Origin: Rhodophyticola sp. CCM32
GTDB taxonomy: Bacteria; Pseudomonadota; Alphaproteobacteria; Rhodobacterales; Rhodobacteraceae
DNA: 64,000 bases
Assembly: GCF_004751985.1 (NCBI RefSeq)
Contig: NZ_CP038492.1
Span: 2,604,001-2,668,000 of the forward strand
Reading direction: 5' to 3'
A program made the translations under genes and the position numbers. Positions 1-64,000 of the stretch are shown one piece after another (position 1 is the first letter of the stretch; every line of letters begins with the position of its first letter). The notes under the pieces are model-generated. The model saw only the letters and a list, made by a program, of their open reading frames with translations. It ran no database searches and was not told the origin of the DNA.

Positions 1-740
1 GCGGCGGCGGAGGGCCGTTTCCCGGCGCGATCGAAGTTGCCAATGCGCCCGCCGATGGGTCGGTCATCGGCTCCTTCATCATCGCCATTCCGGTTGTTGG
101 CCCTCAACTTGGCATTCCTGATCTGAACCCCGATCCGTTCGTGCCCCTTGGCAATTTCCTTACATATCCGTTTGTTATCGCCACCAGCGGCAACGCCCCC
201 TATCAGACGATGGAAGAGCTTGCCGCATATGCGGGGGAAAGCGACGTTGTTCTGGGCCATTTCGGGGCGCCGCTGGTACCGACGCAGGTGACCCTTGGTC
301 TGGCCGAGGAGATGGGGTTCTCCTTTGCGTCCGATGCGGCCTTCGACGCGCTTGATTGCAACACGCTGGCCTCTGGGGATGTCGATGTCATCAACACCAC
401 CCTGCAACTTATCCTGCCCTGCCTTGATGATGTGACAGTGCTGGCCTCCATCGGGTCGGAGCGTATTCCGCTGACCCCCGATGCGCCCACAGTGGCCGAG
501 CTTGCCCCCGATCTCGACGTTGCTCTTTGGAACGGGCTGTTTGTTCATCGCGACACACCGCAGGATGTGCGCGAGGCGATCATCGCTGTCGCGCAGGAGA
601 CGGTGATGTCTGAACGTGCGCAGGCCCTGGCTGCGGAAACCGGCGCCTCGGTCTACTGGCAGCCCGCCGAGGAGGTCGTGGAACAGATCCAGACGGATAT
701 CGAGACGCTGGCCCGCATCGAGGCGATGCTGGCCGAATAA
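1..740 (+). CDS. Tripartite tricarboxylate transporter substrate-binding protein (TctC/Bug family), 5' truncated by window edge
   Basis: C-terminal 245 residues of a periplasmic solute-binding protein that delivers an organic acid to the TctB/TctA membrane unit. The reading frame is open from base 3 back to the window edge, so the signal peptide and about 75 N-terminal residues of the usual ~320 are outside. Bug-type features seen are the early GPFPGAIEV stretch, the NPDPFVPLG segment and the C-terminal helical end rich in Glu/Ala. It is followed after 79 bases by TctB and TctA, which fixes the family. The ligand cannot be read from sequence; the downstream aldehyde dehydrogenase suggests a carboxylate or aldehyde-yielding substrate. 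Confidence 0.88.
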   Translation, partial: GGGGPFPGAIEVANAPADGSVIGSFIIAIPVVGPQLGIPDLNPDPFVPLGNFLTYPFVIATSGNAPYQTMEELAAYAGESDVVLGHFGAPLVPTQVTLGLAEEMGFSFASDAAFDALDCNTLASGDVDVINTTLQLILPCLDDVTVLASIGSERIPLTPDAPTVAELAPDLDVALWNGLFVHRDTPQDVREAIIAVAQETVMSERAQALAAETGASVYWQPAEEVVEQIQTDIETLARIEAMLAE

Positions 741-819
741 TCCCGCGCGATGTTTCGACCGGGCGGTGATCTTGCTGCCGCCCGGTGAACCCGCCCCGAA
801 CGTCCGGAGCTTTCCCCCC

Positions 820-1359
820 ATGTCGCGTGTCAAAACCCTTCAGGCCCTGTTCAAACGATATCGTCGCCCCGGTGATATCGTTTTTGCCTGGGGGCTTCTG
901 ATCATAACGATATGTCTCCTGTCGCAGCTTTGGTCGCAGACAACCTACCGCCCCGGCACAGCGTTATTTGCGCAACCCCGGTTCTGGCCTGCGGCATCCC
1001 TCATCAGCATGGCAGGGTTCGCGGCCTTTCACCTGCTTGGATCAGCCCTGTCCGAACGGATCGAAGGGCGCTGGCGCGAGGTTTTATTATGGGCCGCGTC
1101 GCTTGAATATGCAGGCTGGTTCATAATCTACGCGATCATGGTGCCCATGCTGGGCTATCTGCCCACGACAATCCTGTTCGCGCTTGGCCTGACGATCCGC
1201 GTTGGCTATCGCAGCCGCACCGCCCTTTTCTCGGCTGTGGGTGCGGCGGTTGTGATTGTCCTGCTGTTCAAAACGCTGCTGCAAGTCAGGCTGCCCGCCG
1301 GACAGGTCTATCAGTATTTGCCTGATGGGTTGCGGCAGATCATGCTGACCTATTTCTGA
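820..1359 (+). CDS. Tripartite tricarboxylate transporter small membrane subunit (TctB family)
   Basis: 179-residue integral membrane protein, the small subunit of a TTT secondary transporter. About four hydrophobic spans are visible (near residues 20-40, 50-70, 90-120 and 130-155), as usual for TctB, and its length is normal. The open frame extends upstream to 616 inside tctC, but ATG 820 has GGAG ten bases upstream and gives the expected N-terminus before the first span, so it is preferred. It lies between TctC and TctA with a 12-base gap to TctA, in one operon. TctB proteins are poorly conserved, so the call depends largely on topology and context. Confidence 0.85.
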   Translation: MSRVKTLQALFKRYRRPGDIVFAWGLLIITICLLSQLWSQTTYRPGTALFAQPRFWPAASLISMAGFAAFHLLGSALSERIEGRWREVLLWAASLEYAGWFIIYAIMVPMLGYLPTTILFALGLTIRVGYRSRTALFSAVGAAVVIVLLFKTLLQVRLPAGQVYQYLPDGLRQIMLTYF

Positions 1360-1371
1360 ACGGAGCGCGCA

Positions 1372-2889
1372 ATGCACGATCTTCTTTCCGGGGCCGCGAT
1401 GCTGGCCCGATGGGATGTCCTTGCTGCGCTGCTGATCGGGTCCATCGGCGGCGTGATCATCGGCGCGATCCCCGGTGTGGGCCCCGCCGTCGCCATTGCA
1501 ATCCTTTTGCCCGCAACATTCGCCTTTGATCCGATTGTCGGGCTGACCGTTCTTTTGGGGATTTACGGGTCTTCCATGTATGGCGGCGCGATCCCGGCAG
1601 TTTTGATCAACACGCCGGGGACAGCGGTCAATGCGCTGACCTCTTACGACGGGTATCCGATGACCAAGGCGGGGGAAGCCCACCGTGCCCTGTCACTGGC
1701 ATATAGCGCATCGTTCTGGGGCGGGATCTTTGGCATCCTGTGTCTTATTCTGCTGTCACCGGCTCTGGCCTGGGTCGCCCCGATGTTCGGAAGCCGGGAG
1801 ATTTTTCTTGCCGCACTTCTGGGCATCATCCTCGTTATTCTTGCCCATCGCGGCCAGATATTTGCCGCCGGGCTTCTGGCGATGTTCGGGATATTCCTGC
1901 AAACCGTCGGTCTGGATGCTGTCACCTATACCGCACGTTATACTTTCGGTCTGAGCTTCCTGAGTTCAGGCATCAACCTGATCGTCACAGTCCTTGGCCT
2001 TTTCGCGTTGAGCCAGGCGTTTTTTCTGCTGACCGCCCCGGATGAGAGCCCCGATGCGAAACCCGTCGCGGGCAAGATTACCGCTGGCCTGAGGGAGCTT
2101 TTTCGACACAAACGCGTGGCAACTGTCGCCTCTGGTTTTGGGGTGATCCTTGGCATGATCCCCGGCACGGGTGAATTCACCGCCCAGTTCATGAGCTACA
2201 CCTATGCCCAGAAAACTTCGAAAACACCGGAGAATTTTGGCAAAGGCGCGCCAGAGGGGCTGATCGCGTCCGAGGCCGCAAACAACGCCGTGCCCGCTGC
2301 GGCAATGATCCCGCTTCTGGCCCTTGGCATCCCGGGGGAGGCCCTGACCGCAATGATGTTATCGGTCTTCTATGTCCACAATGTCATTCCCGGTCCACAA
2401 TTGTTCCAGAACAATATTGATCTGGTCTATGCACTGTATCTGGCTTTGATCATCCTGAATGTGCTGGTGCTGATCTTTCTGTTGTTCTCCACTAACCTGC
2501 TTACGAAAATCATTCAGGTGCCCACACGGTTTTTGGGTGTGATGATCCTGTTGCTGTCTTTCGTCGGGGTCTATTCCCTGCGGAACTCTCTGACCGATTG
2601 CATGATTGCTGCCGGATTCGGGGTGCTGGGTCTGATCCTGAAGCGCCTGAACCTGCCGATTGTGCCGATCATTCTGGGCATGGTTCTGGGCGGGATCATG
2701 GAGGTGAAGCTGCGCTCGGCCCTGCCACGACTGAACACACCGCTGGACATGATCGAACGCCCGATTGCGATGATCATCTTCGCCATGATCGTGATTGTCC
2801 TGGGTCTGCATATCCGTGCCTTGATCAAGGAATACCGGGCCAATTCGCTTGACGAAGACCACAACCTTCACGACACGCAGCAGCGGTAG
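1372..2889 (+). CDS. Tripartite tricarboxylate transporter permease (TctA family)
   Basis: 505-residue large membrane subunit of the TTT transporter, which with TctB carries a carboxylate inward using an ion gradient. The sequence has the family's duplicated signature: a GTAVNALTSYDGYPM segment near residue 84 and an EAANNAVPAAAMIP...LGIPGE segment near residue 300, plus the IPGTGEFTAQF stretch near 263. Around ten to twelve hydrophobic spans cover the protein, and its length matches the family. Start ATG 1372 lies 12 bases after tctB, with GGAGCG just before it. It precedes the aldehyde dehydrogenase by 6 bases. Confidence 0.95.
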   Translation: MHDLLSGAAMLARWDVLAALLIGSIGGVIIGAIPGVGPAVAIAILLPATFAFDPIVGLTVLLGIYGSSMYGGAIPAVLINTPGTAVNALTSYDGYPMTKAGEAHRALSLAYSASFWGGIFGILCLILLSPALAWVAPMFGSREIFLAALLGIILVILAHRGQIFAAGLLAMFGIFLQTVGLDAVTYTARYTFGLSFLSSGINLIVTVLGLFALSQAFFLLTAPDESPDAKPVAGKITAGLRELFRHKRVATVASGFGVILGMIPGTGEFTAQFMSYTYAQKTSKTPENFGKGAPEGLIASEAANNAVPAAAMIPLLALGIPGEALTAMMLSVFYVHNVIPGPQLFQNNIDLVYALYLALIILNVLVLIFLLFSTNLLTKIIQVPTRFLGVMILLLSFVGVYSLRNSLTDCMIAAGFGVLGLILKRLNLPIVPIILGMVLGGIMEVKLRSALPRLNTPLDMIERPIAMIIFAMIVIVLGLHIRALIKEYRANSLDEDHNLHDTQQR

Positions 2890-2895
2890 GGCATC

Positions 2896-4380
2896 ATGGA
2901 TCAATCACGTATTGACGCGCTGCGCGCGCTTGCCGTTTCCCCCGGATCGCACCTGATCGACGGGCAGAATGTTGCTGCTTCGGACGGGGCCATAATGGAC
3001 ATCCTGTCGCCCATAGACGGAACGGTTCTGACCAGCCTGGCCAGAGGCACGGTGCAGGATATGGAAACGGCCATCACCTCGGCCCGGGCAGCGTTCGAGG
3101 ACGGACGTTGGGCCAAGCAACCGCCCGCCGCGCGCAGGAAGGTGCTGTTGCGATGGGCGAACCTGATAGAGGAAAACGCGCTGGAACTGGCGGTTCTGGG
3201 GGTGCGCGACAACGGGACCGAGATCGGGATGGCCCTGAAGGCCGAACCGGGATCTGCCGCCGGGACGCTGCGCTATTATGCGGAAGCCTTGGACAAGGTC
3301 TATGGAGAGATTGCGCCGACCCAAAGTGATATTCTTGGCCTGATCCATAAGGAACCCGTGGGCGTCGTGGGCGCGATCATCCCGTGGAACTTCCCGATGA
3401 TGATCGGCGCCTGGAAGCTTGGCCCGGCACTGGCCTCGGGGAATTCCGTGGTTCTGAAACCGGCGGAAACGGCATCCCTGTCGCTTCTGCGGATGGCGGA
3501 ACTGGCGTTGGAAGCAGGTTTGCCGCCCGGCGTTCTGAACGTCGTCACCGGCGAGGGCCGCGTGGTTGGTGAGGCGATGGGCCTGTCAATGGATGTCGAT
3601 GTTCTGGTCTTCACCGGTTCGGGCAGCACCGGGCGGCGGTTGCTGGAATATGCCGCACGTTCAAACCTGAAACGGGTTTATCTGGAACTTGGCGGCAAAT
3701 CCCCCAACATCGTCTTCGCCGATGCGCCGAACCTTGAAGAGGCTGCGAAAATCGCGGCTGCCGGCATCTTCCGGAATTCCGGGCAGGTTTGTGTCGCCGG
3801 ATCACGTCTGCTGGTCGAAGCTTCGATCCACGATGAATTCGTTGCCGCCGTGGTCAGGGCGGCCGAGGCCCTGCGCGTGGGCGACCCACTGGACGTAAAC
3901 ACCCATGTCGGCGCCGTGAATTCAGAAGCGCAGTTGCAGCAAAATCTGCGGTTTGTGGAGACCGCGCGCAACGAGGGAGGTACGATTGTCACGGGCGGCG
4001 ACCGCATCCTCACCGAGACCGGCGGCTATTATATGGCGCCCACTGTCATCACGGGCGTGGCGGCAGAGGCAACACTGGCGCAGCAAGAAGTGTTCGGCCC
4101 CGTCCTTGGCGTGACCGCCTTCACAGATGAGCATGAGGCGGTGCGCATCGCCAATGCCACAATCTATGGGCTGGCCGGGGCTGTCTGGACATCGAATCTA
4201 TCGCGCGCGCACCGGATGGTTCGGGCCGTGCGCACTGGCGTGATGCATGTGAACACCTATGGCGGGGCTGACGGGACAGTGCCTTTGGGCGGTGTTGGTC
4301 AATCGGGCAACGGCCATGACAAATCGCTTCATGCGCTTGAAAAATATACCAATCTCAAAACCGCCTGGATCAAGCTCTAG
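2896..4380 (+). CDS. NAD(P)+-dependent aldehyde dehydrogenase
   Basis: 494-residue ALDH-superfamily enzyme oxidising an aldehyde to its carboxylate. Visible signatures are PWNFP at 163-167, the cofactor-binding VLKPAE at 187-192 (Lys188), FTGSGSTGR at 239-247, the general-base Glu264 in LELGGKSPN and the nucleophile Cys299 in GQVCVAGSR. Length is standard. It starts 6 bases after tctA and is followed 23 bases later by the Tm-1-like gene, so it most likely acts on a metabolite of the imported substrate. It resembles broad-range ALDHs such as gamma-aminobutyraldehyde or betaine aldehyde dehydrogenases, but the exact substrate cannot be assigned. Confidence 0.93.
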   Translation: MDQSRIDALRALAVSPGSHLIDGQNVAASDGAIMDILSPIDGTVLTSLARGTVQDMETAITSARAAFEDGRWAKQPPAARRKVLLRWANLIEENALELAVLGVRDNGTEIGMALKAEPGSAAGTLRYYAEALDKVYGEIAPTQSDILGLIHKEPVGVVGAIIPWNFPMMIGAWKLGPALASGNSVVLKPAETASLSLLRMAELALEAGLPPGVLNVVTGEGRVVGEAMGLSMDVDVLVFTGSGSTGRRLLEYAARSNLKRVYLELGGKSPNIVFADAPNLEEAAKIAAAGIFRNSGQVCVAGSRLLVEASIHDEFVAAVVRAAEALRVGDPLDVNTHVGAVNSEAQLQQNLRFVETARNEGGTIVTGGDRILTETGGYYMAPTVITGVAAEATLAQQEVFGPVLGVTAFTDEHEAVRIANATIYGLAGAVWTSNLSRAHRMVRAVRTGVMHVNTYGGADGTVPLGGVGQSGNGHDKSLHALEKYTNLKTAWIKL

Positions 4381-4403
4381 GTGCGGCGAACAAGGGGCAT
4401 CAT

Positions 4404-5663
4404 ATGTTGGACAAAACCATTCTGGTGATCGGCACGTATGACACCAAGGACGACGAACTGGGCTTTCTTGCCAATGTGATCCGCGAACAGGGCGGGCAGG
4501 TCGTGACCATGGATGTGTCCGTTCTGGGCGATCCGTCAGCGCCCGCTGATTATTCCAAACACGATGTCGCGGAAGCCGGCGGAAGCTCGATTGCCGAGGC
4601 TGTCGCGTCGGGCAATGAAAACGCGGCCATGCAGATCATGGCAACCGGGGCGTCGCTTTTGTCCGCGCGGCTTTGTGCAGACGGAAAGTTTGACGGGATG
4701 ATCGTTTTGGGCGGGTCTATGGGCACTGATCTGGCGCTGGATGTGTGTACAGCTTTGCCCCTCGGCGTTCCGAAATACATCATCTCCACCGTGTCGTTCT
4801 CGCCGCTTATCCCGCCGCATCGGGTGGCCGCAGATGTGCAGATGATCCTTTGGGCCGGTGGGCTCTATGGGCTGAATGCGATCTGCAAGGCGTCACTCAG
4901 CCAGGCTGCCGGTGCGGTTCTGGGGGCGGCCCGTGCCGCGCGCAAACCGGATCCGGACAAGCCGATCATCGGCATGACCTCGCTTGGCACCTCGGCGTTG
5001 AAATACGTGATCCCGCTGAAACCCGCGCTGGAAGCACAGGGTTTCGAGGTTGCCGTATTCCACGCCACCGGCATGGGGGGGCGCGCCTTTGAAAGCCTGG
5101 CCGCACAGGGTGTCTTTGCCTGTGTCTTCGATTTCTGCACGCAGGAGCTTGGGAATCATGTCCATGGTTCAAGTATTTCAGCAGGGGCGGACAGGCTGAC
5201 AAATGCAGGGGCCAGCAGCACGCCCCAGATCGTTGCGCCCGGTTGCTATGACCTTGTCGACATTGTGGGCTGGCATCCGGTACCGGAAAAATGGGCAGAT
5301 CACCCCAAACACGCACATAATCGGCTTCTGACCTCGATTGTTCTGGATGGGGAAGAGCGAAAAGCCGTGGCCCGCGCGCATTCAGAGCAACTGGCCGGGT
5401 CAAAGGGACCGGTGGCAATGATCTTGCCTGAACACGGCCTTGGCGAATGGGATCGGGAGGGAGCCGATCTGCACGACAAGGGTGGGTTGTCCCAATTTCT
5501 GGACGAATTGCAGGGCACTTTGCCACCCAATGTCACTCTCCACAGGCTCGAGGCCCATATCAATGACGCCGCCTTCGCGGATAAGGCGCTGGAAATCTTC
5601 GGCACATGGCGCACCGAGGGGATCGTCGCGGGCGAACCCCGCGCCAATTTGGAAAACCCTTAG
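4404..5663 (+). CDS. Tm-1-like ATP-binding domain protein (UPF0261 family)
   Basis: 419-residue soluble protein of the UPF0261/Tm-1-like family, named after the N-terminal domain of the tomato Tm-1 resistance protein. The family hallmark GTYDTKDDEL lies at residues 9-18, and Gly-rich segments LGGSMGTDLA and FHATGMGGRAFE follow. No biochemical reaction is established for stand-alone bacterial members. The usual companion TIM-barrel (PEP-hydrolase-like) gene is absent here; instead it ends a transporter-dehydrogenase operon, which suggests a part in the same catabolic route. Its stop codon is inside a perfect 8-bp-arm hairpin at 5660-5677. Confidence 0.88.
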   Translation: MLDKTILVIGTYDTKDDELGFLANVIREQGGQVVTMDVSVLGDPSAPADYSKHDVAEAGGSSIAEAVASGNENAAMQIMATGASLLSARLCADGKFDGMIVLGGSMGTDLALDVCTALPLGVPKYIISTVSFSPLIPPHRVAADVQMILWAGGLYGLNAICKASLSQAAGAVLGAARAARKPDPDKPIIGMTSLGTSALKYVIPLKPALEAQGFEVAVFHATGMGGRAFESLAAQGVFACVFDFCTQELGNHVHGSSISAGADRLTNAGASSTPQIVAPGCYDLVDIVGWHPVPEKWADHPKHAHNRLLTSIVLDGEERKAVARAHSEQLAGSKGPVAMILPEHGLGEWDREGADLHDKGGLSQFLDELQGTLPPNVTLHRLEAHINDAAFADKALEIFGTWRTEGIVAGEPRANLENP

Positions 5664-5677
5664 GGTCAGGACCCTAA
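5660..5677. terminator. Short palindrome over the Tm-1-like stop codon
   Basis: TTAGGGTC and GACCCTAA form perfect 8-base arms with a 2-base centre (AG); the TAG stop at 5661-5663 is in the left arm. There is no T-run after it, so it is either a weak 3'-end structure or a protein site rather than a classical terminator. Confidence 0.4.
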
Positions 5678-5693
5678 TCGAAGATACCGCCTG

Positions 5694-5797
5694 TAGCGTT
5701 TCGACGTACTGTTGAAACGCCTTTCACTGACTTTCGCCTTCGGCTCAAACGCGAAAGCCGTTGTCTCTGCATCCATGTAAACTCGAAACGCTTTAAT
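5694..5797. repeat. Palindromic dispersed repeat, copy 1
   Basis: Outer arms AGCGTTTCGA (5695-5704) and TCGAAACGCT (5783-5792) are perfectly complementary, with an inner hairpin CTTTCGC/GCGAAAG around a CCTTCGGC loop. It aligns along its length with 30211-30313, where the outer arms read AGCCTTTC/GAAAGGCT: the G-to-C change in one arm is matched by C-to-G in the other, which shows the paired structure is conserved. Copy 1 lies 30 bases past the end of the Tm-1-like gene. Confidence 0.75.
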
Positions 5798-5950
5798 GGT
5801 GCTGTGCTTCATTCATGCTCTTTGCAGCATCCGTCTACAAGGTCTCGAAACGTTCATTTGCCCTCGCAAGCTGCGGGACTGATGCTGATTGCGCTGCCTA
5901 GAAGTTCATCTTATGTTCTCAATAATCTGCCAAACAAAAGGATGCGTCTT

Positions 5951-6520
5951 ATGTCGAAGATCGCGGTTTTGCTGACGCAAGGGTTCGCGGATTGGGAATA
6001 CGCTTTGATTGGGGGAACCGGCGGGCCGTTCTATGGCCTTGATGTCCGGTACTTCACGCCATCCGTCGGAGAGGTGCAATCGCAGGGCGGTCTTTCCGCC
6101 AAGGTTACGCAGGATGTGGACGCTCTGCGCGCGTGGCAGCCCGATGCCATGGCTGTCATCGGCGGCACAATCTGGGAAACGAGAGATGCGCCCGATATGC
6201 GCCGTTTTCTGAAGGATCAGCATTCAGGCGGCGCCGTTATTGCGGGCATCTGTGGCGGGACACTCGCGCTTGCGCGTGCCGGGCTTCTTGATGATGTCAT
6301 ACACACCTCGAACGATCCGGCTTTCCTGAGCGAAAATGCGGTGGGCTATGCCGGGGACAAACATTATCTGACAAGCCCGTCGGCCATTTCTGAAAATCGC
6401 ATCATAACCGCCCCGGGCACAGCGCCGGTCAGTTTTACAGCGGCCATTTTCGAAAGCGCCGGGGTGGATAAGGCGGCGATCACATATTTCAAAACGATGA
6501 TGGCGGCAGAGCATGGCTAA
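5951..6520 (+). CDS. DJ-1/PfpI family protein (class I glutamine amidotransferase-like)
   Basis: 189-residue flavodoxin-like DJ-1/PfpI protein. The nucleophile-elbow cysteine is Cys101 in AGICGGTLAL, and Glu16 in GFADWEY sits where the family's acidic partner is found. The frame is open from 5804, but ATG 5951 has AAAAGGA eight bases upstream and begins directly with the first beta strand (KIAVLL), so it is chosen. Family members are glyoxalases, chaperones, proteases or isonitrile hydratases, and the sequence does not separate these. It is monocistronic, between a repeat-bearing gap and a 186-base gap that holds a loose CTAAAGC/GCTTTAG inverted pair but no gene. Confidence 0.88.
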   Translation: MSKIAVLLTQGFADWEYALIGGTGGPFYGLDVRYFTPSVGEVQSQGGLSAKVTQDVDALRAWQPDAMAVIGGTIWETRDAPDMRRFLKDQHSGGAVIAGICGGTLALARAGLLDDVIHTSNDPAFLSENAVGYAGDKHYLTSPSAISENRIITAPGTAPVSFTAAIFESAGVDKAAITYFKTMMAAEHG

Positions 6521-6706
6521 AGCAGAAATCGTTTCATCTGAATCAAAATCCGCTTTAGACACACGCCTTCCGGGTTTTGACACCGTTTTCACCCGATATC
6601 ACAGCCCCCGTCATCACAGCCCGCGTCAGCCCTGGGGTCTGCCTTTTCTCTTTCCACCCAATCTTCTGCCCTTGCGCCTGCCCGCACATCCCGGTTTGGT
6701 CCGCCC

Positions 6707-7441
6707 ATGACCCTGTACGCAATCGGTGATATTCACGGCCATCTGGACAAGCTGAAGCTTGCCCATGATCGGATATCAATCGACCGCGCCGCCTGCGGGG
6801 CCAGGACGGCCCCGATTGTCCATGTCGGTGATCTGGTGGACCGGGGGCCTGACAGCGCCGGGGTGGTGGATTACCTGTGCCGCCTGCAAAAGAGTGACCC
6901 AAGCATTGTGGTGCTGAAAGGCAATCACGACCGGATGTTTCACTGGTTTCTGCAAACCCCGCACCGAAACGACCCAAAGCTGCGCGCCGGGCTGACCTAT
7001 CTTGGCGGGCCTATCGGCGGGCTGACGACATTGGCTTCCTACGGGGTGGATATATCGGCACCGCCGGCAGAGATGCACCGGTCTGCCTGCGCCGTGGTCC
7101 CCGAGGCCCATCGCGCGTTTCTGGCCGCCCTGCCGCTGGTCTATCAGGCGGGGGCGTGTCTGTTCGTCCATGCCGGGATTCGCCCGGGCATCGCGCTGGA
7201 GGATCAGTCAGAGGATGACATGGTCTGGATTCGCGACGATTTTCTGCATGACACCACCCCGCATGGGCCGCTTGTGGTTCACGGTCACAGCACCGTCAAA
7301 CAGGTGGAACATCATGGCAACCGGCTCAATATCGACACGGGCGCGGCCTTCGGCGGGCTGTTAAGCGCCGTGGTGATCGAAGACCGGCAGGTCTGGCTTC
7401 TTGGCCCCGATGGACGGGTGCCTGTGAAACCGCATGCATAG
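6707..7441 (+). CDS. Metallophosphoesterase, PPP-type serine/threonine phosphatase-like
   Basis: 244-residue calcineurin-like phosphoesterase. Metal and active-site motifs are complete: GDIHG with Asp8/His10, GDLVDRG with Asp42, GNHD with Asn73/His74, and a later VHGHST. This order matches bacterial PPP phosphatases (PrpA/ApaH-like), which hydrolyse phosphoproteins or dinucleoside polyphosphates. The start at 6707 begins directly with the first strand; the region just upstream (6521-6706) is non-coding. The stop overlaps the start of the EamA pseudogene by 8 bases, which suggests translational coupling with it. Confidence 0.92.
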   Translation: MTLYAIGDIHGHLDKLKLAHDRISIDRAACGARTAPIVHVGDLVDRGPDSAGVVDYLCRLQKSDPSIVVLKGNHDRMFHWFLQTPHRNDPKLRAGLTYLGGPIGGLTTLASYGVDISAPPAEMHRSACAVVPEAHRAFLAALPLVYQAGACLFVHAGIRPGIALEDQSEDDMVWIRDDFLHDTTPHGPLVVHGHSTVKQVEHHGNRLNIDTGAAFGGLLSAVVIEDRQVWLLGPDGRVPVKPHA

Positions 7442-8317
7442 CAGAACAGGGCTGACCCTGCCCCCGCGCGATCTGTTTCTTCTGAGCCTGGTGATTATCG
7501 CCTGGGGGTCGAATTTCACCGCCATGAAACTGGCGCTGGAGGAACTGCCGCCATTCCTGATGGTCAGCCTGCGGTTTTTCATTCTGCTGCCGCTGCTGTT
7601 GGTGCTTCCCCGCCCGCCGGTGCCCTGGTGGAAAATCCTTGCCCTCGGAGCTCTGATCAATACCGGGCAGTTTGCGTTCCTCTTTGCCGCGATGCAGGCC
7701 GATGTCACCGCCGGACTGGCCTCGCTTCTGCTGCAGGCGCAGGCTCCGCTGACCATCCTGCTCTCGGCGCTGTTTCTGGGGAACGCGTTCGGGGCGTTCA
7801 GGCGCTTGGCATTGCCATCGCGGTTACCGGGCTGGTGATTTTCGGATGTGGCGCAGGTGGAAATTTGACCCGGACCGGTCTGGGGCTGGTGCTGTGCGCG
7901 GCGCTTTGTTGGGCGGGGGGCAATCTGGTCCTGAAGGGGCTTGGCGGGGTCTCCATGCTGCCGGTGTTTATCTGGGCCAGTCTGGTGCCGCCTGTGCCGA
8001 TGCTGGCCCTGTCATGGGTCACGGAAGGCCCCGATCCGCTGGCCACAATGCTCGCGCTCAGCGGACTGGGGTGGCTCTCGGTGATCTATGTGGCGCTGGT
8101 CTCTACCGTGCTTGGCTATTCGCTTTGGGGCGCGCTTCTGTCCCGGCATCGGGCGGCGGATATCACCCCCTTTGCCCTGTTGATCCCGGTTGTGGGCATC
8201 GCCACGGCAGCGCTTGTTCTGGGGGAACGCCTGAGCCTGGTGGAGGTTATCGGCGCGCTGGTGATCATGGCGGGGCTGGCCCTGTCGGTTCTGGGGCCGC
8301 GCTGGCAACAGCGTTGA
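7434..8317 (+). pseudogene. EamA/DMT-family permease interrupted by a -1 frameshift
   Basis: Ten-span drug/metabolite transporter, about 293 residues if repaired. The N-terminal half is read from 7434 up to LSALFLG; the C-terminal half (QALGIAIAVTG onward to 8317) is in another frame. At the GGGG run 7778-7781 one extra G would restore the expected LFLGER motif and join both halves into a normal-length EamA protein. Either the gene is recently broken or a base was lost in the assembly. Both halves keep coding-like composition and there is no other lesion, so a sequence error is quite possible. The substrate is unknown. Confidence 0.85.
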
Positions 8318-8375
8318 CGCCTGACTTGGCATGGCGCCGCCCTGCCCCCATATACTTGGGCAGGAGGGACGTCCC

Positions 8376-8597
8376 ATGCCGCTTGACCGGTTTATCCTGA
8401 TCATCCTTGCGGTGCTTGCCGCCGCGGGCCTGACCATATTCATTGGCACCGCCCTGGTCGCCTCCCTGCAAATCGGCAACGGCTTTGGCTGGCTGATATT
8501 CATGCCGATTGCCCTTGTGATCTACATCTTTGCCCGGGTCATTCTGGACCGTATCGGCAATCGGGAGGACGACACATATGACCGTATCGAGAAGTGA
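8376..8597 (+). CDS. Small two-span membrane protein, function unknown
   Basis: 73-residue protein with two hydrophobic helices (about residues 6-29 and 36-57) and a charged C-terminal tail. ATG 8376 is preferred over the open frame upstream because GGAGGG lies 7 bases before it. Its last 20 bases overlap the start of the ybjQ-like gene in another frame, so the two are probably cotranslated. I recognise no family beyond small conserved membrane proteins next to YbjQ. Confidence 0.75.
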   Translation: MPLDRFILIILAVLAAAGLTIFIGTALVASLQIGNGFGWLIFMPIALVIYIFARVILDRIGNREDDTYDRIEK

Positions 8598-8913
8598 TAT
8601 TCAGATCATGACCATCGAGGCCGTGCCGGACCGCGAGATTGCGGCCGTTTTGGGCATCGCGCGGGGGTCCACCGTGCGCGCCAAGCATATCGGGTCAGAC
8701 ATCGTGGCCTCCTTGCGCAACATCGTCGGCGGGGAGGTCAAGGAATATGCCGCCCTGCTAGCCGGGGCGCGCGAACAGGCCATGGATCGGATGATCGACC
8801 AGGCGGTTGATCTGAATGCCGATGCCATTATCGGCGTGCGGATGGAAACCTCAACCATCACGCAGGCAGCCAGTGAAGTTGTGTTCTATGGCACAGCCGT
8901 GCGGCTGAAATAG
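8578..8913 (+). CDS. YbjQ/UPF0145 family heavy-metal-binding-like protein
   Basis: 111-residue protein of the YbjQ (UPF0145) family, whose members form pentamers and whose biochemical role is not established. Family features are visible: GSTVRAKHIGSDI near 31-43, the central EYAALLAGAREQAMDRM helix, and DLNADAIIGVRMETS near 78-93. Length is typical. The preferred start has GGGAGG about nine bases upstream, inside the end of the membrane-protein gene. A strong terminator follows the stop directly. Confidence 0.92.
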   Translation: MTVSRSDIQIMTIEAVPDREIAAVLGIARGSTVRAKHIGSDIVASLRNIVGGEVKEYAALLAGAREQAMDRMIDQAVDLNADAIIGVRMETSTITQAASEVVFYGTAVRLK

Positions 8914-8915
8914 CA

Positions 8916-8939
8916 AAAGGGGCCATAAGCGGCCCCTTT
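8916..8939. terminator. Bidirectional intrinsic terminator
   Basis: AAAGGGGCC and GGCCCCTTT make a perfect 9-bp stem with a 6-base loop, A-rich on one side and T-rich on the other. It lies between convergent genes (ybjQ-like + and a membrane protein -) and can serve both. Confidence 0.85.
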
Positions 8940-8959
8940 CCCCGATCTGTCCGGAATAA

Positions 8960-9466
8960 TTACCGGTTCTGAAGCCGCTCGATATACGCCACGGCGGCCG
9001 CCGCCGCGATGGCATAGAAAACATGCCCTGCCAATGCGACCCAGGTGATACCGGTAAAACCCAGAAAGAAGGGCAGTCCGGCGATCATTGTGATACCGCC
9101 GATGGCGAAAACCCAAAGGCCCGCCCCATAGATGGCCGAGGCGATCAGCCAGGGCATTTGCGGGATGACCCGTCCGATCACCGGGCGGGCAATAAACAGC
9201 CAGCCGACCGGATAGGCAATCACGCCCACGAAGAACAGATGCATCAGATTGCCCGCCGCCGCATTATTGGGCAGGCCGATGGCGCCCAGAAAACCACGGG
9301 CCAGACCGACGGGCGCCAATTGCGCGAAGCCCAACAGCGGAGAGATCGCCTTGCCCCAGAGATCGAAGGCCAGTGTGCCCACTGCGCCGCTGATCAGGAT
9401 CAGCGCAACGGTCTGCAGGGTGAGGGCAGGAACCTTCAGGCCCGGATTGGTGGTATTGGCAGTCAT
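8960..9466 (-). CDS. Multi-span inner-membrane protein, function unknown
   Basis: 168-residue protein with about four to five hydrophobic segments (near residues 18-35, 68-92, 101-120 and 125-160). Motifs such as GTLAFDLWG and NLMHLFFVG look conserved, but I cannot name the family. It is convergent with ybjQ across a shared terminator and divergent from the DUF1638 gene across about 120 bases, where its promoter must lie. No catalytic signature is seen. Confidence 0.7.
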   Translation of the reverse strand: MTANTTNPGLKVPALTLQTVALILISGAVGTLAFDLWGKAISPLLGFAQLAPVGLARGFLGAIGLPNNAAAGNLMHLFFVGVIAYPVGWLFIARPVIGRVIPQMPWLIASAIYGAGLWVFAIGGITMIAGLPFFLGFTGITWVALAGHVFYAIAAAAAVAYIERLQNR

Positions 9467-9588
9467 GACATTGTCCTATGGAATAGAGTGTGTGAGATAT
9501 ATGTGTCGCTTGCCCCTGTTTTCCGGCAAGGGCACAGTCCGCTCAACCCACAGCGCCGTGAGCGCACGCACTGGTGTAAAGTGTTTCA

Positions 9589-10215
9589 ATGCATATAGAT
9601 GATGAAACCCTGCAAGATCATGGCATCAGCGCACAGGGAACCGGCGACATACTGATCCTCGCCTGCGGGGCATTGGCGCGCGAAATACTTGATATCATTC
9701 ACATAAATGGATGGTCTCATCTTGATCTGCAGTGCCTGCCCGCGATCCTGCACAACACGCCCGAGAAAATCCCGGACGCGATCGAGGCCGCGGTGCGTGA
9801 CCATAAGGAATGTTACAGTCAGATATTCGTGGCCTATGCGGATTGCGGCACCGGCGGGCTGTTGCAGGCCCGCTGCGCCGAACTGGGGGTCGAAATGATC
9901 GCAGGGCCCCATTGCTACAGTTTCTTCGAAGGCAATGCCGTCTTTGCCGCGCATGATGAAATGACCGCCTTTTATCTGACGGATTTTCTGGTGCGCCAGT
10001 TTGATGCCTTTGTCACCAAACCGCTTGGCCTCGACCGACACCCGGAGCTGCGTGACATGTATTTCGGGAATTATGACAAGCTGGTCTATCAGGCACAGAC
10101 CGATGACCCGGCGCTGACGGCAAAGGCGAAAGACTGCGCAGATTTCCTGCAACTGGAATTCGAACGGCGGTTCACCGGATACGGCGATCTGGAGACCGCC
10201 CTGCGCGACATGTGA
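9589..10215 (+). CDS. DUF1638 domain-containing protein
   Basis: 208-residue soluble protein. The ILACGALAREI stretch near residues 22-32, the FVAYADCGTGGLL segment near 83-95 and a Cys/His-containing GPHCYSFFEG segment near 105-114 are characteristic of DUF1638. The family often sits near corrinoid methyltransferase (MttB-like) genes, but no such gene is here, so function stays open. Conserved cysteines (Cys26, Cys89, Cys108) suggest metal or cofactor binding; that is inference. The start has no strong ribosome-binding site. It ends directly against convergent sufE. Confidence 0.85.
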   Translation: MHIDDETLQDHGISAQGTGDILILACGALAREILDIIHINGWSHLDLQCLPAILHNTPEKIPDAIEAAVRDHKECYSQIFVAYADCGTGGLLQARCAELGVEMIAGPHCYSFFEGNAVFAAHDEMTAFYLTDFLVRQFDAFVTKPLGLDRHPELRDMYFGNYDKLVYQAQTDDPALTAKAKDCADFLQLEFERRFTGYGDLETALRDM

Positions 10216-10647
10216 TCACGTGGCTGCGGCCTCTTCCCCCGCCAGTTTCCGTATCCTCTCCACCATCGCGCGCAACCCGTTGGATCGTTGCGCCGACAGA
10301 TGATCGTTCAGCCCAAGGCGGGCCAGTTCCGCGCCCGCATCCACCTGCAACACCTCTGACACGCTCAGCCCCGCATAAAGCGCATGCAGGATTGCAATCA
10401 GCCCGCGCACGATCATCGCGTCGCTTTCGCCTTGAAACCGAAACACCGCATCCGGCCCCTGCCCATCGATCTGCGGCAATATCCAGACCTGGCTGGCACA
10501 GCCGTCAACCTTGGTGACAGGCACGCGAAACGCCTCTTCCAGCGGGTCCATGGCCTTGCCCAGATCAATCACATGGCGATAGCGGTCTTCCCAATCGTCG
10601 AGAAACGCGAAGGTCTCTGCAATGTCTTCAAACGCGGCGCTGGCCAT
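10216..10647 (-). CDS. SufE family cysteine desulfurase sulfur acceptor
   Basis: 143-residue SufE-like protein that takes persulfide sulfur from a SufS-type cysteine desulfurase for Fe-S cluster assembly. The acceptor cysteine is in KVDGCASQVWI (near residue 51), followed by the typical FQGESDAMIVRG segment and a helical C-terminus. The open frame continues 72 bases further upstream, but the ATG at 10647 is preceded by GGAG and gives the standard N-terminus. It is not next to a suf operon in this window. Confidence 0.93.
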   Translation of the reverse strand: MASAAFEDIAETFAFLDDWEDRYRHVIDLGKAMDPLEEAFRVPVTKVDGCASQVWILPQIDGQGPDAVFRFQGESDAMIVRGLIAILHALYAGLSVSEVLQVDAGAELARLGLNDHLSAQRSNGLRAMVERIRKLAGEEAAAT

Positions 10648-10769
10648 CCCTGTCTCCGTCACCTGATTGCGGCTTTGAGGTAAGCCGCACACACCCAAAG
10701 GTCCAGAGGCGCTTTTCATCGCACGGCCAATGCGCTACGCAGACTGCAAGAAAAGACCGGAGGGGCAAG

Positions 10770-11213
10770 ATGGCATTTCGACTGCTGATCACGCTGACAG
10801 TGATCCTGGGGCTTTCGGCCTGTTCAACCCGGCTGAATCCGTTCAACTGGTTCGGGAATGAACGCGAGGAACGGATCGAGGTGGTCGATGTCATCACCAT
10901 CGATGACCCGCGCCCTCTGGTCAGCCAGGTGATCAGCCTGAATGTCGACCCGCACCCGGGCGGTGCGATTGTGCGCGCCATTGGCCTGCCACCACGTCAG
11001 GGATACTGGTCTGCCGATCTGGTCGAGGTGGAACGGACCGAGGGGCGGCTGGTCTTCGATTTCCGCGTTTTCGAGCCGCCAACCGCCACCCGTCAGGGCA
11101 CCCAGAGATCCCGCGAAATCCTTGCCGGGACGGAATTGAGCAATCAGGATCTGGAAGGCATCCGCACGATCATCGTGCAGGCGCAATCAAACCGGCGCAG
11201 CGTCAACCGGTGA
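10770..11213 (+). CDS. Putative lipoprotein of unknown function
   Basis: 147-residue secreted protein. The N-terminus has a short basic start, a hydrophobic stretch and a lipobox LSAC with the lipidated Cys at residue 18. The mature part is mixed alpha/beta with no known motif. A good GGAGGGG site precedes the start. Its stop overlaps the start of the GT51-like gene by one base (TGATG), so the two are probably translated together and may act together in the cell envelope. No homologous family is recognised. Confidence 0.78.
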   Translation: MAFRLLITLTVILGLSACSTRLNPFNWFGNEREERIEVVDVITIDDPRPLVSQVISLNVDPHPGGAIVRAIGLPPRQGYWSADLVEVERTEGRLVFDFRVFEPPTATRQGTQRSREILAGTELSNQDLEGIRTIIVQAQSNRRSVNR

Positions 11214-11881
11214 TGATCCTGCGCCGCGGCGCCATAATCCTGATCAGTCTTATTCTTCTTTGTATTGTGGCCCTCGGGCTCTATGGCCTGAAAGGTTATC
11301 TTGACGGATTGCGGGATGCGCCCGCACTGGCCGCACGCGCGGATCGCCTGATTGACAGGGGCCAGGGGGCAGAGGCGCTTTTGGGCGCAGAGCGGTTGGG
11401 ATGGCTTATCACGGTGCAGGACCCCGGGTTTTACGACCATAACGGGGTGGATATGCAGACCGCCGGGGCCGGGATTACCACGATCACGCAATCGCTTTCG
11501 AAACGCGAAGCTTTCGGGCAGTTTCAGCCCGGCATCGGGAAGCTGCGGCAGACGACCTATGCGCTGGCGCTTGAACGGCGGCTGAGCAAGGATCAAATCC
11601 TCGCCCTGTTCCTTGAAACCGTCGAAATGGGCCCCGGGCCCGAGGGCTGGATGACAGGGTTTGGCCATGCCAGCGAAACAGTGTTCGGCGCCGCCCCTGC
11701 CGATCTGCCCGACCGGGACATGATGCGCCTTCTGGCCGTGATGATCGCGCCGGGGCGGTTCAACCTGTCGGAACCGGGGCCGCAGCTGAATACCCGCATT
11801 GACCGCATCGCCCGGCGGCTTGCCGGGGCCTGCGTGCCGCAGGATAATCGGGATGTCTGGCTGCAAGGCTGCGCCTTTTGA
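11213..11881 (+). CDS. GT51 (peptidoglycan transglycosylase)-like protein lacking catalytic glutamates
   Basis: 222-residue membrane-anchored protein (span at about residues 7-26) with the fold signatures of glycosyltransferase family 51: VQDPGFYDHNGVD (68-80), GAGITTITQSLSK (85-97) and ALALERRLSKDQILALFLETVEMG (117-140). In active enzymes the first motif starts with Glu-Asp and the helix before the ALxLE motif has RKxxE (Glu233 and Glu290 in E. coli PBP1b). Here the positions hold Gln69 and Gln113, so both catalytic acids are replaced. It is also shorter than MtgA (~240). It is probably a non-catalytic glycan- or lipid II-binding partner or regulator. A GTG at 11210 is an alternative start. 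Confidence 0.78.
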   Translation: MILRRGAIILISLILLCIVALGLYGLKGYLDGLRDAPALAARADRLIDRGQGAEALLGAERLGWLITVQDPGFYDHNGVDMQTAGAGITTITQSLSKREAFGQFQPGIGKLRQTTYALALERRLSKDQILALFLETVEMGPGPEGWMTGFGHASETVFGAAPADLPDRDMMRLLAVMIAPGRFNLSEPGPQLNTRIDRIARRLAGACVPQDNRDVWLQGCAF

Positions 11882-11897
11882 GGCAAAACCGGCCTCA
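11879..11897. terminator. Palindrome spanning two convergent stop codons
   Basis: TGAGGC and GCCTCA (7-base loop) pair exactly; the outer three bases on each side are the stop codons of the GT51-like gene (+) and rnd (-). It has no T-run and is a weak terminator candidate. Confidence 0.4.
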
Positions 11898-13058
11898 GAC
11901 GGCGATGATCTGCACTTTCTGACCCTTGGCCGACAGCGCGATCTCGCCCCGGGTCAGGCGCAGGGCATCTTCTCCAAACACATCCCGCCGCCAGCCCTTG
12001 CACCACAGCCCGTCATGATGGCCCGCCGCGATATCATCAAGATCCGAGGCCGAGGCGATCAGTTTCTGGGCCACGCCCGCCTCTTCCGCCTTGGCTTTCA
12101 GAAGCACGCGCAGCAGATCCGCCAGCGCCGGGTTCAGGGCCGAGCGATCACGGCCTTTGGGCAGGGCAGGAAACGTGCCGGGATCTGCTGACAGGCCGCG
12201 CCCGACCGCCGCGATCAGCCCCTCGGCAATCTCACCCCGCCGCGCTTCGCGCAGAAGCAGGCGCGATTTGCTCAGATCCTCGATGGATTTCGGCTTTGAC
12301 GACGCAATCTCCATCAGCGCGTCATCCTTGATCACCCGGTTGCGGGGGATATTGCGGGTCTGGGCATGGGTTTCCCGAAACGCGGCCAGTTCTTTCACCA
12401 CGGCCAGAAACCGCCCGGAATTGCTGCGCAGTTTCAGGCGGCGCCAGGCGTTATCGGGCTCCACCACGTAATTGTCCGCATTGGTCAGAACCCGCAATTC
12501 CTCTTCCATCCAGGCGGTGCGGCCGGTCTCTTCCAGTTGTGCGGCCAGATGTTCGTAAATCTGCCGCAGATGGGTGACATCGGCCAGCGCATAGGATTTC
12601 TGCGCATCGCTTAGCGGGCGGCGCGACCAGTCGGTAAAGCGCGAGGATTTATCGACCCCACCGCTGGTGATCTTGCGCACCAGGGTTTCATACCCCACCT
12701 GATCGCCATAACCGCAGACCATGGCGGCCACCTGGGTATCAAACAGCGGCTTTGGCACAACATTGCCATCCACATGAAAAATTTCCAGATCCTGACGCGC
12801 GGCATGGAAGACCTTGACCACCGACTCATTGCGAAACAGATCAAACAACGGTTCCAGCGACAGGCCCTGGGCCAATGGGTCGATCAGCACCGCATCCTCT
12901 GTCTCATCCGTACCGGGCAAGGCCAGTTGCACCAGACAAAGCTGCGCGAAATAGGTCCGTTCACGCAGAAATTCGGTATCGACGGTGACATAAGCGGCGG
13001 TGGCGGCGCGGGCGCAAAAGGCGGCAAGCGCGTCGGTACTGGTCAGGGTCTGGGTCAA
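11895..13058 (-). CDS. rnd: Ribonuclease D
   Basis: 3'-5' exoribonuclease acting in tRNA 3'-end maturation. The DEDD exonuclease motifs are present: VDTEFLRER with Asp27/Glu29, FHAARQDLEIF in the middle and YALADVTHLRQIYEHL, followed by an HRDC domain (near residues 200-285). The length of 387 residues is normal. The frame is open to a TTG at 13088, but TTG 13058 has AGGAAAAG nine bases upstream and gives the family's N-terminus (MTQTLTSTDAL), so it is preferred; no ATG is available. It lies downstream of purMN on the same strand, separated by a repeat element. Confidence 0.93.
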   Translation of the reverse strand: MTQTLTSTDALAAFCARAATAAYVTVDTEFLRERTYFAQLCLVQLALPGTDETEDAVLIDPLAQGLSLEPLFDLFRNESVVKVFHAARQDLEIFHVDGNVVPKPLFDTQVAAMVCGYGDQVGYETLVRKITSGGVDKSSRFTDWSRRPLSDAQKSYALADVTHLRQIYEHLAAQLEETGRTAWMEEELRVLTNADNYVVEPDNAWRRLKLRSNSGRFLAVVKELAAFRETHAQTRNIPRNRVIKDDALMEIASSKPKSIEDLSKSRLLLREARRGEIAEGLIAAVGRGLSADPGTFPALPKGRDRSALNPALADLLRVLLKAKAEEAGVAQKLIASASDLDDIAAGHHDGLWCKGWRRDVFGEDALRLTRGEIALSAKGQKVQIIAV

Positions 13059-13171
13059 AAGCGGGGTCTTTTCCTGCAAGCGGATCAACAGATGTCTGGG
13101 GCGCGGTGATAGGCCAGTGGCTGCGGAATTGGAAGGGTCTTGAATGTTCGGGCCTGCAGCAATGGCAGGAT

Positions 13172-13204
13172 GCCTCCGGCGGAAGTATTTGGGAGATAGA
13201 GAAG
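13172..13204 (-). repeat. Operon-end repeat element (reverse orientation)
   Basis: On the minus strand it reads CTTCTCTATCTCCC then AAATACTTCCGCCGGAGGC. The same core (CTTCT..TC, AAATAC, then a CCGCCGGAGG-type GC block) recurs at 44095, 48739 and 58427, always just 3' of a gene. Here it is downstream of purN. Confidence 0.65.
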
Positions 13205-13211
13205 GGGCCGT

Positions 13212-13805
13212 TCAGCTCAGGAAAACAGGGGTCCGGTCACCGGCAGCGAAACGGCGCAGAACCGCAGGGTAGAGCCGGTGTTCCTGCGCCAGAACCCGGG
13301 CGGCCAGACGATCAGGCGTATCGCCGGGCTCAATTGGCACTTGGGCCTGACCCAGAATCGGGCCGTCATCCAGCGCGGGGGTCACTTCATGCACGGTGCA
13401 GCCATGCATGGCCTCCCCCGCCGCAAGGGCGCGGGCATGGGTGTGCAGCCCCCGGTATTTCGGCAGGAGCGAGGGATGAGTGTTCAGCATCCGGCCCTGC
13501 CAGCGGCTGACGAACCCTTCGGTCAGCACCCGCATGAACCCTGCCAGGCACAGGATATCCGGCCGCGCGGCGCTGATCACCTCGTGCAGCGCGGCCTCGA
13601 AAGCGGGCCGGTCGCCCTTGAACGGGCGGTGATCAACCATCGCGGTGGCAATGCCCCGGTCCGCCGCTTTCGCCAGCCCCCCTGCCCCGGCGGAATTGGC
13701 GACCACCAGACAGGGCCGCGCCGGGTGGTCGCCGGTCATGCTCTCGACCAGGGCCACCATGTTGGAGCCACTGCCGGACAGCAGAATCGCAACACGTCTG
13801 GTCAC
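13212..13805 (-). CDS. purN: Phosphoribosylglycinamide formyltransferase 1 (GART)
   Basis: 197-residue enzyme transferring a formyl group from 10-formyl-THF to GAR in purine synthesis. The phosphate-binding ILLSGSGSN (7-15), the catalytic Asn108/His110 in [10 protein letters not shown] and Asp146 in ALDDGPI match the family triad. It starts with GTG, which overlaps the purM stop in a GTGA arrangement, so purM and purN are translationally coupled. The position after purM is the usual order. Confidence 0.96.
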
Positions 13806-14848
13806 ACAAGCGCCCCGGAATAGTGCATGCCGGCCTCCCCGGTGACGACCCCGATCCGAGACACATCTTCCCCCTCGGCTGTCAGCAGACCGGCGATATC
13901 ATCGGCGCGATCCGCCGCCACAACCAGCACCATGCCCAGACCCGCATTGAAGGTTTTCAGCATCTCGGCCGCGTCCATCCCGCCGGTCTGCGCCAGCCAG
14001 CGGAACACCGGCGGCAAGGTCCAACTGTCCAGGTCAATCCTGGCCCCCATGCCATCGGGCAACACACGGGGCAGGTTTTCGGTCAGCCCGCCACCGGTGA
14101 TATGGGCCAGCCCATGCACACCGCCCGCACGGATCGCCGCAAGCACCGGTTTCACGTACAGCCGTGTGGGCGTCAGCAGTTCCGCGCCAAGCGTGCCGTC
14201 GCCGAAAGGCGCCGCAGCCTCCCAGCCCAGCCCCGATATCTCCACGATCCGGCGCACCAGCGAATAGCCGTTGGAATGCACCCCGTCCGAGGCCAGCCCC
14301 AGAAGCACATCACCCCTGGCCACATCCGCAGGCAGGATCGCGCCGCGGTCCATCGCCCCCACCGCAAACCCCGCAAGGTCGAAATCCCCCGCATCATACA
14401 TGCCCGGCATTTCCGCCGTCTCACCGCCGATCAGCGCACAGCCCGCACCTTCGCAGCCCCGGGCAATGCCCGTAACGATCTGTGCGGCGCTTTCCACATC
14501 CAGCTTTCCGGTGGCGAAATAGTCGAGGAAAAACAAGGGTTCCGCCCCCTGACAGACCAGATCATTGACGCACATCGCCACCAGATCGACACCGATCGTA
14601 TCCACCACGCCTGTATCAATCGCAATCCGCAGCTTGGTGCCCACCCCATCGGTGGCCGCCACCAGAACCGGATCGTCATAGCCCGCCGCCTTGAGGTCGA
14701 ACAGCGCGCCAAACCCGCCAAGCCCCGCCATCACACCGGGGCGTCTGGTGGCCGCAGCAAAGGGTTTGATCCGCTCCACCAGATCATTGCCTGCGTCAAT
14801 ATCAACACCTGCCGCAGCATAAGTCAGGCTGTTTTTCGCGTCTGTCAT
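13802..14848 (-). CDS. purM: Phosphoribosylformylglycinamidine cyclo-ligase (AIR synthetase)
   Basis: 348-residue ATP-dependent enzyme forming AIR from FGAM. The signature segments [44 protein letters not shown] and [11 protein letters not shown] are present and length is normal. Two ATG codons are adjacent; the second (14848) has better spacing (AAAGGGG five bases upstream) than the first at 14851. It heads the purMN pair; its promoter lies in the gap below 14918, which is about 70 bases. Confidence 0.96.
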
Positions 14849-14917
14849 CATGCCCCTTTCGGCTGTCGCAGCCCTGCTAGCAGGGGGTCGTTCGCCTGTC
14901 CATGCGCCTGCACCTTA

Positions 14918-15319
14918 TCACCCGTTCCGGGCGCGGTCTGATCGCACACCCAGAAACAAAAACAGCGCCAGCATGGGCAGCACCATGGCACGCGCCGTCA
15001 GATAGCCAAGACTGTCCGGCCCGAATTGCAGCAATACGCCGAACAGATGCGGCGCGAACGCCGCGATCAACAGCAATTCAAGCGCCATATAGACCCCGAA
15101 CAGCGCCAGCCATAATTGCACCCAGGCCACAAGCGGCGGAATGCGACCGGCCCGGCGGATCGCCGTGGTTGCAATGATAATCGCCGGGACCGAGGCCAGA
15201 ATGACCTGTGTCGCCGGGCCAAGTGGCAGGCCTGCCAGATTGACAGCCAGCAGAAACACCAGCGTCGCACCGATCAGCCACAGCAGATAGCGCAGGCAGA
15301 GAACAGGCAAATCAGGCAT
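14918..15319 (-). CDS. Small multi-span membrane protein (possibly ABZJ_00895-like)
   Basis: 133-residue membrane protein with four hydrophobic segments (about residues 8-28, 36-50, 61-85 and 105-125). ATG 15319 is preceded by AAGGAG, which settles the start against the 20-codon longer frame. Topology and the GPATQVILASVPAIIIA segment recall a family of short uncharacterised alphaproteobacterial membrane proteins (ABZJ_00895), but this match is from memory and tentative. It lies between purM and the tRNA on its own. Confidence 0.7.
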   Translation of the reverse strand: MPDLPVLCLRYLLWLIGATLVFLLAVNLAGLPLGPATQVILASVPAIIIATTAIRRAGRIPPLVAWVQLWLALFGVYMALELLLIAAFAPHLFGVLLQFGPDSLGYLTARAMVLPMLALFLFLGVRSDRARNG

Positions 15320-15434
15320 CGTGACACTCCTTCCGACAGGCTCGCCCGAGGCCATAAGACAGCATGCAGGGCCACGCAAGCGGGACCGCCCGACTTGACG
15401 ACCCCGGGCAAGCTGCTAAGCCTGCCAGTCAGGC

Positions 15435-15511
15435 GGGCCTGTAGCTCAATTGGTTAGAGCAGAGCGCTCATAACGCTTTGGTTGCAGGTTCGAGTCCTGC
15501 CGGGCCTACCA
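15435..15511 (+). tRNA. tRNA with CAU anticodon (likely tRNA-Ile2, otherwise elongator tRNA-Met)
   Basis: A 77-nt cloverleaf with encoded CCA: acceptor GGGCCTG/CGGGCCT, D arm GCTC/GAGC, anticodon stem GAGCG/CGCTT with CAT at 15469-15471, and T arm GCAGG-TTCGAGT-CCTGC. The anticodon-arm context resembles E. coli ileX rather than elongator Met, so the C34 may be modified to lysidine and read AUA. The methionine reading cannot be excluded from sequence. Confidence 0.93.
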
Positions 15512-15540
15512 CGCCTATTTCAAACTCTGGTTTATATACG

Positions 15541-15568
15541 AAAATCCGGCGCTAAATGACAGCGCGCC
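15541..15568 (-). terminator. Candidate terminator of the hmu operon
   Basis: On the minus strand GGCGC and GCGCC pair around an 11-base loop and are followed by GGATTTT. It lies just after the hmuV stop. The short stem makes it only moderately convincing. Confidence 0.5.
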
Positions 15569-15570
15569 CT

Positions 15571-16350
15571 TCAGGCCTGCGCTGTCTGGGGAAGGACAAA
15601 GACGCTGCCATCCTGCGGTGGTGTGCTGACCTTCAGCGCACAGCCATAGGCCTGTGACAGCAGATCATCGGTCAGAACCGCCCCGGGGGTATCCTGACGC
15701 ACAAGCCGCCCGCCTTCGATCAGGGCAACGCTGCCCGCAAACATCGCCGTCAGGTTCAGATCATGCATCACCGCGATCACCCCGCCGCCCGCATCCGCAT
15801 AGCGGCGGGCCAGGGTCATCACCTCAAGCTGATGGGCGATATCCAGGCTTGACACCGGTTCATCCAGAAACAGCCAGCGCGCCTGACCGTCCTTCACCGG
15901 CTCCCAGACCTGGGTCAGGATACGGGCCAGTTGCACGCGTTGCTGTTCCCCACCGGAAAGTTCCTGATAGAAACGACCCTCGAACCCGGCCAGGCCGACC
16001 GAGGCCAGCGCCTCATGGGGCAGGTCGGCGCGGGTCGCCTCCTGCCCCGCCATCAGGCCAAGGCGCACGACCTCCAGCACGGTGAAGGGAAAGGCCAGCC
16101 GGGTGGATTGCGGCAGGACCGCGCGGCGGCTGGCCAGTTGCCAGTGCCGCATCTGCGACAGGGCGGCACCGTCCAGCGTGATCTGCCCGGTATATTCCAC
16201 CTCTGCAGTCAACGCGCGCAGAAGCGTGGTTTTCCCTGACCCATTGGGCCCGACAATCGCGGTCAATATGCCGGGCCGGGCGGTGAAATCAACGCCATGG
16301 AGAACCTGCGACCGGCCCAGAGACACGCGGATATCGGTGGCGTTCAGCAT
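15571..16350 (-). CDS. hmuV: Heme ABC transporter ATP-binding protein
   Basis: 259-residue ATPase energising heme import through HmuU. Walker A GPNGSGKTT, signature LSGGEQQRVQLARIL, Walker B LFLDEPVSSLD and the switch-His segment AVMHDLN are all present. The ATG at 16350 is 4 bases past the hmuU stop; a longer frame reaching 16428 would overlap hmuU and is rejected. It is the last gene of the hmuSTUV operon. Confidence 0.95.
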   Translation of the reverse strand: MLNATDIRVSLGRSQVLHGVDFTARPGILTAIVGPNGSGKTTLLRALTAEVEYTGQITLDGAALSQMRHWQLASRRAVLPQSTRLAFPFTVLEVVRLGLMAGQEATRADLPHEALASVGLAGFEGRFYQELSGGEQQRVQLARILTQVWEPVKDGQARWLFLDEPVSSLDIAHQLEVMTLARRYADAGGGVIAVMHDLNLTAMFAGSVALIEGGRLVRQDTPGAVLTDDLLSQAYGCALKVSTPPQDGSVFVLPQTAQA

Positions 16351-16354
16351 GGTG

Positions 16355-17446
16355 TTACAGATCCAGAAGGCCGCGGTTGCGCAGCAATATCCACAGGAAG
16401 AACGGCCCGCCAAGCGTGGCGGTGACAATCCCGATCGGCAGTTCCGCTGGGGCGATGATGGTACGGCTGATCATATCCGCCGCGATCAGCAGACTTGCCC
16501 CCAGAAGCGCCGCATTCGGCAGCAGATAGCGATGGTCCGGCCCGATCACGAGGCGCAGCAGATGCGGCACGACAATGCCGACAAAGCCGATCCCGCCCGA
16601 GACGGCAACAGCGGCCCCCACCGCACCCGCAACAGTCAGGATCGCGATGCGTTTCATCCGCTGAACCGGAATGCCCAGATGGGCGGCAGAGGCCTCCCCC
16701 AGGGCCAGCCCGTTCAGGGCGCGGGCCAGAAAAGGTGCAACCGCAAGGGCCAGCAGGATCAGCGGCGTGGCGGCCAGAACCTTGGTCCAGGTCGCGCCCG
16801 CCAATGATCCCAGCCCCCAGAAGGTCAGATCACGCAATTGCGTATCATCGGCTATATAGACAAGGATACCGGACAATGCGCCCGCCAGCGCGCCAAGCGC
16901 AATCCCCGCCAGCAACATCACCGCGACCGAGGTGCGCCCCCGGCTGGTGGAGACCCGATAGAGCACCAGGGTGGTGATCCAGCCGCCCAGAAACGCCGCC
17001 ACCGGAACGGTGTAATACCCCAGCAGGTCGATCAGCCCGGCAGGCAGTGCGCCGCCCAGAACAATCGCCCCGATGGCGCCCAGCCCCGCCCCGGCCCCCA
17101 CACCGACCAGCCCCGGATCGGCCAGTGGATTGCGAAACAGGCCCTGCATCACCGCACCTGACACCGCCAGCGCCGCACCGACCAGAATGCCCATGATCAA
17201 CCGTGGCAGCCGGATGTCAAACAGGATCACCCGGTCGGTCAACCCGATCTCCTGCCCCCGGGTCCAGGCCCAGAAAGCCTGCCAGAGCGAGGTGCCGGAC
17301 GCGCCCGTGGTCAGGCTGGCCAGGCAGGTTATCAGCAACACGAAGGTCAGCGCCAGCATCGTCTTGCGCGCCCGCAACCGTCGGTCGCCCGCGTGGGTCC
17401 GTACCAGAGGCACCTGCCCCCTGCTGGCACCGGCAAGCTCTGCCAT
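16355..17446 (-). CDS. hmuU: Heme ABC transporter permease (FecCD family)
   Basis: 363-residue inner-membrane permease of the BtuC/FecCD type with about nine to ten spans. Typical motifs are RLPRLIMGILVGAALAVSGAVMQGLFRNPLADPGLVG and, near the C-terminus, GFVGIVVPHLLRL, in line with vitamin B12/heme permeases (quoted only in part here). Start is 3 bases after the hmuT stop. A rather polar 30-residue extension precedes the first span, so a later start is possible. Confidence 0.94.
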   Translation of the reverse strand: MAELAGASRGQVPLVRTHAGDRRLRARKTMLALTFVLLITCLASLTTGASGTSLWQAFWAWTRGQEIGLTDRVILFDIRLPRLIMGILVGAALAVSGAVMQGLFRNPLADPGLVGVGAGAGLGAIGAIVLGGALPAGLIDLLGYYTVPVAAFLGGWITTLVLYRVSTSRGRTSVAVMLLAGIALGALAGALSGILVYIADDTQLRDLTFWGLGSLAGATWTKVLAATPLILLALAVAPFLARALNGLALGEASAAHLGIPVQRMKRIAILTVAGAVGAAVAVSGGIGFVGIVVPHLLRLVIGPDHRYLLPNAALLGASLLIAADMISRTIIAPAELPIGIVTATLGGPFFLWILLRNRGLLDL

Positions 17447-17449
17447 TGT

Positions 17450-18349
17450 CTACCCCCGGGCTTCGTCAAAGGCCGCGCTTAACGCGCGCACGGCCTCTGG
17501 CGTCCGGGGGCCGAAACCAAGCATCAGCAACCCATCCATCCGCACCACCGACCCGGTTTGTGCCGCCGGTGTGGTCGACAGGGCCGGATGGCTGAACAGC
17601 TCTGCATCGGCTGCGGAATGATCCCCCTGACGATCCATCATCAGGATCACATCGGGGGCCAGGGCGGTCACCGCCTCATCGGTCAGGGGTTTGTAGCCGT
17701 CAAATTCCGTGACCGCATTTTCCCCACCGGCAAGTGCGATGATCCCCGCAGCCCCGGTATCGGTGCCCGAGGCCAGAATACGCCCGCCCTGCATCGACAG
17801 GATGAACAGCACACGCGGCGGCGTGCCCCCGGTCGCGGCGGCGGCCTCGGCTTCGGCCAGGTCCGCATCGACCTCGGCGGCAAGGTCCTCACCGGCCGCG
17901 TCCACGCCAAGGGCGGCGGCAACCGCGCGAATTTTCTCTCCGATCGAGGCCCGGTCATAGCCATCGGGCACCATCACGAAATTGATCGCGGCCTCTTCCA
18001 GCACCTCGATGGTTTCAGGCGGGCCACTGCCGGCCTCGGCAATCACCAGATCGGGATTGACCGACAATACCCCCTCGGGCGACAGCGCCCGCATATAACC
18101 GACATCGGGCAAAGCCTCGGCCTCCGGCGGGAAGCTGGAGGTCGTGTCACGGGCAACCAGACGGTCCTGCTGACCCAGGGCATAGATGATCTCGGTCACG
18201 GAGCCGCCGATGGCAAGCACCCGATCATCATCTTGCGCCTGCACCGAGGTGCCCGATATCATCACGGCAAGGATTGCAATGGCGGCGCCGAACTCTTTAG
18301 CGAAAGCCGCAAACCGGGCGGGGCGCGACTGGCAGTTCCGCCCCCTCAT
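17450..18349 (-). CDS. hmuT: Periplasmic heme-binding protein
   Basis: 299-residue class III periplasmic binding protein that hands heme to HmuUV. A signal peptide ends at about residue 38 (VQAQ-DDDR). The mature domain begins with VLAIGGSVTEIIYALG, the typical first lobe, followed by PDLVIAEAGSGPPETIE and the inter-lobe helix. Its start overlaps the hmuS stop as ATGA. Operon order S-T-U-V confirms the assignment. Confidence 0.94.
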   Translation of the reverse strand: MRGRNCQSRPARFAAFAKEFGAAIAILAVMISGTSVQAQDDDRVLAIGGSVTEIIYALGQQDRLVARDTTSSFPPEAEALPDVGYMRALSPEGVLSVNPDLVIAEAGSGPPETIEVLEEAAINFVMVPDGYDRASIGEKIRAVAAALGVDAAGEDLAAEVDADLAEAEAAAATGGTPPRVLFILSMQGGRILASGTDTGAAGIIALAGGENAVTEFDGYKPLTDEAVTALAPDVILMMDRQGDHSAADAELFSHPALSTTPAAQTGSVVRMDGLLMLGFGPRTPEAVRALSAAFDEARG

Positions 18350-19407
18350 GACGCCACCCCGGCCAGGGTTTCGGCGCGGGGCAAATCCTCTGCCATCCGG
18401 GCAAAGGCAGCCGCATGATCCGGCCCCTTTTCCTTGCGCAGCCCGAACATCTGCAGGATCAGACGCCCCATATCATCAAAAGCCTCGATCGACAGCGCAG
18501 GCCCGCGTTTGGTGGGTTTTTCCACCAGCCAGACCTCGGCCACATGATCGCGCCGCAGATGCAGGTTGAAACCCGGGTCCATCACATTCTGCCACGGGCC
18601 CATGGGTTTAAGCCGGTCAACCGGGCCGCTGTGGATCTGGATACAGCCTTTGTTGCCGACAAAGATCATCACCCCTGTGCCCGTTTGCGAAAGCGTCTCC
18701 AACGCGGTGTTCAATGCCGCGGGCTGAAGCAGACGGGCCATAGAGCCACCGGCGATACGATAGGCACCCAACCGGTTCATCTTCAGCTTGGAGACAAGCC
18801 GCATGAACTGATGCGTGTCGGTCATCCGCGCCCATTCGCGGCGCAGGGCCTCGGCCTTGTCCGGGTCTGCTTTGGGCTGTTCCGGGGCGGCCCGCACAGC
18901 CAGATCCAGCGGCTGCGGATCAGCGCATGCCAGATCACCGGTCAGCCGCGCCCAGCCATCCATGTCGGACCCGTCGCGCAGGATCACCTTATGCACCGCA
19001 TCGCCTGCGGCATCGAACACCTGAAGGGAGCGGCGAAGCTGCCCGCCCACCTCTTTTTCCACTGCGAAAGCATGCTGCCAGTGGTTGGGAAAAATCCGCA
19101 GATCAATCTCTGCTGTGAGTATCATCGCCGCATGGGCTCCGGGATGAAAGTTGTCATAGACACCGATCTTTTCATGGACCGCACTTTCATTCCGGGTCAG
19201 GGCCATCACCTCACCCAGACCGCAGATCATCGGCATCAACCGCTCTGGCGCGGCCTCGATCCGGGTGGCAGGGTTGCTTAGATCGGCGGCGACAAGGGCC
19301 GCCTCGGCAATGCCGAGCTGATCGGCCAGATCCCGGGGCCGGGCTTTCGGATTTGCCGCAATTGCGGCGCGAATATCGTCCTCGGACGGAATGTTCTCTG
19401 CGGCCAT
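18346..19407 (-). CDS. hmuS: Hemin-degrading factor (HmuS/HemS family)
   Basis: 353-residue cytoplasmic heme-utilisation protein made of two similar halves: the first with FHPGAHAAMILTAEIDLRIF near 107-126 and the second with FVGNKGCIQIHSGPVDRL near 240-257 and a LHLRRDHVAEVW segment. Members bind heme and release iron or pass heme on. It is the first gene of the hmu operon, transcribed away from the TonB receptor; the shared gap of 233 bases carries two palindromes that are likely iron-control sites. Confidence 0.94.
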   Translation of the reverse strand: MAAENIPSEDDIRAAIAANPKARPRDLADQLGIAEAALVAADLSNPATRIEAAPERLMPMICGLGEVMALTRNESAVHEKIGVYDNFHPGAHAAMILTAEIDLRIFPNHWQHAFAVEKEVGGQLRRSLQVFDAAGDAVHKVILRDGSDMDGWARLTGDLACADPQPLDLAVRAAPEQPKADPDKAEALRREWARMTDTHQFMRLVSKLKMNRLGAYRIAGGSMARLLQPAALNTALETLSQTGTGVMIFVGNKGCIQIHSGPVDRLKPMGPWQNVMDPGFNLHLRRDHVAEVWLVEKPTKRGPALSIEAFDDMGRLILQMFGLRKEKGPDHAAAFARMAEDLPRAETLAGVAS

Positions 19408-19485
19408 GATCCACGTGCCTTTTAGTTAATATTTTGATGGTCTTGAGGGGTCTGGCTGGCCAAGGCACAAGCTGGATCTCGGTTG

Positions 19486-19537
19486 GAGATGATATTTGCA
19501 TCTCATATACTTGACTGTTTTAGTCAACCGCTATAGC
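19486..19537. promoter_or_regulatory. Divergent hmuS/receptor promoter region with two operator-like palindromes
   Basis: Palindrome 1 is GAGATG-N7-CATCTC (19486-19504). Palindrome 2 is TTGACT-N5-AGTCAA (19511-19527). The TTGACT half can act as a -35 element on either strand; on the plus strand TATAGC (19532-19537) follows after 15 bases. Iron-responsive palindromes are known upstream of iron genes in Rhodobacterales, and palindrome 2 has a 6-5-6 counterpart at 29901-29917 before the imelysin operon. Confidence 0.6.
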
Positions 19538-19640
19538 CAACACAAGAGCGGCTGATAGATTGATGTGCTTCCACACCAAACCCGGCCTTGCAAGCGTCTC
19601 CGCCAGCATAATTCTCACATAATACCGATGCGGAGGCTTT

Positions 19641-21674
19641 ATGCCCATTTCTATGAATTACACACGTCTGTTTGCCAGTACGGCACTTGTTGCAACACTG
19701 TCCCTTCTGGCCCAGCAGGGGCAGGCCCAGGACGCCACAGCCACGCCGCTTGGGCGGATCATTCTGGGTTGGGGCACCGATCAGGTTGCAATTGGTACAC
19801 CTCAGGCGGTTACCGTGCTGAACGAAGACGATATCGACCAGCAACAGGCCACCACATTAGGCGAATTGTTCGATCAGGTTCCCGGTGTGCAATCCATCGG
19901 CTCGGATCGGGTGGGCGGTTTGTCGTTCAACATCCGCGGGATCGGGGAGCTTGGCTCTGCCGATGAAAGCCGTATCATCGTGCAGGTTGATGGGGCCACA
20001 AAATTCTACGAACAATATCGCATGGGGTCGTTCTTTTCAGATCCGGAACTGTATCGCCGGGTCGAGATTCTGCGCGGGCCGGCCTCGTCCACGCTGTATG
20101 GTGCTGGGGCGCTTGGCGGTGTGGTCACCTTTGAAACCCGCAACCCATCGGATTTTCTGGACGGGGATGAAACCCAGACCCTGCGGTTCCGCACCAGTTA
20201 TGACAGCAATGGCGACGGCTTCATGGGGTCGGTCATTTATGCGACACAGCCGCGCGAGGATCTCGAATTCCTTGCCGCGCTGAATTACCGGCAGGCGGGC
20301 AATTACGAAGATGGGGACGGCACCGAGATATCGGGCTCGGAATTCAATTCGATATCGGGCCTTTTGAAAGCCACCTATCATTTCGGCGATGACATGTCCC
20401 AGGTGCTGACAGCTTCTTATCAGATCTGGGACAGCGACCTGGATGATACCGCCTATTCGCAGACCGGCACTTTGCCCTTTGGCACGGTAGACCGTCACAT
20501 TCGTGACCAGACCCTGTCCTTGCGCTGGCAGAACCCGGCGCCCGCCAATCCCTGGCTCGATCTGGATGTGGTGCTCAGCTATTCCGACACTGCAGTGGAG
20601 CAGGGCGACTCCAGTGTGCCCTCCCCTTCTCCGCTTTTCGCCGACAGCGACTATAGCTATGAAACGCTTAGCCTGAAGGTGCAGAACACAATGACCATGG
20701 CCGGGGCGGGCTGGGAAAACTTTCTGACCTATGGCATCCAGTTGTCGCGGCAGGACCGCGTTGCCGGCACCACCGCAGGGCCATTGGGCTTCCATCCCGA
20801 GGGTGTCGACAGCCGGGTCGGATTGTTTGCACAAAGCGAACTGGTCTTTGACAATGGCCTGACCCTGGTGCCCGGCATCCGGCTTGATTTCGTCAATCTG
20901 GAACCAGCGGCCGGCATTGCGGGCACGACAACCACCACGGAAACAGCATTTTCGCCCAAACTGGCGGTGTATTACGAGATCAATGACAATTGGTCGGTTT
21001 TCGGCTCTATCGCACAAACGCAGCGGGTGCCGACACTGGACGAGTTGTTCTCCCTGGATTCAAATGAACCCTCCAGCCCGGATCTGGGCATGGAAACCTC
21101 TCGCAGTGCAGAACTGGGCTTCTCCTTCTCCAATGCGGGTGTCTTCAACACAAACGACGCGTTTGATCTGAAAGTCACCGCATTTTACAGCGAGCTTGAG
21201 GATCTGATCGAGCGGGATTCCACCGCAGGTACGCCATATTACCGCAACATCGCCTCTGCCGAGATTTACGGGATCGAGATCGAAGCCGCCTATGAGGCAG
21301 AACGGCTTTTCGGCCGGCTGGCCTATTCCGATGTGCGGGGAGAGGATACCGCAACGGGCCTGACCCTGACATCAATCCCGGCCCGCTCGCTTGGTTTGAC
21401 CCTGGGGGGTCGTGCGCCGGATCTGGGCATTGAATATGGCTGGCGCGGATATTTCGTTGACGACATCAGCTATAGCGCAGGCAACAGCTTCGACTCCTAT
21501 GCTGTTCATGACCTGTTCATGTCCTGGACCCCCCGTCGCGGCGCGTTTGAAGGGTTCGAAATTCGCGCCTCGGTCGAAAATGTGCTGGATGAAACCTATC
21601 AGAACAGCCTGGCGGGCGATAACGGGCGCGGCCGTACCTACCGCCTGACCCTGTCACGCCCAATTCAATGGTGA
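19641..21674 (+). CDS. hmuR: TonB-dependent heme receptor
   Basis: 677-residue outer-membrane receptor. A signal peptide (about residues 1-30) is followed by the plug domain (GELFDQVPGVQSIGS, VEILRGPASSTLYGAGALGGVV) and a 22-strand barrel ending in an aromatic residue (Trp677). The heme-receptor FRAP/NPNL region appears as QRVPTLDELF followed by SSPDLGMETS, a divergent version. GGAGG lies just before the start. The gene is divergent from hmuS and is followed by its own ExbB-ExbD-TonB energising genes, so heme is the likely ligand. Confidence 0.93.
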   Translation: MPISMNYTRLFASTALVATLSLLAQQGQAQDATATPLGRIILGWGTDQVAIGTPQAVTVLNEDDIDQQQATTLGELFDQVPGVQSIGSDRVGGLSFNIRGIGELGSADESRIIVQVDGATKFYEQYRMGSFFSDPELYRRVEILRGPASSTLYGAGALGGVVTFETRNPSDFLDGDETQTLRFRTSYDSNGDGFMGSVIYATQPREDLEFLAALNYRQAGNYEDGDGTEISGSEFNSISGLLKATYHFGDDMSQVLTASYQIWDSDLDDTAYSQTGTLPFGTVDRHIRDQTLSLRWQNPAPANPWLDLDVVLSYSDTAVEQGDSSVPSPSPLFADSDYSYETLSLKVQNTMTMAGAGWENFLTYGIQLSRQDRVAGTTAGPLGFHPEGVDSRVGLFAQSELVFDNGLTLVPGIRLDFVNLEPAAGIAGTTTTTETAFSPKLAVYYEINDNWSVFGSIAQTQRVPTLDELFSLDSNEPSSPDLGMETSRSAELGFSFSNAGVFNTNDAFDLKVTAFYSELEDLIERDSTAGTPYYRNIASAEIYGIEIEAAYEAERLFGRLAYSDVRGEDTATGLTLTSIPARSLGLTLGGRAPDLGIEYGWRGYFVDDISYSAGNSFDSYAVHDLFMSWTPRRGAFEGFEIRASVENVLDETYQNSLAGDNGRGRTYRLTLSRPIQW

Positions 21675-22126
21675 CTATGAAGAAGATGATATCCTGCCTT
21701 CTGCGCAGACAGGCCGTGCTTGGTCTCGGCCTGTCTGCTGCATTGCTCCCGATGGCGGTTTTGGCACAGGAAGAGGCGCCGGGCCTGTCGGTGGAACTGA
21801 ACGTCCTTGAACAGATCGCAGAGGTCTGCCGTCTGACCATGCTGGCCGAAAACCGGTTGGGTCACGATCTGGACAATCTGGTGCTTGAAACCGTGCTGAT
21901 CACCAATGACGGGTTGGTGGACCGCCTGACCCTGTTCGATTTCCAGAGCTTGCCGCAGGGCCGCCCCCGGGTCAGGCAGTTTGACCTGCCCGCGCTGACC
22001 TGCGCGGATCTGGGTCAGGTGCTGATCAATGGCGTGCAAAACTGCACGGGTGACGGATTGGATGAAACGGCCTGCGAAGACGCGTTGCGATTGAGCAGCC
22101 GCTCAGATGTGGAGTTATCGGGATGA
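21668..22126 (+). CDS. Exported protein of unknown function in the heme-uptake operon
   Basis: 152-residue protein with a signal peptide (KKMISCLLRRQAVLG hydrophobic core, cleavage near VLAQ-EEAP). The mature part of about 120 residues has three or four Cys (near VCRL, LTCAD, NCTGD and TACED), which could form disulfides in the periplasm. No family is recognised. It overlaps the receptor end by 7 bases and the exbB start as ATGA, so it is certainly in the operon; ATG 21677 is an alternative start. A role as accessory to TonB-driven uptake is inference from position. Confidence 0.8.
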   Translation: MVTMKKMISCLLRRQAVLGLGLSAALLPMAVLAQEEAPGLSVELNVLEQIAEVCRLTMLAENRLGHDLDNLVLETVLITNDGLVDRLTLFDFQSLPQGRPRVRQFDLPALTCADLGQVLINGVQNCTGDGLDETACEDALRLSSRSDVELSG

Positions 22127-22815
22127 TGATGGTGCATGACGCCCTGATCCGCGTGACCGATCTGCTGGCGCTTGGCGGGCCGGTCGTGGCGCTGTTGCTG
22201 GTCCTCTCGGTTCTGGCGCTGGCGATGATCCTGTTCAAGCTGGGGCAGCTTCAGCGGGCAGGCGTGGGGCGCCATCGCACCATTCACAATACCCTTGTGG
22301 CCTGGGATATGGGGCAAGCGGCACAGGCGCTCAGCACCGCGCATATGGCCCGCAATCATCTGGGCGGTTTTCTGATCGAGGCGCTTCCGCTGATCCAGAC
22401 CGAGGGGACCGACAGAACCGCGCTGAAGGCCCGGCTGGAAGCCATGGCCGCGACCCGGCTTGATCGGTTGGAGGTCGGGTTTCGCCTGCTGGACAGCATC
22501 GCACAGATTGCCCCGCTGCTTGGGCTGTTCGGCACGGTTCTGGGCATGATTGACGCGTTTCAGGCCTTGCAGGAAGCCGGCAACGCGGTTGACCCCTCGC
22601 TTTTGGCCGGCGGGATCTGGGTGGCCTTGATGACCACGGCTGCCGGGCTGGCGGTGGCAATGCCGGTCTCCCTGATCCTGACCTGGTTCGAATCCCGCAT
22701 CGCGGCGGAACGGGCCCTGGCCGATATGGTCCTGCAACAGCTGTTCTGCCCGGTGCCCCGCGTTGAACACCCTTCGAACCAGGTTTTGCCCGGCGCGCTT
22801 GCCCATGCCGGTTAG
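22123..22815 (+). CDS. exbB: MotA/TolQ/ExbB proton channel family protein
   Basis: 230-residue inner-membrane component of the TonB energiser. Three hydrophobic segments are seen (about residues 16-38, 125-145 and 160-185) with the family segments IAQIAPLLGLFGTVLGMI and LMTTAAGLAVAMPV. Its start overlaps the preceding gene and its end overlaps exbD. It works with ExbD and TonB to transfer proton-motive force to the receptor. Confidence 0.93.
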   Translation: MMMVHDALIRVTDLLALGGPVVALLLVLSVLALAMILFKLGQLQRAGVGRHRTIHNTLVAWDMGQAAQALSTAHMARNHLGGFLIEALPLIQTEGTDRTALKARLEAMAATRLDRLEVGFRLLDSIAQIAPLLGLFGTVLGMIDAFQALQEAGNAVDPSLLAGGIWVALMTTAAGLAVAMPVSLILTWFESRIAAERALADMVLQQLFCPVPRVEHPSNQVLPGALAHAG

Positions 22816-23185
22816 GATGGCCCAAAGGCGCAGGCGCAACCTGTCGATGACCTCGCTGATTGACGTCATCTTTCTGCTTTTGCTGTTCTTCATGCTGTCC
22901 TCCACCTTCACGCGTTTTGCCGAACTGCCCTTGCAGATGGCCAGCGGCGGCACCGTGTCCAACACAACCCCGCCGCACTTCCTGCGTCTTGAGGCCGACA
23001 GTCTCACATTGAACGGGCAAACCCTGAGCCTTGAGGCCCTGCCCGAGCGGATCGCCGCCCTTGAGCCCGGCGACGATGCCGTGCTGCTGGTCAGCACCAC
23101 CGCGGATGTCACCGCGCAGCGGCTGGTCGATCTGCTGGCAATATTGCGCCCGGCGACCGGTCTGTCGGTGCGAATTCTGGAATAG
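22805..23185 (+). CDS. exbD: ExbD/TolR family biopolymer transport protein, first copy
   Basis: 126-residue protein with a short basic N-terminus, one transmembrane helix (about 18-39) containing the essential-type aspartate in SLIDVIFLLLLFFML, and a periplasmic domain. ATG 22805 overlaps the last bases of exbB; ATG 22817 is a possible alternative. A longer frame from 22763 lies wholly inside exbB and is rejected. It is one of two adjacent ExbD copies. Confidence 0.92.
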   Translation: MPVRMAQRRRRNLSMTSLIDVIFLLLLFFMLSSTFTRFAELPLQMASGGTVSNTTPPHFLRLEADSLTLNGQTLSLEALPERIAALEPGDDAVLLVSTTADVTAQRLVDLLAILRPATGLSVRILE

Positions 23186-23194
23186 GGCCTGCCC

Positions 23195-23569
23195 ATGCCG
23201 CTCCGCCGCGTCACCACCAAACCCCAGAGAGAACCCACCATCGCGCTGATCAATATCGTCTTTCTGATGCTGATCTTTTTTCTGATCGCAGGCAATCTGG
23301 CCCCGCCGCTTGGGCCGGTGGATCTGATCGACACCGCCGATCTGGATGGCCGCGCGCCGCCTGATGCCGCCGTGATCCTGCCCGATGGGACGCTGCTGTA
23401 CCGGGGGGTGGAAACCACGCCCGAAAGCTTTGCCGACACCGGCGACAACCTGCGCCTTGTGCCGGATCGTGCCCTGCCCGCCGGTCAGTTGTTGGCGATT
23501 GTATCCGCGTTGCAGGGGGCAGGCGCCGCCGGGGTCTGGATCGTCACCGAACGGGGCTTAAACAGATGA
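23195..23569 (+). CDS. ExbD/TolR family biopolymer transport protein, second copy
   Basis: 124-residue ExbD-like protein with one helix (about 16-37, ALINIVFLMLIFFLIAG). The position of the conserved Asp in the ExbD helix (SLIDVIF) is Asn here (ALINIVF), so proton transfer through this copy may be altered. It lies 9 bases after the first copy and overlaps tonB as ATGA. ExbD pairs are common in heme/TonB loci of this group, and probably form a heteromeric complex. Confidence 0.9.
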   Translation: MPLRRVTTKPQREPTIALINIVFLMLIFFLIAGNLAPPLGPVDLIDTADLDGRAPPDAAVILPDGTLLYRGVETTPESFADTGDNLRLVPDRALPAGQLLAIVSALQGAGAAGVWIVTERGLNR

Positions 23570-24594
23570 CCCCGCGTCTGGCCTCTGCGGCGGGTCTTGC
23601 CATCGCCGGGTCGCTGGCCTTGCATCTGGCGGGGTTTGCAGGGTTTGGCAATGCGCCGCCCGTCCCGCAGACAGATGGCGGCGGCTCTGCCGAGATGGCG
23701 CTTCTGGGCAGCAGCTTTGCCGATATGGTTCAGGGCAGCGCCAGCATGCCAGACACACCGCCGGTGCAGATGCCGGTTGAGACCAGCACCGCAGAGCAGA
23801 CCGAAACCGCCGATCCGACCAGCACCGCCCCCGTCCCGACCGATACGCCGACCGAGGCGGCAACCGTGGACAGTCTCGCCCTTTCCGCGCCACCGGATGA
23901 TGATCCGGTTCTGCCCCTCGAAACCGCAGAGCGGACCCCTCCCGCCGCCGCGCCCACGCCTGCCCGGACCACGGATGCCACCGCAGCCCTCCAGACGACC
24001 AGCGCCCGCGTTGACACCACGGCTCCGGCACCACCTGCAGAGCAACATCCCCTGCCCCCGGTGTCTGACCTGTCTGCAACCCCGGCCCCTGCCCCTGCAC
24101 GCATTGTGTCAACCGCCCCGCAGGCCCAACAGCCCGATGCCAGCACCCCGCGCCCGCAAGCGCGCCCGTCACCGGAACCGGAACCGGAACCACCCGCAAT
24201 TGCCGCCTCGGCCCCGTCTGCGGCAGGAAATGCATCACGGAATACCCGCCGTGGCGACGTATCTGGCCGCGAAGCAGGCCAAAGCGCGGCGCAAGCACCC
24301 GCCCGGGAAGGGGCGTCCCAAGCTGGCTCGGCGGCGGCTGCGAATTATCCGGGGCTGGTGATGCGCCAGATTGCACAGACCCGCCGCAATCGGGTGAGCG
24401 CCCGGGGTGAGGCGCAGGTTTCCTTCACCATCTCGGGCAATGGCGGTTTGCAGTCGATCAGCATCACCCGGTCCTCCGGCAATGCCGAACTGGATCAAAG
24501 CGCGCTGGATCATGTCCGCCGCGCATCGCCGTTTCCGCCGCCGCCCGCAGGGGCCACGCGCAACTTCTCAATCCGGATCGAGGGCCGGGGGTGA
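23566..24594 (+). CDS. tonB: TonB family energy-transducing protein
   Basis: 342-residue protein with an N-terminal anchor helix (about residues 5-25), a long Pro/Ala/Thr-rich periplasmic linker (about 60-230) and a C-terminal TonB domain (about 260-340; ARGEAQVSFTISGNGGLQS, SSGNAELDQSALDHVRRASPFPPPP). It transfers energy from ExbBD to the receptor upstream. The linker is Ala/Pro/Thr-rich rather than the Lys/Pro-Glu/Pro type. It ends the operon, convergent with the DUF1513 gene. Confidence 0.92.
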   Translation: MTPRLASAAGLAIAGSLALHLAGFAGFGNAPPVPQTDGGGSAEMALLGSSFADMVQGSASMPDTPPVQMPVETSTAEQTETADPTSTAPVPTDTPTEAATVDSLALSAPPDDDPVLPLETAERTPPAAAPTPARTTDATAALQTTSARVDTTAPAPPAEQHPLPPVSDLSATPAPAPARIVSTAPQAQQPDASTPRPQARPSPEPEPEPPAIAASAPSAAGNASRNTRRGDVSGREAGQSAAQAPAREGASQAGSAAAANYPGLVMRQIAQTRRNRVSARGEAQVSFTISGNGGLQSISITRSSGNAELDQSALDHVRRASPFPPPPAGATRNFSIRIEGRG

Positions 24595-24631
24595 AATCGG
24601 CACAGCCGCCGGTTCAAGCCGGACTGACCCG

Positions 24632-25717
24632 TTAAGACAGGCTGACCAGATGATTGTCCCACTGCAAGTCCGAGGTCAGTTTTCCGGTCACGGCCTGACC
24701 GGAGATCGCGGTGATCTCTCCGGTTCCGGCAGAGGCCAGAAACCCGGCGGAACGCGGCCCCAGCCCGCAGATATCCGCCGCCTCGACCGCCCCTGAAAAT
24801 GCCCCTGTGGCACTGTCGAACCGATGCAGCACCCCGCCGCGCGGTGAGGTGATGGCCAGCCCCGCCCCATCGCCCGAAAACGCAATACTGCCCGCATAGC
24901 CATTCAGCCGCCGCTGATCCGGCTCCGGCGCGCTGAGCATCCGGGGCGCGGCCTCCCCCCGCCGGTGGAGGAGGACCAGAGGCGGATGGAACGTTTCCTC
25001 CCCTTCCCATTGCATCGCGGCGGCCACCAGACCATCGGGCCGGATCGCCAGATGGCGAATGGAGTTCAGGCGCAGATCGGACGGCAGGGTGATCTGCGCG
25101 ATCTCGCCGCTTTCCGGGTCCAGATAGCTGAGATTGGCCTCCATGACCGGCAGGTTCAGCTTGGCGCGGCCACTGTCGGGATGGGTGGCAATACCGCCAT
25201 TCGCGATCACCAGAATATCGGTGCCGGGCAGACGGCACAGCTCATGCGGGCCCACCCCGCCTGACGCCATTTCACCGATCCTTGTATAGGCATCCTCCGC
25301 ATCCCAGATGCCGATCCGGCCATCCAGCGTTTCCAGATCGTTTTCGGTTGTGTAAAGGCGGCTGCCATCGGCGGAAAACGCGCCATGGCCATAGAAATGC
25401 CGGTCTGCGGGCGCTGTCAGCCGGGCGCTCTGCGCGCCGGTGGCGCAGTTGATCACATCGGCGAAAGTGCCCGGGCGGCGGGCAAAGGCCACCGCTTCGG
25501 GCCGGGTCGGATGGGCCGCCCCCGCATGGCCCCGCCCCGGAAGCGGCAGGGTGAACAGGATCTGCCCCTCCCCGTCCAGCCCGCACAGAACATAGGCCCC
25601 GTCGGGTGCCCGGGCCGCCGACAGATAGCCGGGGTTCCCGGCATCGGCCCAGCTGAGACGCGGCGTTGCGGCAGCCGCAAGAAGCCCCGCAAGGAAGGCC
25701 CGCCGGGATGGCATCAA
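24632..25717 (-). CDS. DUF1513 domain protein, Tat-exported beta-propeller-like
   Basis: 361-residue protein with a twin-arginine signal (SRRAFLAGLLAAAATPR). The mature protein has repeated WD/propeller-like blocks such as GHGAFSADGSRLYTTEND and GRIGIWDAEDAYTRIGEM. DUF1513 proteins sit with imelysin and di-heme oxidoreductase genes in iron-regulated loci of proteobacteria, as here. It is last of this operon and overlaps the preceding imelysin by ATGA. The molecular role is unknown; an iron-handling function in the periplasm is likely. Confidence 0.9.
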   Translation of the reverse strand: MMPSRRAFLAGLLAAAATPRLSWADAGNPGYLSAARAPDGAYVLCGLDGEGQILFTLPLPGRGHAGAAHPTRPEAVAFARRPGTFADVINCATGAQSARLTAPADRHFYGHGAFSADGSRLYTTENDLETLDGRIGIWDAEDAYTRIGEMASGGVGPHELCRLPGTDILVIANGGIATHPDSGRAKLNLPVMEANLSYLDPESGEIAQITLPSDLRLNSIRHLAIRPDGLVAAAMQWEGEETFHPPLVLLHRRGEAAPRMLSAPEPDQRRLNGYAGSIAFSGDGAGLAITSPRGGVLHRFDSATGAFSGAVEAADICGLGPRSAGFLASAGTGEITAISGQAVTGKLTSDLQWDNHLVSLS

Positions 25718-26730
25718 TCGCCATCCAGCGCATTGAACCCGGCGGCAATGCCAAGGGCCGGGCCAAGTTCGGCCCGCAGAAGACCATCCACATCGCGGAT
25801 GCTTTGCTGCAATGCCTCAACCCGCAACCGCCCGGCGGGTGTGGCAACCCCGGCAAAACCCGGATCGTCCAGGGCATCGGCCCGGGCAATGGCCAGATCG
25901 AACACATGGGTGACCCTGCCCCGGGCCTCGGGCTCCGAGACCGACAGACGTGCGGCCAGATCAGCCTGGCTTTCAAGCGCAATCTGAACATGGCGCAGGG
26001 AACGGCCCGAGCGCCAGGCCTCGGCCCGGCGCGGGCGGGGTCGCTCAAACGTGCCCATCGGGCGGCCAAGACGCAGATCGGCGGTAAATTCCAGCCCCTC
26101 GACCAGGGCACCGAACAGCGCGCGAAGGGCCTCATCATAGGATTGATAGGTCTGGTTCCGGCCCGCGCCGCGCATCAGACCGGCATAGCGCCCCTGCCAG
26201 TCGCTCAGAATCGCGCGGGCGGTGGCATGGGTGTCGGCGCTGGCCGCCCGGATCAGGGCGCAGCGATAGGCGGCAGGTTCTGCGCTGCTGAGTTCAGGGT
26301 CATAAAGCAGGAATTCCAGCCCATAGAAGCCCCGCGCGGCGACCGAGATTGTGGCAAACCCCTCAGGCGTATCAATCACCGGGTCCTGATCGCGGATCAG
26401 ATCGGCCAGCGCGCGGGGGGTGGCGCCCCGGGCGTCGGGCCAGAACCCAAGGGCAAAGCCCCGGTTTTCCGCCTCCATCGGGCCGAACCGCAGATGGCTG
26501 ACCCGGACCCAGGCATCAAAAGCCGCGTTATAGGCGGCGCGCAGGGGTTCGGATGCCGGGGTGCAATCGGCGGTGGCGGCAGCGGCCAGGGCGCCGGTTT
26601 CCTCCACCAGCGCCTCGAAACCCGGCAGGATATGGCGATCAAGGATATCGTCGATCTCCTCGCTTTGGGATTGGGCCAGGGCCATCAGTGGCAGGAACAG
26701 GGCCAGACATATCGCAAGATATCGCATCAC
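25714..26730 (-). CDS. Imelysin family periplasmic protein (second of two)
   Basis: 338-residue secreted imelysin/M75-type protein with a signal peptide (about 1-19, cleavage after LALMALAQ-like end). The conserved GLEFLLYDPE segment near 145-154 matches the imelysin GxHxxEFLLWG motif, but the His of that motif is missing here. Imelysins are alpha-helical iron-regulated periplasmic proteins without proven peptidase activity. It is coupled by ATGA overlaps to the di-heme gene upstream and DUF1513 downstream. Confidence 0.9.
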   Translation of the reverse strand: MMRYLAICLALFLPLMALAQSQSEEIDDILDRHILPGFEALVEETGALAAAATADCTPASEPLRAAYNAAFDAWVRVSHLRFGPMEAENRGFALGFWPDARGATPRALADLIRDQDPVIDTPEGFATISVAARGFYGLEFLLYDPELSSAEPAAYRCALIRAASADTHATARAILSDWQGRYAGLMRGAGRNQTYQSYDEALRALFGALVEGLEFTADLRLGRPMGTFERPRPRRAEAWRSGRSLRHVQIALESQADLAARLSVSEPEARGRVTHVFDLAIARADALDDPGFAGVATPAGRLRVEALQQSIRDVDGLLRAELGPALGIAAGFNALDGD

Positions 26731-28277
26731 AGACTCTCCAGAAACCGGATCAGGGCGGCGCGGTCTTCAGGCGGCATCTCGACCACCTGATCCCGGGCCG
26801 ATTGCGCTTCGCCGCCATGCCAAAGCACCGCTTCCAGCAGGTTGCGCGCGCGACCATCATGCAGGAAATAGGTGTGACCACTGACGGTTTCGGTCATCCC
26901 GATCCCCCAAAGCGGCGCTGTGCGCCATTCCCGCCCAGTGGCCCGCGCTTCGGGACGGTTATCGGCCAGCCCCTCGCCCATATCGTGCAGCAGCAAATCG
27001 GTATAGGGCCAGATCAGCTGAAAGCTTTGGGCGCTCTCCTCATCCTCCAGCCTGTGGGTCACGTAACTGGGCACATGGCAGGCCACGCAGCCGGTGGTGT
27101 AGAACACATCCTTGCCCCGCAGCACCTGCGGGGCATCCACATCGCGGCGCGCGGGCACGGCAAGATTGCGACTGTAGAAAGTCACCAGATCAAGGCCGGT
27201 CTGGTCAATCTCGAAGCCATTCTGCTCCGGGTCGCCCCCATCCAGCGCGGTGCGACACGCGGTTTCTGCTGCGGTGCATTCCCCCCAGCCATCCGGGTGC
27301 AGCGGATTGGAAATGCCAATATCGCCGGCAAAGGCGCCAGCAGATTGTTCAAGCACCGTGGGGGTCCCTGCCTTATGGCCAAACCGGCCCAGCATCGGCT
27401 GGCCATACTGCACAGACCAGACCACTTGCGGGCGGCCCGAAACACCGTCCCCATCCGTATCCTCCGGGTCGGCATGGGCCAGGATATCCTGCACCGGGAT
27501 CGCCTCAAGCAATCCCAGGCCGATCATCTGCGGCGCCACACGCGGCGACAGCATGGCGTCCGGGTGCAGCGGGCCATAGCCAAGATCCTCCGCGCGATAG
27601 CTGGGCACCCGCAGGCTGGCCTGTTCACCCCCCGACAGATCGACGGTGGTTTCTTCATAGGTGATGCCAAGCGTGTATTCCGGCGCATGGCCCGGCAGGC
27701 TGAAATCCTGCAACTGGGTGCCGTAACTCGGCTCAGGCTCCGTCGCGATATAATCGGCAATCCCGTATGCCGGGTCGCCGCCGGGGATCGAGACCCTGAG
27801 AAACATCGACACCGGGCTGTCCTCGGGGCTTTCGGGCGGGTGGCCGCGCCCGTCCTTCAGATGGCAGCGCTGGCAGGATCGCGCATTATAGAGCGGCCCC
27901 AACCCGTCGCTGGCAATGGTAGACGCAGGCGGAGAGACCCAGATCCGCCGGAACAATCCGTTGCCCACCCGGAATTCAAGCTGAGCGTCAAAAGACAGAT
28001 TGGCCGAAGGTTGCGAAAACGCATCCGCGTTCTGCCTTGCCCGCACGGTGGCTGCCCCGGCGCCATTGCCCTCGAAAGGTTGCGCCGCGCTGAAATCTTC
28101 AGGCCGCGCGGTGACCGCTGCAATCCGCGCGCGTTCCTCCTCGGTGCGCGGGACCACATTCAGATGCACATCCCGCAAATCCGCCCAGACCGGGCGGATC
28201 GCATTCTGGGCCGAGATCAGCGCAGGCACCGAGAACGCCAGCGCAATCGGCAGGCAGGCAAGCCAGAGTTTGTTCAT
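26727..28277 (-). CDS. Di-heme oxidoreductase-like c-type cytochrome (DUF1111 / thiol-oxidoreductase-like)
   Basis: 516-residue exported protein with a signal peptide (about 1-24) and two c-type heme sites: CQRCH in the N-terminal third and CVACH in the C-terminal third, the pattern of the DUF1111 di-heme family. ATG 28277 is directly before the signal peptide; the longer frame from 28337 is rejected. It lies between two imelysin genes, the same neighbourhood known for iron-uptake clusters of Vibrio and Pseudomonas, suggesting redox handling of periplasmic iron. Confidence 0.93.
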   Translation of the reverse strand: MNKLWLACLPIALAFSVPALISAQNAIRPVWADLRDVHLNVVPRTEEERARIAAVTARPEDFSAAQPFEGNGAGAATVRARQNADAFSQPSANLSFDAQLEFRVGNGLFRRIWVSPPASTIASDGLGPLYNARSCQRCHLKDGRGHPPESPEDSPVSMFLRVSIPGGDPAYGIADYIATEPEPSYGTQLQDFSLPGHAPEYTLGITYEETTVDLSGGEQASLRVPSYRAEDLGYGPLHPDAMLSPRVAPQMIGLGLLEAIPVQDILAHADPEDTDGDGVSGRPQVVWSVQYGQPMLGRFGHKAGTPTVLEQSAGAFAGDIGISNPLHPDGWGECTAAETACRTALDGGDPEQNGFEIDQTGLDLVTFYSRNLAVPARRDVDAPQVLRGKDVFYTTGCVACHVPSYVTHRLEDEESAQSFQLIWPYTDLLLHDMGEGLADNRPEARATGREWRTAPLWGIGMTETVSGHTYFLHDGRARNLLEAVLWHGGEAQSARDQVVEMPPEDRAALIRFLESL

Positions 28278-28333
28278 GGACGCACCTATACCGGGCGGTA
28301 TGGGGTCAGACCACACACCGCCCGGGGGCTGCG

Positions 28334-29599
28334 TCACTCGAACACAGCTGAGGGGTTATCGAGACTGTCAGAGCCTTCAAAGGCGATCTGGTCAAGGCCA
28401 AGTGCGGTCACAACCCGTTCGATGCTTTCTGTCTGGGCGATCAATCCGTTCACGCCCCCCATCACCAGCGCCTCGCCGGCCGCATTGCCGCGTTCCAGCA
28501 TCTGATCATAGGCAAAGCCGGATTCACCGGCGGTCTTGATCCGGCCAAGGGCCATCATCGTGGCTGACAGGCGGGTCTGCATCTCGGTATCGAGGGCGGG
28601 GTCAACGGCCGCCACCATATCCGACAGGGACGGGCCGGTGATCACGCTGCCATCAATGCGGGTATATTCCCCAAGATAGGCATTCTGCACGCCCATCCCG
28701 TCATAATAATGGCTGTTATAGGTGTTGTCGGAAAAACAGTCATGTTCCTCCTCGGGGTCGTTCAGCATCAGGCCAAGGCGCATACGTTCGCCAGCCACCT
28801 CACCATAGCTGAGGCTGCCCATCCCGGTCAGCATCGCCGAAAGCCCGGCTTCCGGGTCGGCCATCAGGCCGGTCCGCGCATCGCCATCCGCATCCCATTG
28901 CGCAACCATCCAGTCCAGATCGCTGACCAGCAGATCGGCGGCAGCGGTCAGATATTCCGCCCGCCGGTCACAATTGCCGCCGGTGCAGGCATCGCCCGCG
29001 GCATAATCCGTCCAGGGCCGGTCCCCGGCACCGGGGCCGTTGCCGTTCAGATCCTGGCCCCAGAGCAGAAACTCGATGGCGTGATACCCGGTGGCGACAT
29101 TGGCTTCGACCCCGTCGGCCTCCTGCAAAGTGTCCTGCAACAGCGCCGGCGTGATTTCACTGGCATCAATCTCTTCGCCGGACAGCGTAAAGCTGGCATT
29201 GGCCACTACGTTCAGAACCGCAAATTCATTCTCATCGCTTGGGCCGCCATAAGCCGCGCCATCCACATAGTCGATCAGGCCTTCATCCAGCGGCCAGGCA
29301 TTCACCCGACCCTCCCAGTCATCGACGATGGCATTGCCGAACCGGTAAACTTCAGTCTGCTGATAGGGCACCCGGGCCGCAAGCCAGGCGGCGCGCGCGG
29401 CGGTCAGGTTCTCGGCCGAAGGCTCTGCCACCAGGGCAGCCACGGCCTCCTGCAAACGCTCGGCAGTGATCAGCGCATCGGTATATTCGGCATGGGCCAT
29501 ATCTGCATAATGGCCGACCACATCACTTGCGGTCTGGGCCTGGGCAGTGGCGGCAAGCCCCGCTACCAAAGCGGTACTGGTCAAAAGAAGTCGTGTCAT
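28334..29599 (-). CDS. Iron-regulated imelysin family protein (first of two)
   Basis: 421-residue periplasmic protein, signal peptide about 1-22 (cleavage near AQAQ-TASD). The canonical imelysin motif GYHAIEFLLWGQD is intact. Length and acidity (several DDWEG and GDRPWTD stretches) fit IrpA/imelysin proteins linked with iron uptake. ATG 29599 overlaps the stop of the small Cys-rich ORF as ATGA and has AGGACAGG upstream. The 56-base gap to the di-heme gene contains no clear terminator. Confidence 0.94.
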   Translation of the reverse strand: MTRLLLTSTALVAGLAATAQAQTASDVVGHYADMAHAEYTDALITAERLQEAVAALVAEPSAENLTAARAAWLAARVPYQQTEVYRFGNAIVDDWEGRVNAWPLDEGLIDYVDGAAYGGPSDENEFAVLNVVANASFTLSGEEIDASEITPALLQDTLQEADGVEANVATGYHAIEFLLWGQDLNGNGPGAGDRPWTDYAAGDACTGGNCDRRAEYLTAAADLLVSDLDWMVAQWDADGDARTGLMADPEAGLSAMLTGMGSLSYGEVAGERMRLGLMLNDPEEEHDCFSDNTYNSHYYDGMGVQNAYLGEYTRIDGSVITGPSLSDMVAAVDPALDTEMQTRLSATMMALGRIKTAGESGFAYDQMLERGNAAGEALVMGGVNGLIAQTESIERVVTALGLDQIAFEGSDSLDNPSAVFE

Positions 29600-29808
29600 G
29601 GGTGCCTGTCCTTCAGATTGTCGTCGTGATGAGATGTTTCGGAAACCGCAGATATGTTCGGGCGGGCCAATGCGTCCAGCATCGGTTCCAGTCCTGCCTC
29701 GCAGCAGCTGTCCCCCTGACATATGGCAGACCAGACAGCCTCCACCCGATCACAGGGGCAGGGCTCTGTGTCAGTATCGGGCCGGGATCGCGGTCTGCGG
29801 GGCCACAT
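29596..29808 (-). CDS. Small Cys-rich protein coupled to imelysin, function unknown
   Basis: 70-residue candidate with five Cys (17, 19, 30, 35, 36) in a PCPC-x10-C-x4-CC arrangement and a His/Asp-rich C-terminus (SHHDDN). Evidence that it is translated: GGAG eight bases before ATG 29808, codon choice like the neighbours, and a stop that overlaps the imelysin start as ATGA. There is no signal peptide, so it would be cytoplasmic. The Cys/His content suggests metal or Fe-S binding, possibly iron sensing or translational control of the operon; this is inference. No family is recognised. Confidence 0.55.
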   Translation of the reverse strand: MWPRRPRSRPDTDTEPCPCDRVEAVWSAICQGDSCCEAGLEPMLDALARPNISAVSETSHHDDNLKDRHP

Positions 29809-29900
29809 GGCAAATGCTCCGAGATGTAACGAAGAGGCATGGCGAAAGGCTCTGCCGCGAGTCGCGCGAAGAGTGACCAATTCTGTCAGACAAATCAATC

Positions 29901-29917
29901 CCGAGTTTTTTAGTCGG
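29901..29917. promoter_or_regulatory. Operator-like palindrome upstream of the imelysin operon
   Basis: CCGAGT-N5-AGTCGG, with N5 all T. It has the same 6-5-6 design and shares GA(C/G)T..AGTC with the hmu palindrome TTGACT-N5-AGTCAA at 19511-19527. It lies 93 bases before the small Cys-rich ORF. A common iron regulator is inferred. Confidence 0.5.
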
Positions 29918-29984
29918 AAAAAGTGCAGCCAGCCGAGGGCAGCGCAGGATCAGGGACCTTGAAATATAGCATCGTCCATTTATG

Positions 29985-30009
29985 GCGTTTCAACATAAAG
30001 TCGAAACGC
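29985..30009. repeat. Short hairpin related to the dispersed palindromic repeat
   Basis: GCGTTTC (29985-29991) and GAAACGC (30003-30009) pair around an 11-base loop and are followed by TTTAAT, exactly the end sequence of repeat copy 1 (5783-5797). It looks like an internally deleted copy. The gap 29809-30309 holds only this, the operator, nested hairpins and repeat copy 2; no gene is seen. Confidence 0.55.
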
Positions 30010-30042
30010 TTTAATCTGCGGCGCATATGCATTGCGTGGAGA

Positions 30043-30125
30043 GGGCAGCGCCCGAACCGAGGGGTGGGCGAGAAGCGCCCGCCCCTGGGGGTCGGTGCGG
30101 GCGCTGCCCGGCGGTGCCGCCGGGC
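30043..30125. repeat. Nested GC-rich hairpins
   Basis: Outer arms GGGCAGCGCCCG (30043-30054) and CGGGCGCTGCCC (30098-30109) are perfect 12-mers; inside, GGGGTGGGCG pairs with CGCCCGCCCC (30061-30085). Overlapping the end is GCCCGGCGG-TG-CCGCCGGGC (30106-30125), nearly the same as the hairpin at 36548-36569. The look is that of a REP-type intergenic repeat. Confidence 0.65.
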
Positions 30126-30210
30126 AGGAGGGTTATATGGGGTGATGTAAATTTCAGGCCGAGGCTATAGCGTCTCATCAAACAGGGCGCAGGAATGTTG
30201 CCCTGCCCCT

Positions 30211-30313
30211 ATAGCCTTTCAAGTTAACATTGAATCGCTTGTTCGCGGCCTCTCCCTTCGGTCGAACGCGAAAAGCGATGATCATGTCTCAATGAAAACT
30301 CGAAAGGCTTTAA
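30211..30313. repeat. Palindromic dispersed repeat, copy 2
   Basis: Outer arms AGCCTTTC (30213-30220) and GAAAGGCT (30302-30309), inner arms ATCGCTT/AAGCGAT with a CCTTCGG loop. It aligns with copy 1 at 5694-5797, with compensatory arm changes. Its right end overlaps the stop codon of the PfkB-family gene (minus strand), so like copy 1 it sits at a gene 3' end. Confidence 0.75.
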
Positions 30314-31257
30314 ACCACCCGCACATCAATCTCTGATCGCAAAGTCTCTGCATCTGCCCGGGAACACAGCTGGGTCGCCGGGGTCATCACCGCTGCCGCG
30401 GCGGCCGCAGTTCCAAAACGGATCGCGGCGCGAAACCCGTCCCCTTGGGCCAGTGTCATCGCCATTGCACCGACAAGACTGTCCCCCGCGCCCACGGCAC
30501 TGACCGTTTTGATCAGCGGGGGCCGGCAGAAAAAACACTCCCTGGCCGAAATCCCAAGCGTGCCCTCTGCGCCAAGCGCCATCACCGCATATTCCGCCCT
30601 GCCCGCCGCGATCAGGCTGCGGCCGAATGCAGCCATCTCTCTGGGTGTGTTCAGGCTCTGCCCGGCCAGGTCATCGGCTTCGGCCCCGTCAACGCGCAGC
30701 AGGTGATAGGGCGCGGTCACATGTTCGACGGCCTGCACCAGGGCCGCGCCCGACGTATCCAGCACCATCACCGCCCCGATGGCCCGGGCGCGGATGTTGA
30801 TTTCGATCAGCAGATCCGGATCCATACCCGGTGGCAGGCTGCCGGACACCACAAGCAGGCTCTGCGGGGTCAGACATGTGGCAAGCGTGGACCAAAGCGC
30901 ATCAAGATCGCCCGCGCCCCAGCCCGGCCCCGGCATCACGAAGCGGTATTGCCCGCCACCTTCCCCATCGGTGACGGCAAAGGATTGCCGCGTCAGGCCC
31001 GAGGTCTTCAGGCGGATCACCTCGACCCCCTCACCTTCCAGCAGATCGCACAGATAGGTGCCGGTGACACCGCCCGAGGCCACAATTGCCCGGCTCTGGC
31101 CACCCAGATGCACAATCGCGCGCGAGACATTGACCCCGCCACCGCCGGGGTCCAGCCGCGCATCGCCACAGCGCAGTTTTGGCCCCGCCACCACCTGTGG
31201 CGTGATGGCCGAGACATCCAGCGCCGGGTTCAGAGTCAGGGTCAGAATATCACGCAT
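30310..31257 (-). CDS. PfkB-family sugar-phosphate kinase (1-phosphofructokinase/LacC-like)
   Basis: 315-residue ribokinase-superfamily kinase that probably phosphorylates a hexose phosphate. The N-terminal TLTLNPALDVS and GGGGVNVSRAI segments and the C-terminal catalytic-base motif SAVGAGDSLVGAM are those of the FruK/LacC/PfkB branch. Length is standard. It is monocistronic, not in a pts-fru operon, so fructose 6-phosphate (PfkB type) or tagatose phosphate are as likely as fructose 1-phosphate. The stop is inside repeat copy 2. Confidence 0.9.
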   Translation of the reverse strand: MRDILTLTLNPALDVSAITPQVVAGPKLRCGDARLDPGGGGVNVSRAIVHLGGQSRAIVASGGVTGTYLCDLLEGEGVEVIRLKTSGLTRQSFAVTDGEGGGQYRFVMPGPGWGAGDLDALWSTLATCLTPQSLLVVSGSLPPGMDPDLLIEINIRARAIGAVMVLDTSGAALVQAVEHVTAPYHLLRVDGAEADDLAGQSLNTPREMAAFGRSLIAAGRAEYAVMALGAEGTLGISARECFFCRPPLIKTVSAVGAGDSLVGAMAMTLAQGDGFRAAIRFGTAAAAAAVMTPATQLCSRADAETLRSEIDVRVV

Positions 31258-31286
31258 CGCTTACTCCGCCCTGACCCATACCGACC

Positions 31287-32504
31287 CTAGGCCGTGTCTT
31301 CATAACTGCGCAACCAACCGGGCGCAAAGCGTATATCCGGGCAACCGGTCAGGCGCGTGACACGCTCCAGTTCCACCTCCAGCCGACGGATACGGCCCTT
31401 GCCCATTTTCACCTGCCGTTCCGGCCAGAACCCGGCGACATCCAGACCACCGCAACTGCGATCACATTTCATATCAATCCGGCCGATCATCCGGTCCCCC
31501 TCCATCACCGGAAAGACGTAATAGCCATATCGCCGTCTGGCCTCGGGCACAAAAATCTCGATCCGGTAGTGGAAATCGAACAGCCGTTCGGACCGGTTGC
31601 GATCCCGCAGGGCCGGGTCAAACGGGCTGAGAATGCGCAGGCGCGGGGCGACCGGGGGCAGATGCGCAAGGCTTTCCAGGGTTTCGGCCCACATCACCGC
31701 CCGGCGCAGACCGCCCTGGGCCAGGGCGATATCAACCTCGATCACCCGGTCCTGTCGCAGCGCGACGGCCACCCAGGCCTTCGCTTCCTCCGGGCGGACC
31801 AGCCCCCAGAACGCGGCCAGTTCGCCCGAGGTGGCAAAGCCCAGCCGGTCAAGCGCCGCCGCGCAGGCCCAGTCCACGGTCTCCGCCTCATCATACCGCA
31901 TCTTGAGTATCTCGGGCGGGATCACCCGCTCGGTCAGGTCGTATATCTTGCGAAACCCCTCCCGCTTCGAGACCGAAAGCTGCCCCGACCGCCAGAGATA
32001 TTCCAGCGCCGTTTTCGACGGGTGCCAATCCCACCAGCCGGTGGATTTCCCGGGCCGCTTGTCAGCCAGATCGCCACTGCCCACACCCCCGTGATCCGAG
32101 ATATGGGCCAGCACCCGGTCGATCTCTGCATGGAAGCCGGACCCTTGCCAATCCTTCCATCGCTGCCGCAACCGCTGCTTGTCGCGGGCGAATTTCAGTT
32201 GCCAATGGGGAAACATTGCCATCGGCAGGATCGCGGCATCGTGGGTCCAATGTTCAAACGTTGCGCGCATACGGTCATTGATCCAGCGCAGACTGGCCGG
32301 TTTATAGGCCTGCCGCCGGGACCACAGGATCATGTCATGGGCGCGGGCAACCGTGTTGACACTGTCAACCTGCACAAAGCCCAGATCGGTGATCAGACCG
32401 GCCAGCCCCGCGCCCGTCGCCGGGCCGGATGGTGCGCTGGCCAACCCGTGGCGGTGCAGAAACATCCGCCGCGCGGTGGCACAGTCGATCAGCGGGCGGG
32501 TCAT
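31287..32504 (-). CDS. YcaQ/AlkX-type DNA glycosylase, winged-helix family
   Basis: 405-residue protein of the HTH_42 family. YcaQ-type members unhook interstrand DNA crosslinks; their active site motif is QxD whereas AlkZ has QxQ. Here GFVQVDSVNTVARAH near residue 43 shows QVD, placing it in the YcaQ/AlkX group. Winged-helix segments and the late FDFHYRIEIFVPEARRRYGYYVFP region also fit. It lies 29 bases upstream of the PfkB gene on the same strand, without evident functional link. Confidence 0.88.
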   Translation of the reverse strand: MTRPLIDCATARRMFLHRHGLASAPSGPATGAGLAGLITDLGFVQVDSVNTVARAHDMILWSRRQAYKPASLRWINDRMRATFEHWTHDAAILPMAMFPHWQLKFARDKQRLRQRWKDWQGSGFHAEIDRVLAHISDHGGVGSGDLADKRPGKSTGWWDWHPSKTALEYLWRSGQLSVSKREGFRKIYDLTERVIPPEILKMRYDEAETVDWACAAALDRLGFATSGELAAFWGLVRPEEAKAWVAVALRQDRVIEVDIALAQGGLRRAVMWAETLESLAHLPPVAPRLRILSPFDPALRDRNRSERLFDFHYRIEIFVPEARRRYGYYVFPVMEGDRMIGRIDMKCDRSCGGLDVAGFWPERQVKMGKGRIRRLEVELERVTRLTGCPDIRFAPGWLRSYEDTA

Positions 32505-32558
32505 GTCAGCGACCCGTAAGGCTGCGGAAAACCCGGCAGATCATCACATCCCGCACCT

Positions 32559-34472
32559 TCAGTCGCCATCGGTGCCGGCGGTCACTCCGGCCCAGTCCCA
32601 GGGGCGGGTGAACTCCCCCAGAACCTGGGCCAGTTCCGCCTCATCCACCTGTCCGGTCCTCTCCAGATGGGCGACCAGACCGCGCTTTTTATCCTCCTGC
32701 ACCTCACTCACCTGTGCGGCGATACCTGCCTCGGTCAGGGCCCCGTTATAGACCCGGGTGATGGCGCGTTTGCGCAGATCGGGTTTCAGAACCTTGCCGA
32801 CGGCAGTTTTGGGAAGCTCATCCAGAATTTCCAGATATTTCGGTATCGCGGCCCGTTCATGGATATGGGTCTTGCAGTGATCCATCAGGGCGGCGGTGGT
32901 GATGTCCGCCCCGTCGACCAGTTCCACATAGGCGCAGGGCAGTTCGCCGGCAAAGGCATCGGGCTGACCGATGGCACCTGCGAAGGCCACGGCGGGGTGG
33001 CCCGCCAATGCCTCTTCAATCTCGGCCGGGTCGATATTATGGCCGCCGCGAATGATCAGATCCTTGGCCCGCCCGGTGATCCACAGATAGCCGTCTTCGT
33101 CGATCCGCCCCAGATCGCCGGTGCGCAGATAGGTATCATAGGCGAAAAGATCGATGTTCTTGTCGCTTGCGATATAGGTCGAGCCCTCGAACACACCCGG
33201 GTTGTCGATGCAGATCTCGCCCACCTCATCGGTGTCGCAGATGGTGATGCCATCAGCGCCATGTCTCAGAATCCGCACCTGCGTATGCGGGAACGGAATA
33301 CCGATGGAGCCGATTTTCTTATCGCCATCCACCGGGTTGCAACTGACCAGGCAGGTGGCCTCTGTCAGGCCATAGCCTTCGATCAGCGTCACACCGGTGG
33401 CTTTCTCGAACCGCTTGAACAGTTCCACCGGCAGAGGCGATGATCCGGAAAATGCGGTTTTCACGGTGGAGATATCCGCGTTCACCGGGCGTTGCATCAT
33501 CGCCGAAATCGCCGTGGGCACGGTGATGATGAAACTGATCTGCCAGCGTTCCACCAGTTTCCAGAAATTGTCGAAAACACCCGCGCCGCGATAGCCCTGC
33601 GGCGTGGGGAACACCACATGCGCCCCCGAGGTGACCGCCGCCATCAGAATCACATGGCAGGCAAAGACATGGAACAGCGGCAGCGGGCAGATGATGTTGT
33701 CCTGTTCGGTGAACAGCAATGTGTGCCCGATCCAGCCATTATAGATCATCCCGGAATATTTATGCTGCGCGACCTTGGGCATGCCGGTTGTTCCGCCGGT
33801 ATGGAAATAGGCCCCGACCCGGTCTTTCGTGCTGTCGGCAAATTCCAGGTGATCGCTGCGCTGTCGGTCCAGCTCGGCATTGAAATCAAGCACCCGGGCC
33901 TTGTGTTGCACCTCGTATTTCGGGCGCAGGAACGGCACGATCAGCTTTTTCAGCCCGGTCATGTAATGCAGCAGATCGACCTCAAGCACGGTTTTCACAC
34001 CCGGGGCCAGTTCCACCGCTTCCGACACTTTCTGCGCCACATCGGTTTTCGGGAAAGCCTTCAGCGTCACCACGACCCTGGCCCCGGTTTCCCGCAGGAT
34101 CGAGCCGATCTGTTCGGCTTCAAGAAGCGGGTTGATCGGTGCCGCGATCCCCGCCACCGTCCCGCCAAGCAGGGTTACGGCGGTTTCATTACAATTCGGC
34201 AGCACATAGGCCACCGTGTCCTCTTCGCCGACACCCAGACTGCGGAACAGATTGGCGGCCTGGGTGACACGGGCGTGAAACCCGCCCCAGGTCAGGGTTT
34301 CCGCCGGGTCGCGGGGGCCTGACAGTATCTGAAACGAGATCGCGTTCAGCCCGCCAAACCGGTCTTTCGTCCGGCTGAGCAACTCATATACGGTCACCGC
34401 CGGCTGGCTTTCCGGCCAGGGCAGTTCCCGCTCAACGGTCTTGATGTCTTCGGCATTGGCGAAACGAACCAT
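32559..34472 (-). CDS. Acyl-CoA synthetase (AMP-forming, FadD-like)
   Basis: 637-residue ANL-superfamily ligase activating a carboxylic acid to its CoA ester. The AMP-binding motif HTGGTTGMPKVAQHK (near 223), the adenine-binding EGYGLTEATC, the YLRTGDLG hinge segment and GRAKDLIIRGGHNI near 470, and the catalytic Lys in KTAVGKVLKPDLR are all present. The C-terminal tail of about 60 residues is longer than in FadD. Single gene with a 126-base upstream gap; the chain-length preference is not readable. Confidence 0.92.
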   Translation of the reverse strand: MVRFANAEDIKTVERELPWPESQPAVTVYELLSRTKDRFGGLNAISFQILSGPRDPAETLTWGGFHARVTQAANLFRSLGVGEEDTVAYVLPNCNETAVTLLGGTVAGIAAPINPLLEAEQIGSILRETGARVVVTLKAFPKTDVAQKVSEAVELAPGVKTVLEVDLLHYMTGLKKLIVPFLRPKYEVQHKARVLDFNAELDRQRSDHLEFADSTKDRVGAYFHTGGTTGMPKVAQHKYSGMIYNGWIGHTLLFTEQDNIICPLPLFHVFACHVILMAAVTSGAHVVFPTPQGYRGAGVFDNFWKLVERWQISFIITVPTAISAMMQRPVNADISTVKTAFSGSSPLPVELFKRFEKATGVTLIEGYGLTEATCLVSCNPVDGDKKIGSIGIPFPHTQVRILRHGADGITICDTDEVGEICIDNPGVFEGSTYIASDKNIDLFAYDTYLRTGDLGRIDEDGYLWITGRAKDLIIRGGHNIDPAEIEEALAGHPAVAFAGAIGQPDAFAGELPCAYVELVDGADITTAALMDHCKTHIHERAAIPKYLEILDELPKTAVGKVLKPDLRKRAITRVYNGALTEAGIAAQVSEVQEDKKRGLVAHLERTGQVDEAELAQVLGEFTRPWDWAGVTAGTDGD

Positions 34473-34598
34473 CTGCCACCCTCCCCATATTCATGATCGG
34501 CGCCCTGTTGATCTTATATGCGCCTTGTCAGGGAGCATGATTGGGCAGAACTGGTATCTGACGCAAGCGCAACTCTGCACGAGGTGGGAAATTGGCGG

Positions 34599-36401
34599 TT
34601 ACTCAGCCGCCATGCCTGCGGTGAATTGCAGCCGCGCAAGCCGTGCATAAAGCCCGCCCTGGGCCACCAGCGCCTCATGGGTGCCCTCGGCCACGATCTT
34701 GCCGTCCTCGAACACCACAATACGGTCGGCCTGTTTCACGGTGGCCAAACGGTGGGCGACGATCAGGGTGGTGCGATCGGCGCTCATCGCTGCCACGGCC
34801 TCCTGCACCGCCCGCTCGCTTTCCGCATCAAGGGCGCTTGTCGCCTCGTCTAGCAGCAGGATCGGCGCATCCCGCAGGATCGCACGGGCAATCGCGATCC
34901 GCTGTTTCTGGCCGCCTGACAGCATGATGCCCCGTTCGCCCACATAGGTGTCATAGCCCTGGGGCAGTGCGCTGAGGAAATCATCGGCCGCAGCGGCGAT
35001 GGCGGCGGCCTCGACCTCGGCATCACTGGCTTCCGGCCGACCGAAACGGATGTTTTCACGGGCCGAACTGGCAAAGATCACCGGGTCCTGGGGCACCAGC
35101 GCCATCGCAGAACGGAACCCGGCCCGGGTCATCTGCCGCAGATCGACACCATCCAGTGAGACACCGCCGCTTTCGGGATCATAGAACCGCAGCAGCAGTT
35201 GGAAAATCGTTGATTTGCCCGCGCCCGAGGGGCCGACCAGCGCCACGGTCTCCCCCGGCTGCACGGTCAGGCTGACACCATCCAGCGCGGCGGTTTCAGG
35301 CCGGGTGGGGTAATGAAAATGCACATCCTCGAAGACAATCGCGCCGCGCCCGCCCTGTGGCAGGGACAAAGCGGTCTCTGGATCGCCCACATTGTCAGTG
35401 GTTTGCAGCAGTTCGACCAACCGCTCCGTCGCGCCGGATGCCCGCTGCAACTCTCCCCAGATATCGGACAATGCGCCGACGGACCCGGCCACCATGATCG
35501 CATAGATCAGGAACTGGATCAGTTCGCCAATGCTCATCACCTCGGCCCGCACATCGCGCGCCCCGATCCACAGCACCCCGACAATACCTGCAAAGACCAG
35601 CGCAATCACGATCACAGTCATGATCGCCCGGGTTGCGATACGTTTCCTGGCACTGTCGAAACTGCGTTCGGTCACCATCTCGAACGTGGCCGCAGTGGGA
35701 CGTTCATGGGTGAAGGCCTGCACCGTCTGGACCGACAGCAAAGCCTCGGACGCGTTGCCGGAGCTTTCCGCGATCCAATCCTGGTTTTCCTTGCTCAGCA
35801 CCCGCAAACGCCGCCCAAGAACCACAATCGGGACGATGATCACCGGCACGATCAACAGAACCAGCCCCGCCAGTTTCGGCGAGGTGAATGTCATCAGGGC
35901 CAGACCGCCCAACAGGATCAGCAGGTTTCTGAGCGCCACCGAGACAGATGAGGAAATCACGCTGAGCAGCAGCGTGGTGTCCGTGGTGATCCGGCTGAGA
36001 ATCTCGCCGGTCATCAGGCGTTCGTAGAAGGCCGGGCTCATCGCGATCATCCGGTCGAACACCGCCTTGCGGATATCGGCCACGACCCGTTCGCCCAGAC
36101 GCGTGACCAGATAATACCGCAGCCCCGTGCCAATCGCCAAAAGCGCCGCAATGCCCAGGGCTGCCAGAAAATACTGATCCAGCAACGCCGCGCTTTCGGT
36201 TTCGAACCCGTCCACCACCCGGCGCACGGCCAGGGGAAGCGTCAGCGACACCATCGCTGTGAGGACAAGCGCCGCACCGGATGCGGCCACCATTCCGCGA
36301 TACGGGAAAAGAAATGGCCCAAGCGCCCGCAAACTGCCGATCCGCCTGGATGTTTCGCGGTCTTCTGCAAATTGCGAGGGGCTGGTTTCTGGCCCGGCCA
36401 T
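34599..36401 (-). CDS. ABC exporter, fused permease-ATPase (MsbA-like)
   Basis: 600-residue half-transporter: six-span exporter domain (about residues 35-320) followed by an ATPase domain with Walker A VGPSGAGKSTIFQLLLR, signature LSGGQKQRIAIARAI and Walker B ILLLDEATSALD. ATG 36401 preceded by CGGAG is preferred to the longer frame from 36482. It functions as a homodimer, or a heterodimer if a partner exists elsewhere. Substrate could be lipid, peptide or drug. Confidence 0.94.
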   Translation of the reverse strand: MAGPETSPSQFAEDRETSRRIGSLRALGPFLFPYRGMVAASGAALVLTAMVSLTLPLAVRRVVDGFETESAALLDQYFLAALGIAALLAIGTGLRYYLVTRLGERVVADIRKAVFDRMIAMSPAFYERLMTGEILSRITTDTTLLLSVISSSVSVALRNLLILLGGLALMTFTSPKLAGLVLLIVPVIIVPIVVLGRRLRVLSKENQDWIAESSGNASEALLSVQTVQAFTHERPTAATFEMVTERSFDSARKRIATRAIMTVIVIALVFAGIVGVLWIGARDVRAEVMSIGELIQFLIYAIMVAGSVGALSDIWGELQRASGATERLVELLQTTDNVGDPETALSLPQGGRGAIVFEDVHFHYPTRPETAALDGVSLTVQPGETVALVGPSGAGKSTIFQLLLRFYDPESGGVSLDGVDLRQMTRAGFRSAMALVPQDPVIFASSARENIRFGRPEASDAEVEAAAIAAAADDFLSALPQGYDTYVGERGIMLSGGQKQRIAIARAILRDAPILLLDEATSALDAESERAVQEAVAAMSADRTTLIVAHRLATVKQADRIVVFEDGKIVAEGTHEALVAQGGLYARLARLQFTAGMAAE

Positions 36402-36547
36402 CGGGGCTCCGGTTTTGGATGCGGTTCGGGTCGAGATAAATGGCCCGGCGCTGCCACACAAGCCCCGGTGCCGTTTTGTCACCCCCTCCCCGGGGCGGGC
36501 GGCCCTTCAGCATATCAATGAAACGAGATCAAACCCTTCAACCTGTC

Positions 36548-36569
36548 TGCCCGACGGTGCCGCCGGGCA
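36548..36569. repeat. GC-rich hairpin related to 30106-30125
   Basis: TGCCCG-A-CGG-TG-CCG-C-CGGGCA, in the 220-base gap between the antiporter and the ABC exporter. It shares the CGG-TG-CCG tip and GCCCG arms with the hairpin at 30106. Confidence 0.55.
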
Positions 36570-36621
36570 TTATGCCCCCAGCAGAACGTCTTCCCGAAAA
36601 CGGAAGCAACGCAGCTATGGC

Positions 36622-38541
36622 TCACTCCGTGGCCTTCTCCCCGCCTGCGGCCATCCTGATCTCGGCCATTTCCTTCGCCATTTCCGGCTGCCGTATCTCA
36701 ATCATCTCTTTTACCCGGGCGATATAGGCCGGGTTTTCGGTCGCCGGAATGTTGATGTCATAGACATCCGCCACCTCAACCATGGCCCGGCGATCCGTCC
36801 GGTTGAAAATCGCCGCCATCGCTTCGGCCTGGTCTTTGGGCACACCCATCGCCTCATAGGCCGACCGGCCCATGCGCACCGAACTGTCATAGGTCTCGCG
36901 GATGATGTCACGGCACCCCGCCGCCCAGAGATGATAGACATGGTCACGATCCACCGCGCGGGCCAGAACATGCAGATCGGAGTAATTATCCACCGCATAG
37001 CGGACCAGTTCGGTGATCTGATCCTTGTCATCTATGGCGACGATCAGCAGCTTTGCCCTGGCAATCCCCGCCGCATGCAGCAGATCGGGCCGGGTTGCAT
37101 CGCCAAAATAGGTCTTCACTCCGAAAACACGCATGTTTTCAATCTGTTTCGAGCTGAAATCAATCACGGTCGAGGCATATCCCGCCGTTGACAGCATCCG
37201 CTCCACCAGACCACCGACCCGGCCGCGACCGGCAACGATGATCTGGCCGGTCTCGCCGATCTCGTCGGCCTCCCGTTCCTGTTCTTCCGAGAATTTCGGC
37301 GCGATGACCCGGTCATAGAGAATGAACAGGGCGGGTGTCAGCAGCATCGACAGGGCCACCACAAGCAGAAGCTGATCGGCGATGGCGGTCGGCAGCACCG
37401 AATTGGCAACGGTGAAGGACAGAAGGACAAAGCCGAACTCGCCGGCCTGCGCCAGACCCAGGGCAAACAGCCATCTGTCAGAGCCGCGAATGCCGAAGAT
37501 CGGCGACAACAGCAGCAAAACCGCGCATTTCAGCACCATCAGGCCAAGGGTCAGGCACAGGATCAGCCCCAGATTGTCAAACAGCAGGGCAAAATTGATC
37601 CCCGCACCCACAGTCATGAAGAACAGGCCCAGAAGCAGGCCCCGAAACGGGTCGATATCGGATTCAAGTTCGTGCCGGTATTCGCTGTTGGCCAGCACGA
37701 CACCGGCCAGAAAAGTGCCCAATGCAGGCGACAGCCCCACCAGCGACATCAAAAGTGCGATGCCGATCACCATCATCAGGGCCGTGGCGGTGAACAGTTC
37801 CCGCAGTTGCGCCACGGCGATGAACCGGAACATCGGCCGGGTCAGATAGGTGCCGCCCAGCCCCACCGCCGCAATCGCCCCGATGGTCACCAGCGCGGTC
37901 TGCCAGCTGTTGAGGCCTGAGACCAGGCTCATCGGTCGATCGTGATCACCGCTGCCATGGGCATCGGCGGCACCATGGGGAGCCTCGGCCCCGTGGCCTG
38001 CAACCTGCGCGCCCAGATCCGCCAGTTCCGGGATCGCCAGAAGCGGGATGAAAGCCAGCATCGGGATGACGGCAATATCCTGAAACAGCAGCACCGAGAA
38101 ACTGGACTGCCCGCCATCTGATTTCATCAACCCCTTTTCATTCAGGGTTTGCAGCACAATCGCCGTGGAGGACAGCGCCAGAACCAGACCGATCGCCAGG
38201 GCAATGCTCCAGGGCTGGCCCAGAACCATGGCAATGCACATGACCATCCCGGTGGTCAGCACCACCTGACCGCCACCCAGACCCAACAGGCGCGCCCGCA
38301 TGTCCCATAAAAGCCGGGGTTCCAGTTCCAGCCCCACAAGAAACAGCATCATCACGACGCCGAATTCCGCGAAATGCTGGATCGACACCACATCGACCCC
38401 CAGCAGCACCAAAAGCGGGCTGATCACGATCCCGGCGATCAGATAGCCCAGAACCGACCCAAGACCCAGCCGCGAGGCAATGGGCACGGCAAGAACACCT
38501 GCCACCAGAAAAATGAATGCCAGTAACAGGAAATCGGTCAT
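36622..38541 (-). CDS. Monovalent cation:proton antiporter-2 (CPA2/KefC-like) with RCK domain
   Basis: 639-residue membrane transporter: about twelve spans (1-390) with the typical GLELEPRLLWDMR segment, and a cytosolic TrkA-N/RCK domain beginning QIIVAGRGRVGGLVERML near 430 with a Rossmann GxGxxG. A His-rich loop (HGAEAPHGAADAHGSGDHD) separates two spans and could bind metal. It likely exports K+ or Na+ for protons, gated by the nucleotide-binding domain. Good GGAGGGG before the start. Monocistronic. Confidence 0.93.
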   Translation of the reverse strand: MTDFLLLAFIFLVAGVLAVPIASRLGLGSVLGYLIAGIVISPLLVLLGVDVVSIQHFAEFGVVMMLFLVGLELEPRLLWDMRARLLGLGGGQVVLTTGMVMCIAMVLGQPWSIALAIGLVLALSSTAIVLQTLNEKGLMKSDGGQSSFSVLLFQDIAVIPMLAFIPLLAIPELADLGAQVAGHGAEAPHGAADAHGSGDHDRPMSLVSGLNSWQTALVTIGAIAAVGLGGTYLTRPMFRFIAVAQLRELFTATALMMVIGIALLMSLVGLSPALGTFLAGVVLANSEYRHELESDIDPFRGLLLGLFFMTVGAGINFALLFDNLGLILCLTLGLMVLKCAVLLLLSPIFGIRGSDRWLFALGLAQAGEFGFVLLSFTVANSVLPTAIADQLLLVVALSMLLTPALFILYDRVIAPKFSEEQEREADEIGETGQIIVAGRGRVGGLVERMLSTAGYASTVIDFSSKQIENMRVFGVKTYFGDATRPDLLHAAGIARAKLLIVAIDDKDQITELVRYAVDNYSDLHVLARAVDRDHVYHLWAAGCRDIIRETYDSSVRMGRSAYEAMGVPKDQAEAMAAIFNRTDRRAMVEVADVYDINIPATENPAYIARVKEMIEIRQPEMAKEMAEIRMAAGGEKATE

Positions 38542-38620
38542 CTTGCCCCCTCCGGTGTGCTCCGGCTTAAAGGGCTATGTTTACGTTTTGACGCATCATG
38601 TCAATTTGACAAACCGGGGA

Positions 38621-38694
38621 TGGAGCGGGCGACGGGAATCGAACCCGTATCATCAGCTTGGAAGGCTGAGGTCTTACCATTACACAACGCCCGC
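38621..38694 (-). tRNA. tRNA-Gly (TCC anticodon)
   Basis: 74-nt cloverleaf on the minus strand with encoded CCA. Acceptor GCGGGCG/CGCCCGC, anticodon stem TCAGC/GCTGA with loop CTTCCAA (anticodon TCC), T arm ACGGG-TTCGATT-CCCGT. The TGG at 38621-38623 gives the CCA end. Confidence 0.96.
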
Positions 38695-38740
38695 AGACCG
38701 GTTTGAGGTATGTCATGGGGGCCAAAGGGTCAACCCGGAT

Positions 38741-38786
38741 ATGGCCGGGACGGCGCCGTCACCGCCCGGCCATCATATTTACTTTT
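38741..38786 (+). terminator. Terminator-like hairpin with no obvious upstream gene
   Basis: ATGGCCGGG (38741-38749) and CCCGGCCAT (38765-38773) pair perfectly, enclosing a further palindrome, and are followed by CATATTTACTTTTTT. It is oriented as a plus-strand terminator, yet no plus-strand gene lies before it. The rest of the gap to 38992 is unusually AT-rich with smaller inverted pairs (TTTCCTG/CAGGAAA; CCCAT/ATGGG) and must carry the promoter of the LCCL gene. Confidence 0.5.
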
Positions 38787-38992
38787 TTAACTTTCCTGTG
38801 TTACGGCTTGCGCAGGAAACTTCCGGGCTCCGCTATATTACGTGGCGCCGGGTGGGTTCCGGTGGATCGGGAAACCCATTATTTTATGGGAAATTCCTTT
38901 ATTTCGAACGGCTATTATATCGGCAGGCCAAGCAGCATCGCTGCGCATTGTAGCAAACCGAATTGCCATAAAGAGACTTGAAAGGACAGATA

Positions 38993-39790
38993 ATGAACTT
39001 CACACGACCCTTCCAGAATCGCGTTGCGACCGCCCTGCTGACCGGCATGCTTTCGGTTTACGGTCTGCCTGCCCTGGCCGACTGGTCTGACTCAGCCAAT
39101 TCGCTTGGCGTACAAACCGCCACCGGCAGCGCCTATGTGGTGGACTGCCCCGCAGGCGGCACCGGCGGCACGATCTGGGGCACAGGCATCTACACCTCTG
39201 ACAGCTCGATCTGCATGGCCGCCGTTCATACCGGGTTCTTCACCCAGGCCATGGGCGGGCAGGTCACGTTTCGTGTACTGGGCCCGCAGCAGACCTATGC
39301 GGCAAGCAGCAATAATGGCGTCACCTCAGAAGCTTACGGACCATGGTCAAGCAGTTTCATGATCATTTCCAGCACCGGTCATCAGGTCAATCTCCCGGTT
39401 CAGGCGACCTCCGTCACATGGACGCAAAGCCCCATCTCACTTCAGCTGGGCCTTGGCCCCCATGCGATAAGCTGCCCGTCGGGCGGCAGTCTGGCATCAA
39501 CAATCTGGGGAACGGATGTCTACACATCCGACAGCGCAATCTGCGTGGCTGCGGTGCATAGCGGACGGATCAATGCCGCGGCCGGTGGCACTGTTCACAT
39601 CCAGATGCTGGGGGATCAGCCGGCATTCGTAGGCAGCAGCCGCAATGGCGTTACCTCGGAAGCCTATGGCCCGTGGGACAGCAGCTATCTCTTCACACTC
39701 GGGGCCAGTAAGGCAGGAAACCGCAATTGTTTCCATTGCCTTATTTTTGCCCCTTTTCCGGGGTATTTGTTCTTGAAGCCGCAACAATAA
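38993..39790 (+). CDS. Secreted protein with two LCCL domains
   Basis: 265-residue protein with a signal peptide (cleavage about residue 29, ALA-DWSD) and two LCCL-type repeats, about 48-124 and 157-235. Each has the signature: C-P, TIWGT-x-(I/V)YTSDS-x-IC-x-AAVH, a GG-(Q/T)-V segment, SS-x-NGVTSEAYGPW and a final aromatic strand; Cys52/Cys74 and Cys161/Cys184 are the paired cysteines. ATG 38993 has AAAGGA upstream. The last 27 codons (from SKAGN) run through a terminator hairpin, and a TAA at 39709-39711 lies one frame away, so a lost G in 39701-39704 probably hides the true stop. Ligand unknown. Confidence 0.85.
   Translation: MNFTRPFQNRVATALLTGMLSVYGLPALADWSDSANSLGVQTATGSAYVVDCPAGGTGGTIWGTGIYTSDSSICMAAVHTGFFTQAMGGQVTFRVLGPQQTYAASSNNGVTSEAYGPWSSSFMIISSTGHQVNLPVQATSVTWTQSPISLQLGLGPHAISCPSGGSLASTIWGTDVYTSDSAICVAAVHSGRINAAAGGTVHIQMLGDQPAFVGSSRNGVTSEAYGPWDSSYLFTLGASKAGNRNCFHCLIFAPFPGYLFLKPQQ
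39710..39748 (+). terminator. Intrinsic terminator inside the annotated 3' end of the LCCL gene
   Basis: AAGGCA-GGAAAC (39710-39721) pairs with GTTTCC-AT-TGCCTT (39729-39742, 2-base bulge), loop of 7 bases, followed by ATTTTT. A 12-bp stem plus T-run is a strong terminator, which is unlikely inside a real coding region. Confidence 0.85.
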
Positions 39791-39836
39791 CAAAAAAATC
39801 GAGCAGACGGCGCAAAAACTAAATCCTCCCTGGACC

Positions 39837-39868
39837 GGGCCGCGCTTGTATCGCGGCCCTTCTTTTTA
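39837..39868 (+). terminator. Strong intrinsic terminator
   Basis: GGGCCGCG and CGCGGCCC pair around a 7-base loop and are followed by TTCTTTTT. It is a second plus-strand terminator 90 bases past the first. Either it backs up the first or ends a short transcript from the 39750-39836 interval, which contains an anti-Shine-Dalgarno-like TCCTCCCT at about 39823. Confidence 0.85.
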
Positions 39869-39912
39869 TAGCGGTTTGCCTGCATCCGCTGTGCCGGTAT
39901 GCCAATGGCGGG

Positions 39913-40578
39913 TCAGGCAGCATGCGGCAAAATCAGCTCCGGGCCAGAGGCCGTGTTGGCATTTACTTTCGGGTCCACCCGATAGGCCTGCAATCGCCCC
40001 TCGGGCGCGGCTCGCATCAACAGCGCCGCACCCCTGCCCGCCTCCCCCAGCCACAAGGCCCAATCCTCCGGCGCAAGGGTCACAGGCTCCCGGTGGTGGA
40101 TGTCTGACATCCCCTGCCCTGCGGCACAGGTGACAATGGCACAGGTGACAAACTGATCCGCGCCCCTGGTCCAACTTTGCCAGATGCCCGCGAAAACAAG
40201 GGGGGTCTCGGTTTCAGAATGCACATACCAGGGCAAACGCGTGCCATCTGCATCCCTGGTCCATTCATAAAACCCCGTGGCCGGGATCAGACAGCGCCGC
40301 TGGCGGCAGGCCATCTGGAAGGCCGGTTTCGTGGCAATTGTTTCAGCCCGCGCATTGATCAGCAAAGGGCCATCACTTGGCGATTTGTACCAATGCGGCA
40401 GAAACCCCCAACGCATGGTCCGATATCGCCGCGCGTCCTCCTCGGATGTCACGACGGCCACAGGATCGGTCGGGCAGATATTGAATCTCTCCCTGTCAGG
40501 AAGATCGTTTGATGGCACAGCCTCAAACAGCTGTGCCATGTCATCTACCGGATATGTCATGACAAAACGCCCGCACAT
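39913..40578 (-). CDS. SOS response-associated peptidase (SRAP/YedK/HMCES family)
   Basis: 221-residue protein that crosslinks to abasic sites in single-stranded DNA. The mature N-terminus MCGRF gives the catalytic Cys2 after Met removal; the segment FNICPTDPVAVV, ARAETIATKPAF with the conserved Asn/Glu, CLIPATGFYEW and the final HREPVTL segment complete the SRAP site. The start at 40578 is fixed by the Met-Cys requirement. No good ribosome-binding site is seen, and the start lies in a 9-bp hairpin (40568-40601). It follows DUF1127 by 43 bases. Confidence 0.95.
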   Translation of the reverse strand: MCGRFVMTYPVDDMAQLFEAVPSNDLPDRERFNICPTDPVAVVTSEEDARRYRTMRWGFLPHWYKSPSDGPLLINARAETIATKPAFQMACRQRRCLIPATGFYEWTRDADGTRLPWYVHSETETPLVFAGIWQSWTRGADQFVTCAIVTCAAGQGMSDIHHREPVTLAPEDWALWLGEAGRGAALLMRAAPEGRLQAYRVDPKVNANTASGPELILPHAA

Positions 40579-40601
40579 AGAAACCATATCTAGTGCGGGC
40601 G
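40568..40601 (-). promoter_or_regulatory. Hairpin enclosing the SRAP start codon
   Basis: CGCCCGCAC (40568-40576) and GTGCGGGCG (40593-40601) pair perfectly with an inner TAGA/TCTA pair. On the minus strand the SRAP AUG is at the loop side of the right arm and TTTTG follows the stem, so the structure is both a possible terminator for DUF1127 and a mask on SRAP translation. Confidence 0.6.
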
Positions 40602-40621
40602 GAAATCGGATAAAAGCCGGA

Positions 40622-40786
40622 TCAGGCGCCGTAGACGGCCTTGTAAGCAATCTTTTCGGCGTCACCGCGGAAAATGTTCAGGTCCAGTGCAACATCCAGC
40701 GGCATCCGGGAAATCTCGGAAACGGTCCGGTTATAGGCCGCACGTTTTGCAGCGGCAGTACGCAGGCGGGCAATCATCGTGGTCAT
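40622..40786 (-). CDS. DUF1127 domain-containing small protein
   Basis: 54-residue basic protein starting MTTMIARLRTAAAKRAAYNR and continuing with TVSEISRMPLDVALDLNIF, the pattern of alphaproteobacterial DUF1127 proteins (Arg-rich, often RNA-binding or stress-related, as CcaF1 in Rhodobacter). AAAGGAG precedes the ATG at 40786 with good spacing. Upstream is a tandem AACTGAC repeat. SRAP follows after 43 bases with a hairpin between them. Unlike the known CcaF1 locus there are no CCUCCUCCC-motif sRNAs immediately downstream. Confidence 0.92.
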   Translation of the reverse strand: MTTMIARLRTAAAKRAAYNRTVSEISRMPLDVALDLNIFRGDAEKIAYKAVYGA

Positions 40787-40850
40787 TGTGCAGCTCCTTT
40801 CAAGGCTGATCGTATCGTCTTTGATGACCCAAATATGATAGCGCTAACCC

Positions 40851-40864
40851 AACTGACAACTGAC
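40851..40864. promoter_or_regulatory. Tandem heptamer upstream of DUF1127
   Basis: AACTGAC occurs twice head to tail, about 65 bases before the DUF1127 start. It could be an activator or repressor site in the promoter; no consensus is recognised. Confidence 0.35.
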
Positions 40865-40904
40865 AGTTTTCGATGCCCGCCATGACAATGCTGCATAGCA
40901 GCAA

Positions 40905-40940
40905 AAAGGGCCGGTGCGAGACATCCCGCACCGGCCCTTT
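40905..40940. terminator. Bidirectional intrinsic terminator
   Basis: A perfect 14-bp stem (AAAGGGCCGGTGCG with its complement at 40927-40940) and an 8-base loop, with A/T tracts on the two ends. It ends the 5'-nucleotidase gene on the minus strand. Confidence 0.88.
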
Positions 40941-40959
40941 CCCCTCTATCGCCCGAGGT

Positions 40960-42570
40960 TTATTCCACGCCGCTGATGCGACCGTCAGTATAAGGCGCAT
41001 ATGGCGCATGCGCGGCCAGGTAATCGGCCACGACCTGTTCAAGACCCGGGCCGAAATCATAGGCATTCAAGCCGTTGGTCGCGAAAACGGAATATCCGTC
41101 GCCGCCGCCGCGCATATAATTATTGGTCACAACACCATAAACCGTCTCTGGCTCGAACGCCTCCCAACCGTCATCGGTCTGCATCTCGGCCGAGACGATC
41201 CGGCTGCCCGGTTCCGCCGCGGCATCCCAAGTATAGCGCATGCCCGAAACCTGCGGGAAGCGGCCCGCCCCGTCCTCAGCCTGGCTGACGCCGTTTTCAA
41301 GTGCGGCAAGAACATCCGCCCCGGTCAGCTGGAAGGTTGCCAGCGTGTTCTGGAACGGCAGGACGGTAAAGACTTCCCCCATGGTGATCGGCCCGGCATC
41401 AATCGAAGCCCGCAAACCACCGCCATTCTGGATTGCGATCTGGACACCCTGATCGCGCACACGATCCAGCATCGCATCGGCCACCAGATTGCCCATAGTG
41501 CATTCACCGGCCCGGCACACATCCCGCGAGCCTTCGATCATCTCTGACGCTTCGGCGACAACCTCGCTCATCGTTGCCTCAATCGGCCCGGCCAGTTCGG
41601 CAACCCGCGCGGCAATCTCGGCATCGGGTTCCACACCCGCATCCAGCAACATCGTGTTGCCGCCCGCATAGATCACATTGCCATCATCATCGAAGGTCAC
41701 CTCAAGATGCCCCAGATATTTGGAATAGGCATAGGCCTGCACGATCGGCACCATTTCGCCATCCGGGTTGGACACGAAGGTCGGGTATGGCCCGGCACGG
41801 TCCTGATCGGTGGAGGACAGATAGGTATGCGAATGCCCGCCAACGATCACGTCAAGGCCGGTCACCGCCTCGGCAATCGCCATATCCATGGGCAACCCGA
41901 CATGGGTCAGCGCGATAATCATATCAACGCCCTGTTCGGTCAACGCGTCCACATCGGCCTGAAGCGCATCCACCTCGTCCTGGAAGATGACATTCGGCCC
42001 CGGGCTTGAGGTTTCCACCGTATCGGTCGCAAGCGCCGAGACGATCCCCACCGAGAGACCATTCACATCCAGCACCACATAATCGCCGACCCGGTCATTC
42101 AGCAGGTCTGACTGGGACAGGTCCAGATTGCCCGAGATCACCGGAAAATCGACCTGGTCCAGAAAATCCGACAGGCCCTGCGGCCCGTCATCAAACTCGT
42201 GATTGCCAACCGCCATGGCGTCAAAACCGATGGCCATCATCATCTCGGCCTCGACCTCGCCCTTATAGGTGGTGTACATCAGGCTGCCCTGAAACTGATC
42301 ACCCGCATCCAGAACAATCACGTTTTCACCGGCGCTGACCAATTCATCACGCAGGGTGTTGATCGCGGTGGCAACCCGCGCCACCCCGCCAAAACATTCG
42401 CCCGCCGCGTCATCCTCGGCGCTACAGGTGCTGTCAAAGCGGCTGATCGGTTGGATCCGGCTGTGCAGATCGTTGATGTGCAGAATATGCAGTGTGGTAT
42501 CGGCCACGGCAGGGGCAGCTACGCCCAGGGCAGCCAGCAGAGCGGCAGAGCGAAGAAGTTTCGCAATCAT
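40960..42570 (-). CDS. Periplasmic 5'-nucleotidase / bifunctional metallophosphatase
   Basis: 536-residue exported UshA-type enzyme releasing phosphate and nucleoside from extracellular nucleotides. Signal peptide about 1-23 (AAPAVA-DTT). The N-terminal metallophosphatase domain shows ILHINDLHSRIQP, VLDAGDQFQGS, AVGNHEFDDG and GGHSHT; the C-terminal nucleotide-binding domain starts about residue 340 (NLVADAMLDRVRDQG, IQNGGGLRASI) and has the NNYMRGGGDGYSVF segment. Length is normal. Single gene between a terminator and a palindromic divergent promoter. Confidence 0.95.
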   Translation of the reverse strand: MIAKLLRSAALLAALGVAAPAVADTTLHILHINDLHSRIQPISRFDSTCSAEDDAAGECFGGVARVATAINTLRDELVSAGENVIVLDAGDQFQGSLMYTTYKGEVEAEMMMAIGFDAMAVGNHEFDDGPQGLSDFLDQVDFPVISGNLDLSQSDLLNDRVGDYVVLDVNGLSVGIVSALATDTVETSSPGPNVIFQDEVDALQADVDALTEQGVDMIIALTHVGLPMDMAIAEAVTGLDVIVGGHSHTYLSSTDQDRAGPYPTFVSNPDGEMVPIVQAYAYSKYLGHLEVTFDDDGNVIYAGGNTMLLDAGVEPDAEIAARVAELAGPIEATMSEVVAEASEMIEGSRDVCRAGECTMGNLVADAMLDRVRDQGVQIAIQNGGGLRASIDAGPITMGEVFTVLPFQNTLATFQLTGADVLAALENGVSQAEDGAGRFPQVSGMRYTWDAAAEPGSRIVSAEMQTDDGWEAFEPETVYGVVTNNYMRGGGDGYSVFATNGLNAYDFGPGLEQVVADYLAAHAPYAPYTDGRISGVE

Positions 42571-42598
42571 GGTTCATACTCCCAGATGATATTGACCA

Positions 42599-42677
42599 GC
42601 CAAGCTTGGCCGTCGAACCCGACCAAGTAAAGCGAATTAGATGTCGATACCGTGACACTTGACGTCACGGCGTCAAG
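42599..42677. promoter_or_regulatory. Divergent promoter gap with three palindromes
   Basis: GCCAAGCTTGGC (42599-42610) is a perfect 12-bp palindrome. CCGTGAC-N7-GTCACGG (42650-42670) and CTTGACG-N6-CGTCAAG (42658-42677) overlap, so only one of the two hairpins or dimer sites can form at once. They lie between the nucleotidase (-) and DUF952-pyrD (+). Confidence 0.5.
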
Positions 42678-42694
42678 CCGCCATCCCCTGCCCC

Positions 42695-43033
42695 ATGCTG
42701 ATCTATAAAATATTGCGTGCCCCGGAATGGGCCACGTTGCAGGCACAGGGCGAAACCCGGGGCGCGCCGATTGATCTGGCCGACGGGTATATACATTTCT
42801 CCACCGCCACGCAGGTTGCGGAAACGGCCGCGAAACATTTCGCGGGAGAGACCGGTCTGGTGCTGCTGGCCTATGACACAGACACGCTTGGCCCGACGCT
42901 GAAATGGGAAATGTCGCGGGGTGGCGCGGATTTCCCCCATCTTTATGCCCCGCTCCGCTTGACCGATCTGCTGTGGCAGGCGCCTCTGCCGCTGGAAAAC
43001 GGCATACATGTCTTCCCCGGAGACCTGTGCTGA
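42695..43033 (+). CDS. DUF952 domain-containing protein
   Basis: 112-residue protein. The family features IYKI at the start, [11 protein letters not shown] near 30-40 and a late FPHLYAPL segment are those of DUF952, a glutathione S-transferase-unrelated small fold of unknown function. ATG 42695 is taken since it starts directly with the domain. The stop overlaps pyrD as TGATG, so the two genes are coupled; this DUF952-pyrD order is common in the Rhodobacteraceae. Confidence 0.92.
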
Positions 43034-44085
43034 TGTTCGAGCGTCTTGGCCTTGCCCTTCTGCACCGGATCGAGCCGGAGCAGGCCCATGCCCTGGCCCT
43101 CGCCGCGCTCAGATCCGGGCTCACCCCCCGCCCCGGGCCGATAACCTCGCCCCGCCTGTCCACCCGCATCGCCGGTCTGGATCTGCCCAACCCGGTGGGG
43201 CTGGCCGCCGGGTTCGACAAGAACGCCGTGGCGCTGGCCGCTCTTGCCCGGGCCGGGTTCGGCTTTCTGGAGGTTGGTGCCACCACGCCCCGCGCGCAGC
43301 CGGGCAACCCCAAACCCCGGCTGTTCCGCCTGTCCGAAGACCGCGCCGCGATCAACCGGTTCGGCTTCAACAATCAGGGGATGGAGGAGATGGCCAGAAA
43401 GCTGGCCGCCCGGCCCCCGATGATCCCTGTCGGTCTCAACCTCGGGGCCAACAAGAACAGCCCGGATCGCGCCGCGGATTTCGCAACCGTGCTGCGCCAT
43501 TGCGGACCGCATGCCGATTTTGCCACGGTCAATGTCTCCTCCCCCAATACCGAAAAACTGCGCGACCTGCAGGGCAAGGCGGCTCTGTCGGCGCTGCTGG
43601 AGGGGGTGATGGCCGCCAATGCAGGTCTGGACAAACCGGTTCCCGTATTCCTGAAAATCGCCCCCGACCTGACGGATCCCGATCTGGAAGATGTAGCCGA
43701 GGCCGCGCTGACCGCCAGGCTGGCAGGGCTGATCGCCACCAATACCACCCTGTCCCGCGACGGGCTGACCGGGCCCCATGCGACTGAGGCGGGCGGCCTG
43801 TCGGGCCAGCCCCTGTTTGAGCACTCCACCCGCGTCCTGGCAAACCTGTCACGGCTGACCGATGGCAGGCTGCCCCTGATCGGGGTTGGTGGCATTGCCA
43901 GCGCCGATCAGGCCTATGCCAAGATCAGGGCCGGGGCCTCTGCGGTGCAGCTTTATACCGGTCTGGTTTATGGCGGGCTCAGCCTCGCGGCGCAGATCAC
44001 CCGTGATCTTGACAGGCTGCTGGCCCGGGATGGGTATGACACTATCGCCCAGGCCACGGGCACGGACCGCGCCGCCTGGCTGTAA
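43033..44085 (+). CDS. pyrD: Dihydroorotate dehydrogenase (quinone), class 2
   Basis: 350-residue membrane-associated flavoenzyme oxidising dihydroorotate with quinone in pyrimidine synthesis. The N-terminal helical extension typical of class 2 is followed by [14 protein letters not shown], the [25 protein letters not shown] segment, the catalytic-Ser region [15 protein letters not shown], the ANTT-like ATNTT and the C-terminal FMN phosphate sites GVGGI and LYTGLVYGG. Start overlaps the DUF952 stop, and a longer frame is rejected. Confidence 0.96.
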
Positions 44086-44094
44086 TCCGCCCCC

Positions 44095-44127
44095 CTTCTT
44101 CTTGTCAAAAATACGCCCGCCGGAGGC
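44095..44127 (+). repeat. Operon-end repeat element
   Basis: CTTCTTCTTGTC then AAAAATACGCCCGCCGGAGGC. Same core as at 13172, 48739 and 58427. It lies 10 bases after pyrD in the convergent gap with the thioesterase pair; the remaining gap to 44193 shows nothing else. Confidence 0.6.
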
Positions 44128-44193
44128 GGACCCATACGCCCCGCACGCTCTGACCTCTGCGGCCAGGCATCCGCCGTTGCCGCCCGGTCTGTC

Positions 44194-44706
44194 TCAGCTC
44201 CCGGACCGTGAGGGCATCAGGAAATGCCCTGTGGCCTGGGCAAAAAGACGCGAACGATTATCCTGCCACGCCTCCACATGGACCGAGGCATAGCGCCGCC
44301 CGCTGCGATTCACCCGGGCCCGCGCATAGGCATCACGCGGCAGGCCGGAACGCAGATAATCCACTGTGAAATCAATGGTCTTGGGCAGACGCGGCAAGGT
44401 CTCGGGGCGCAGATCGGCAACTTCCAGCCTGCCGCTTTCAATTTCCGCCCACAGGATGTTGAAACTCAACTCGATGATCGCGGTTGTTTCCAGAAACGAA
44501 GCCGTCACCCCGCCATGAAGCGCCGGCAGAAACGGGTTGCCGATCAGTTTGTCATCATAGGTCAGGATACCGGTCAGCTCATCCCCGCGCCGGTCAAAGC
44601 CGATCCCCATGGTGCGGATATAGGGCACACCATCGACCAGCGCCGCCAGTGCCCCGTCGCGGCGCTGCTTGACCAGATGCAAGGGATCGGGGGCGGACCG
44701 GCTCAT
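44194..44706 (-). CDS. PaaI-family thioesterase (hotdog fold), second gene
   Basis: 170-residue hotdog protein. The central LPALHGGVTASFLETTAIIEL segment has the HGG and acidic-helix pattern of the PaaI/4-hydroxybenzoyl-CoA thioesterase group, followed by TIDFTVDYLRSG. It would hydrolyse an acyl-CoA in the cytoplasm. Its start overlaps the stop of the other thioesterase gene by ATGA. The pair adjoins the acyl-CoA degradation block and may release CoA from side products. Confidence 0.88.
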   Translation of the reverse strand: MSRSAPDPLHLVKQRRDGALAALVDGVPYIRTMGIGFDRRGDELTGILTYDDKLIGNPFLPALHGGVTASFLETTAIIELSFNILWAEIESGRLEVADLRPETLPRLPKTIDFTVDYLRSGLPRDAYARARVNRSGRRYASVHVEAWQDNRSRLFAQATGHFLMPSRSGS

Positions 44707-45158
44707 GATGTGGTCCCCGCCCGCCGGGTGGCCTGCTCTATGGTGAACGCCCCTGTGGCCGAGGCAACGGGCCGGGTGTCATCCTCATCAAAGGCCTGGG
44801 CCCGCACGAAGGCCACGCTGCGCGTCACATGATAGCATTCCGCCCGCGCCACGATCCGCTGGCCGGGGGTGGCCGGGCGCATATAGTCGATCCGCAGATC
44901 AATTGTTGCAGTCCCCACAGGTGCTGCCGAATGGCTGATCACTGCCGCCCCGCCGCAGGTATCCATCAGCGCCGAAACCGCGCCGCCATGGATCACGCCG
45001 CTTTTCGGATCCCCCACCAGATCCCTGGAATAGGGCATGGAAATCACCGCCACACCTGCGCCGACCTCGTCAAGATGCATCTGCAATGCTCTGGAAAACG
45101 GGATCGCCTCGATGAATTGCCGGGCAATCCGGGCCTTGTCCTCGGGCGTGACTGGCAT
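44703..45158 (-). CDS. PaaI-family thioesterase (hotdog fold), first gene
   Basis: 151-residue hotdog protein with the clear PaaI signature SGVIHGGAVSALMDTCGGAAVI (His-Gly-Gly then the catalytic Asp region) and IDLRIDYMRPATPGQ. It forms a coupled pair with the next thioesterase. It is divergent from the first MerR gene across 248 bases, where TTCAGGT-N3-ACCTGAA (45242-45258) sits. Confidence 0.92.
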   Translation of the reverse strand: MPVTPEDKARIARQFIEAIPFSRALQMHLDEVGAGVAVISMPYSRDLVGDPKSGVIHGGAVSALMDTCGGAAVISHSAAPVGTATIDLRIDYMRPATPGQRIVARAECYHVTRSVAFVRAQAFDEDDTRPVASATGAFTIEQATRRAGTTS

Positions 45159-45241
45159 CTTGTGATCCTTCTTATCGGCCTTTGGCGGCAGATGGCATCA
45201 GGTTCCCCGAACCGCATGCCCCAGCGCAAGACCTAACGCGT

Positions 45242-45258
45242 TTCAGGTAAAACCTGAA
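45242..45258. promoter_or_regulatory. Palindrome in the thioesterase/MerR divergent gap
   Basis: TTCAGGT-AAA-ACCTGAA, perfect 7-base arms, 84 bases before the thioesterase start. Likely an operator. The flanks GCGTTT and AAAACG extend the symmetry loosely, recalling the dispersed repeat arms. Confidence 0.45.
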
Positions 45259-45406
45259 TTGAAAACGGCGGTTTTTCACCATTGGTCAGGCCACGTTTCT
45301 TGATCCGGCCTGTTTCATATCAAACCCGAAACACAACACATAACTTTGCATTCATATCCGCGCTGGTGCAGATATGACGTAACGGCAATAACACCCAGAT
45401 TGCGCG

Positions 45407-45778
45407 ATGTCGGATGACAGGCTGAATTTCAAACAGATGTGTGCACATTTCGATGTGACACCCCGCACCTTGCGGCATTACGAATATATCGAACTTCTGG
45501 CACCGGAACGTGAAGGCCGCAGCCGGTTCTACGGCCCCCGGGAAATGGCCCGGATGACCCTGATCCTCAGGGGGCGGCGGTTCGGGTTCAGCCTGGAAGA
45601 GATTCGCCAATGGCTGGAACTTTACGATGCCGATCCCGAAGGTCGGGTACAGCGCGACACCTGGCTGGCCATGGCCGACCGGCAATTGGAAGAACTGGAT
45701 CGCCGCCGCCGCGAGCTGGATGAGGTCATCGTGGAGTTACGCAATTTGCGCAACACCACCGCAGCGGGTGACACATAA
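45407..45778 (+). CDS. MerR-family transcriptional regulator, copy 1
   Basis: 123-residue regulator: winged HTH (residues 8-75; QMCAHFDVTPRTLRHYEYIELL, then LILRGRRFGFSLEEIRQWL) and a C-terminal dimer helix (about 85-115) without metal-binding Cys. The same design as copy 2 downstream, with about half of the HTH residues identical. MerR proteins of this type (LiuR-like) control acyl-CoA or branched-chain degradation genes in proteobacteria. TGACGTAACG at 45375-45384, 23 bases before its start, also occurs before copy 2. Confidence 0.9.
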   Translation: MSDDRLNFKQMCAHFDVTPRTLRHYEYIELLAPEREGRSRFYGPREMARMTLILRGRRFGFSLEEIRQWLELYDADPEGRVQRDTWLAMADRQLEELDRRRRELDEVIVELRNLRNTTAAGDT

Positions 45779-45864
45779 ACGTACTGCCCCTGACCTTTCC
45801 CGCCCGATGGCTGTTTCCGGGTCCTGTATTCGAACATTTGAATCGGTCTGGCCCGATCAGAGGG

Positions 45865-45998
45865 GTAAGGATTTCCTTACCTGTAAGGCGGATTACAGAA
45901 AATCAGGCATTTGCAGATGTTGCGGCTGACCCTGCGTCACTTTTCCTGACCTTTCGTCAGGCACAAAGTGACGTAACGTTCCGTTTACGTAAACGTCA
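45865..45998. promoter_or_regulatory. Palindrome-dense control region upstream of the second MerR gene
   Basis: In order: GTAAGG-N4-CCTTAC (45865-45880); CTGTAA-N6-TTACAG (45881-45898); a nested hairpin CGTCACTTT/AAAGTGACG (45935-45943, 45965-45973) enclosing CCTGAC/GTCAGG; and TGACGTAACG (45969-45978) with TTTACGTAAA (45984-45993) and a closing ACGTCA (45993-45998). The ACGT-containing part resembles MerR/LiuR-type half-sites and repeats the motif before copy 1. The 293-base gap 45779-46071 holds no gene. Confidence 0.55.
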
Positions 45999-46071
45999 GC
46001 TTCTCTTGTAGAAGCACACCCGCCTATACAAATCGCTGGCCATGACCAATGCTTGATACAGAGAGCCCCTT

Positions 46072-46473
46072 ATGACCAAAGAAATCATGACCATCCGCGA
46101 GATGTGCGACGCGTTTCAGGTTACCCCCCGGACGCTGCGTTTCTATGAAACCAAGGAATTGCTGTTCCCGATCCGCGAGGGGCAGAAACGCCTCTTTACC
46201 CGACGTGACCGGGCCCGGCTGAAACTGATCCTGCGCGGCAAACGTTTCGGGTTCAGCCTGGAAGAAATCCGTCAGCTTCTGGATCTCTATTATGCCGGCG
46301 ATCAGCAGGCCACCCAATTGTCACGCACCCTTGATGTGGCGGGTGAACGGCTTGCTGATATGGAACATCAGAAAGCGGAACTGAATCTGGCGATCGACGA
46401 TCTGAAATCACAGATCGGTCTGGTCGAAAACATGCTGAGTGATGTGACCGGCCACAAAGACGCCGCTGAATAA
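46072..46473 (+). CDS. MerR-family transcriptional regulator, copy 2
   Basis: 133-residue paralogue of the previous regulator: EMCDAFQVTPRTLRFYETKELL for the HTH and LILRGKRFGFSLEEIRQLLDLY for the wing region, then a coiled-coil dimer helix (about 85-128). No Cys effector site. It is 42 bases before the acyl-CoA dehydrogenase gene, pointing to control of that operon, probably with an acyl-CoA ligand. Start ATG 46072 has weak spacing to GAGAG upstream. Confidence 0.92.
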   Translation: MTKEIMTIREMCDAFQVTPRTLRFYETKELLFPIREGQKRLFTRRDRARLKLILRGKRFGFSLEEIRQLLDLYYAGDQQATQLSRTLDVAGERLADMEHQKAELNLAIDDLKSQIGLVENMLSDVTGHKDAAE

Positions 46474-46515
46474 GAGATACCGGCCCAAAGACCGCTCGGG
46501 AGGAGAAACCCCAGG

Positions 46516-48294
46516 ATGCCAAGCTACACTGCCCCCACCAAAGACATGCAATTCGTGCTTCATGACGTGCTCGATATCTCCGGTCAGGATGTGCCCGGCT
46601 ATGACGAGATGGAACGCGACTTTACCGGGGCCGTGCTGGAAGAGGCCGGCAAAATCGCAAGCGGGGTGCTGACACCCCTGAATACCGTTGGCGATACCGA
46701 AGGGTGTACCCTAGAAAACGGTGTGGTTCGCACACCCACGGGGTTCAGCGACGCATTCGAGCAGATGAAAGAAGGTGGCTGGCCCGGTCTCGACATGCCC
46801 GAACAATATGGCGGGCAGAACATGCCCTATGTGCTGGGCACTGCGGTGGGCGAGATGTTTTCCGCCGCCAATCAGGCCTTCACCATGTATCAGGGCCTGA
46901 CCCATGGTGCGGCCTCGGCCATTCTGGCCCATGGCAGCGACCAGCAGAAAGACACCTATCTGCCGAAAATGGTCGCCTGCGACTGGACCGGCACGATGAA
47001 CCTGACCGAACCCCATTGCGGCACCGATCTGGGCCTGATGCGCACCAGGGCCGAACCGCAGAAAGATGGCAGTTACCAGATTACCGGGCAGAAGATTTTC
47101 ATCTCTGCCGGGGAACATGACATGGCCGAAAACATCATCCATCTGGTGCTGGGCAGGATCACCGGCGCGCCCGACGGGATCAAAGGCGTGTCGCTGTTCA
47201 TTGTACCGAAATTCCTTGTGAAGGACGATGGCAGCCTGGGCGCGCGCAATGGCGTGTCCTGCGGCAAGATCGAGGAAAAGATGGGCATCCACGGCAATTC
47301 CACCTGCGTGATGAACTATGATGGCGCAACCGGTTATCTGCTTGGGGAAGAACACAAAGGCATGCGCGCCATGTTCACAATGATGAACGAGGCCCGGCTG
47401 GGTGTCGGCATGCAGGGTCTGGCCCAGGCCGAAGCGGCCTATCAGAACGCGCTAGACTATGCGAAAAACCGGTTGCAGGGCCGCGATGTCACCGGCCCGA
47501 AAAACCCTGACGGCCCGGCCGATCCGCTGATCGTCCATCCCGATATCCGTCGCAGCCTGATGGCACAGAAAAGCTTTGCCGAAGGCGGTCGTGCCTTCCT
47601 TCTCTGGGGTGCGACCCTGATCGACCAGGCCCATCGCGGCCAGGACGCGGATGCGGATGGGTTGATCTCGCTGATGACACCGGTGATCAAAGGCTTCCTG
47701 ACCGATCAGGGCTATGACATGACCGTGCTGGCGCAACAGATTTACGGCGGCCATGGCTATATCGAGGAATGGGGTATGTCCCAGTTCACCCGCGACGCAA
47801 GGATCACCCAGATCTATGAAGGCGCCAATGGCGTGCAGGCGCTGGATCTGGTGGGCCGGAAACTGGCCCAGGATGGCGGCAAACATGTGATGGCTTTCTT
47901 TGATCTGGTGAAAACCTTCATCAAGGAAAACAGCGGCAACGAGGCCCTGACAGCGGATTTCCTCGACCCTCTGAAAGCGGCCTCGAAGGATTTGCAGACG
48001 GCCGCGATGTATTTCATGCAGGAAGGTATGAAGAATCCCAATAACGCGCTGTCAGGATCGTATGACTTCATGCATCTTTTCGGGCATACCTGCCTGGGCC
48101 TGATGTGGGCCCGCATGGCCAAAACCGCACTGGAAACCCTTGAAAACGGCACCCCGGACCCGGATTTCTACAAGACGAAACTGGCGACGGGGCGCTTCTA
48201 CATGGCCCGCCAATTGCCGATGACCGCCACCCATCTGGCGCGCATCCAATCGGGCGCGGACACGGTGATGGCGCTGGATGCAGCCCAGTTCTGA
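46516..48294 (+). CDS. Acyl-CoA dehydrogenase with C-terminal extension (DmdC/FadE12-like)
   Basis: 592-residue FAD enzyme introducing the 2,3 double bond in acyl-CoAs. Long ACAD with an N-terminal helical part, [19 protein letters not shown] (flavin/substrate region), the [25 protein letters not shown] segment and the catalytic glutamate in [20 protein letters not shown], and an added C-terminal domain of ~120 residues. This architecture is shared with DmdC (methylmercaptopropionyl-CoA dehydrogenase); whether it takes that substrate or fatty acyl-CoA cannot be told. AGGAG precedes the start. Confidence 0.94.
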
Positions 48295-48318
48295 CAGCGC
48301 AGAGAGAGAAGACAGATC

Positions 48319-48531
48319 ATGCCGAAACGCCTACGTCTGACCCGCCGCCCCAATCTCGCGATGAGCGAGGACGGGTTTCGCCGTTTGCGGATGCTTTCGG
48401 CGGAGGCGGGGCTGGATGAAGGTGAATTTCTGTCCTTCCTGTTTGAAAACTGGAACAGTGTGACGAACCAGGAAAATCTGACCGCCCGGCTCAGGCTTTT
48501 CAATTCCGAACTGGATGCCCGCAAACGCTGA
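48319..48531 (+). CDS. Small hypothetical protein after the acyl-CoA dehydrogenase
   Basis: 70-residue basic N-terminal protein (MPKRLRLTRRPNLAMSEDGF) with two predicted amphipathic helices (about 18-48 and 54-68). It is 24 bases after the dehydrogenase stop, with a GAGAGAAGAC-type site before the ATG. It looks vaguely like a ribbon-helix-helix regulator but no motif is decisive. Cotranscribed with the dehydrogenase gene. Confidence 0.7.
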   Translation: MPKRLRLTRRPNLAMSEDGFRRLRMLSAEAGLDEGEFLSFLFENWNSVTNQENLTARLRLFNSELDARKR

Positions 48532-48596
48532 CGATGGCGCGGGTTTGAGAAGAAGGATTTTGCGTATTTGACACAAGAAGAAGACCGGTAACCGGC

Positions 48597-48653
48597 GCCC
48601 TGTCTGACCGAATGCCCCCGTATCCGGGGGGCGCCGACACGTTCAGACAGGGC
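48597..48653. repeat. Cruciform-like structure in the 305-base gap before gst
   Basis: Outer arms GCCCTGTCTGA (48597-48607) and TCAGACAGGGC (48643-48653) are perfect; inside, CCCCCG-TATC-CGGGGG (48615-48630). Just before it is CCGGT-A-ACCGG (48585-48595). No T-run. The gap 48532-48836 otherwise holds only the repeat at 48739-48790; no gene is seen. Confidence 0.6.
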
Positions 48654-48738
48654 CGCCTTCTCCTTGTGCGGTCATCGGCTCGCCAGCCTGTACCGCACCG
48701 CAACGCTGACGCGTTATCGTTAATATCCTGTTACCGGC

Positions 48739-48790
48739 CCTCTTCTTGTTTCAAATACGCCACGGGGGTGCGGGGGTGTGAAACCCCCGC
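48739..48790 (+). repeat. Operon-end repeat element with hairpin
   Basis: CCTCTTCTTGTTTC, then AAATACGCCACGGGGGTGCG, ending in the hairpin GCGGGGGT-N5-ACCCCCGC (48770-48790). Shares its first part with the elements at 13172, 44095 and 58427. Confidence 0.6.
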
Positions 48791-48836
48791 TCCTGCCGGT
48801 GCAGGATAACACGACCAGCGCGGGGAGACGCAGGAT

Positions 48837-49481
48837 ATGACACTGAAACTCTATTGCTTCGCCGAAAGCGGCAATGCCTACAAAGCCGCCCTTGCTCTGC
48901 ATCTGACAGGGCTCGATTGGACGCCGGTCTTTGTCGATTTCTTCAAGGGTGAAACCCGCACGTCTGAATTCCGGGCGCTGTCGGTCATGGGCGAAGTCCC
49001 GCTGCTGGCCGATGGCGACACGATGCTCAGCCAATCGGGCGTCATACTCGATTATATCAGTTCCAAAACCGGCAAGCTTGGCGGCACCAGCGCCGAGGAA
49101 CGCCGCGAGGTTCTGCGCTGGATGTTTTTCGACAATCACAAGGTTTCAGGCGTGGCCGGGCCGCTGCGCTTCATCATGAATTTCCTGCCCGAGGAGAAAA
49201 GAAACGCCGATGTTATCGGTTTCATGTCGGGCCGGCTGGCCGCCGCGCTGGATATCCTGAATACCGGGCTTGAAGGGCGGGACTGGCTGGTCGGCAACGG
49301 CCTGACCGTCGCCGATATCTCCTGCGCGGGATATCTCTATTACCCCGAACCCTTCACCTTCACCCGCACCGATTACCCCAATATCGACCGCTGGCTGACC
49401 CACATCGCCTCCACCCCCGGCTGGCAACACCCCTATGACCTGATGCCTGCGCCCACGGCAGGCCAAGACACCCGGAGCTGA
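48837..49481 (+). CDS. Glutathione S-transferase family protein
   Basis: 214-residue GST: N-terminal thioredoxin-like domain (LKLYCFAESGNAYKAALALHL; MGEVPLLADGDTMLSQSGVILDYI with the cis-Pro and the glutathione-binding Ser) and a helical C-terminal domain with the N-capping GLTVADISCAGYL. A catalytic residue may be Ser10 or Cys6. It lies 3 bases before the thiolase gene, a common placement in Rhodobacteraceae beta-oxidation clusters; its role there is not known. Confidence 0.93.
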   Translation: MTLKLYCFAESGNAYKAALALHLTGLDWTPVFVDFFKGETRTSEFRALSVMGEVPLLADGDTMLSQSGVILDYISSKTGKLGGTSAEERREVLRWMFFDNHKVSGVAGPLRFIMNFLPEEKRNADVIGFMSGRLAAALDILNTGLEGRDWLVGNGLTVADISCAGYLYYPEPFTFTRTDYPNIDRWLTHIASTPGWQHPYDLMPAPTAGQDTRS

Positions 49482-49484
49482 CCC

Positions 49485-50696
49485 ATGACTGATGCCTATA
49501 TCTATGACGCGATCCGCACCCCCCGGGGCAAAGGCCGCAAGGATGGCGCCCTGCACGAGGTCACCGCCGCACGGCTTTCTGCAGTCACCCTCAACGCGTT
49601 GAAAGAGCGTAACGATCTGGACGGTCACGCGGTCGAGGATGTGATCTGGGGCAATGTCACCCAGGTCGCCGAACAGGGCGGCTGTCTGGCGCGCACGGCG
49701 GTTCTTGCCTCGGACCTGGACGAACGCATCCCCGGTCTTGCCATCAACCGGTTCTGCGCCTCGGGTCTTGAGGCGGTGAACATCGCCGCCAATCAGGTCA
49801 AGGGCGGCGGCGGTGACGGCTATATCGCCGGTGGCGTCGAAATGATGGGCCGGGTAGCGATGGGCAGTGACGGGGCGGCCATCGCGGTTGATCCGTCGAT
49901 CGCCATGGACACCTATTTCGTGCCGCAGGGCATCTCGGCGGATATCATCGCCACGGAATACGGTTTTTCCCGCGATGACGCGGATGCGCTGGCAATGGCC
50001 TCCCAGACCCGGGCCAAAGCCGCCTGGGATGACAACCGGTTCGCAAATTCCATCATCACCGTGAAAGACCGCAACGGTCTGACCATCCTGGATAAGGATG
50101 AATACATGCGCCCGGAAACCGATATGCAGACCCTGGGCAGCCTGAAACCCGCCTTCAAGGATATGGGAGAGGTCATGCCCGGCTTCGACATCATCGCCCT
50201 GATGAAATATCCGCATCTGGAACGGATCAACCATATCCACCATGCGGGCAACAGTTCCGGCATCGTCGACGGCTCCGCCGCGCTGCTGATCGGCAATGAA
50301 GCCTTCGGGGCGGCCAATGGTCTGAAACCCCGCGCCCGTATCCGGGCCAGCTGCAAGATCGGCACCGACCCCACGATCATGCTGACCGGCCCGGTGCCTG
50401 CAACCCGGAAAATCCTGGAAGACAGCGGGATGAGCATCGCCGATATCGACCTGTTCGAGGTGAACGAGGCGTTTTCATCGGTCGTGCTGCGCTTCATGCA
50501 GGCCTTCGATGTGGATCACGACAAGGTCAATGTGAATGGCGGAGCGATCGCCATGGGCCACCCGCTTGGCGCCACCGGCGCGATGATCATCGGCACCCTG
50601 CTGGATGAGCTGGAACGCAGCGGCAAAGGCACCGGGCTGGCCACGCTATGCGTTGCATCGGGCATGGGTGCGGCCACCATCATCGAGAGAATCTGA
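49485..50696 (+). CDS. Acetyl-CoA C-acyltransferase (thiolase)
   Basis: 403-residue thiolase cleaving 3-ketoacyl-CoA in beta-oxidation. N-terminal nucleophile Cys near residue 89 in [12 protein letters not shown], the EVNEAFSSV segment, the [18 protein letters not shown] loop and the C-terminal Cys in [16 protein letters not shown]. Length and motif order are standard (FadA type). It forms a unit with GST upstream and the multifunctional FadJ-like enzyme downstream. Confidence 0.95.
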
Positions 50697-50702
50697 GCCG
50701 TA

Positions 50703-50880
50703 ATGACCGTGACCGCGCGACATATCTGTCAGACGCATGTCGATGCCGTCTCCCGCCATGTTCCGGCCCGAGATGACCGGATGCCGGAACATCTGGGCGG
50801 GGGCCCGATGACGCGACAATACCAGCCCCTTGCGGACAACAAGATATGTCGCATCGTCAATACGCCCGGTTATTGTCATG
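50703..50880. repeat. Large imperfect inverted repeat (MITE- or structured-RNA-like)
   Basis: Two inverted copies face each other. Matching parts from the outside in: ATGACCG..ACCG with its counterpart ending at 50880; GCGACATATC (50718-50727) with GATATGTCGC (50843-50852); CCCGCC-ATGTTCCGGC with GCCGGAACAT-CT-GGGCGGG at the tip. The right copy is about 30 bases longer. It starts 6 bases after the thiolase stop. A 68-codon frame across it ends by ATGA at the next gene but has no ribosome-binding site. Confidence 0.65.
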
Positions 50881-50905
50881 CCAAACCCCTTTCGGAGGGA
50901 TCGAA

Positions 50906-51388
50906 ATGACAGATGCAAAAGCGATTTATCAAAATCTTCTCGACAAGGTGTCCGAGGCTCTTCTCGCCAATGACGTTGAGGCATTCCTGATTCACAGTGC
51001 GATCCCGCATTATATCGAGACGGAAACCGAAAAACTCCTGATCGCGACGGAACAGGACGTGCGCGATAAATTTCAGATCTGGTCACTGACCCTGCGCAGC
51101 AAGGGGGTGACCGATTATGCCCGCATGTGCAGCGAGGCCGCATATGTGACCCCGACGCGCATTCTGGGGTCGCATACAAGCCAGTTTCTGCACGGGCCGG
51201 TGGTGATCACCCCGTCCTTTCCCAGCTCGCTTGAACTGGGCAACCATAATGGCCAATGGAAGGTCCGGCGCGCGATTCAGCAGGGGGCTTTCGTGACCTG
51301 GCCCGATCTTCTGCCCCGGGTGTCGACAAATACAGGTTTGCATAGCAGCAGACAAAGCACAGGCGGAGGCCGCGATGTCACTGCCTGA
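50906..51388 (+). CDS. NTF2-like small protein, function unknown
   Basis: 160-residue soluble protein. The first 130 residues look like a SnoaL/NTF2-type cone fold (AIYQNLLDKVSEALLANDVEAFLIHSAIPHYIETE followed by antiparallel strands), and the C-terminus is Ser/Gly-rich and probably disordered. GGAGGG precedes ATG 50906, which fixes the start. It lies between the thiolase inverted repeat and the FadJ-like gene. The NTF2 similarity is judged by pattern only. Confidence 0.72.
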   Translation: MTDAKAIYQNLLDKVSEALLANDVEAFLIHSAIPHYIETETEKLLIATEQDVRDKFQIWSLTLRSKGVTDYARMCSEAAYVTPTRILGSHTSQFLHGPVVITPSFPSSLELGNHNGQWKVRRAIQQGAFVTWPDLLPRVSTNTGLHSSRQSTGGGRDVTA

Positions 51389-51475
51389 TCTGTCGCCCGC
51401 CCGAAGCAATCGCCGCGCAGCATCCGCGGATCACCCCGGCATCCCGACACCCCGAAGCAAGAAAGACCCGAGAGC

Positions 51476-53677
51476 ATGACAGATTTCACCATGGAAACCG
51501 GCGCCGATGGCGTCGCTGTAATCACCTGGGACGTGAAGGGAAAATCCATGAACGTCCTCAGCCGCGAAGCGCTGGGCACGGTCGAGGTTCTGATCGACCA
51601 GGCGTTGGGCGATGATGCGGTGAAAGGCGTGGTCATTACTTCGGGCAAAGAGACATTCGCCGGGGGCATGGATTTGAATGTGCTGGCCTCGATCCGGCAG
51701 GAAGCAGGCGATGATCCGGCCAGGGGCCTGTTTGATTTCACCATGAATGGCCATCGGGTCATGCGGAAAATGGAACGCGCCGGGATGGACCCGAAGACCA
51801 ACAAGGGCGGCAAACCCGTGGCCTGCGCCATCACCGGCACCTGCGCCGGGATCGGCACCGAGATTGCCCTGGCCACCCATCGCCGTTTCATGGCCGAAAA
51901 TCCCAAGGCAAAGATCGGCCTGCCCGAAATTCTGGTGGGCATCTTCCCGGGCGGCGGCGGCACCACACGCTATTCGCGGATGGTGGGTGCGATGGCCGCC
52001 AGCCCGGTCTTGCTGGAAGGCCGGATGCTGGACCCCGGCAAAGCCAAATCCGCCGGTCTGATTGACGAAGTCGTGCCCGCAGATCAGTTGCTTGAAAAGG
52101 CGAAAGACTGGGTGTTGTCCGCCGGTGACGCGGATATCGTCAAACCCTGGGATCAGAAAGGCTGGAAAATGCCCGGCGGCGCGCCGTATCACCCTGCGGG
52201 TTTCATGACCTTCGTGGGCGCCAGCGCCATGATCAACGGCAAGACAAAAGGCGTCTACCCGGCAGCCAAAGCCTTGCTTTCGGCGGTTTATGAAGGCGCG
52301 TTGATGCCGTTTGACACCGCGCTGACCATCGAGGCGCGCTGGTTCACATCGGTTCTGATGAACCCCTCCTCCTCGGCCATGATCCGGTCGCTGTTCCTCA
52401 ACAAGGAAGCGCTGGAGAAAGGTGCCAACCGGCCCGCCGTGGCGGATCAGACGGTCAAACGTGTCGGCATCCTCGGGGCCGGGATGATGGGCGCGGGCAT
52501 CGCCTATGTCTCGGCCAATGCCGGGATCGAGGTTGTGCTGATCGACAATGCGCAGGAGGCCGCCGAGAAGGGCAAATCCTATGCCGAGGGCATCCTTGAC
52601 AAGGGCATGGCCCGCAAGAAGGTCACCCAGGACAAGAAAGATCAGGTCCTGGGGCGGATCACACCAACCACGGATTACGCGCAGCTTGACGGCTGCGATC
52701 TGATTGTCGAGGCGGTGTTCGAAGATATCGGTGTGAAGGCCGAGGTGACGCAGAAAACCGAGGCCGTCATCCCCGGGACCGCGATTTTCGCCACCAATAC
52801 CTCGACCCTGCCGATCACCGAACTGGCCAAGGCCAGCGCCCGGCCCGAGCAGTTTATCGGCATCCATTTCTTCAGCCCGGTGGACAAGATGATGCTGGTC
52901 GAGATCATCAAGGGCGAAAAGACAGGTGAGGTTGCGGTTGCCAAAGCGCTCGATTTCGTGCGCCAGATCCGCAAGACCCCGATCGTGGTCAATGATGCGC
53001 GCTTCTTCTATGCCAACCGCTGCATCATCCCCTATATCAACGAAGGCATCCGCATGGTGAAAGAGGGCATCGCGCCGGCGCTGATCGAGAATGCGGCGAA
53101 GCTGGTCGGCATGCCGCTTGGCCCCCTGCAACTGACCGATGAAACCTCGATTGATCTGGGTGTGAAGATTGCCAGGGCCACCAAGGCCGCCATGGGCGAC
53201 GCCTATGATGACAGTTCGGACGAGGTGATTTTCTGGATGGAGGCTGAAGGCCGCCTGGGCCGCAAATCAAACGCGGGTTTCTATGCCTATGATGAGAAAG
53301 GCAAACGTCTGGACATCTGGGAGGGTCTGAGCGCGAAATTCCCCATTGCCGATACGCAGCCCGACCTGATCGAGGTTCAGCACCGATTGCTTTTCACCCA
53401 GGTGCTGGAAGCCGTTCGCGCGCTGGAGGAGGGTGTGCTGGAAGATATCCGCGAGGGCGATGTCGGCGCGATTCTGGGATGGGGGTTTGCGCCCTGGTCC
53501 GGCGGGCCGTTCAGCTGGCTGGATATCCTGGGCACGCCCTATGCCGCCGACCGCTGCGATCAGTTGGCCGAAACCTATGGCGACCGTTTTGCAACGCCCG
53601 GGCTTCTGCGTGAGATGGCCGGGAAAGGGCAGAGCTTCTATGACCGGTTTGGACCGGACGCACAGAAAGCCGCGTAA
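51476..53677 (+). CDS. Multifunctional fatty acid oxidation enzyme (enoyl-CoA hydratase / 3-hydroxyacyl-CoA dehydrogenase)
   Basis: 733-residue FadJ/FadB-like protein. The N-terminal crotonase domain (about 1-190) has the oxyanion segments GKETFAGGMDLNVL and TGTCAGIGTEIALATHR with the catalytic Glu region GLPEILVGIFPGGGGTTR; the middle domain starts with the NAD-binding VGILGAGMMGAGIAYV near 328, and the dehydrogenase C-terminal part has GIHFFSPVDKMMLVEII and the ANRCIIPYINEG helix. Completes beta-oxidation with the dehydrogenase and thiolase of this block. Confidence 0.95.
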   Translation: MTDFTMETGADGVAVITWDVKGKSMNVLSREALGTVEVLIDQALGDDAVKGVVITSGKETFAGGMDLNVLASIRQEAGDDPARGLFDFTMNGHRVMRKMERAGMDPKTNKGGKPVACAITGTCAGIGTEIALATHRRFMAENPKAKIGLPEILVGIFPGGGGTTRYSRMVGAMAASPVLLEGRMLDPGKAKSAGLIDEVVPADQLLEKAKDWVLSAGDADIVKPWDQKGWKMPGGAPYHPAGFMTFVGASAMINGKTKGVYPAAKALLSAVYEGALMPFDTALTIEARWFTSVLMNPSSSAMIRSLFLNKEALEKGANRPAVADQTVKRVGILGAGMMGAGIAYVSANAGIEVVLIDNAQEAAEKGKSYAEGILDKGMARKKVTQDKKDQVLGRITPTTDYAQLDGCDLIVEAVFEDIGVKAEVTQKTEAVIPGTAIFATNTSTLPITELAKASARPEQFIGIHFFSPVDKMMLVEIIKGEKTGEVAVAKALDFVRQIRKTPIVVNDARFFYANRCIIPYINEGIRMVKEGIAPALIENAAKLVGMPLGPLQLTDETSIDLGVKIARATKAAMGDAYDDSSDEVIFWMEAEGRLGRKSNAGFYAYDEKGKRLDIWEGLSAKFPIADTQPDLIEVQHRLLFTQVLEAVRALEEGVLEDIREGDVGAILGWGFAPWSGGPFSWLDILGTPYAADRCDQLAETYGDRFATPGLLREMAGKGQSFYDRFGPDAQKAA

Positions 53678-53691
53678 CCGCAGAACACAGC

Positions 53692-53733
53692 GTGGAAAAC
53701 TCCAGTTTTCCACAAGGAATTCTCGAGAATTCC
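53692..53733. repeat. Tandem palindrome element, copy 1
   Basis: GTGGAAAACT-CC-AGTTTTCCAC (53692-53713, 10-base arms) is followed by the perfect 18-bp palindrome GGAATTCTCGAGAATTCC (53716-53733). The same pair recurs 133 bases later. It begins 15 bases after the FadJ-like stop; the 293-base gap has no gene. Confidence 0.85.
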
Positions 53734-53772
53734 GGCCCCGGGGGATGTTATCTGCGTCGGAAACACCCCCTT

Positions 53773-53784
53773 GGCGCATGCGCC
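53773..53784. repeat. Perfect 12-bp palindrome
   Basis: GGCGCATGCGCC sits between the two tandem palindrome elements and looks like a further operator or structural element of this gap. Confidence 0.45.
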
Positions 53785-53826
53785 TTTCGCCAGGCCCCTG
53801 GTTTTATGACCGGTCTGACGCAAAGC

Positions 53827-53866
53827 GGAAAACTCCAGTTTTCCATATGGAATTCTCGAGAATTCC
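53827..53866. repeat. Tandem palindrome element, copy 2
   Basis: GGAAAACT-CC-AGTTTTCC (53827-53844), spacer ATAT instead of ACAA, then GGAATTCTCGAGAATTCC (53849-53866). The palindromes are identical to copy 1 while flanks differ, so the palindromes are the conserved unit. Confidence 0.85.
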
Positions 53867-53869
53867 ATT

Positions 53870-53894
53870 GCCGGGAGCGTTGAAAACTCCCGGC
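53870..53894 (+). terminator. GC-rich hairpin after the tandem palindromes
   Basis: GCCGGGAG and CTCCCGGC form perfect 8-base arms with a 9-base loop, followed by GCTTCACTGGCTTTTTTC. The T-run is 12 bases away, so termination is possible but not certain. Confidence 0.5.
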
Positions 53895-53970
53895 GCTTCA
53901 CTGGCTTTTTTCTTTTGGCATTCGTCAGAAAATCCGCATCATTGGCGCATATTGCGAAGGGGAGGAACAT

Positions 53971-55602
53971 ATGGGCTGGATGAAAGACGAAACGGGCCTT
54001 GAAAAACGCCCTGCAAACCATGTGCCGCTGACCCCGCTATCCCATCTTGCGCGCGCTGCCACGGTCTTTCCCACCCGTGAAGCGCTGGTTTATGGCACGA
54101 TCCGCACCAGTTATGCGGACTATCATGGCCGGGTGTCCCGCCTTGCCTCGGCGCTTGCCAAACGTGATGTCGCACCGGGCGATGTGGTGGCCACCCTGCT
54201 GCCCAATATCCCCGCCCATGTGGAGGCGCATTTCGGCGTTCCAGCGGCAGGCGCGGTTCTGAACGCGATCAACATCCGCCTCGACCCGGGCACGATCAGC
54301 TATATCCTCGACCATGGGGAGGCCAGGGTGGTGCTGGCCGATACCCAGTTCCTGACCGTACTGGAGGCCGCCATCGGCGCGATGGAGGGGGAGCCGCCGC
54401 TGATTGTCGAAGTGCCCGATGAACAGGCCGGGTATCCCGCCTCGGGCCGCCATCTGACCTATGACGCGCTCTTGGCCGAGGGGGATGCCGATGCACCCTG
54501 GGTGATGCCCCGGGATGAATGGGAATCCATCGCGCTCAATTATACCTCGGGCACCACAGGGCGGCCCAAGGGCGTGGTGTATCACCATCGCGGCGCCTAT
54601 CTGATCACCCTTGGCACGCCGATTTCCTGGCGGATGACCCTTTACCCCCGCTATCTGACCATCGTGCCGCTGTTTCACTGCAACAACTGGTGCCATGTCT
54701 GGGCCATGCCCGCCCTTGGCGGCACCACGATCTGCTGCCGCGAGATCACCGCCCGCACCATCTATGACGCCATCGCGGATGAGGGTGTGACCCATTTCGG
54801 CGGCGCACCCATTGTGCTCAACATGATCGTCAACGCCGATGATGCGGAGCGGCGCGATTTCTCCCATATGGTGGAGGTTTTCACCGCCGGTGCGCCGCCG
54901 CCCGCCGCCACATTGGCGGCGATCGAGACGATGGGTTTCCATGTCACCCAGGTCTATGGGCTGACCGAGGTCTATGGCCCGGCCACGGAATGCACCTGGC
55001 AGGATGGTCTCTGGGATGATCTGCCGCCAGACGACCGCGCCGCGATCAAGGCCCGTCAGGGCGTCGCCTTCCCCAATATGGACCATGTGACGGTGATGGA
55101 TACCGACAGCATGACCCAGACCCCCATGGATGGCACCGCCCTGGGGGAGATTGTGATGCGCGGCAATGCGGTGATGAAAGGCTATTACAAAAACCCCCGG
55201 GCCACGGCAGAGGCGTTCAGGGGCGGGTATTTCCACACCGGCGACATCGCCATCCAACACCCCGACAGCTATGTGCAGATCGCCGACCGGGCGAAGGATA
55301 TCATCATTTCCGGCGGCGAAAATGTCAGCTCGGTCGAGGTTGAAGGCGCCCTGATGCATCACCCCGCCGTCTCGCTTTGCGCTGTGGTTGCCAAAGCGGA
55401 CGAGAAATGGGGCGAAGTGCCCTATGCCTTTGTCGAGTTGAAAGACGGCGCCAAAGCCACCGAGGCGGAACTGATCGCCTTCCTGCGCCAGCGTCTGGCC
55501 GGGTTCAAGACCCCGAAACATGTGGCTTTTATCGACTTGCCGAAAACCTCCACCGGCAAAATCCAGAAATTCGAGCTGCGGCAAAAGGCCAAAACCCTCT
55601 GA
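53971..55602 (+). CDS. Acyl-CoA ligase (AMP-forming; DmdB-like branch)
   Basis: 543-residue ANL ligase. AMP-binding motif YTSGTTGRPKGVVYHH (about 191-206), the adenine motif GLTEVYGPATECTW, FHTGDIAIQHPDSYVQIADRAKDIIISGGENVSSVEVE in the hinge, and the catalytic Lys in KTSTGKIQKFELRQKAK. This is the medium-chain/methylmercaptopropionate ligase branch (DmdB-like) common in roseobacters, but substrate cannot be fixed. Good AGGAGG before the start. It lies 293 bases after the FadJ-like gene. Confidence 0.93.
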   Translation: MGWMKDETGLEKRPANHVPLTPLSHLARAATVFPTREALVYGTIRTSYADYHGRVSRLASALAKRDVAPGDVVATLLPNIPAHVEAHFGVPAAGAVLNAINIRLDPGTISYILDHGEARVVLADTQFLTVLEAAIGAMEGEPPLIVEVPDEQAGYPASGRHLTYDALLAEGDADAPWVMPRDEWESIALNYTSGTTGRPKGVVYHHRGAYLITLGTPISWRMTLYPRYLTIVPLFHCNNWCHVWAMPALGGTTICCREITARTIYDAIADEGVTHFGGAPIVLNMIVNADDAERRDFSHMVEVFTAGAPPPAATLAAIETMGFHVTQVYGLTEVYGPATECTWQDGLWDDLPPDDRAAIKARQGVAFPNMDHVTVMDTDSMTQTPMDGTALGEIVMRGNAVMKGYYKNPRATAEAFRGGYFHTGDIAIQHPDSYVQIADRAKDIIISGGENVSSVEVEGALMHHPAVSLCAVVAKADEKWGEVPYAFVELKDGAKATEAELIAFLRQRLAGFKTPKHVAFIDLPKTSTGKIQKFELRQKAKTL

Positions 55603-55668
55603 CCCCGCATCTTGACCTGACCTGCGCAGCGCCTATTTTCAAAGGCAGACAGCAAGGAGCTTTGCGCC

Positions 55669-55776
55669 ATGATCATTTCCCACAAAACAGCCGCGCCGCC
55701 TGTCTGTGTTCCTGTGGAAATGATCTCCGATGCCTTGCTCGATCCAGCTTTCAAACCTCTTCTGGTCCACCCCTGA
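55669..55776 (+). CDS. Putative 35-residue leader peptide overlapping the ABC-F start
   Basis: ATG 55669 has an excellent AAGGAG at about nine bases upstream, better than the downstream ABC-F gene has. The 35-codon frame (MIISHKTAAPPVCVPVEMISD...) ends with TGA at 55774-55776, 44 bases inside the ABC-F coding region in another frame. A perfect 10-bp inverted repeat lies within it (55671-55680 with 55716-55725). This is the layout of leader-peptide attenuators of ribosome-protection and Erm genes. Translation is suggested by the ribosome-binding site only; no homologue is known to me. Confidence 0.5.
   Translation: MIISHKTAAPPVCVPVEMISDALLDPAFKPLLVHP
55671..55725 (+). promoter_or_regulatory. 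Hairpin covering the ABC-F ribosome-binding region
   Basis: GATCATTTCC (55671-55680) pairs perfectly with GGAAATGATC (55716-55725); inner CAC..ACAG pairs with CTGT..GTG. The right arm contains the only GGA before the ABC-F ATG (55730), so folding would hide it; a ribosome on the leader ORF would open it. Confidence 0.6.
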
Positions 55777-57319
55777 CGGCCAGCCGCTTTTCACCGATCT
55801 CACATTGCAGTTCGGCCCGGGCCGCACCGGGCTTGTGGGCCGGAATGGCGTTGGCAAAACCACGCTTCTGCGCCTGATCGAAGGGAAACTGACCCCGCAA
55901 TCGGGCCAGATCACCCGGGACGGGCCTATCGCCATTCTCAGGCAGGAGGCGCAGATCCCGCAGGGCCAGACCATTGCCGATCTGTTTCAGGTCACCGACG
56001 GGCTGGCCTGTCTGGCCCGGGCCGGGGCAGGCCGGGCCAGCGCCGATGATCTGGCCACCGCAGACTGGACCCTGCCCGCCCGGATCGAAACCGCGCTTGG
56101 CCGGTTCGGGCTCGACACCGGGCCCGAGACAGCCCTCAGCACCCTTTCGGGCGGGCAGCAGACCCGGGCGCGGCTGGCCGCACTGATCTTTGCGGACCCT
56201 GCCTTCCTGCTGCTGGACGAGCCGACCAACACCCTTGATCAGGACGGGCGCGCGGCCGTGATCGCCCTGTTGCAGGGCTGGCAGGCCGGGGCCATCGTCG
56301 TCAGCCATGACCGCGATCTGCTGGACAATATGGACCGGATCACCGAACTGACCAGCCTTGGCGCAACCAGCTATGGCGGCAATTACAGCGCTTACCAGGC
56401 GCAGAAAGCCCGGGAGCTGACTGCAGCCCGCCAACATCTGGACCGGGCCAGACGCCAGATCGACGAGACCGCCCGCAAACGACAGGTCACGGTGGAACGG
56501 AAAGCCCGCAGGGATCGGGCAGGCCGGGCCAAACGCGCCAAGGGGGATATGCCGAAAATAACCGCCAATAGCGCGCGGGACCGCAGCGAACGCACCACGG
56601 CCAGCCTGTCACGGACGGGGCAGAAGCTGCACAGCGAGGCCGAAACGGCGCTGCGTGACGCCACGGCCCGGGTCGAACGCCTGACAGAACTGACCGTTTC
56701 CCTGCCGGAAACCGGGCTTGCCAATGGTCAGACCGTGCTGCGGGCCGTCGGGCTGACCGGCGGCTTTGACCCCGCCCGCCCGCTGATCCGCGATCTGTCG
56801 CTGCATATCACCGGGCCGGAACGGGTTGCCCTGACCGGGGCGAATGGCGCGGGCAAATCCACCTTGCTCAACCTGCTCACCGGTCGGTTGCAACCAGTCT
56901 CCGGTACGGTCACGATCCTGCCGGATCATGCGATGCTTGATCAGCATGTGGGCCTGCTCGACCCCGCCCTGTCGCTACGCGACAATTTCCATCTGCTGAC
57001 CCCGGATGCCGATGACAAGACCTGCCGCGCGGCGCTGGCACGGTTCGGGTTCCGGGCCGAAAGCGCTCTTTGCCCGACCGCCACGCTCAGCGGCGGGCAG
57101 ATGCTGCGTGCGGGGCTGGCCTGCGTGCTTGGCGCCCCCAGACCACCCCGCCTTCTGATCCTGGATGAACCCACCAATCATCTTGATCTTGAGGCCATCG
57201 CGGCAATGGAGGACGGGCTGACCGCTTATGACGGGGCGCTTCTGGTGGTCAGCCATGATCACCGCTTTCTGCGCCATATCGGGATCACCAGGCACCTCAC
57301 CCTGCCCCGTCAGCTTTGA
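55730..57319 (+). CDS. ABC-F family ATPase
   Basis: 529-residue cytoplasmic ABC-F protein with two ATPase domains and no membrane part: Walker A GRNGVGKTTLLRLIEG (about 37) and GANGAGKSTLLNLLTG (about 368), signatures LSGGQQTRARLAAL and LSGGQMLRAGLACV, and Walker B LLLDEPTNTLD and LILDEPTNHLD. The charged linker (about 240-300) is the ribosome-contacting segment. ABC-F proteins act on stalled ribosomes or confer antibiotic resistance. A leader ORF and hairpin precede it, suggesting induced translation. Confidence 0.93.
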   Translation: MPCSIQLSNLFWSTPDGQPLFTDLTLQFGPGRTGLVGRNGVGKTTLLRLIEGKLTPQSGQITRDGPIAILRQEAQIPQGQTIADLFQVTDGLACLARAGAGRASADDLATADWTLPARIETALGRFGLDTGPETALSTLSGGQQTRARLAALIFADPAFLLLDEPTNTLDQDGRAAVIALLQGWQAGAIVVSHDRDLLDNMDRITELTSLGATSYGGNYSAYQAQKARELTAARQHLDRARRQIDETARKRQVTVERKARRDRAGRAKRAKGDMPKITANSARDRSERTTASLSRTGQKLHSEAETALRDATARVERLTELTVSLPETGLANGQTVLRAVGLTGGFDPARPLIRDLSLHITGPERVALTGANGAGKSTLLNLLTGRLQPVSGTVTILPDHAMLDQHVGLLDPALSLRDNFHLLTPDADDKTCRAALARFGFRAESALCPTATLSGGQMLRAGLACVLGAPRPPRLLILDEPTNHLDLEAIAAMEDGLTAYDGALLVVSHDHRFLRHIGITRHLTLPRQL

Positions 57320-57377
57320 GTTGAGCGGATATGTGCCATCGGCTATCGTGCTGGCAAAACAAGGCAGCACCACAGGC

Positions 57378-58394
57378 ATGACCGCGCTTAGCGAATATCA
57401 GCGGCTTGAGGCAACCGGTCTCTGGCGCGACACCGAAGACAGCCAGCGCCGCGAGGTTCTGGTCTCCCTTGGGGATGCCACGCTGGTCATCTCGACCCTC
57501 AGCGACACCGCGCTGTCCCATTGGTCCCTGCCCGCAGTGCACCGCCTGAACCCGGGCAAGACCCCCGCACTATACGCCCCCGACACCGAGGCCGAAGAAG
57601 TGCTGGAACTGACCGAGCCAGAGATGATCGCCGCCATCGAAAAGGTCCGCAATGTGATCGACCGCGCCCGCCCGCATCCGGGCCGTCTGCGGCTGATCCT
57701 TGGCGGCGCGGCCAGTCTGGCAATTGTGCTGGCCGGTCTCTTCTGGCTGCCGGGCGCCTTGCTGCGCCAGACCGTTTCGGTCCTGCCAGAGGCGAAACGG
57801 ATGGACCTTGGCCGCGACATCCTGTCGGAAATGACCACACTTGCGGGATTGCCCTGCAATGATGCCGCCGGCGTCAGGGCCCTCACCGGACTGGCGCGCG
57901 CCACTCTGGGCGCTGATGCAGCACGGCTTGTGGTTCTGCCCTCCTCGGTGCCCGGCAGCGCCCATCTGCCCGGTGATATCATCGTGCTGAACCGCGCCCT
58001 GGTCGAAGATTACGAGACGCCTGAAGTGCTGGCAGGCTATCTGCTGGCCGAAGATGAACGTCACCGGATGCAGGACCCGGCCGCGCGGCTGCTGCAGGAG
58101 GCGGGGCTGATGGCCACCTTCCGCATGCTGACCACGGGCGAGATCGACATGGGCCATCTGCATGACCACGCGGCCAGATTGCTGACCCGCACCACGATAC
58201 CGGTAAGCGACGAGGCGCTGCTGGCCCGCTTTGCCGAGGCGGAAATCTCGTCAGAACCCTATGCCTTTGCCCTGGATATGTCCGGCGAAACCACCCTGCC
58301 CCTGATCGAGGGCGATCCGATGCGCGCCCGGCTGCGCAGCCCGCTGATGCCCGATGCAAGCTGGGTCGCACTCCAGCAAATCTGCGACGGATAA
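57378..58394 (+). CDS. Membrane protein resembling a degenerate M48 peptidase
   Basis: 338-residue protein with one clear span (about 107-128). The following domain has LPGDIIVLNRALVEDYETPEVLAGYLLAEDERHRMQDP, laid out like the M48 zinc-peptidase segment (substrate strand, helix, then HExxH), but the HExxH position reads EDERH, so the first His and Glu of the zinc site are missing. It may be an inactive relative. ATG 57378 is preferred over the frame running from 57228 inside the ABC-F gene; a 58-base gap follows abcF, so cotranscription is likely. Family assignment is tentative. Confidence 0.7.
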   Translation: MTALSEYQRLEATGLWRDTEDSQRREVLVSLGDATLVISTLSDTALSHWSLPAVHRLNPGKTPALYAPDTEAEEVLELTEPEMIAAIEKVRNVIDRARPHPGRLRLILGGAASLAIVLAGLFWLPGALLRQTVSVLPEAKRMDLGRDILSEMTTLAGLPCNDAAGVRALTGLARATLGADAARLVVLPSSVPGSAHLPGDIIVLNRALVEDYETPEVLAGYLLAEDERHRMQDPAARLLQEAGLMATFRMLTTGEIDMGHLHDHAARLLTRTTIPVSDEALLARFAEAEISSEPYAFALDMSGETTLPLIEGDPMRARLRSPLMPDASWVALQQICDG

Positions 58395-58426
58395 ACAAAG
58401 CCAGCCAAACGCACCCTTCCTCTCCC

Positions 58427-58487
58427 CTTCTCTATCTCAAAAATACTTCGGGGGAGCTGCCGCAGGCAGCGGGGGCAGCGCCCCCGC
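58427..58487 (+). repeat. Operon-end repeat element with two hairpins
   Basis: CTTCTCTATCTCA then AAAATACTTCGGGGGA, followed by GCTGCC-GCA-GGCAGC and GGGGGC-AGC-GCCCCC (58456-58485). Most complete copy of the family at 13172, 44095 and 48739; it lies 33 bases after the M48-like gene. Confidence 0.65.
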
Positions 58488-58569
58488 CCATCGCTCGACA
58501 CATGAAAGACGCAATAGCACGTCCCGAGAAAGCAATTGCTTGGCAGGGCTTTTGTGATGCGCGATATCT

Positions 58570-58587
58570 CAGGTTTTCGAGACCTGC
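58570..58587 (-). terminator. Short hairpin after the SPOR gene
   Basis: On the minus strand CAGGT and ACCTG pair around a 7-base loop just after the stop codon. No T-run follows, so it is a weak candidate. Confidence 0.35.
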
Positions 58588-58588
58588 T

Positions 58589-59866
58589 TTAACGCCGGGT
58601 CACGGCCTGGCCGAACCCGGCGCCGCGGGCGGTCTGCAAGGCGCGCGCCAGTGACGTGCTGTCCCCATAGGGCCCGGCCAGAACCACGAAACTGCTGCGT
58701 CCGCCGCGCTCTGACTGGCCAATTCTGGCACCAAGACCACGGGCCGCCAACCGGTCCCGCGCGATCCGCGCATCCCCCTGGCTGCCATAGCGCCCCACCA
58801 GAACAAACCGATGACCGGCTGCGGCAGGGCCGGCCGCCTCGGCAGAGGCCGGGGCCACATGCGGCGCACGCGGCGTGACGGCATTGCGGGTGCTGGCCAC
58901 CGGCACGCCTGAAACAGAAGGGGCCACAGTCGCGGCACGGCTGACCTGCGGGCCGGATGGCGCAACGTAAGGCACCAGCATGACCTGATCCGCAGTAGTC
59001 ACACCCCGCACGACGCGGCGCTGCGCTTGCTGTGATGTCGCAGCGGCCGGGCGCGTGACGTAGCGCCGCGAAACCCCGCGACGGGGAAGCTCATCGGTCC
59101 AGACCATGGACATCTGCGCATCGCCCTGTGCCGTGCGCGGCCCCCGGTTCGGGTTCAGCCGACCGTCATCCCAGGCCGCCCGATACCCGGGCGGAACCGA
59201 TGGCTGTACCGGTCGCACAAGGGTTGTGGTCGTGGCCGTTCGCACCGCAGCGGCGGGGGCGGGGGCGGCCCCCTGCGCCGTCGCCACGATGGTCGTCCCG
59301 CCACCGGGATGCACCGCTTGCGGGCCACAGCGCACATCGCTGCCCGTCATATAAGGCCGCGCAGAGGCCGGGACGTTGGGACAGGCGGATTGCGCAACCT
59401 GCCGTACACCCGGCGCAGGCGCGGTGACAATTGCGGGGTCCTGACGGATGGTTGTGGTTGTGCTGCGGGCCGGACGGGCCGCGACTGTTCGCACCGGGGC
59501 TGCTGTTGTCGTTCGGGCCGGGGCCGCTGTTGCAACGCGCCGCGCCGGGGCTGCCGCCTGTTCGGGCGCCCGCCCGGCAGGCGCTTGCGCCGTGGCGGTG
59601 CCACCCCGCACAGAGGGCTGATAGCCGCATAACACCTGGCGCGACCGACTGACCCGCGGCACCCAGTTCGTGGTGCCGCCAAAGCCCGCGCGGATAAACA
59701 CACAGCCCCGGCTGTCCACATACTGGTTGCCTGAAAACCCGGATGGCGGCAGTTCAGACGGGCCGCCGATATCCGCCACGCTTTGCGCCAAAACCGGGCC
59801 TGACCCGCCGACAGAAAAGGCCAGCGCCATGCAGACCGGCACCACAAATGACAGAACACGCATCAT
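58589..59866 (-). CDS. SPOR domain-containing exported protein
   Basis: 425-residue protein: signal peptide (about 1-27, VLA-QSVA), a short folded part with the GCVFIRAGFGGTTNWVPRV segment, a long Ala/Pro/Thr/Arg-rich linker (about 80-340) and a C-terminal SPOR domain (about 350-425; HRFVLVGRYGSQGDARIARDRLAARGL, SSFVVLAGPYGD). SPOR domains bind denuded septal peptidoglycan, so it probably acts at the division site. It is preceded by a 66-base gap downstream of upp. Confidence 0.92.
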   Translation of the reverse strand: MMRVLSFVVPVCMALAFSVGGSGPVLAQSVADIGGPSELPPSGFSGNQYVDSRGCVFIRAGFGGTTNWVPRVSRSRQVLCGYQPSVRGGTATAQAPAGRAPEQAAAPARRVATAAPARTTTAAPVRTVAARPARSTTTTIRQDPAIVTAPAPGVRQVAQSACPNVPASARPYMTGSDVRCGPQAVHPGGGTTIVATAQGAAPAPAAAVRTATTTTLVRPVQPSVPPGYRAAWDDGRLNPNRGPRTAQGDAQMSMVWTDELPRRGVSRRYVTRPAAATSQQAQRRVVRGVTTADQVMLVPYVAPSGPQVSRAATVAPSVSGVPVASTRNAVTPRAPHVAPASAEAAGPAAAGHRFVLVGRYGSQGDARIARDRLAARGLGARIGQSERGGRSSFVVLAGPYGDSTSLARALQTARGAGFGQAVTRR

Positions 59867-59932
59867 GAATCCCCCAGATTCCTATTGGAAACTGTGCCGG
59901 AGGATTGTTTTCAAGTAAAGAACGGAAAACGC

Positions 59933-60565
59933 CTATTTGGTGCCGAACATCCGATCGCCCGCATCCCCTAGACCCGGAACGATATATCCCTTCTCATTCA
60001 GATGGCTATCCAGCGCCGCTGTGACGATGGGCACATCCGGGTGCGCCTCTTTCATCCGGGCCACACCTTCGGGCGCGGCCAGCAGGCAGAGAAAGCGGAT
60101 ATTCGTGGCCCCTGCTTCTTTCAGAAGGTCAATTGCGGCGGCAGAGGAATTGCCCGTGGCCAGCATCGGATCGACCGCAATCACCAGCCGGTCCTCCAAT
60201 TCCGTGGGAACCTTGAAATAATACTGCACCGGTTGCAGCGTTTCCTCATCCCGGTAGAGCCCGACAAACCCCACACGGGCCGAGGGGATCAGTTCCAGAA
60301 TGCCGTCAAGCAACCCGTTGCCCGCCCGCAGGATCGAGACCAGCGCCAGTTTCTTGCCCGCCAGAACCGGCGCCTCCATAACCTCAAGCGGCGTGTCGAT
60401 GGCTTTGGTTGTCATCGGCAGGCCGCGGGTCACCTCATAGGCCAGCAACAGGCTGATCTCGCGCAGCAATTGCCGGAACACGGCGGTGGAGGTCCCCACC
60501 TCGCGCATCAGCGACAATTTATGCTGCACCAGCGGGTGATCAACGATGGTCAGATGCGCGCTCAT
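59933..60565 (-). CDS. upp: Uracil phosphoribosyltransferase
   Basis: 210-residue enzyme making UMP from uracil and PRPP. The PRPP-binding region [20 protein letters not shown], the [29 protein letters not shown]-terminal segment and the flexible loop near [15 protein letters not shown] are typical. The start overlaps add by ATGA. Last gene of the deo-add-upp salvage operon. Confidence 0.96.
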
Positions 60566-61551
60566 GGGGTCAGCTCCAGTTTCTTGGTCAGGGTTTCGCG
60601 CGTGGCGGCATCGCAGAACGCCGCCTCCAGCGCGGTTTTGGTAATCTCCGCGAAAATCCCGCTATCCCAGCCGAATGTCTCGGCCAGACGATCATATTCA
60701 TCGGTCATGGTGGTGTGGAAAAACGGCGGATCATCGGTTGAAACGGTAACCTTCACACCGGCGGCGCGCAGCTTTTCAATCGGATGACTGCCCCAGTCGG
60801 GGAACACGCCAAGCACGACATTTGATCCCGGGCAGCATTCCAGAACCACGCCGGTTTCCGCCAGATGCGCCACCAGCGCCGGGTCTTCAATGGCCTGAAC
60901 CCCATGACCGATCCGCGCCACATTCAGATCTTTCACCGCATCCCAGACCGAGGCCGCCCCGCCCCATTCGCCCCCATGGGCGGTGATCTGCAACCCGGCT
61001 TCGCGCGCCATGTCGAAGCTCCAGGTGAACTCTTTCAGCTTGCCGGTCATCTCATCGCCGGCAATGCCGAAGCCGGTGATGAAATCCCCCGCTGTCTCGG
61101 CGGCGCAAAGCGCGGCCGGTTTGGCACGGTCCGGGCCGAGATGGCGGATGGCCGTCACGATGCCGCGCAGGATGATACCATCCCGCGCCTCGGCCTGCGC
61201 CGCTGCCTCCCGGATCGCGGCCAGATATTCGCGCCAGGCCCCAAGATCGCCACCACCACAGAAATCGGGGCTGAGAAAAGCCTCGGTATAGATCACCCCA
61301 TGGGCCGCACTTTCCTGCAACACCGCCGTGGTCAGCCGGGCAAACTCCTCCGGGCCGGTCAGCACACTGGTGGCCGCCTCATACACGTTCAGGAAATGCG
61401 GGAAATCCCGATAGGCATAACCGCCATCGCCGGTGAAAATCCGGCTCAGATCCATGCCCTTTTCCGCCGCCAATCCGCGTATGAACGCAGGCGGGGCCGC
61501 GCCTTCCAGATGCAGATGCAACTCGATTTTCGGTATATGTGCCGTGTTCAT
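60562..61551 (-). CDS. add: Adenosine deaminase
   Basis: 329-residue zinc amidohydrolase deaminating adenosine to inosine. Zinc ligands in ELHLHLEGA (His13/His15), HGGEWGG with the catalytic Glu, RIGHG, and the STDDPPFF aspartates. The length is near that of E. coli Add (333). The HGGE sequence (HAGE in most) is a small variation; adenine deaminase is possible but the nucleoside-salvage operon favours adenosine. Overlaps deoB and upp by ATGA. Confidence 0.93.
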
Positions 61552-62762
61552 AGAAAGCTCCGTCCCGGTCCCTGGGCCGGTACGCCCAGATGGGCCGCAA
61601 CCGAGGCCCCCACATCCACAAACCCCACCTGCCCGATCTGCCCTGAACAGGACCCGGCGGCAAGCACCGGCACCCGTTCGCGGGTGTGATCGGTGCCGGG
61701 CCAGCTTGGGTCATTGCCATGATCCGCGGTGAACAGCATCAGGTCATCGGGACGCAGGGCCGCCAGGATCGGCGGCAGGCTTGCATCAAACCATTCCAGA
61801 TGGCGGGCATAGCCGGAGATATCGCGGCGGTGGCCGTACAAGCTGTCAAACTCCACGAAATTGGCGAAGGTCAGGCTGCCCTCTTCGGCCCCGTCCACGG
61901 CATGGGCCAGATGGCCCATCAACTCCCGATCCGGGCCGGTCACCACATCATCAATGCCGCGCCCCGCAAAGATGTCCCTGATCTTGCCGATGGCATGAAC
62001 CGCGCCCCCCGCCCCCTGCACCCAGTCACACAAGGTGGGGTCCGGCGGCGTGATCGCATAATCATGCCGGTTCCGGGTGCGGGTATAGGCCCCCGCTTCG
62101 CCGGTGAAAGGCCGCGCGATCACCCGGCCCACCTTCATCCTGTGCAGGGAGGGGGCCAGACGCTGGCACAGGTCCAGCAACCGGTCGAGCCCGAAACTGC
62201 CCTCATGCGCCGCGATCTGCAACACGCTGTCAGCCGAAGTGTAGCAGATCGGCCAGCCGGTTTTCTGATGCCGCGCGCCTTCTTCGGCGATGATCGCCGT
62301 GCCCGAGGCATGGCGATTTCCCAGCACGCCATCGACCCCGGCGATCTGCTTTACCTCTTCTATAAGAAAATCAGGGAAACACGGGTCCGTTTCGGGGAAA
62401 TAGGTCCAGTCCCAGGGCACCGGCAACCCCGCCAGTTCCCAATGCCCCGATGGCGTGTCCTTGCCCGGCGACACCTCGGTTGCCGCGCCCCAGAGGCCAT
62501 CGGGCTGCTCCATCCGGAACCCCGGCACCTGTTGGGCACCGCTGGCCAGGCAGGCAGCCGCGCCCAGCCCCAGACCATCCAGTACCGGCAGCCGCAGGGC
62601 GCCTCTCCGTCCCTCTTCCGCCTCGCCCGCCGCGCAGGCCTCGGCGATATGGATCAGCGTATTGGCGCCTGTATCCGGGGTGTCACCGTTGAAAAACCGG
62701 TTCGCATCCGGGGCGCCGCCGATGCCCACCGAATCCATCACCACCAGAAAGGCGCGCGGCAT
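61548..62762 (-). CDS. deoB: Phosphopentomutase
   Basis: 404-residue alkaline-phosphatase-superfamily enzyme interconverting (deoxy)ribose 1- and 5-phosphate. Metal-binding VMDSVGIGGAPDA at the N-terminus with the phosphorylated Thr in GKDTPSGHWEL, and FTADHGNDPSWPGTDHTRERVP near the C-terminus. Standard length. Starts one base after the deoA stop (TGATG) and overlaps add by ATGA. Confidence 0.96.
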   Translation of the reverse strand: MPRAFLVVMDSVGIGGAPDANRFFNGDTPDTGANTLIHIAEACAAGEAEEGRRGALRLPVLDGLGLGAAACLASGAQQVPGFRMEQPDGLWGAATEVSPGKDTPSGHWELAGLPVPWDWTYFPETDPCFPDFLIEEVKQIAGVDGVLGNRHASGTAIIAEEGARHQKTGWPICYTSADSVLQIAAHEGSFGLDRLLDLCQRLAPSLHRMKVGRVIARPFTGEAGAYTRTRNRHDYAITPPDPTLCDWVQGAGGAVHAIGKIRDIFAGRGIDDVVTGPDRELMGHLAHAVDGAEEGSLTFANFVEFDSLYGHRRDISGYARHLEWFDASLPPILAALRPDDLMLFTADHGNDPSWPGTDHTRERVPVLAAGSCSGQIGQVGFVDVGASVAAHLGVPAQGPGRSFL

Positions 62763-64000
62763 CAGCCGATCCTCTCATGGATCAGCGGCGGGGCCTCGGG
62801 CGCGCGTTCCGCCAGCACATAGGCATCGCGCACCCGGCTTGCCTGCACCCGCGCCGCCTCTTCACTGGCGGCATGAATGCGCAGCAAGGGCCGGCCACTA
62901 TCCACCCGCGCCCCGATCGGCGCGATATCCGACAGGCCCACGCCCGGATCCACCTTGTCACTGGCAACCAGCCGCCCGCCGCCAAGATGCACCACCGCCT
63001 CCCCCAGGGCGCGGGTGTCAATCGCGGCCACGTAACCGGGTTCCACCGGATGCACATCAACCATCACCCGCGCCGCCGGCAGCCGGTCGCGCCAGCGTTC
63101 CACGAAATCCGCAGGGCCGCCCAGGGCCGCCACCATCTCGCCGAAGCGTTCCGCGGCCTGACCCGATGTCAGCGCGGCCTCGATCCGCGCCTCGCCATCG
63201 GCGGCATCCGCCGCCAGACCGCCAAGCGCCAGAACCTCACCGCCAAGCGCCAGTGTCAGACGATAAAGCGGGGTGCCGAACCCCATACCGGTCAGAACCT
63301 CCATCACCTCGATCACTTCCAGCGCATTGCCCGCCGCCTTGGCCGAGGGCTGGTTCATATCGGTGATCAGCGCCGAACACATGCAGCCCGCACCCTGTGC
63401 CGTTTCCACCAGAGACTGCGCCAGCGCCAATGCATCCGCCGGGTCCGCCATGAACGCGCCCGAGCCGGTCTTGACATCCAGCACCAGCGCCTCAAGCCCG
63501 GCGGCCAGTTTCTTTGACAGGATCGAGGCGGTGATCAGGTCGATGCTTTCCACCGTACCGGTCACATCGCGCACCCCGTAAAGCCGTTTATCCGCAGGGG
63601 CGATATCGCCCGAGGCGCCCACAATCGCACAGCCGATATCGGCCACCAGCTCCTGCAGTTCCGCGATGCTGATCTGGGTGCGATACCCGGGGATCGCCTC
63701 AAGCTTGTCCAGCGTCCCGCCGGTATGTCCCAGACCGCGCCCGGAGATCATCGGCACATAGGCCCCACAGACCGCCAGCGCAGGCGCCAGCAGCAAAGAC
63801 ACCGTATCACCCACCCCGCCGGTGGAATGCTTGTCCAGCACAGGGCCGTCCAGATCCCAGGTCAGAACCTCCCCCGTCTGCAACATCCCATGGGTCAGAT
63901 GCACCCGGTCATCGCGGGATATCCCCCTGGTGCAGATCGCCATGGCAAAGGCACCGGCCTGCATATCGCTGATCTCGCCTCCGGCGATGCCTTTGGTGAA
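62762..64000 (-). CDS. deoA: Thymidine phosphorylase, 5' end outside the window
   Basis: 413-codon fragment reading open to the window edge; about 25-30 N-terminal residues are missing compared with family members (~440). Substrate motif VLDKHSTGGVGDTVSLLLAP, GRGLGHTGGTLDKLEAIPG and the DVKTGSGAFM segment are typical. It splits thymidine to thymine and deoxyribose 1-phosphate, which DeoB then converts. An in-frame ATG at 63964 is internal and not the true start. Confidence 0.95.
   Translation of the reverse strand, partial: FTKGIAGGEISDMQAGAFAMAICTRGISRDDRVHLTHGMLQTGEVLTWDLDGPVLDKHSTGGVGDTVSLLLAPALAVCGAYVPMISGRGLGHTGGTLDKLEAIPGYRTQISIAELQELVADIGCAIVGASGDIAPADKRLYGVRDVTGTVESIDLITASILSKKLAAGLEALVLDVKTGSGAFMADPADALALAQSLVETAQGAGCMCSALITDMNQPSAKAAGNALEVIEVMEVLTGMGFGTPLYRLTLALGGEVLALGGLAADAADGEARIEAALTSGQAAERFGEMVAALGGPADFVERWRDRLPAARVMVDVHPVEPGYVAAIDTRALGEAVVHLGGGRLVASDKVDPGVGLSDIAPIGARVDSGRPLLRIHAASEEAARVQASRVRDAYVLAERAPEAPPLIHERIG

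Follow-up and report, generated by a model that had tools for sequence, protein, structure and literature searches.

A candidate translational attenuator with a leader frame that overlaps its ABC-F target gene in Alphaproteobacteria

Described leader attenuators and the layout of the locus

In the ErmC and ErmB systems, a leader with its own ribosome-binding site precedes a resistance gene whose start is masked by a hairpin, and the stalling of a ribosome on the leader opens this hairpin; in the case of ermC, alternative hairpins are involved. The leader of cmlA is known to sense chloramphenicol. Among the ABC-F genes, VmlR is reportedly under the control of transcription attenuation. MsrD is preceded by the leader MsrDL, which is described as acting through an intrinsic terminator in the portion of PMC10314930 that deals with it. 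The closest worked case to the locus presented here is toiL-topAI from E. coli, for which it has been proposed that stalling at any codon of the upstream frame, including its start codon in the case of some drugs, unmasks the ribosome-binding site of the target (PMC12121999).

The locus lies in the window, that is, the whole stretch of 64,000 nucleotides from Rhodophyticola sp. CCM32 that was analysed. It shares with the ErmC and ErmB attenuators a leader with its own site and a hairpin at the start of the target, the opening of which by a stalled ribosome would be the corresponding step here; contrary to them, its leader crosses the start of the target and the constraint on the peptide seems weak. 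As in the toiL-topAI system, the upstream frame base-pairs with the target region. There, however, the target is topAI, from a toxin-antitoxin pair, and Rho has a secondary role, as far as the account in PMC12121999 goes, whereas here the target is an ABC-F gene, which the leader overlaps out of frame, with a conserved stop inside it. The proposed kind of regulation, a leader-peptide translational attenuator, is a known one, and what is new is a leader that crosses the start of its target and keeps a stop within it. No description of an ABC-F leader of this kind in Alphaproteobacteria was found in the open-licence PMC literature.

The AAGGAG site, the 35-codon leader, the 10-bp repeat, the weak GGA, and the end of the leader within the ABC-F gene, all listed in the initial annotation, are present in the sequence (Table 1). 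The two arms are complementary at 10 of 10 positions and lie 35 nt apart, while the leader and the ABC-F gene overlap by 47 nt. Since the ABC-F frame contains a TGA at 55721-55723, three codons 5' of its ATG, the gene cannot start between the two; this TGA and the difference in frame also rule out that the leader is an N-terminal part of the ABC-F protein. An Rfam element as the identity of the leader region was dropped, as the positions 55400-55950 gave no match up to E 1.

Table 1. Features of the leader and of the ABC-F start in the window
Feature	Position	Strand	Remark
Sigma-70-like promoter, TTGACC-16-TATTTT	55612..55639	+	1 found versus 0.0 expected in shuffles
Leader Shine-Dalgarno, AAGGAG	55654..55659	+	read in the sequence
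Leader frame, ATG 55669 to TGA 55774-55776, 35 codons, MIISHKTAAPPVCVPVEMISDALLDPAFKPLLVHP	55669..55776	+	out of frame with the ABC-F gene
Hairpin left arm, GATCATTTCC, spans leader codons 1 (from its third base) to 4	55671..55680	+	
Hairpin right arm, GGAAATGATC, contains the weak GGA (55716-55718) ahead of the ABC-F start	55716..55725	+	
Leader stop TGA, formed by the ABC-F codons CCT-GAC (Pro-Asp)	55774..55776	+	
ABC-F ATPase gene, 529 aa, ATG 55730	55730..57319	+	Pfam ABC_tran

The best NCBIfam match of the ABC-F protein is the curated model NF000355 (ribosomal protection-like ABC-F), whose cut-off of 380 bits the protein misses with a score of 339.3. The gene is patchily distributed: within the genus 5 of 7 genomes carry it, within the family 25 of 394, and within the class 14 of 385, while another genus has it in 3 of 11 genomes and the order of genome G755 in 86 of 397; each of these searches used its own E-value limit and included its own or centre genome. 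It is also found on plasmids. Patchy presence is treated as a hint of a resistance ABC-F in the part of PMC6723617 that covers distribution, and the variable presence within genera used there is seen for this gene in both genera (5/7 and 3/11 genomes). The ABC-F is probably a ribosome-protecting protein, and protection of the ribosome would then be the role of the copy in the window.

Two further elements are found in the neighborhood. For the frame that follows the ABC-F gene (57228-58394, of which 57228-58391 was tested), neither Pfam nor NCBIfam gave a match up to E 0.001, and the true start of this frame is probably further in. Upstream, at 53685-53875, the acyl-CoA synthetase gene is preceded by two copies (83%) of a 58-nt element that consists of two palindromes, GGAAAACTCCAGTTTTCC and GGAATTCTCGAGAATTCC.

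The leader frame and its stop in related loci

The comparison comprised 132 alphaproteobacterial loci, obtained from genus, family, class, and order searches and from a motif scan of contigs. The scan, whose motifs are general to ABC-Fs, contributed 4 useful loci (L038-L041) out of 80, and the genus search around G024 covered a single genome. Other ABC proteins from the same genome (L002-L008), a second, broken match within one genome (L037), and distant relatives (L042-L117) were removed before counting, and the plasmid loci L237-L249 were read apart from these counts.

In 131 of the 132 loci, named ones from Rhizobium, Sphingomonas, Henriciella, and Rhodospirillales among them, a leader frame of some kind is present ahead of the ABC-F gene. 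This count takes in three loci with a start-stop frame, L156 (without a clear Shine-Dalgarno), and L130, where a 7-codon frame with a weak GGGA-like site was read by eye 82 nt upstream. At L183 a leader frame was sought and none was found. The loci can be divided into 116 with a long leader overlapping the ABC-F gene, 11 with a short leader holding its own stop, 3 with a start-stop frame, and 2 others, where the short leaders L198, L200, L203, L206, and L207, the start-stop class, and the long leaders L149 (TTG) and L215 (GTG) were assigned by hand; a simpler start rule also yields 116 long loci, but takes in L200 and L203 and misses L149 and L215. In the start-stop loci L160 (G1050), L162 (G1033), and L142, the frame is reduced to ATG TGA or ATG TAA with the Shine-Dalgarno retained, and the downstream leader TGA is lost too, although L142 may alternatively represent a one-base insertion.

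All 116 long leaders cross the ABC-F start out of frame and end inside the gene, usually 44 nt in. A Shine-Dalgarno core of four bases (AGGA, GGAG, or GAGG) precedes 82 of the 114 long leaders starting with ATG, and a core of three bases, which is easily met by chance, precedes 111 of them. The leader starts 52, 55, 58, or 61 nt before the ABC-F start in 115 of 116 cases, and the distance is 1 modulo 3 in the same proportion and in 63 of 64 representatives, with L030, at -56, as the exception.

The initial annotation had already seen that the leader ends within the ABC-F gene, to which the comparison adds that this out-of-frame stop persists across species. TGA is present at the CCT-GAC stop site in 106 of the 116 long-leader loci versus 0 of the 16 others, 4 of which yielded no such site under the rule used, while in L130 this rule picked another place. 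Considering the loci in which the site encodes Pro-Asp, 99 of 105 with a long leader use CCT for the Pro, versus 0 of 10 others (Fisher 1e-10); related loci are not independent, which is corrected in part by the counts for representatives below 75% identity (53/56 versus 0/9). Elsewhere in the 77 sufficiently long ABC-F loci, CCT accounts for 120 of 1688 Pro codons (7.1%). The TGA persists even in L166 and L184, where the residue has changed to Ser, and in L196, where it has changed to Ala, and in L144, L180, and L181, which have lost this TGA, a TAA follows one codon later; the seven remaining long-leader loci without this TGA terminate further downstream. The leader stop looks to be under selection. 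Since it is kept across species and no need of the ABC-F protein for a CCT codon is apparent, this out-of-frame stop is the strongest sign of leader translation, and together with the spacing in multiples of three it argues, at the level of sequence comparison, that the leader is translated.

The peptide itself is a different matter. Across 38 pairs, 17% of the sites in leader codons 2-12 are changed, compared with 55% in the sequence ahead of the leader. The bias towards third codon positions to be expected from the initial annotation was not seen, as changes at positions 1/2/3 numbered 66/83/67 in these 38 pairs, picked by gene identity, and 70/68/75 in 41 pairs picked by leader identity, a choice to which the low rate of leader change in the latter is partly due. 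Read in frame, 52 of 163 codon changes in the 41 pairs were synonymous, and the two other frames gave 41 of 165 and 26 of 157. The lack of a third-position preference points to a weakly constrained peptide, and the leader stretch seems to be held mainly as RNA.

Certain residues are enriched in the leader, with Ala at codon 7 in 31 of 62 cases and Thr at codon 6 in 22 of 62, compared with 7.6% and 6.8%. Among the short leaders, which come from about five lineages, the next-to-last residue is Ala, Thr, or Ser in 11 of 12, a likeness to the cmlA-type leaders, though the Ala and Thr codons may here serve pairing. Chloramphenicol and linezolid are described, in the section of PMC8987054 on this point, as stalling ribosomes best with Ala and less with Ser or Thr. 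The preference for Thr6-Ala7 may reflect arm pairing rather than stalling, since these codons lie within the arms.

Transcription of the leader is expected to start about 23 nt before its ATG, and the leader probably shares one transcript with the ABC-F gene, given that there is one promoter and that the gap from one ATG to the other is 58 nt. Within 75 nt before the leader, 59 of 62 representatives hold a TTG-element and a possible second hexamer, whose end in relatives usually lies 26-37 nt ahead of the leader ATG, and the promoter score is at least 12 in 19 of the 59 scorable representatives, versus 1.4% of shuffles.

The regulation could in principle act on transcription, as in MsrD or VmlR, with a stalled ribosome relieving Rho-dependent or another kind of early termination. 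This is established for ABC-F genes, for example MsrD in the account of PMC10314930, which likewise has a leader peptide ahead of the ABC-F gene and a control by stalling, a step that here would be presumed. However, while MsrDL depends on an intrinsic terminator in the same account, a scan of the window found none between the leader and the ABC-F gene, on which ground intrinsic terminator control was dropped. In addition, the leader pairs with the very region in which the ABC-F gene starts, and this type of attenuation is considered very unlikely for the present locus.

Pairing of the arms and modelled access to the ABC-F start

When the region from -66 to +6 was shuffled with its dinucleotides kept, a perfect inverted repeat of at least 10 bp appeared 2 times in 1000, and an arm-arm energy of -22.2 or lower 6 times in 2000. 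Leader frames and energies were also counted in a 464-kb part of the same genome, made up of the window and stretches amounting to 400 kb, where 302 further genes were called. A frame preceded by a Shine-Dalgarno, open for at least 7 codons and starting 66-46 nt upstream, is found in 5 of these genes, one of which has the frame also crossing the gene start, and none combines such a crossing frame with an energy of -22.2 or lower, a value that by itself is common (15% of the 302 genes). The whole 100-nt fold of the window has a z of -1.3, with 26 of 200 shuffles folding equally well, and for this reason the single sequence alone is unconvincing. The case for the attenuator is built on the comparison between species and not on a single fold.

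In 79 representatives, the best duplex formed by the two arms of each locus has a mean energy of -20.3 kcal/mol, versus -14.6 kcal/mol (sd 0.36) when the arms are permuted; in 10,000 permutations, a value as low as that of the own arms never occurred. The first codons of the leader pair with the ABC-F start region, which in many relatives includes the start codon itself. The initial annotation had proposed to look for paired arms in orthologues, and had named the lack of both frame and pairing as the result that would speak against it; with a frame in nearly all loci and own arms pairing far better than swapped ones, the check did not go against the proposal. A repeat arisen by chance is ruled out by the shuffle and control-gene counts together with the energies of own versus swapped arms.

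A consensus fold is restricted to certain subsets. RNAalifold gave no common structure for 42 diverse sequences, nor any structure for three of the five offset classes, which is attributed to a drift in the register of the arms. In a class of 21 sequences it found 10 pairs, 3 of them with changes on both sides, and in a class of 8 sequences 16 pairs, 1 of them with changes on both sides.

The effect of a ribosome on this pairing was modelled for 62 loci by placing it at eight leader codons between 1 and 10. In the free RNA, the ABC-F start region has a modelled accessibility of 0.33, which increases to 0.48-0.53 with the ribosome in place, and the increase exceeds 0.05 in 46-57 of the 62 loci. 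When the left arm is taken from another species, the modelled accessibility is 0.41 (297 chimeras). For the window itself, the predicted values are 0.25 in the free state, about 0.5 for codons 1-8, and 0.32 at codon 10.

Some relatives appear to be under a different control. In plasmid pSymA of S. meliloti 2011 (L237) and in L183, the leader is absent from its usual place and palindromes with AACAGCACG arms were seen by eye, although 101 nt upstream L237 does have a frame of 15 codons, which is weakly preceded. A similar palindrome, also read by eye, is found in Azospirillum oryzae (L246), whose plasmid copy was searched for a leader and showed none, and where a divergent gene of the TetR family lies 121 nt from the annotated ABC-F start. 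Six named plasmid copies were inspected, and that of Rhizobium rhizogenes K84 was ambiguous. The copies from Paracoccus alcaliphilus (DSM 8512) and Neorhizobium galegae have an ATG leader, and a leader is seemingly present, as judged by eye, in those from P. aminophilus and Novosphingobium resinovorum (TTG start).

These palindromes, together with the perfect 10-bp repeat of the window, could be seen as favoring an inverted repeat that serves as a DNA operator for a transcription factor, the leader frame being incidental. Nevertheless, the palindromes of the three relatives are compact, contrary to the window arms with their wide spacing, the arm sequences vary between species while their pairing is retained, and a kept leader stop requires translation. 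The operator reading was dropped on the basis of the retained pairing and the kept stop, and its probability is regarded as minimal.

More distant relatives show other small frames. On plasmids, L238 (Cupriavidus), L239 (Azotobacter), and L240 (E. coli IncN) have a 3-codon MR(H/L/N) frame followed by a stop, with a common GAGGTATTC-like site and, by eye, a short hairpin after the frame, while L241 has an MNK frame and L242 an MNKHD frame. Similarly, L043, L044, and L047 (Streptomyces, Saccharopolyspora) have GTGGTGCTCGC upstream in common and a possible leader starting with MVLA, which in L043 is in frame with the ABC-F gene.

Proposed mechanism of regulation

The reading considered likely is that of a translational attenuator similar to ermC or toiL, with an overlapping leader, which would open upon arrest of a ribosome on the first leader codons. 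The initial annotation had proposed a translational attenuator, a proposal strengthened by the leader found in 131 of 132 loci and by the pairing of own arms. The promoter would give rise to an mRNA whose first frame is the leader. As long as the first leader codons are free of ribosomes, they would pair ahead of the ABC-F start and mask its weak ribosome-binding site. Freely translating ribosomes would soon clear the left arm, cross the ABC-F start out of frame, and terminate within the gene after about 44 nt, and this out-of-frame traffic would further hamper initiation. Upon arrest on the first eight or so codons, caused by an antibiotic or another fault of translation, the held ribosome would cover the left arm and free the right one, and would also end the traffic over the ABC-F start, so that the ABC-F protein could be made and act on the blocked ribosomes. 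Within this mechanism, the leader frame, its kept stop, the arm pairing, and the promoter are supported by the comparison of sequences, whereas occlusion by leader traffic, stalling as the trigger, a drug as the inducer, and the protection of ribosomes by this ABC-F protein are steps that we infer.

A simpler arrangement would be plain translational coupling, where translation of the leader always melts the hairpin and feeds the ABC-F start, giving a steady level without any sensing. The passage of ribosomes through the leader necessarily unwinds the stem, and the seemingly weak constraint on the peptide would also agree with coupling. However, leader ribosomes would in 116 of 132 loci run over the ABC-F start out of frame and terminate downstream of it, an arrangement ill suited to reinitiation, and the palindromes that replace the leader in three relatives, in one of them beside a TetR gene, suggest induced rather than steady control. 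Coupling is thus thought unlikely, although less so than the transcriptional alternatives.

Beyond the attenuator at this locus, a broader proposal can be put forward tentatively. Here, the loci would represent a widespread class of alphaproteobacterial attenuators in which the target is repressed by leader ribosomes that run out of frame over its start to a selected stop within the gene, so that an arrest at early codons would open the hairpin and at the same time relieve the start of this traffic. With a left arm that sets in at the start codon of the leader, such a class might sense many inhibitors, including drugs that act at the start codon, with a preference for stalls of the phenicol or oxazolidinone type at Ala or Thr, and in one genus the leader would have been cut down to a start-stop frame (L160, L162).

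If the attenuator reading is true, the overlapping leader would constitute a conserved, probably drug-sensing switch for a putative family of ribosome-protection proteins in Alphaproteobacteria. For ABC-F proteins whose function is unknown, its layout would also offer a route to the inducer and thereby perhaps to the range of drugs concerned.
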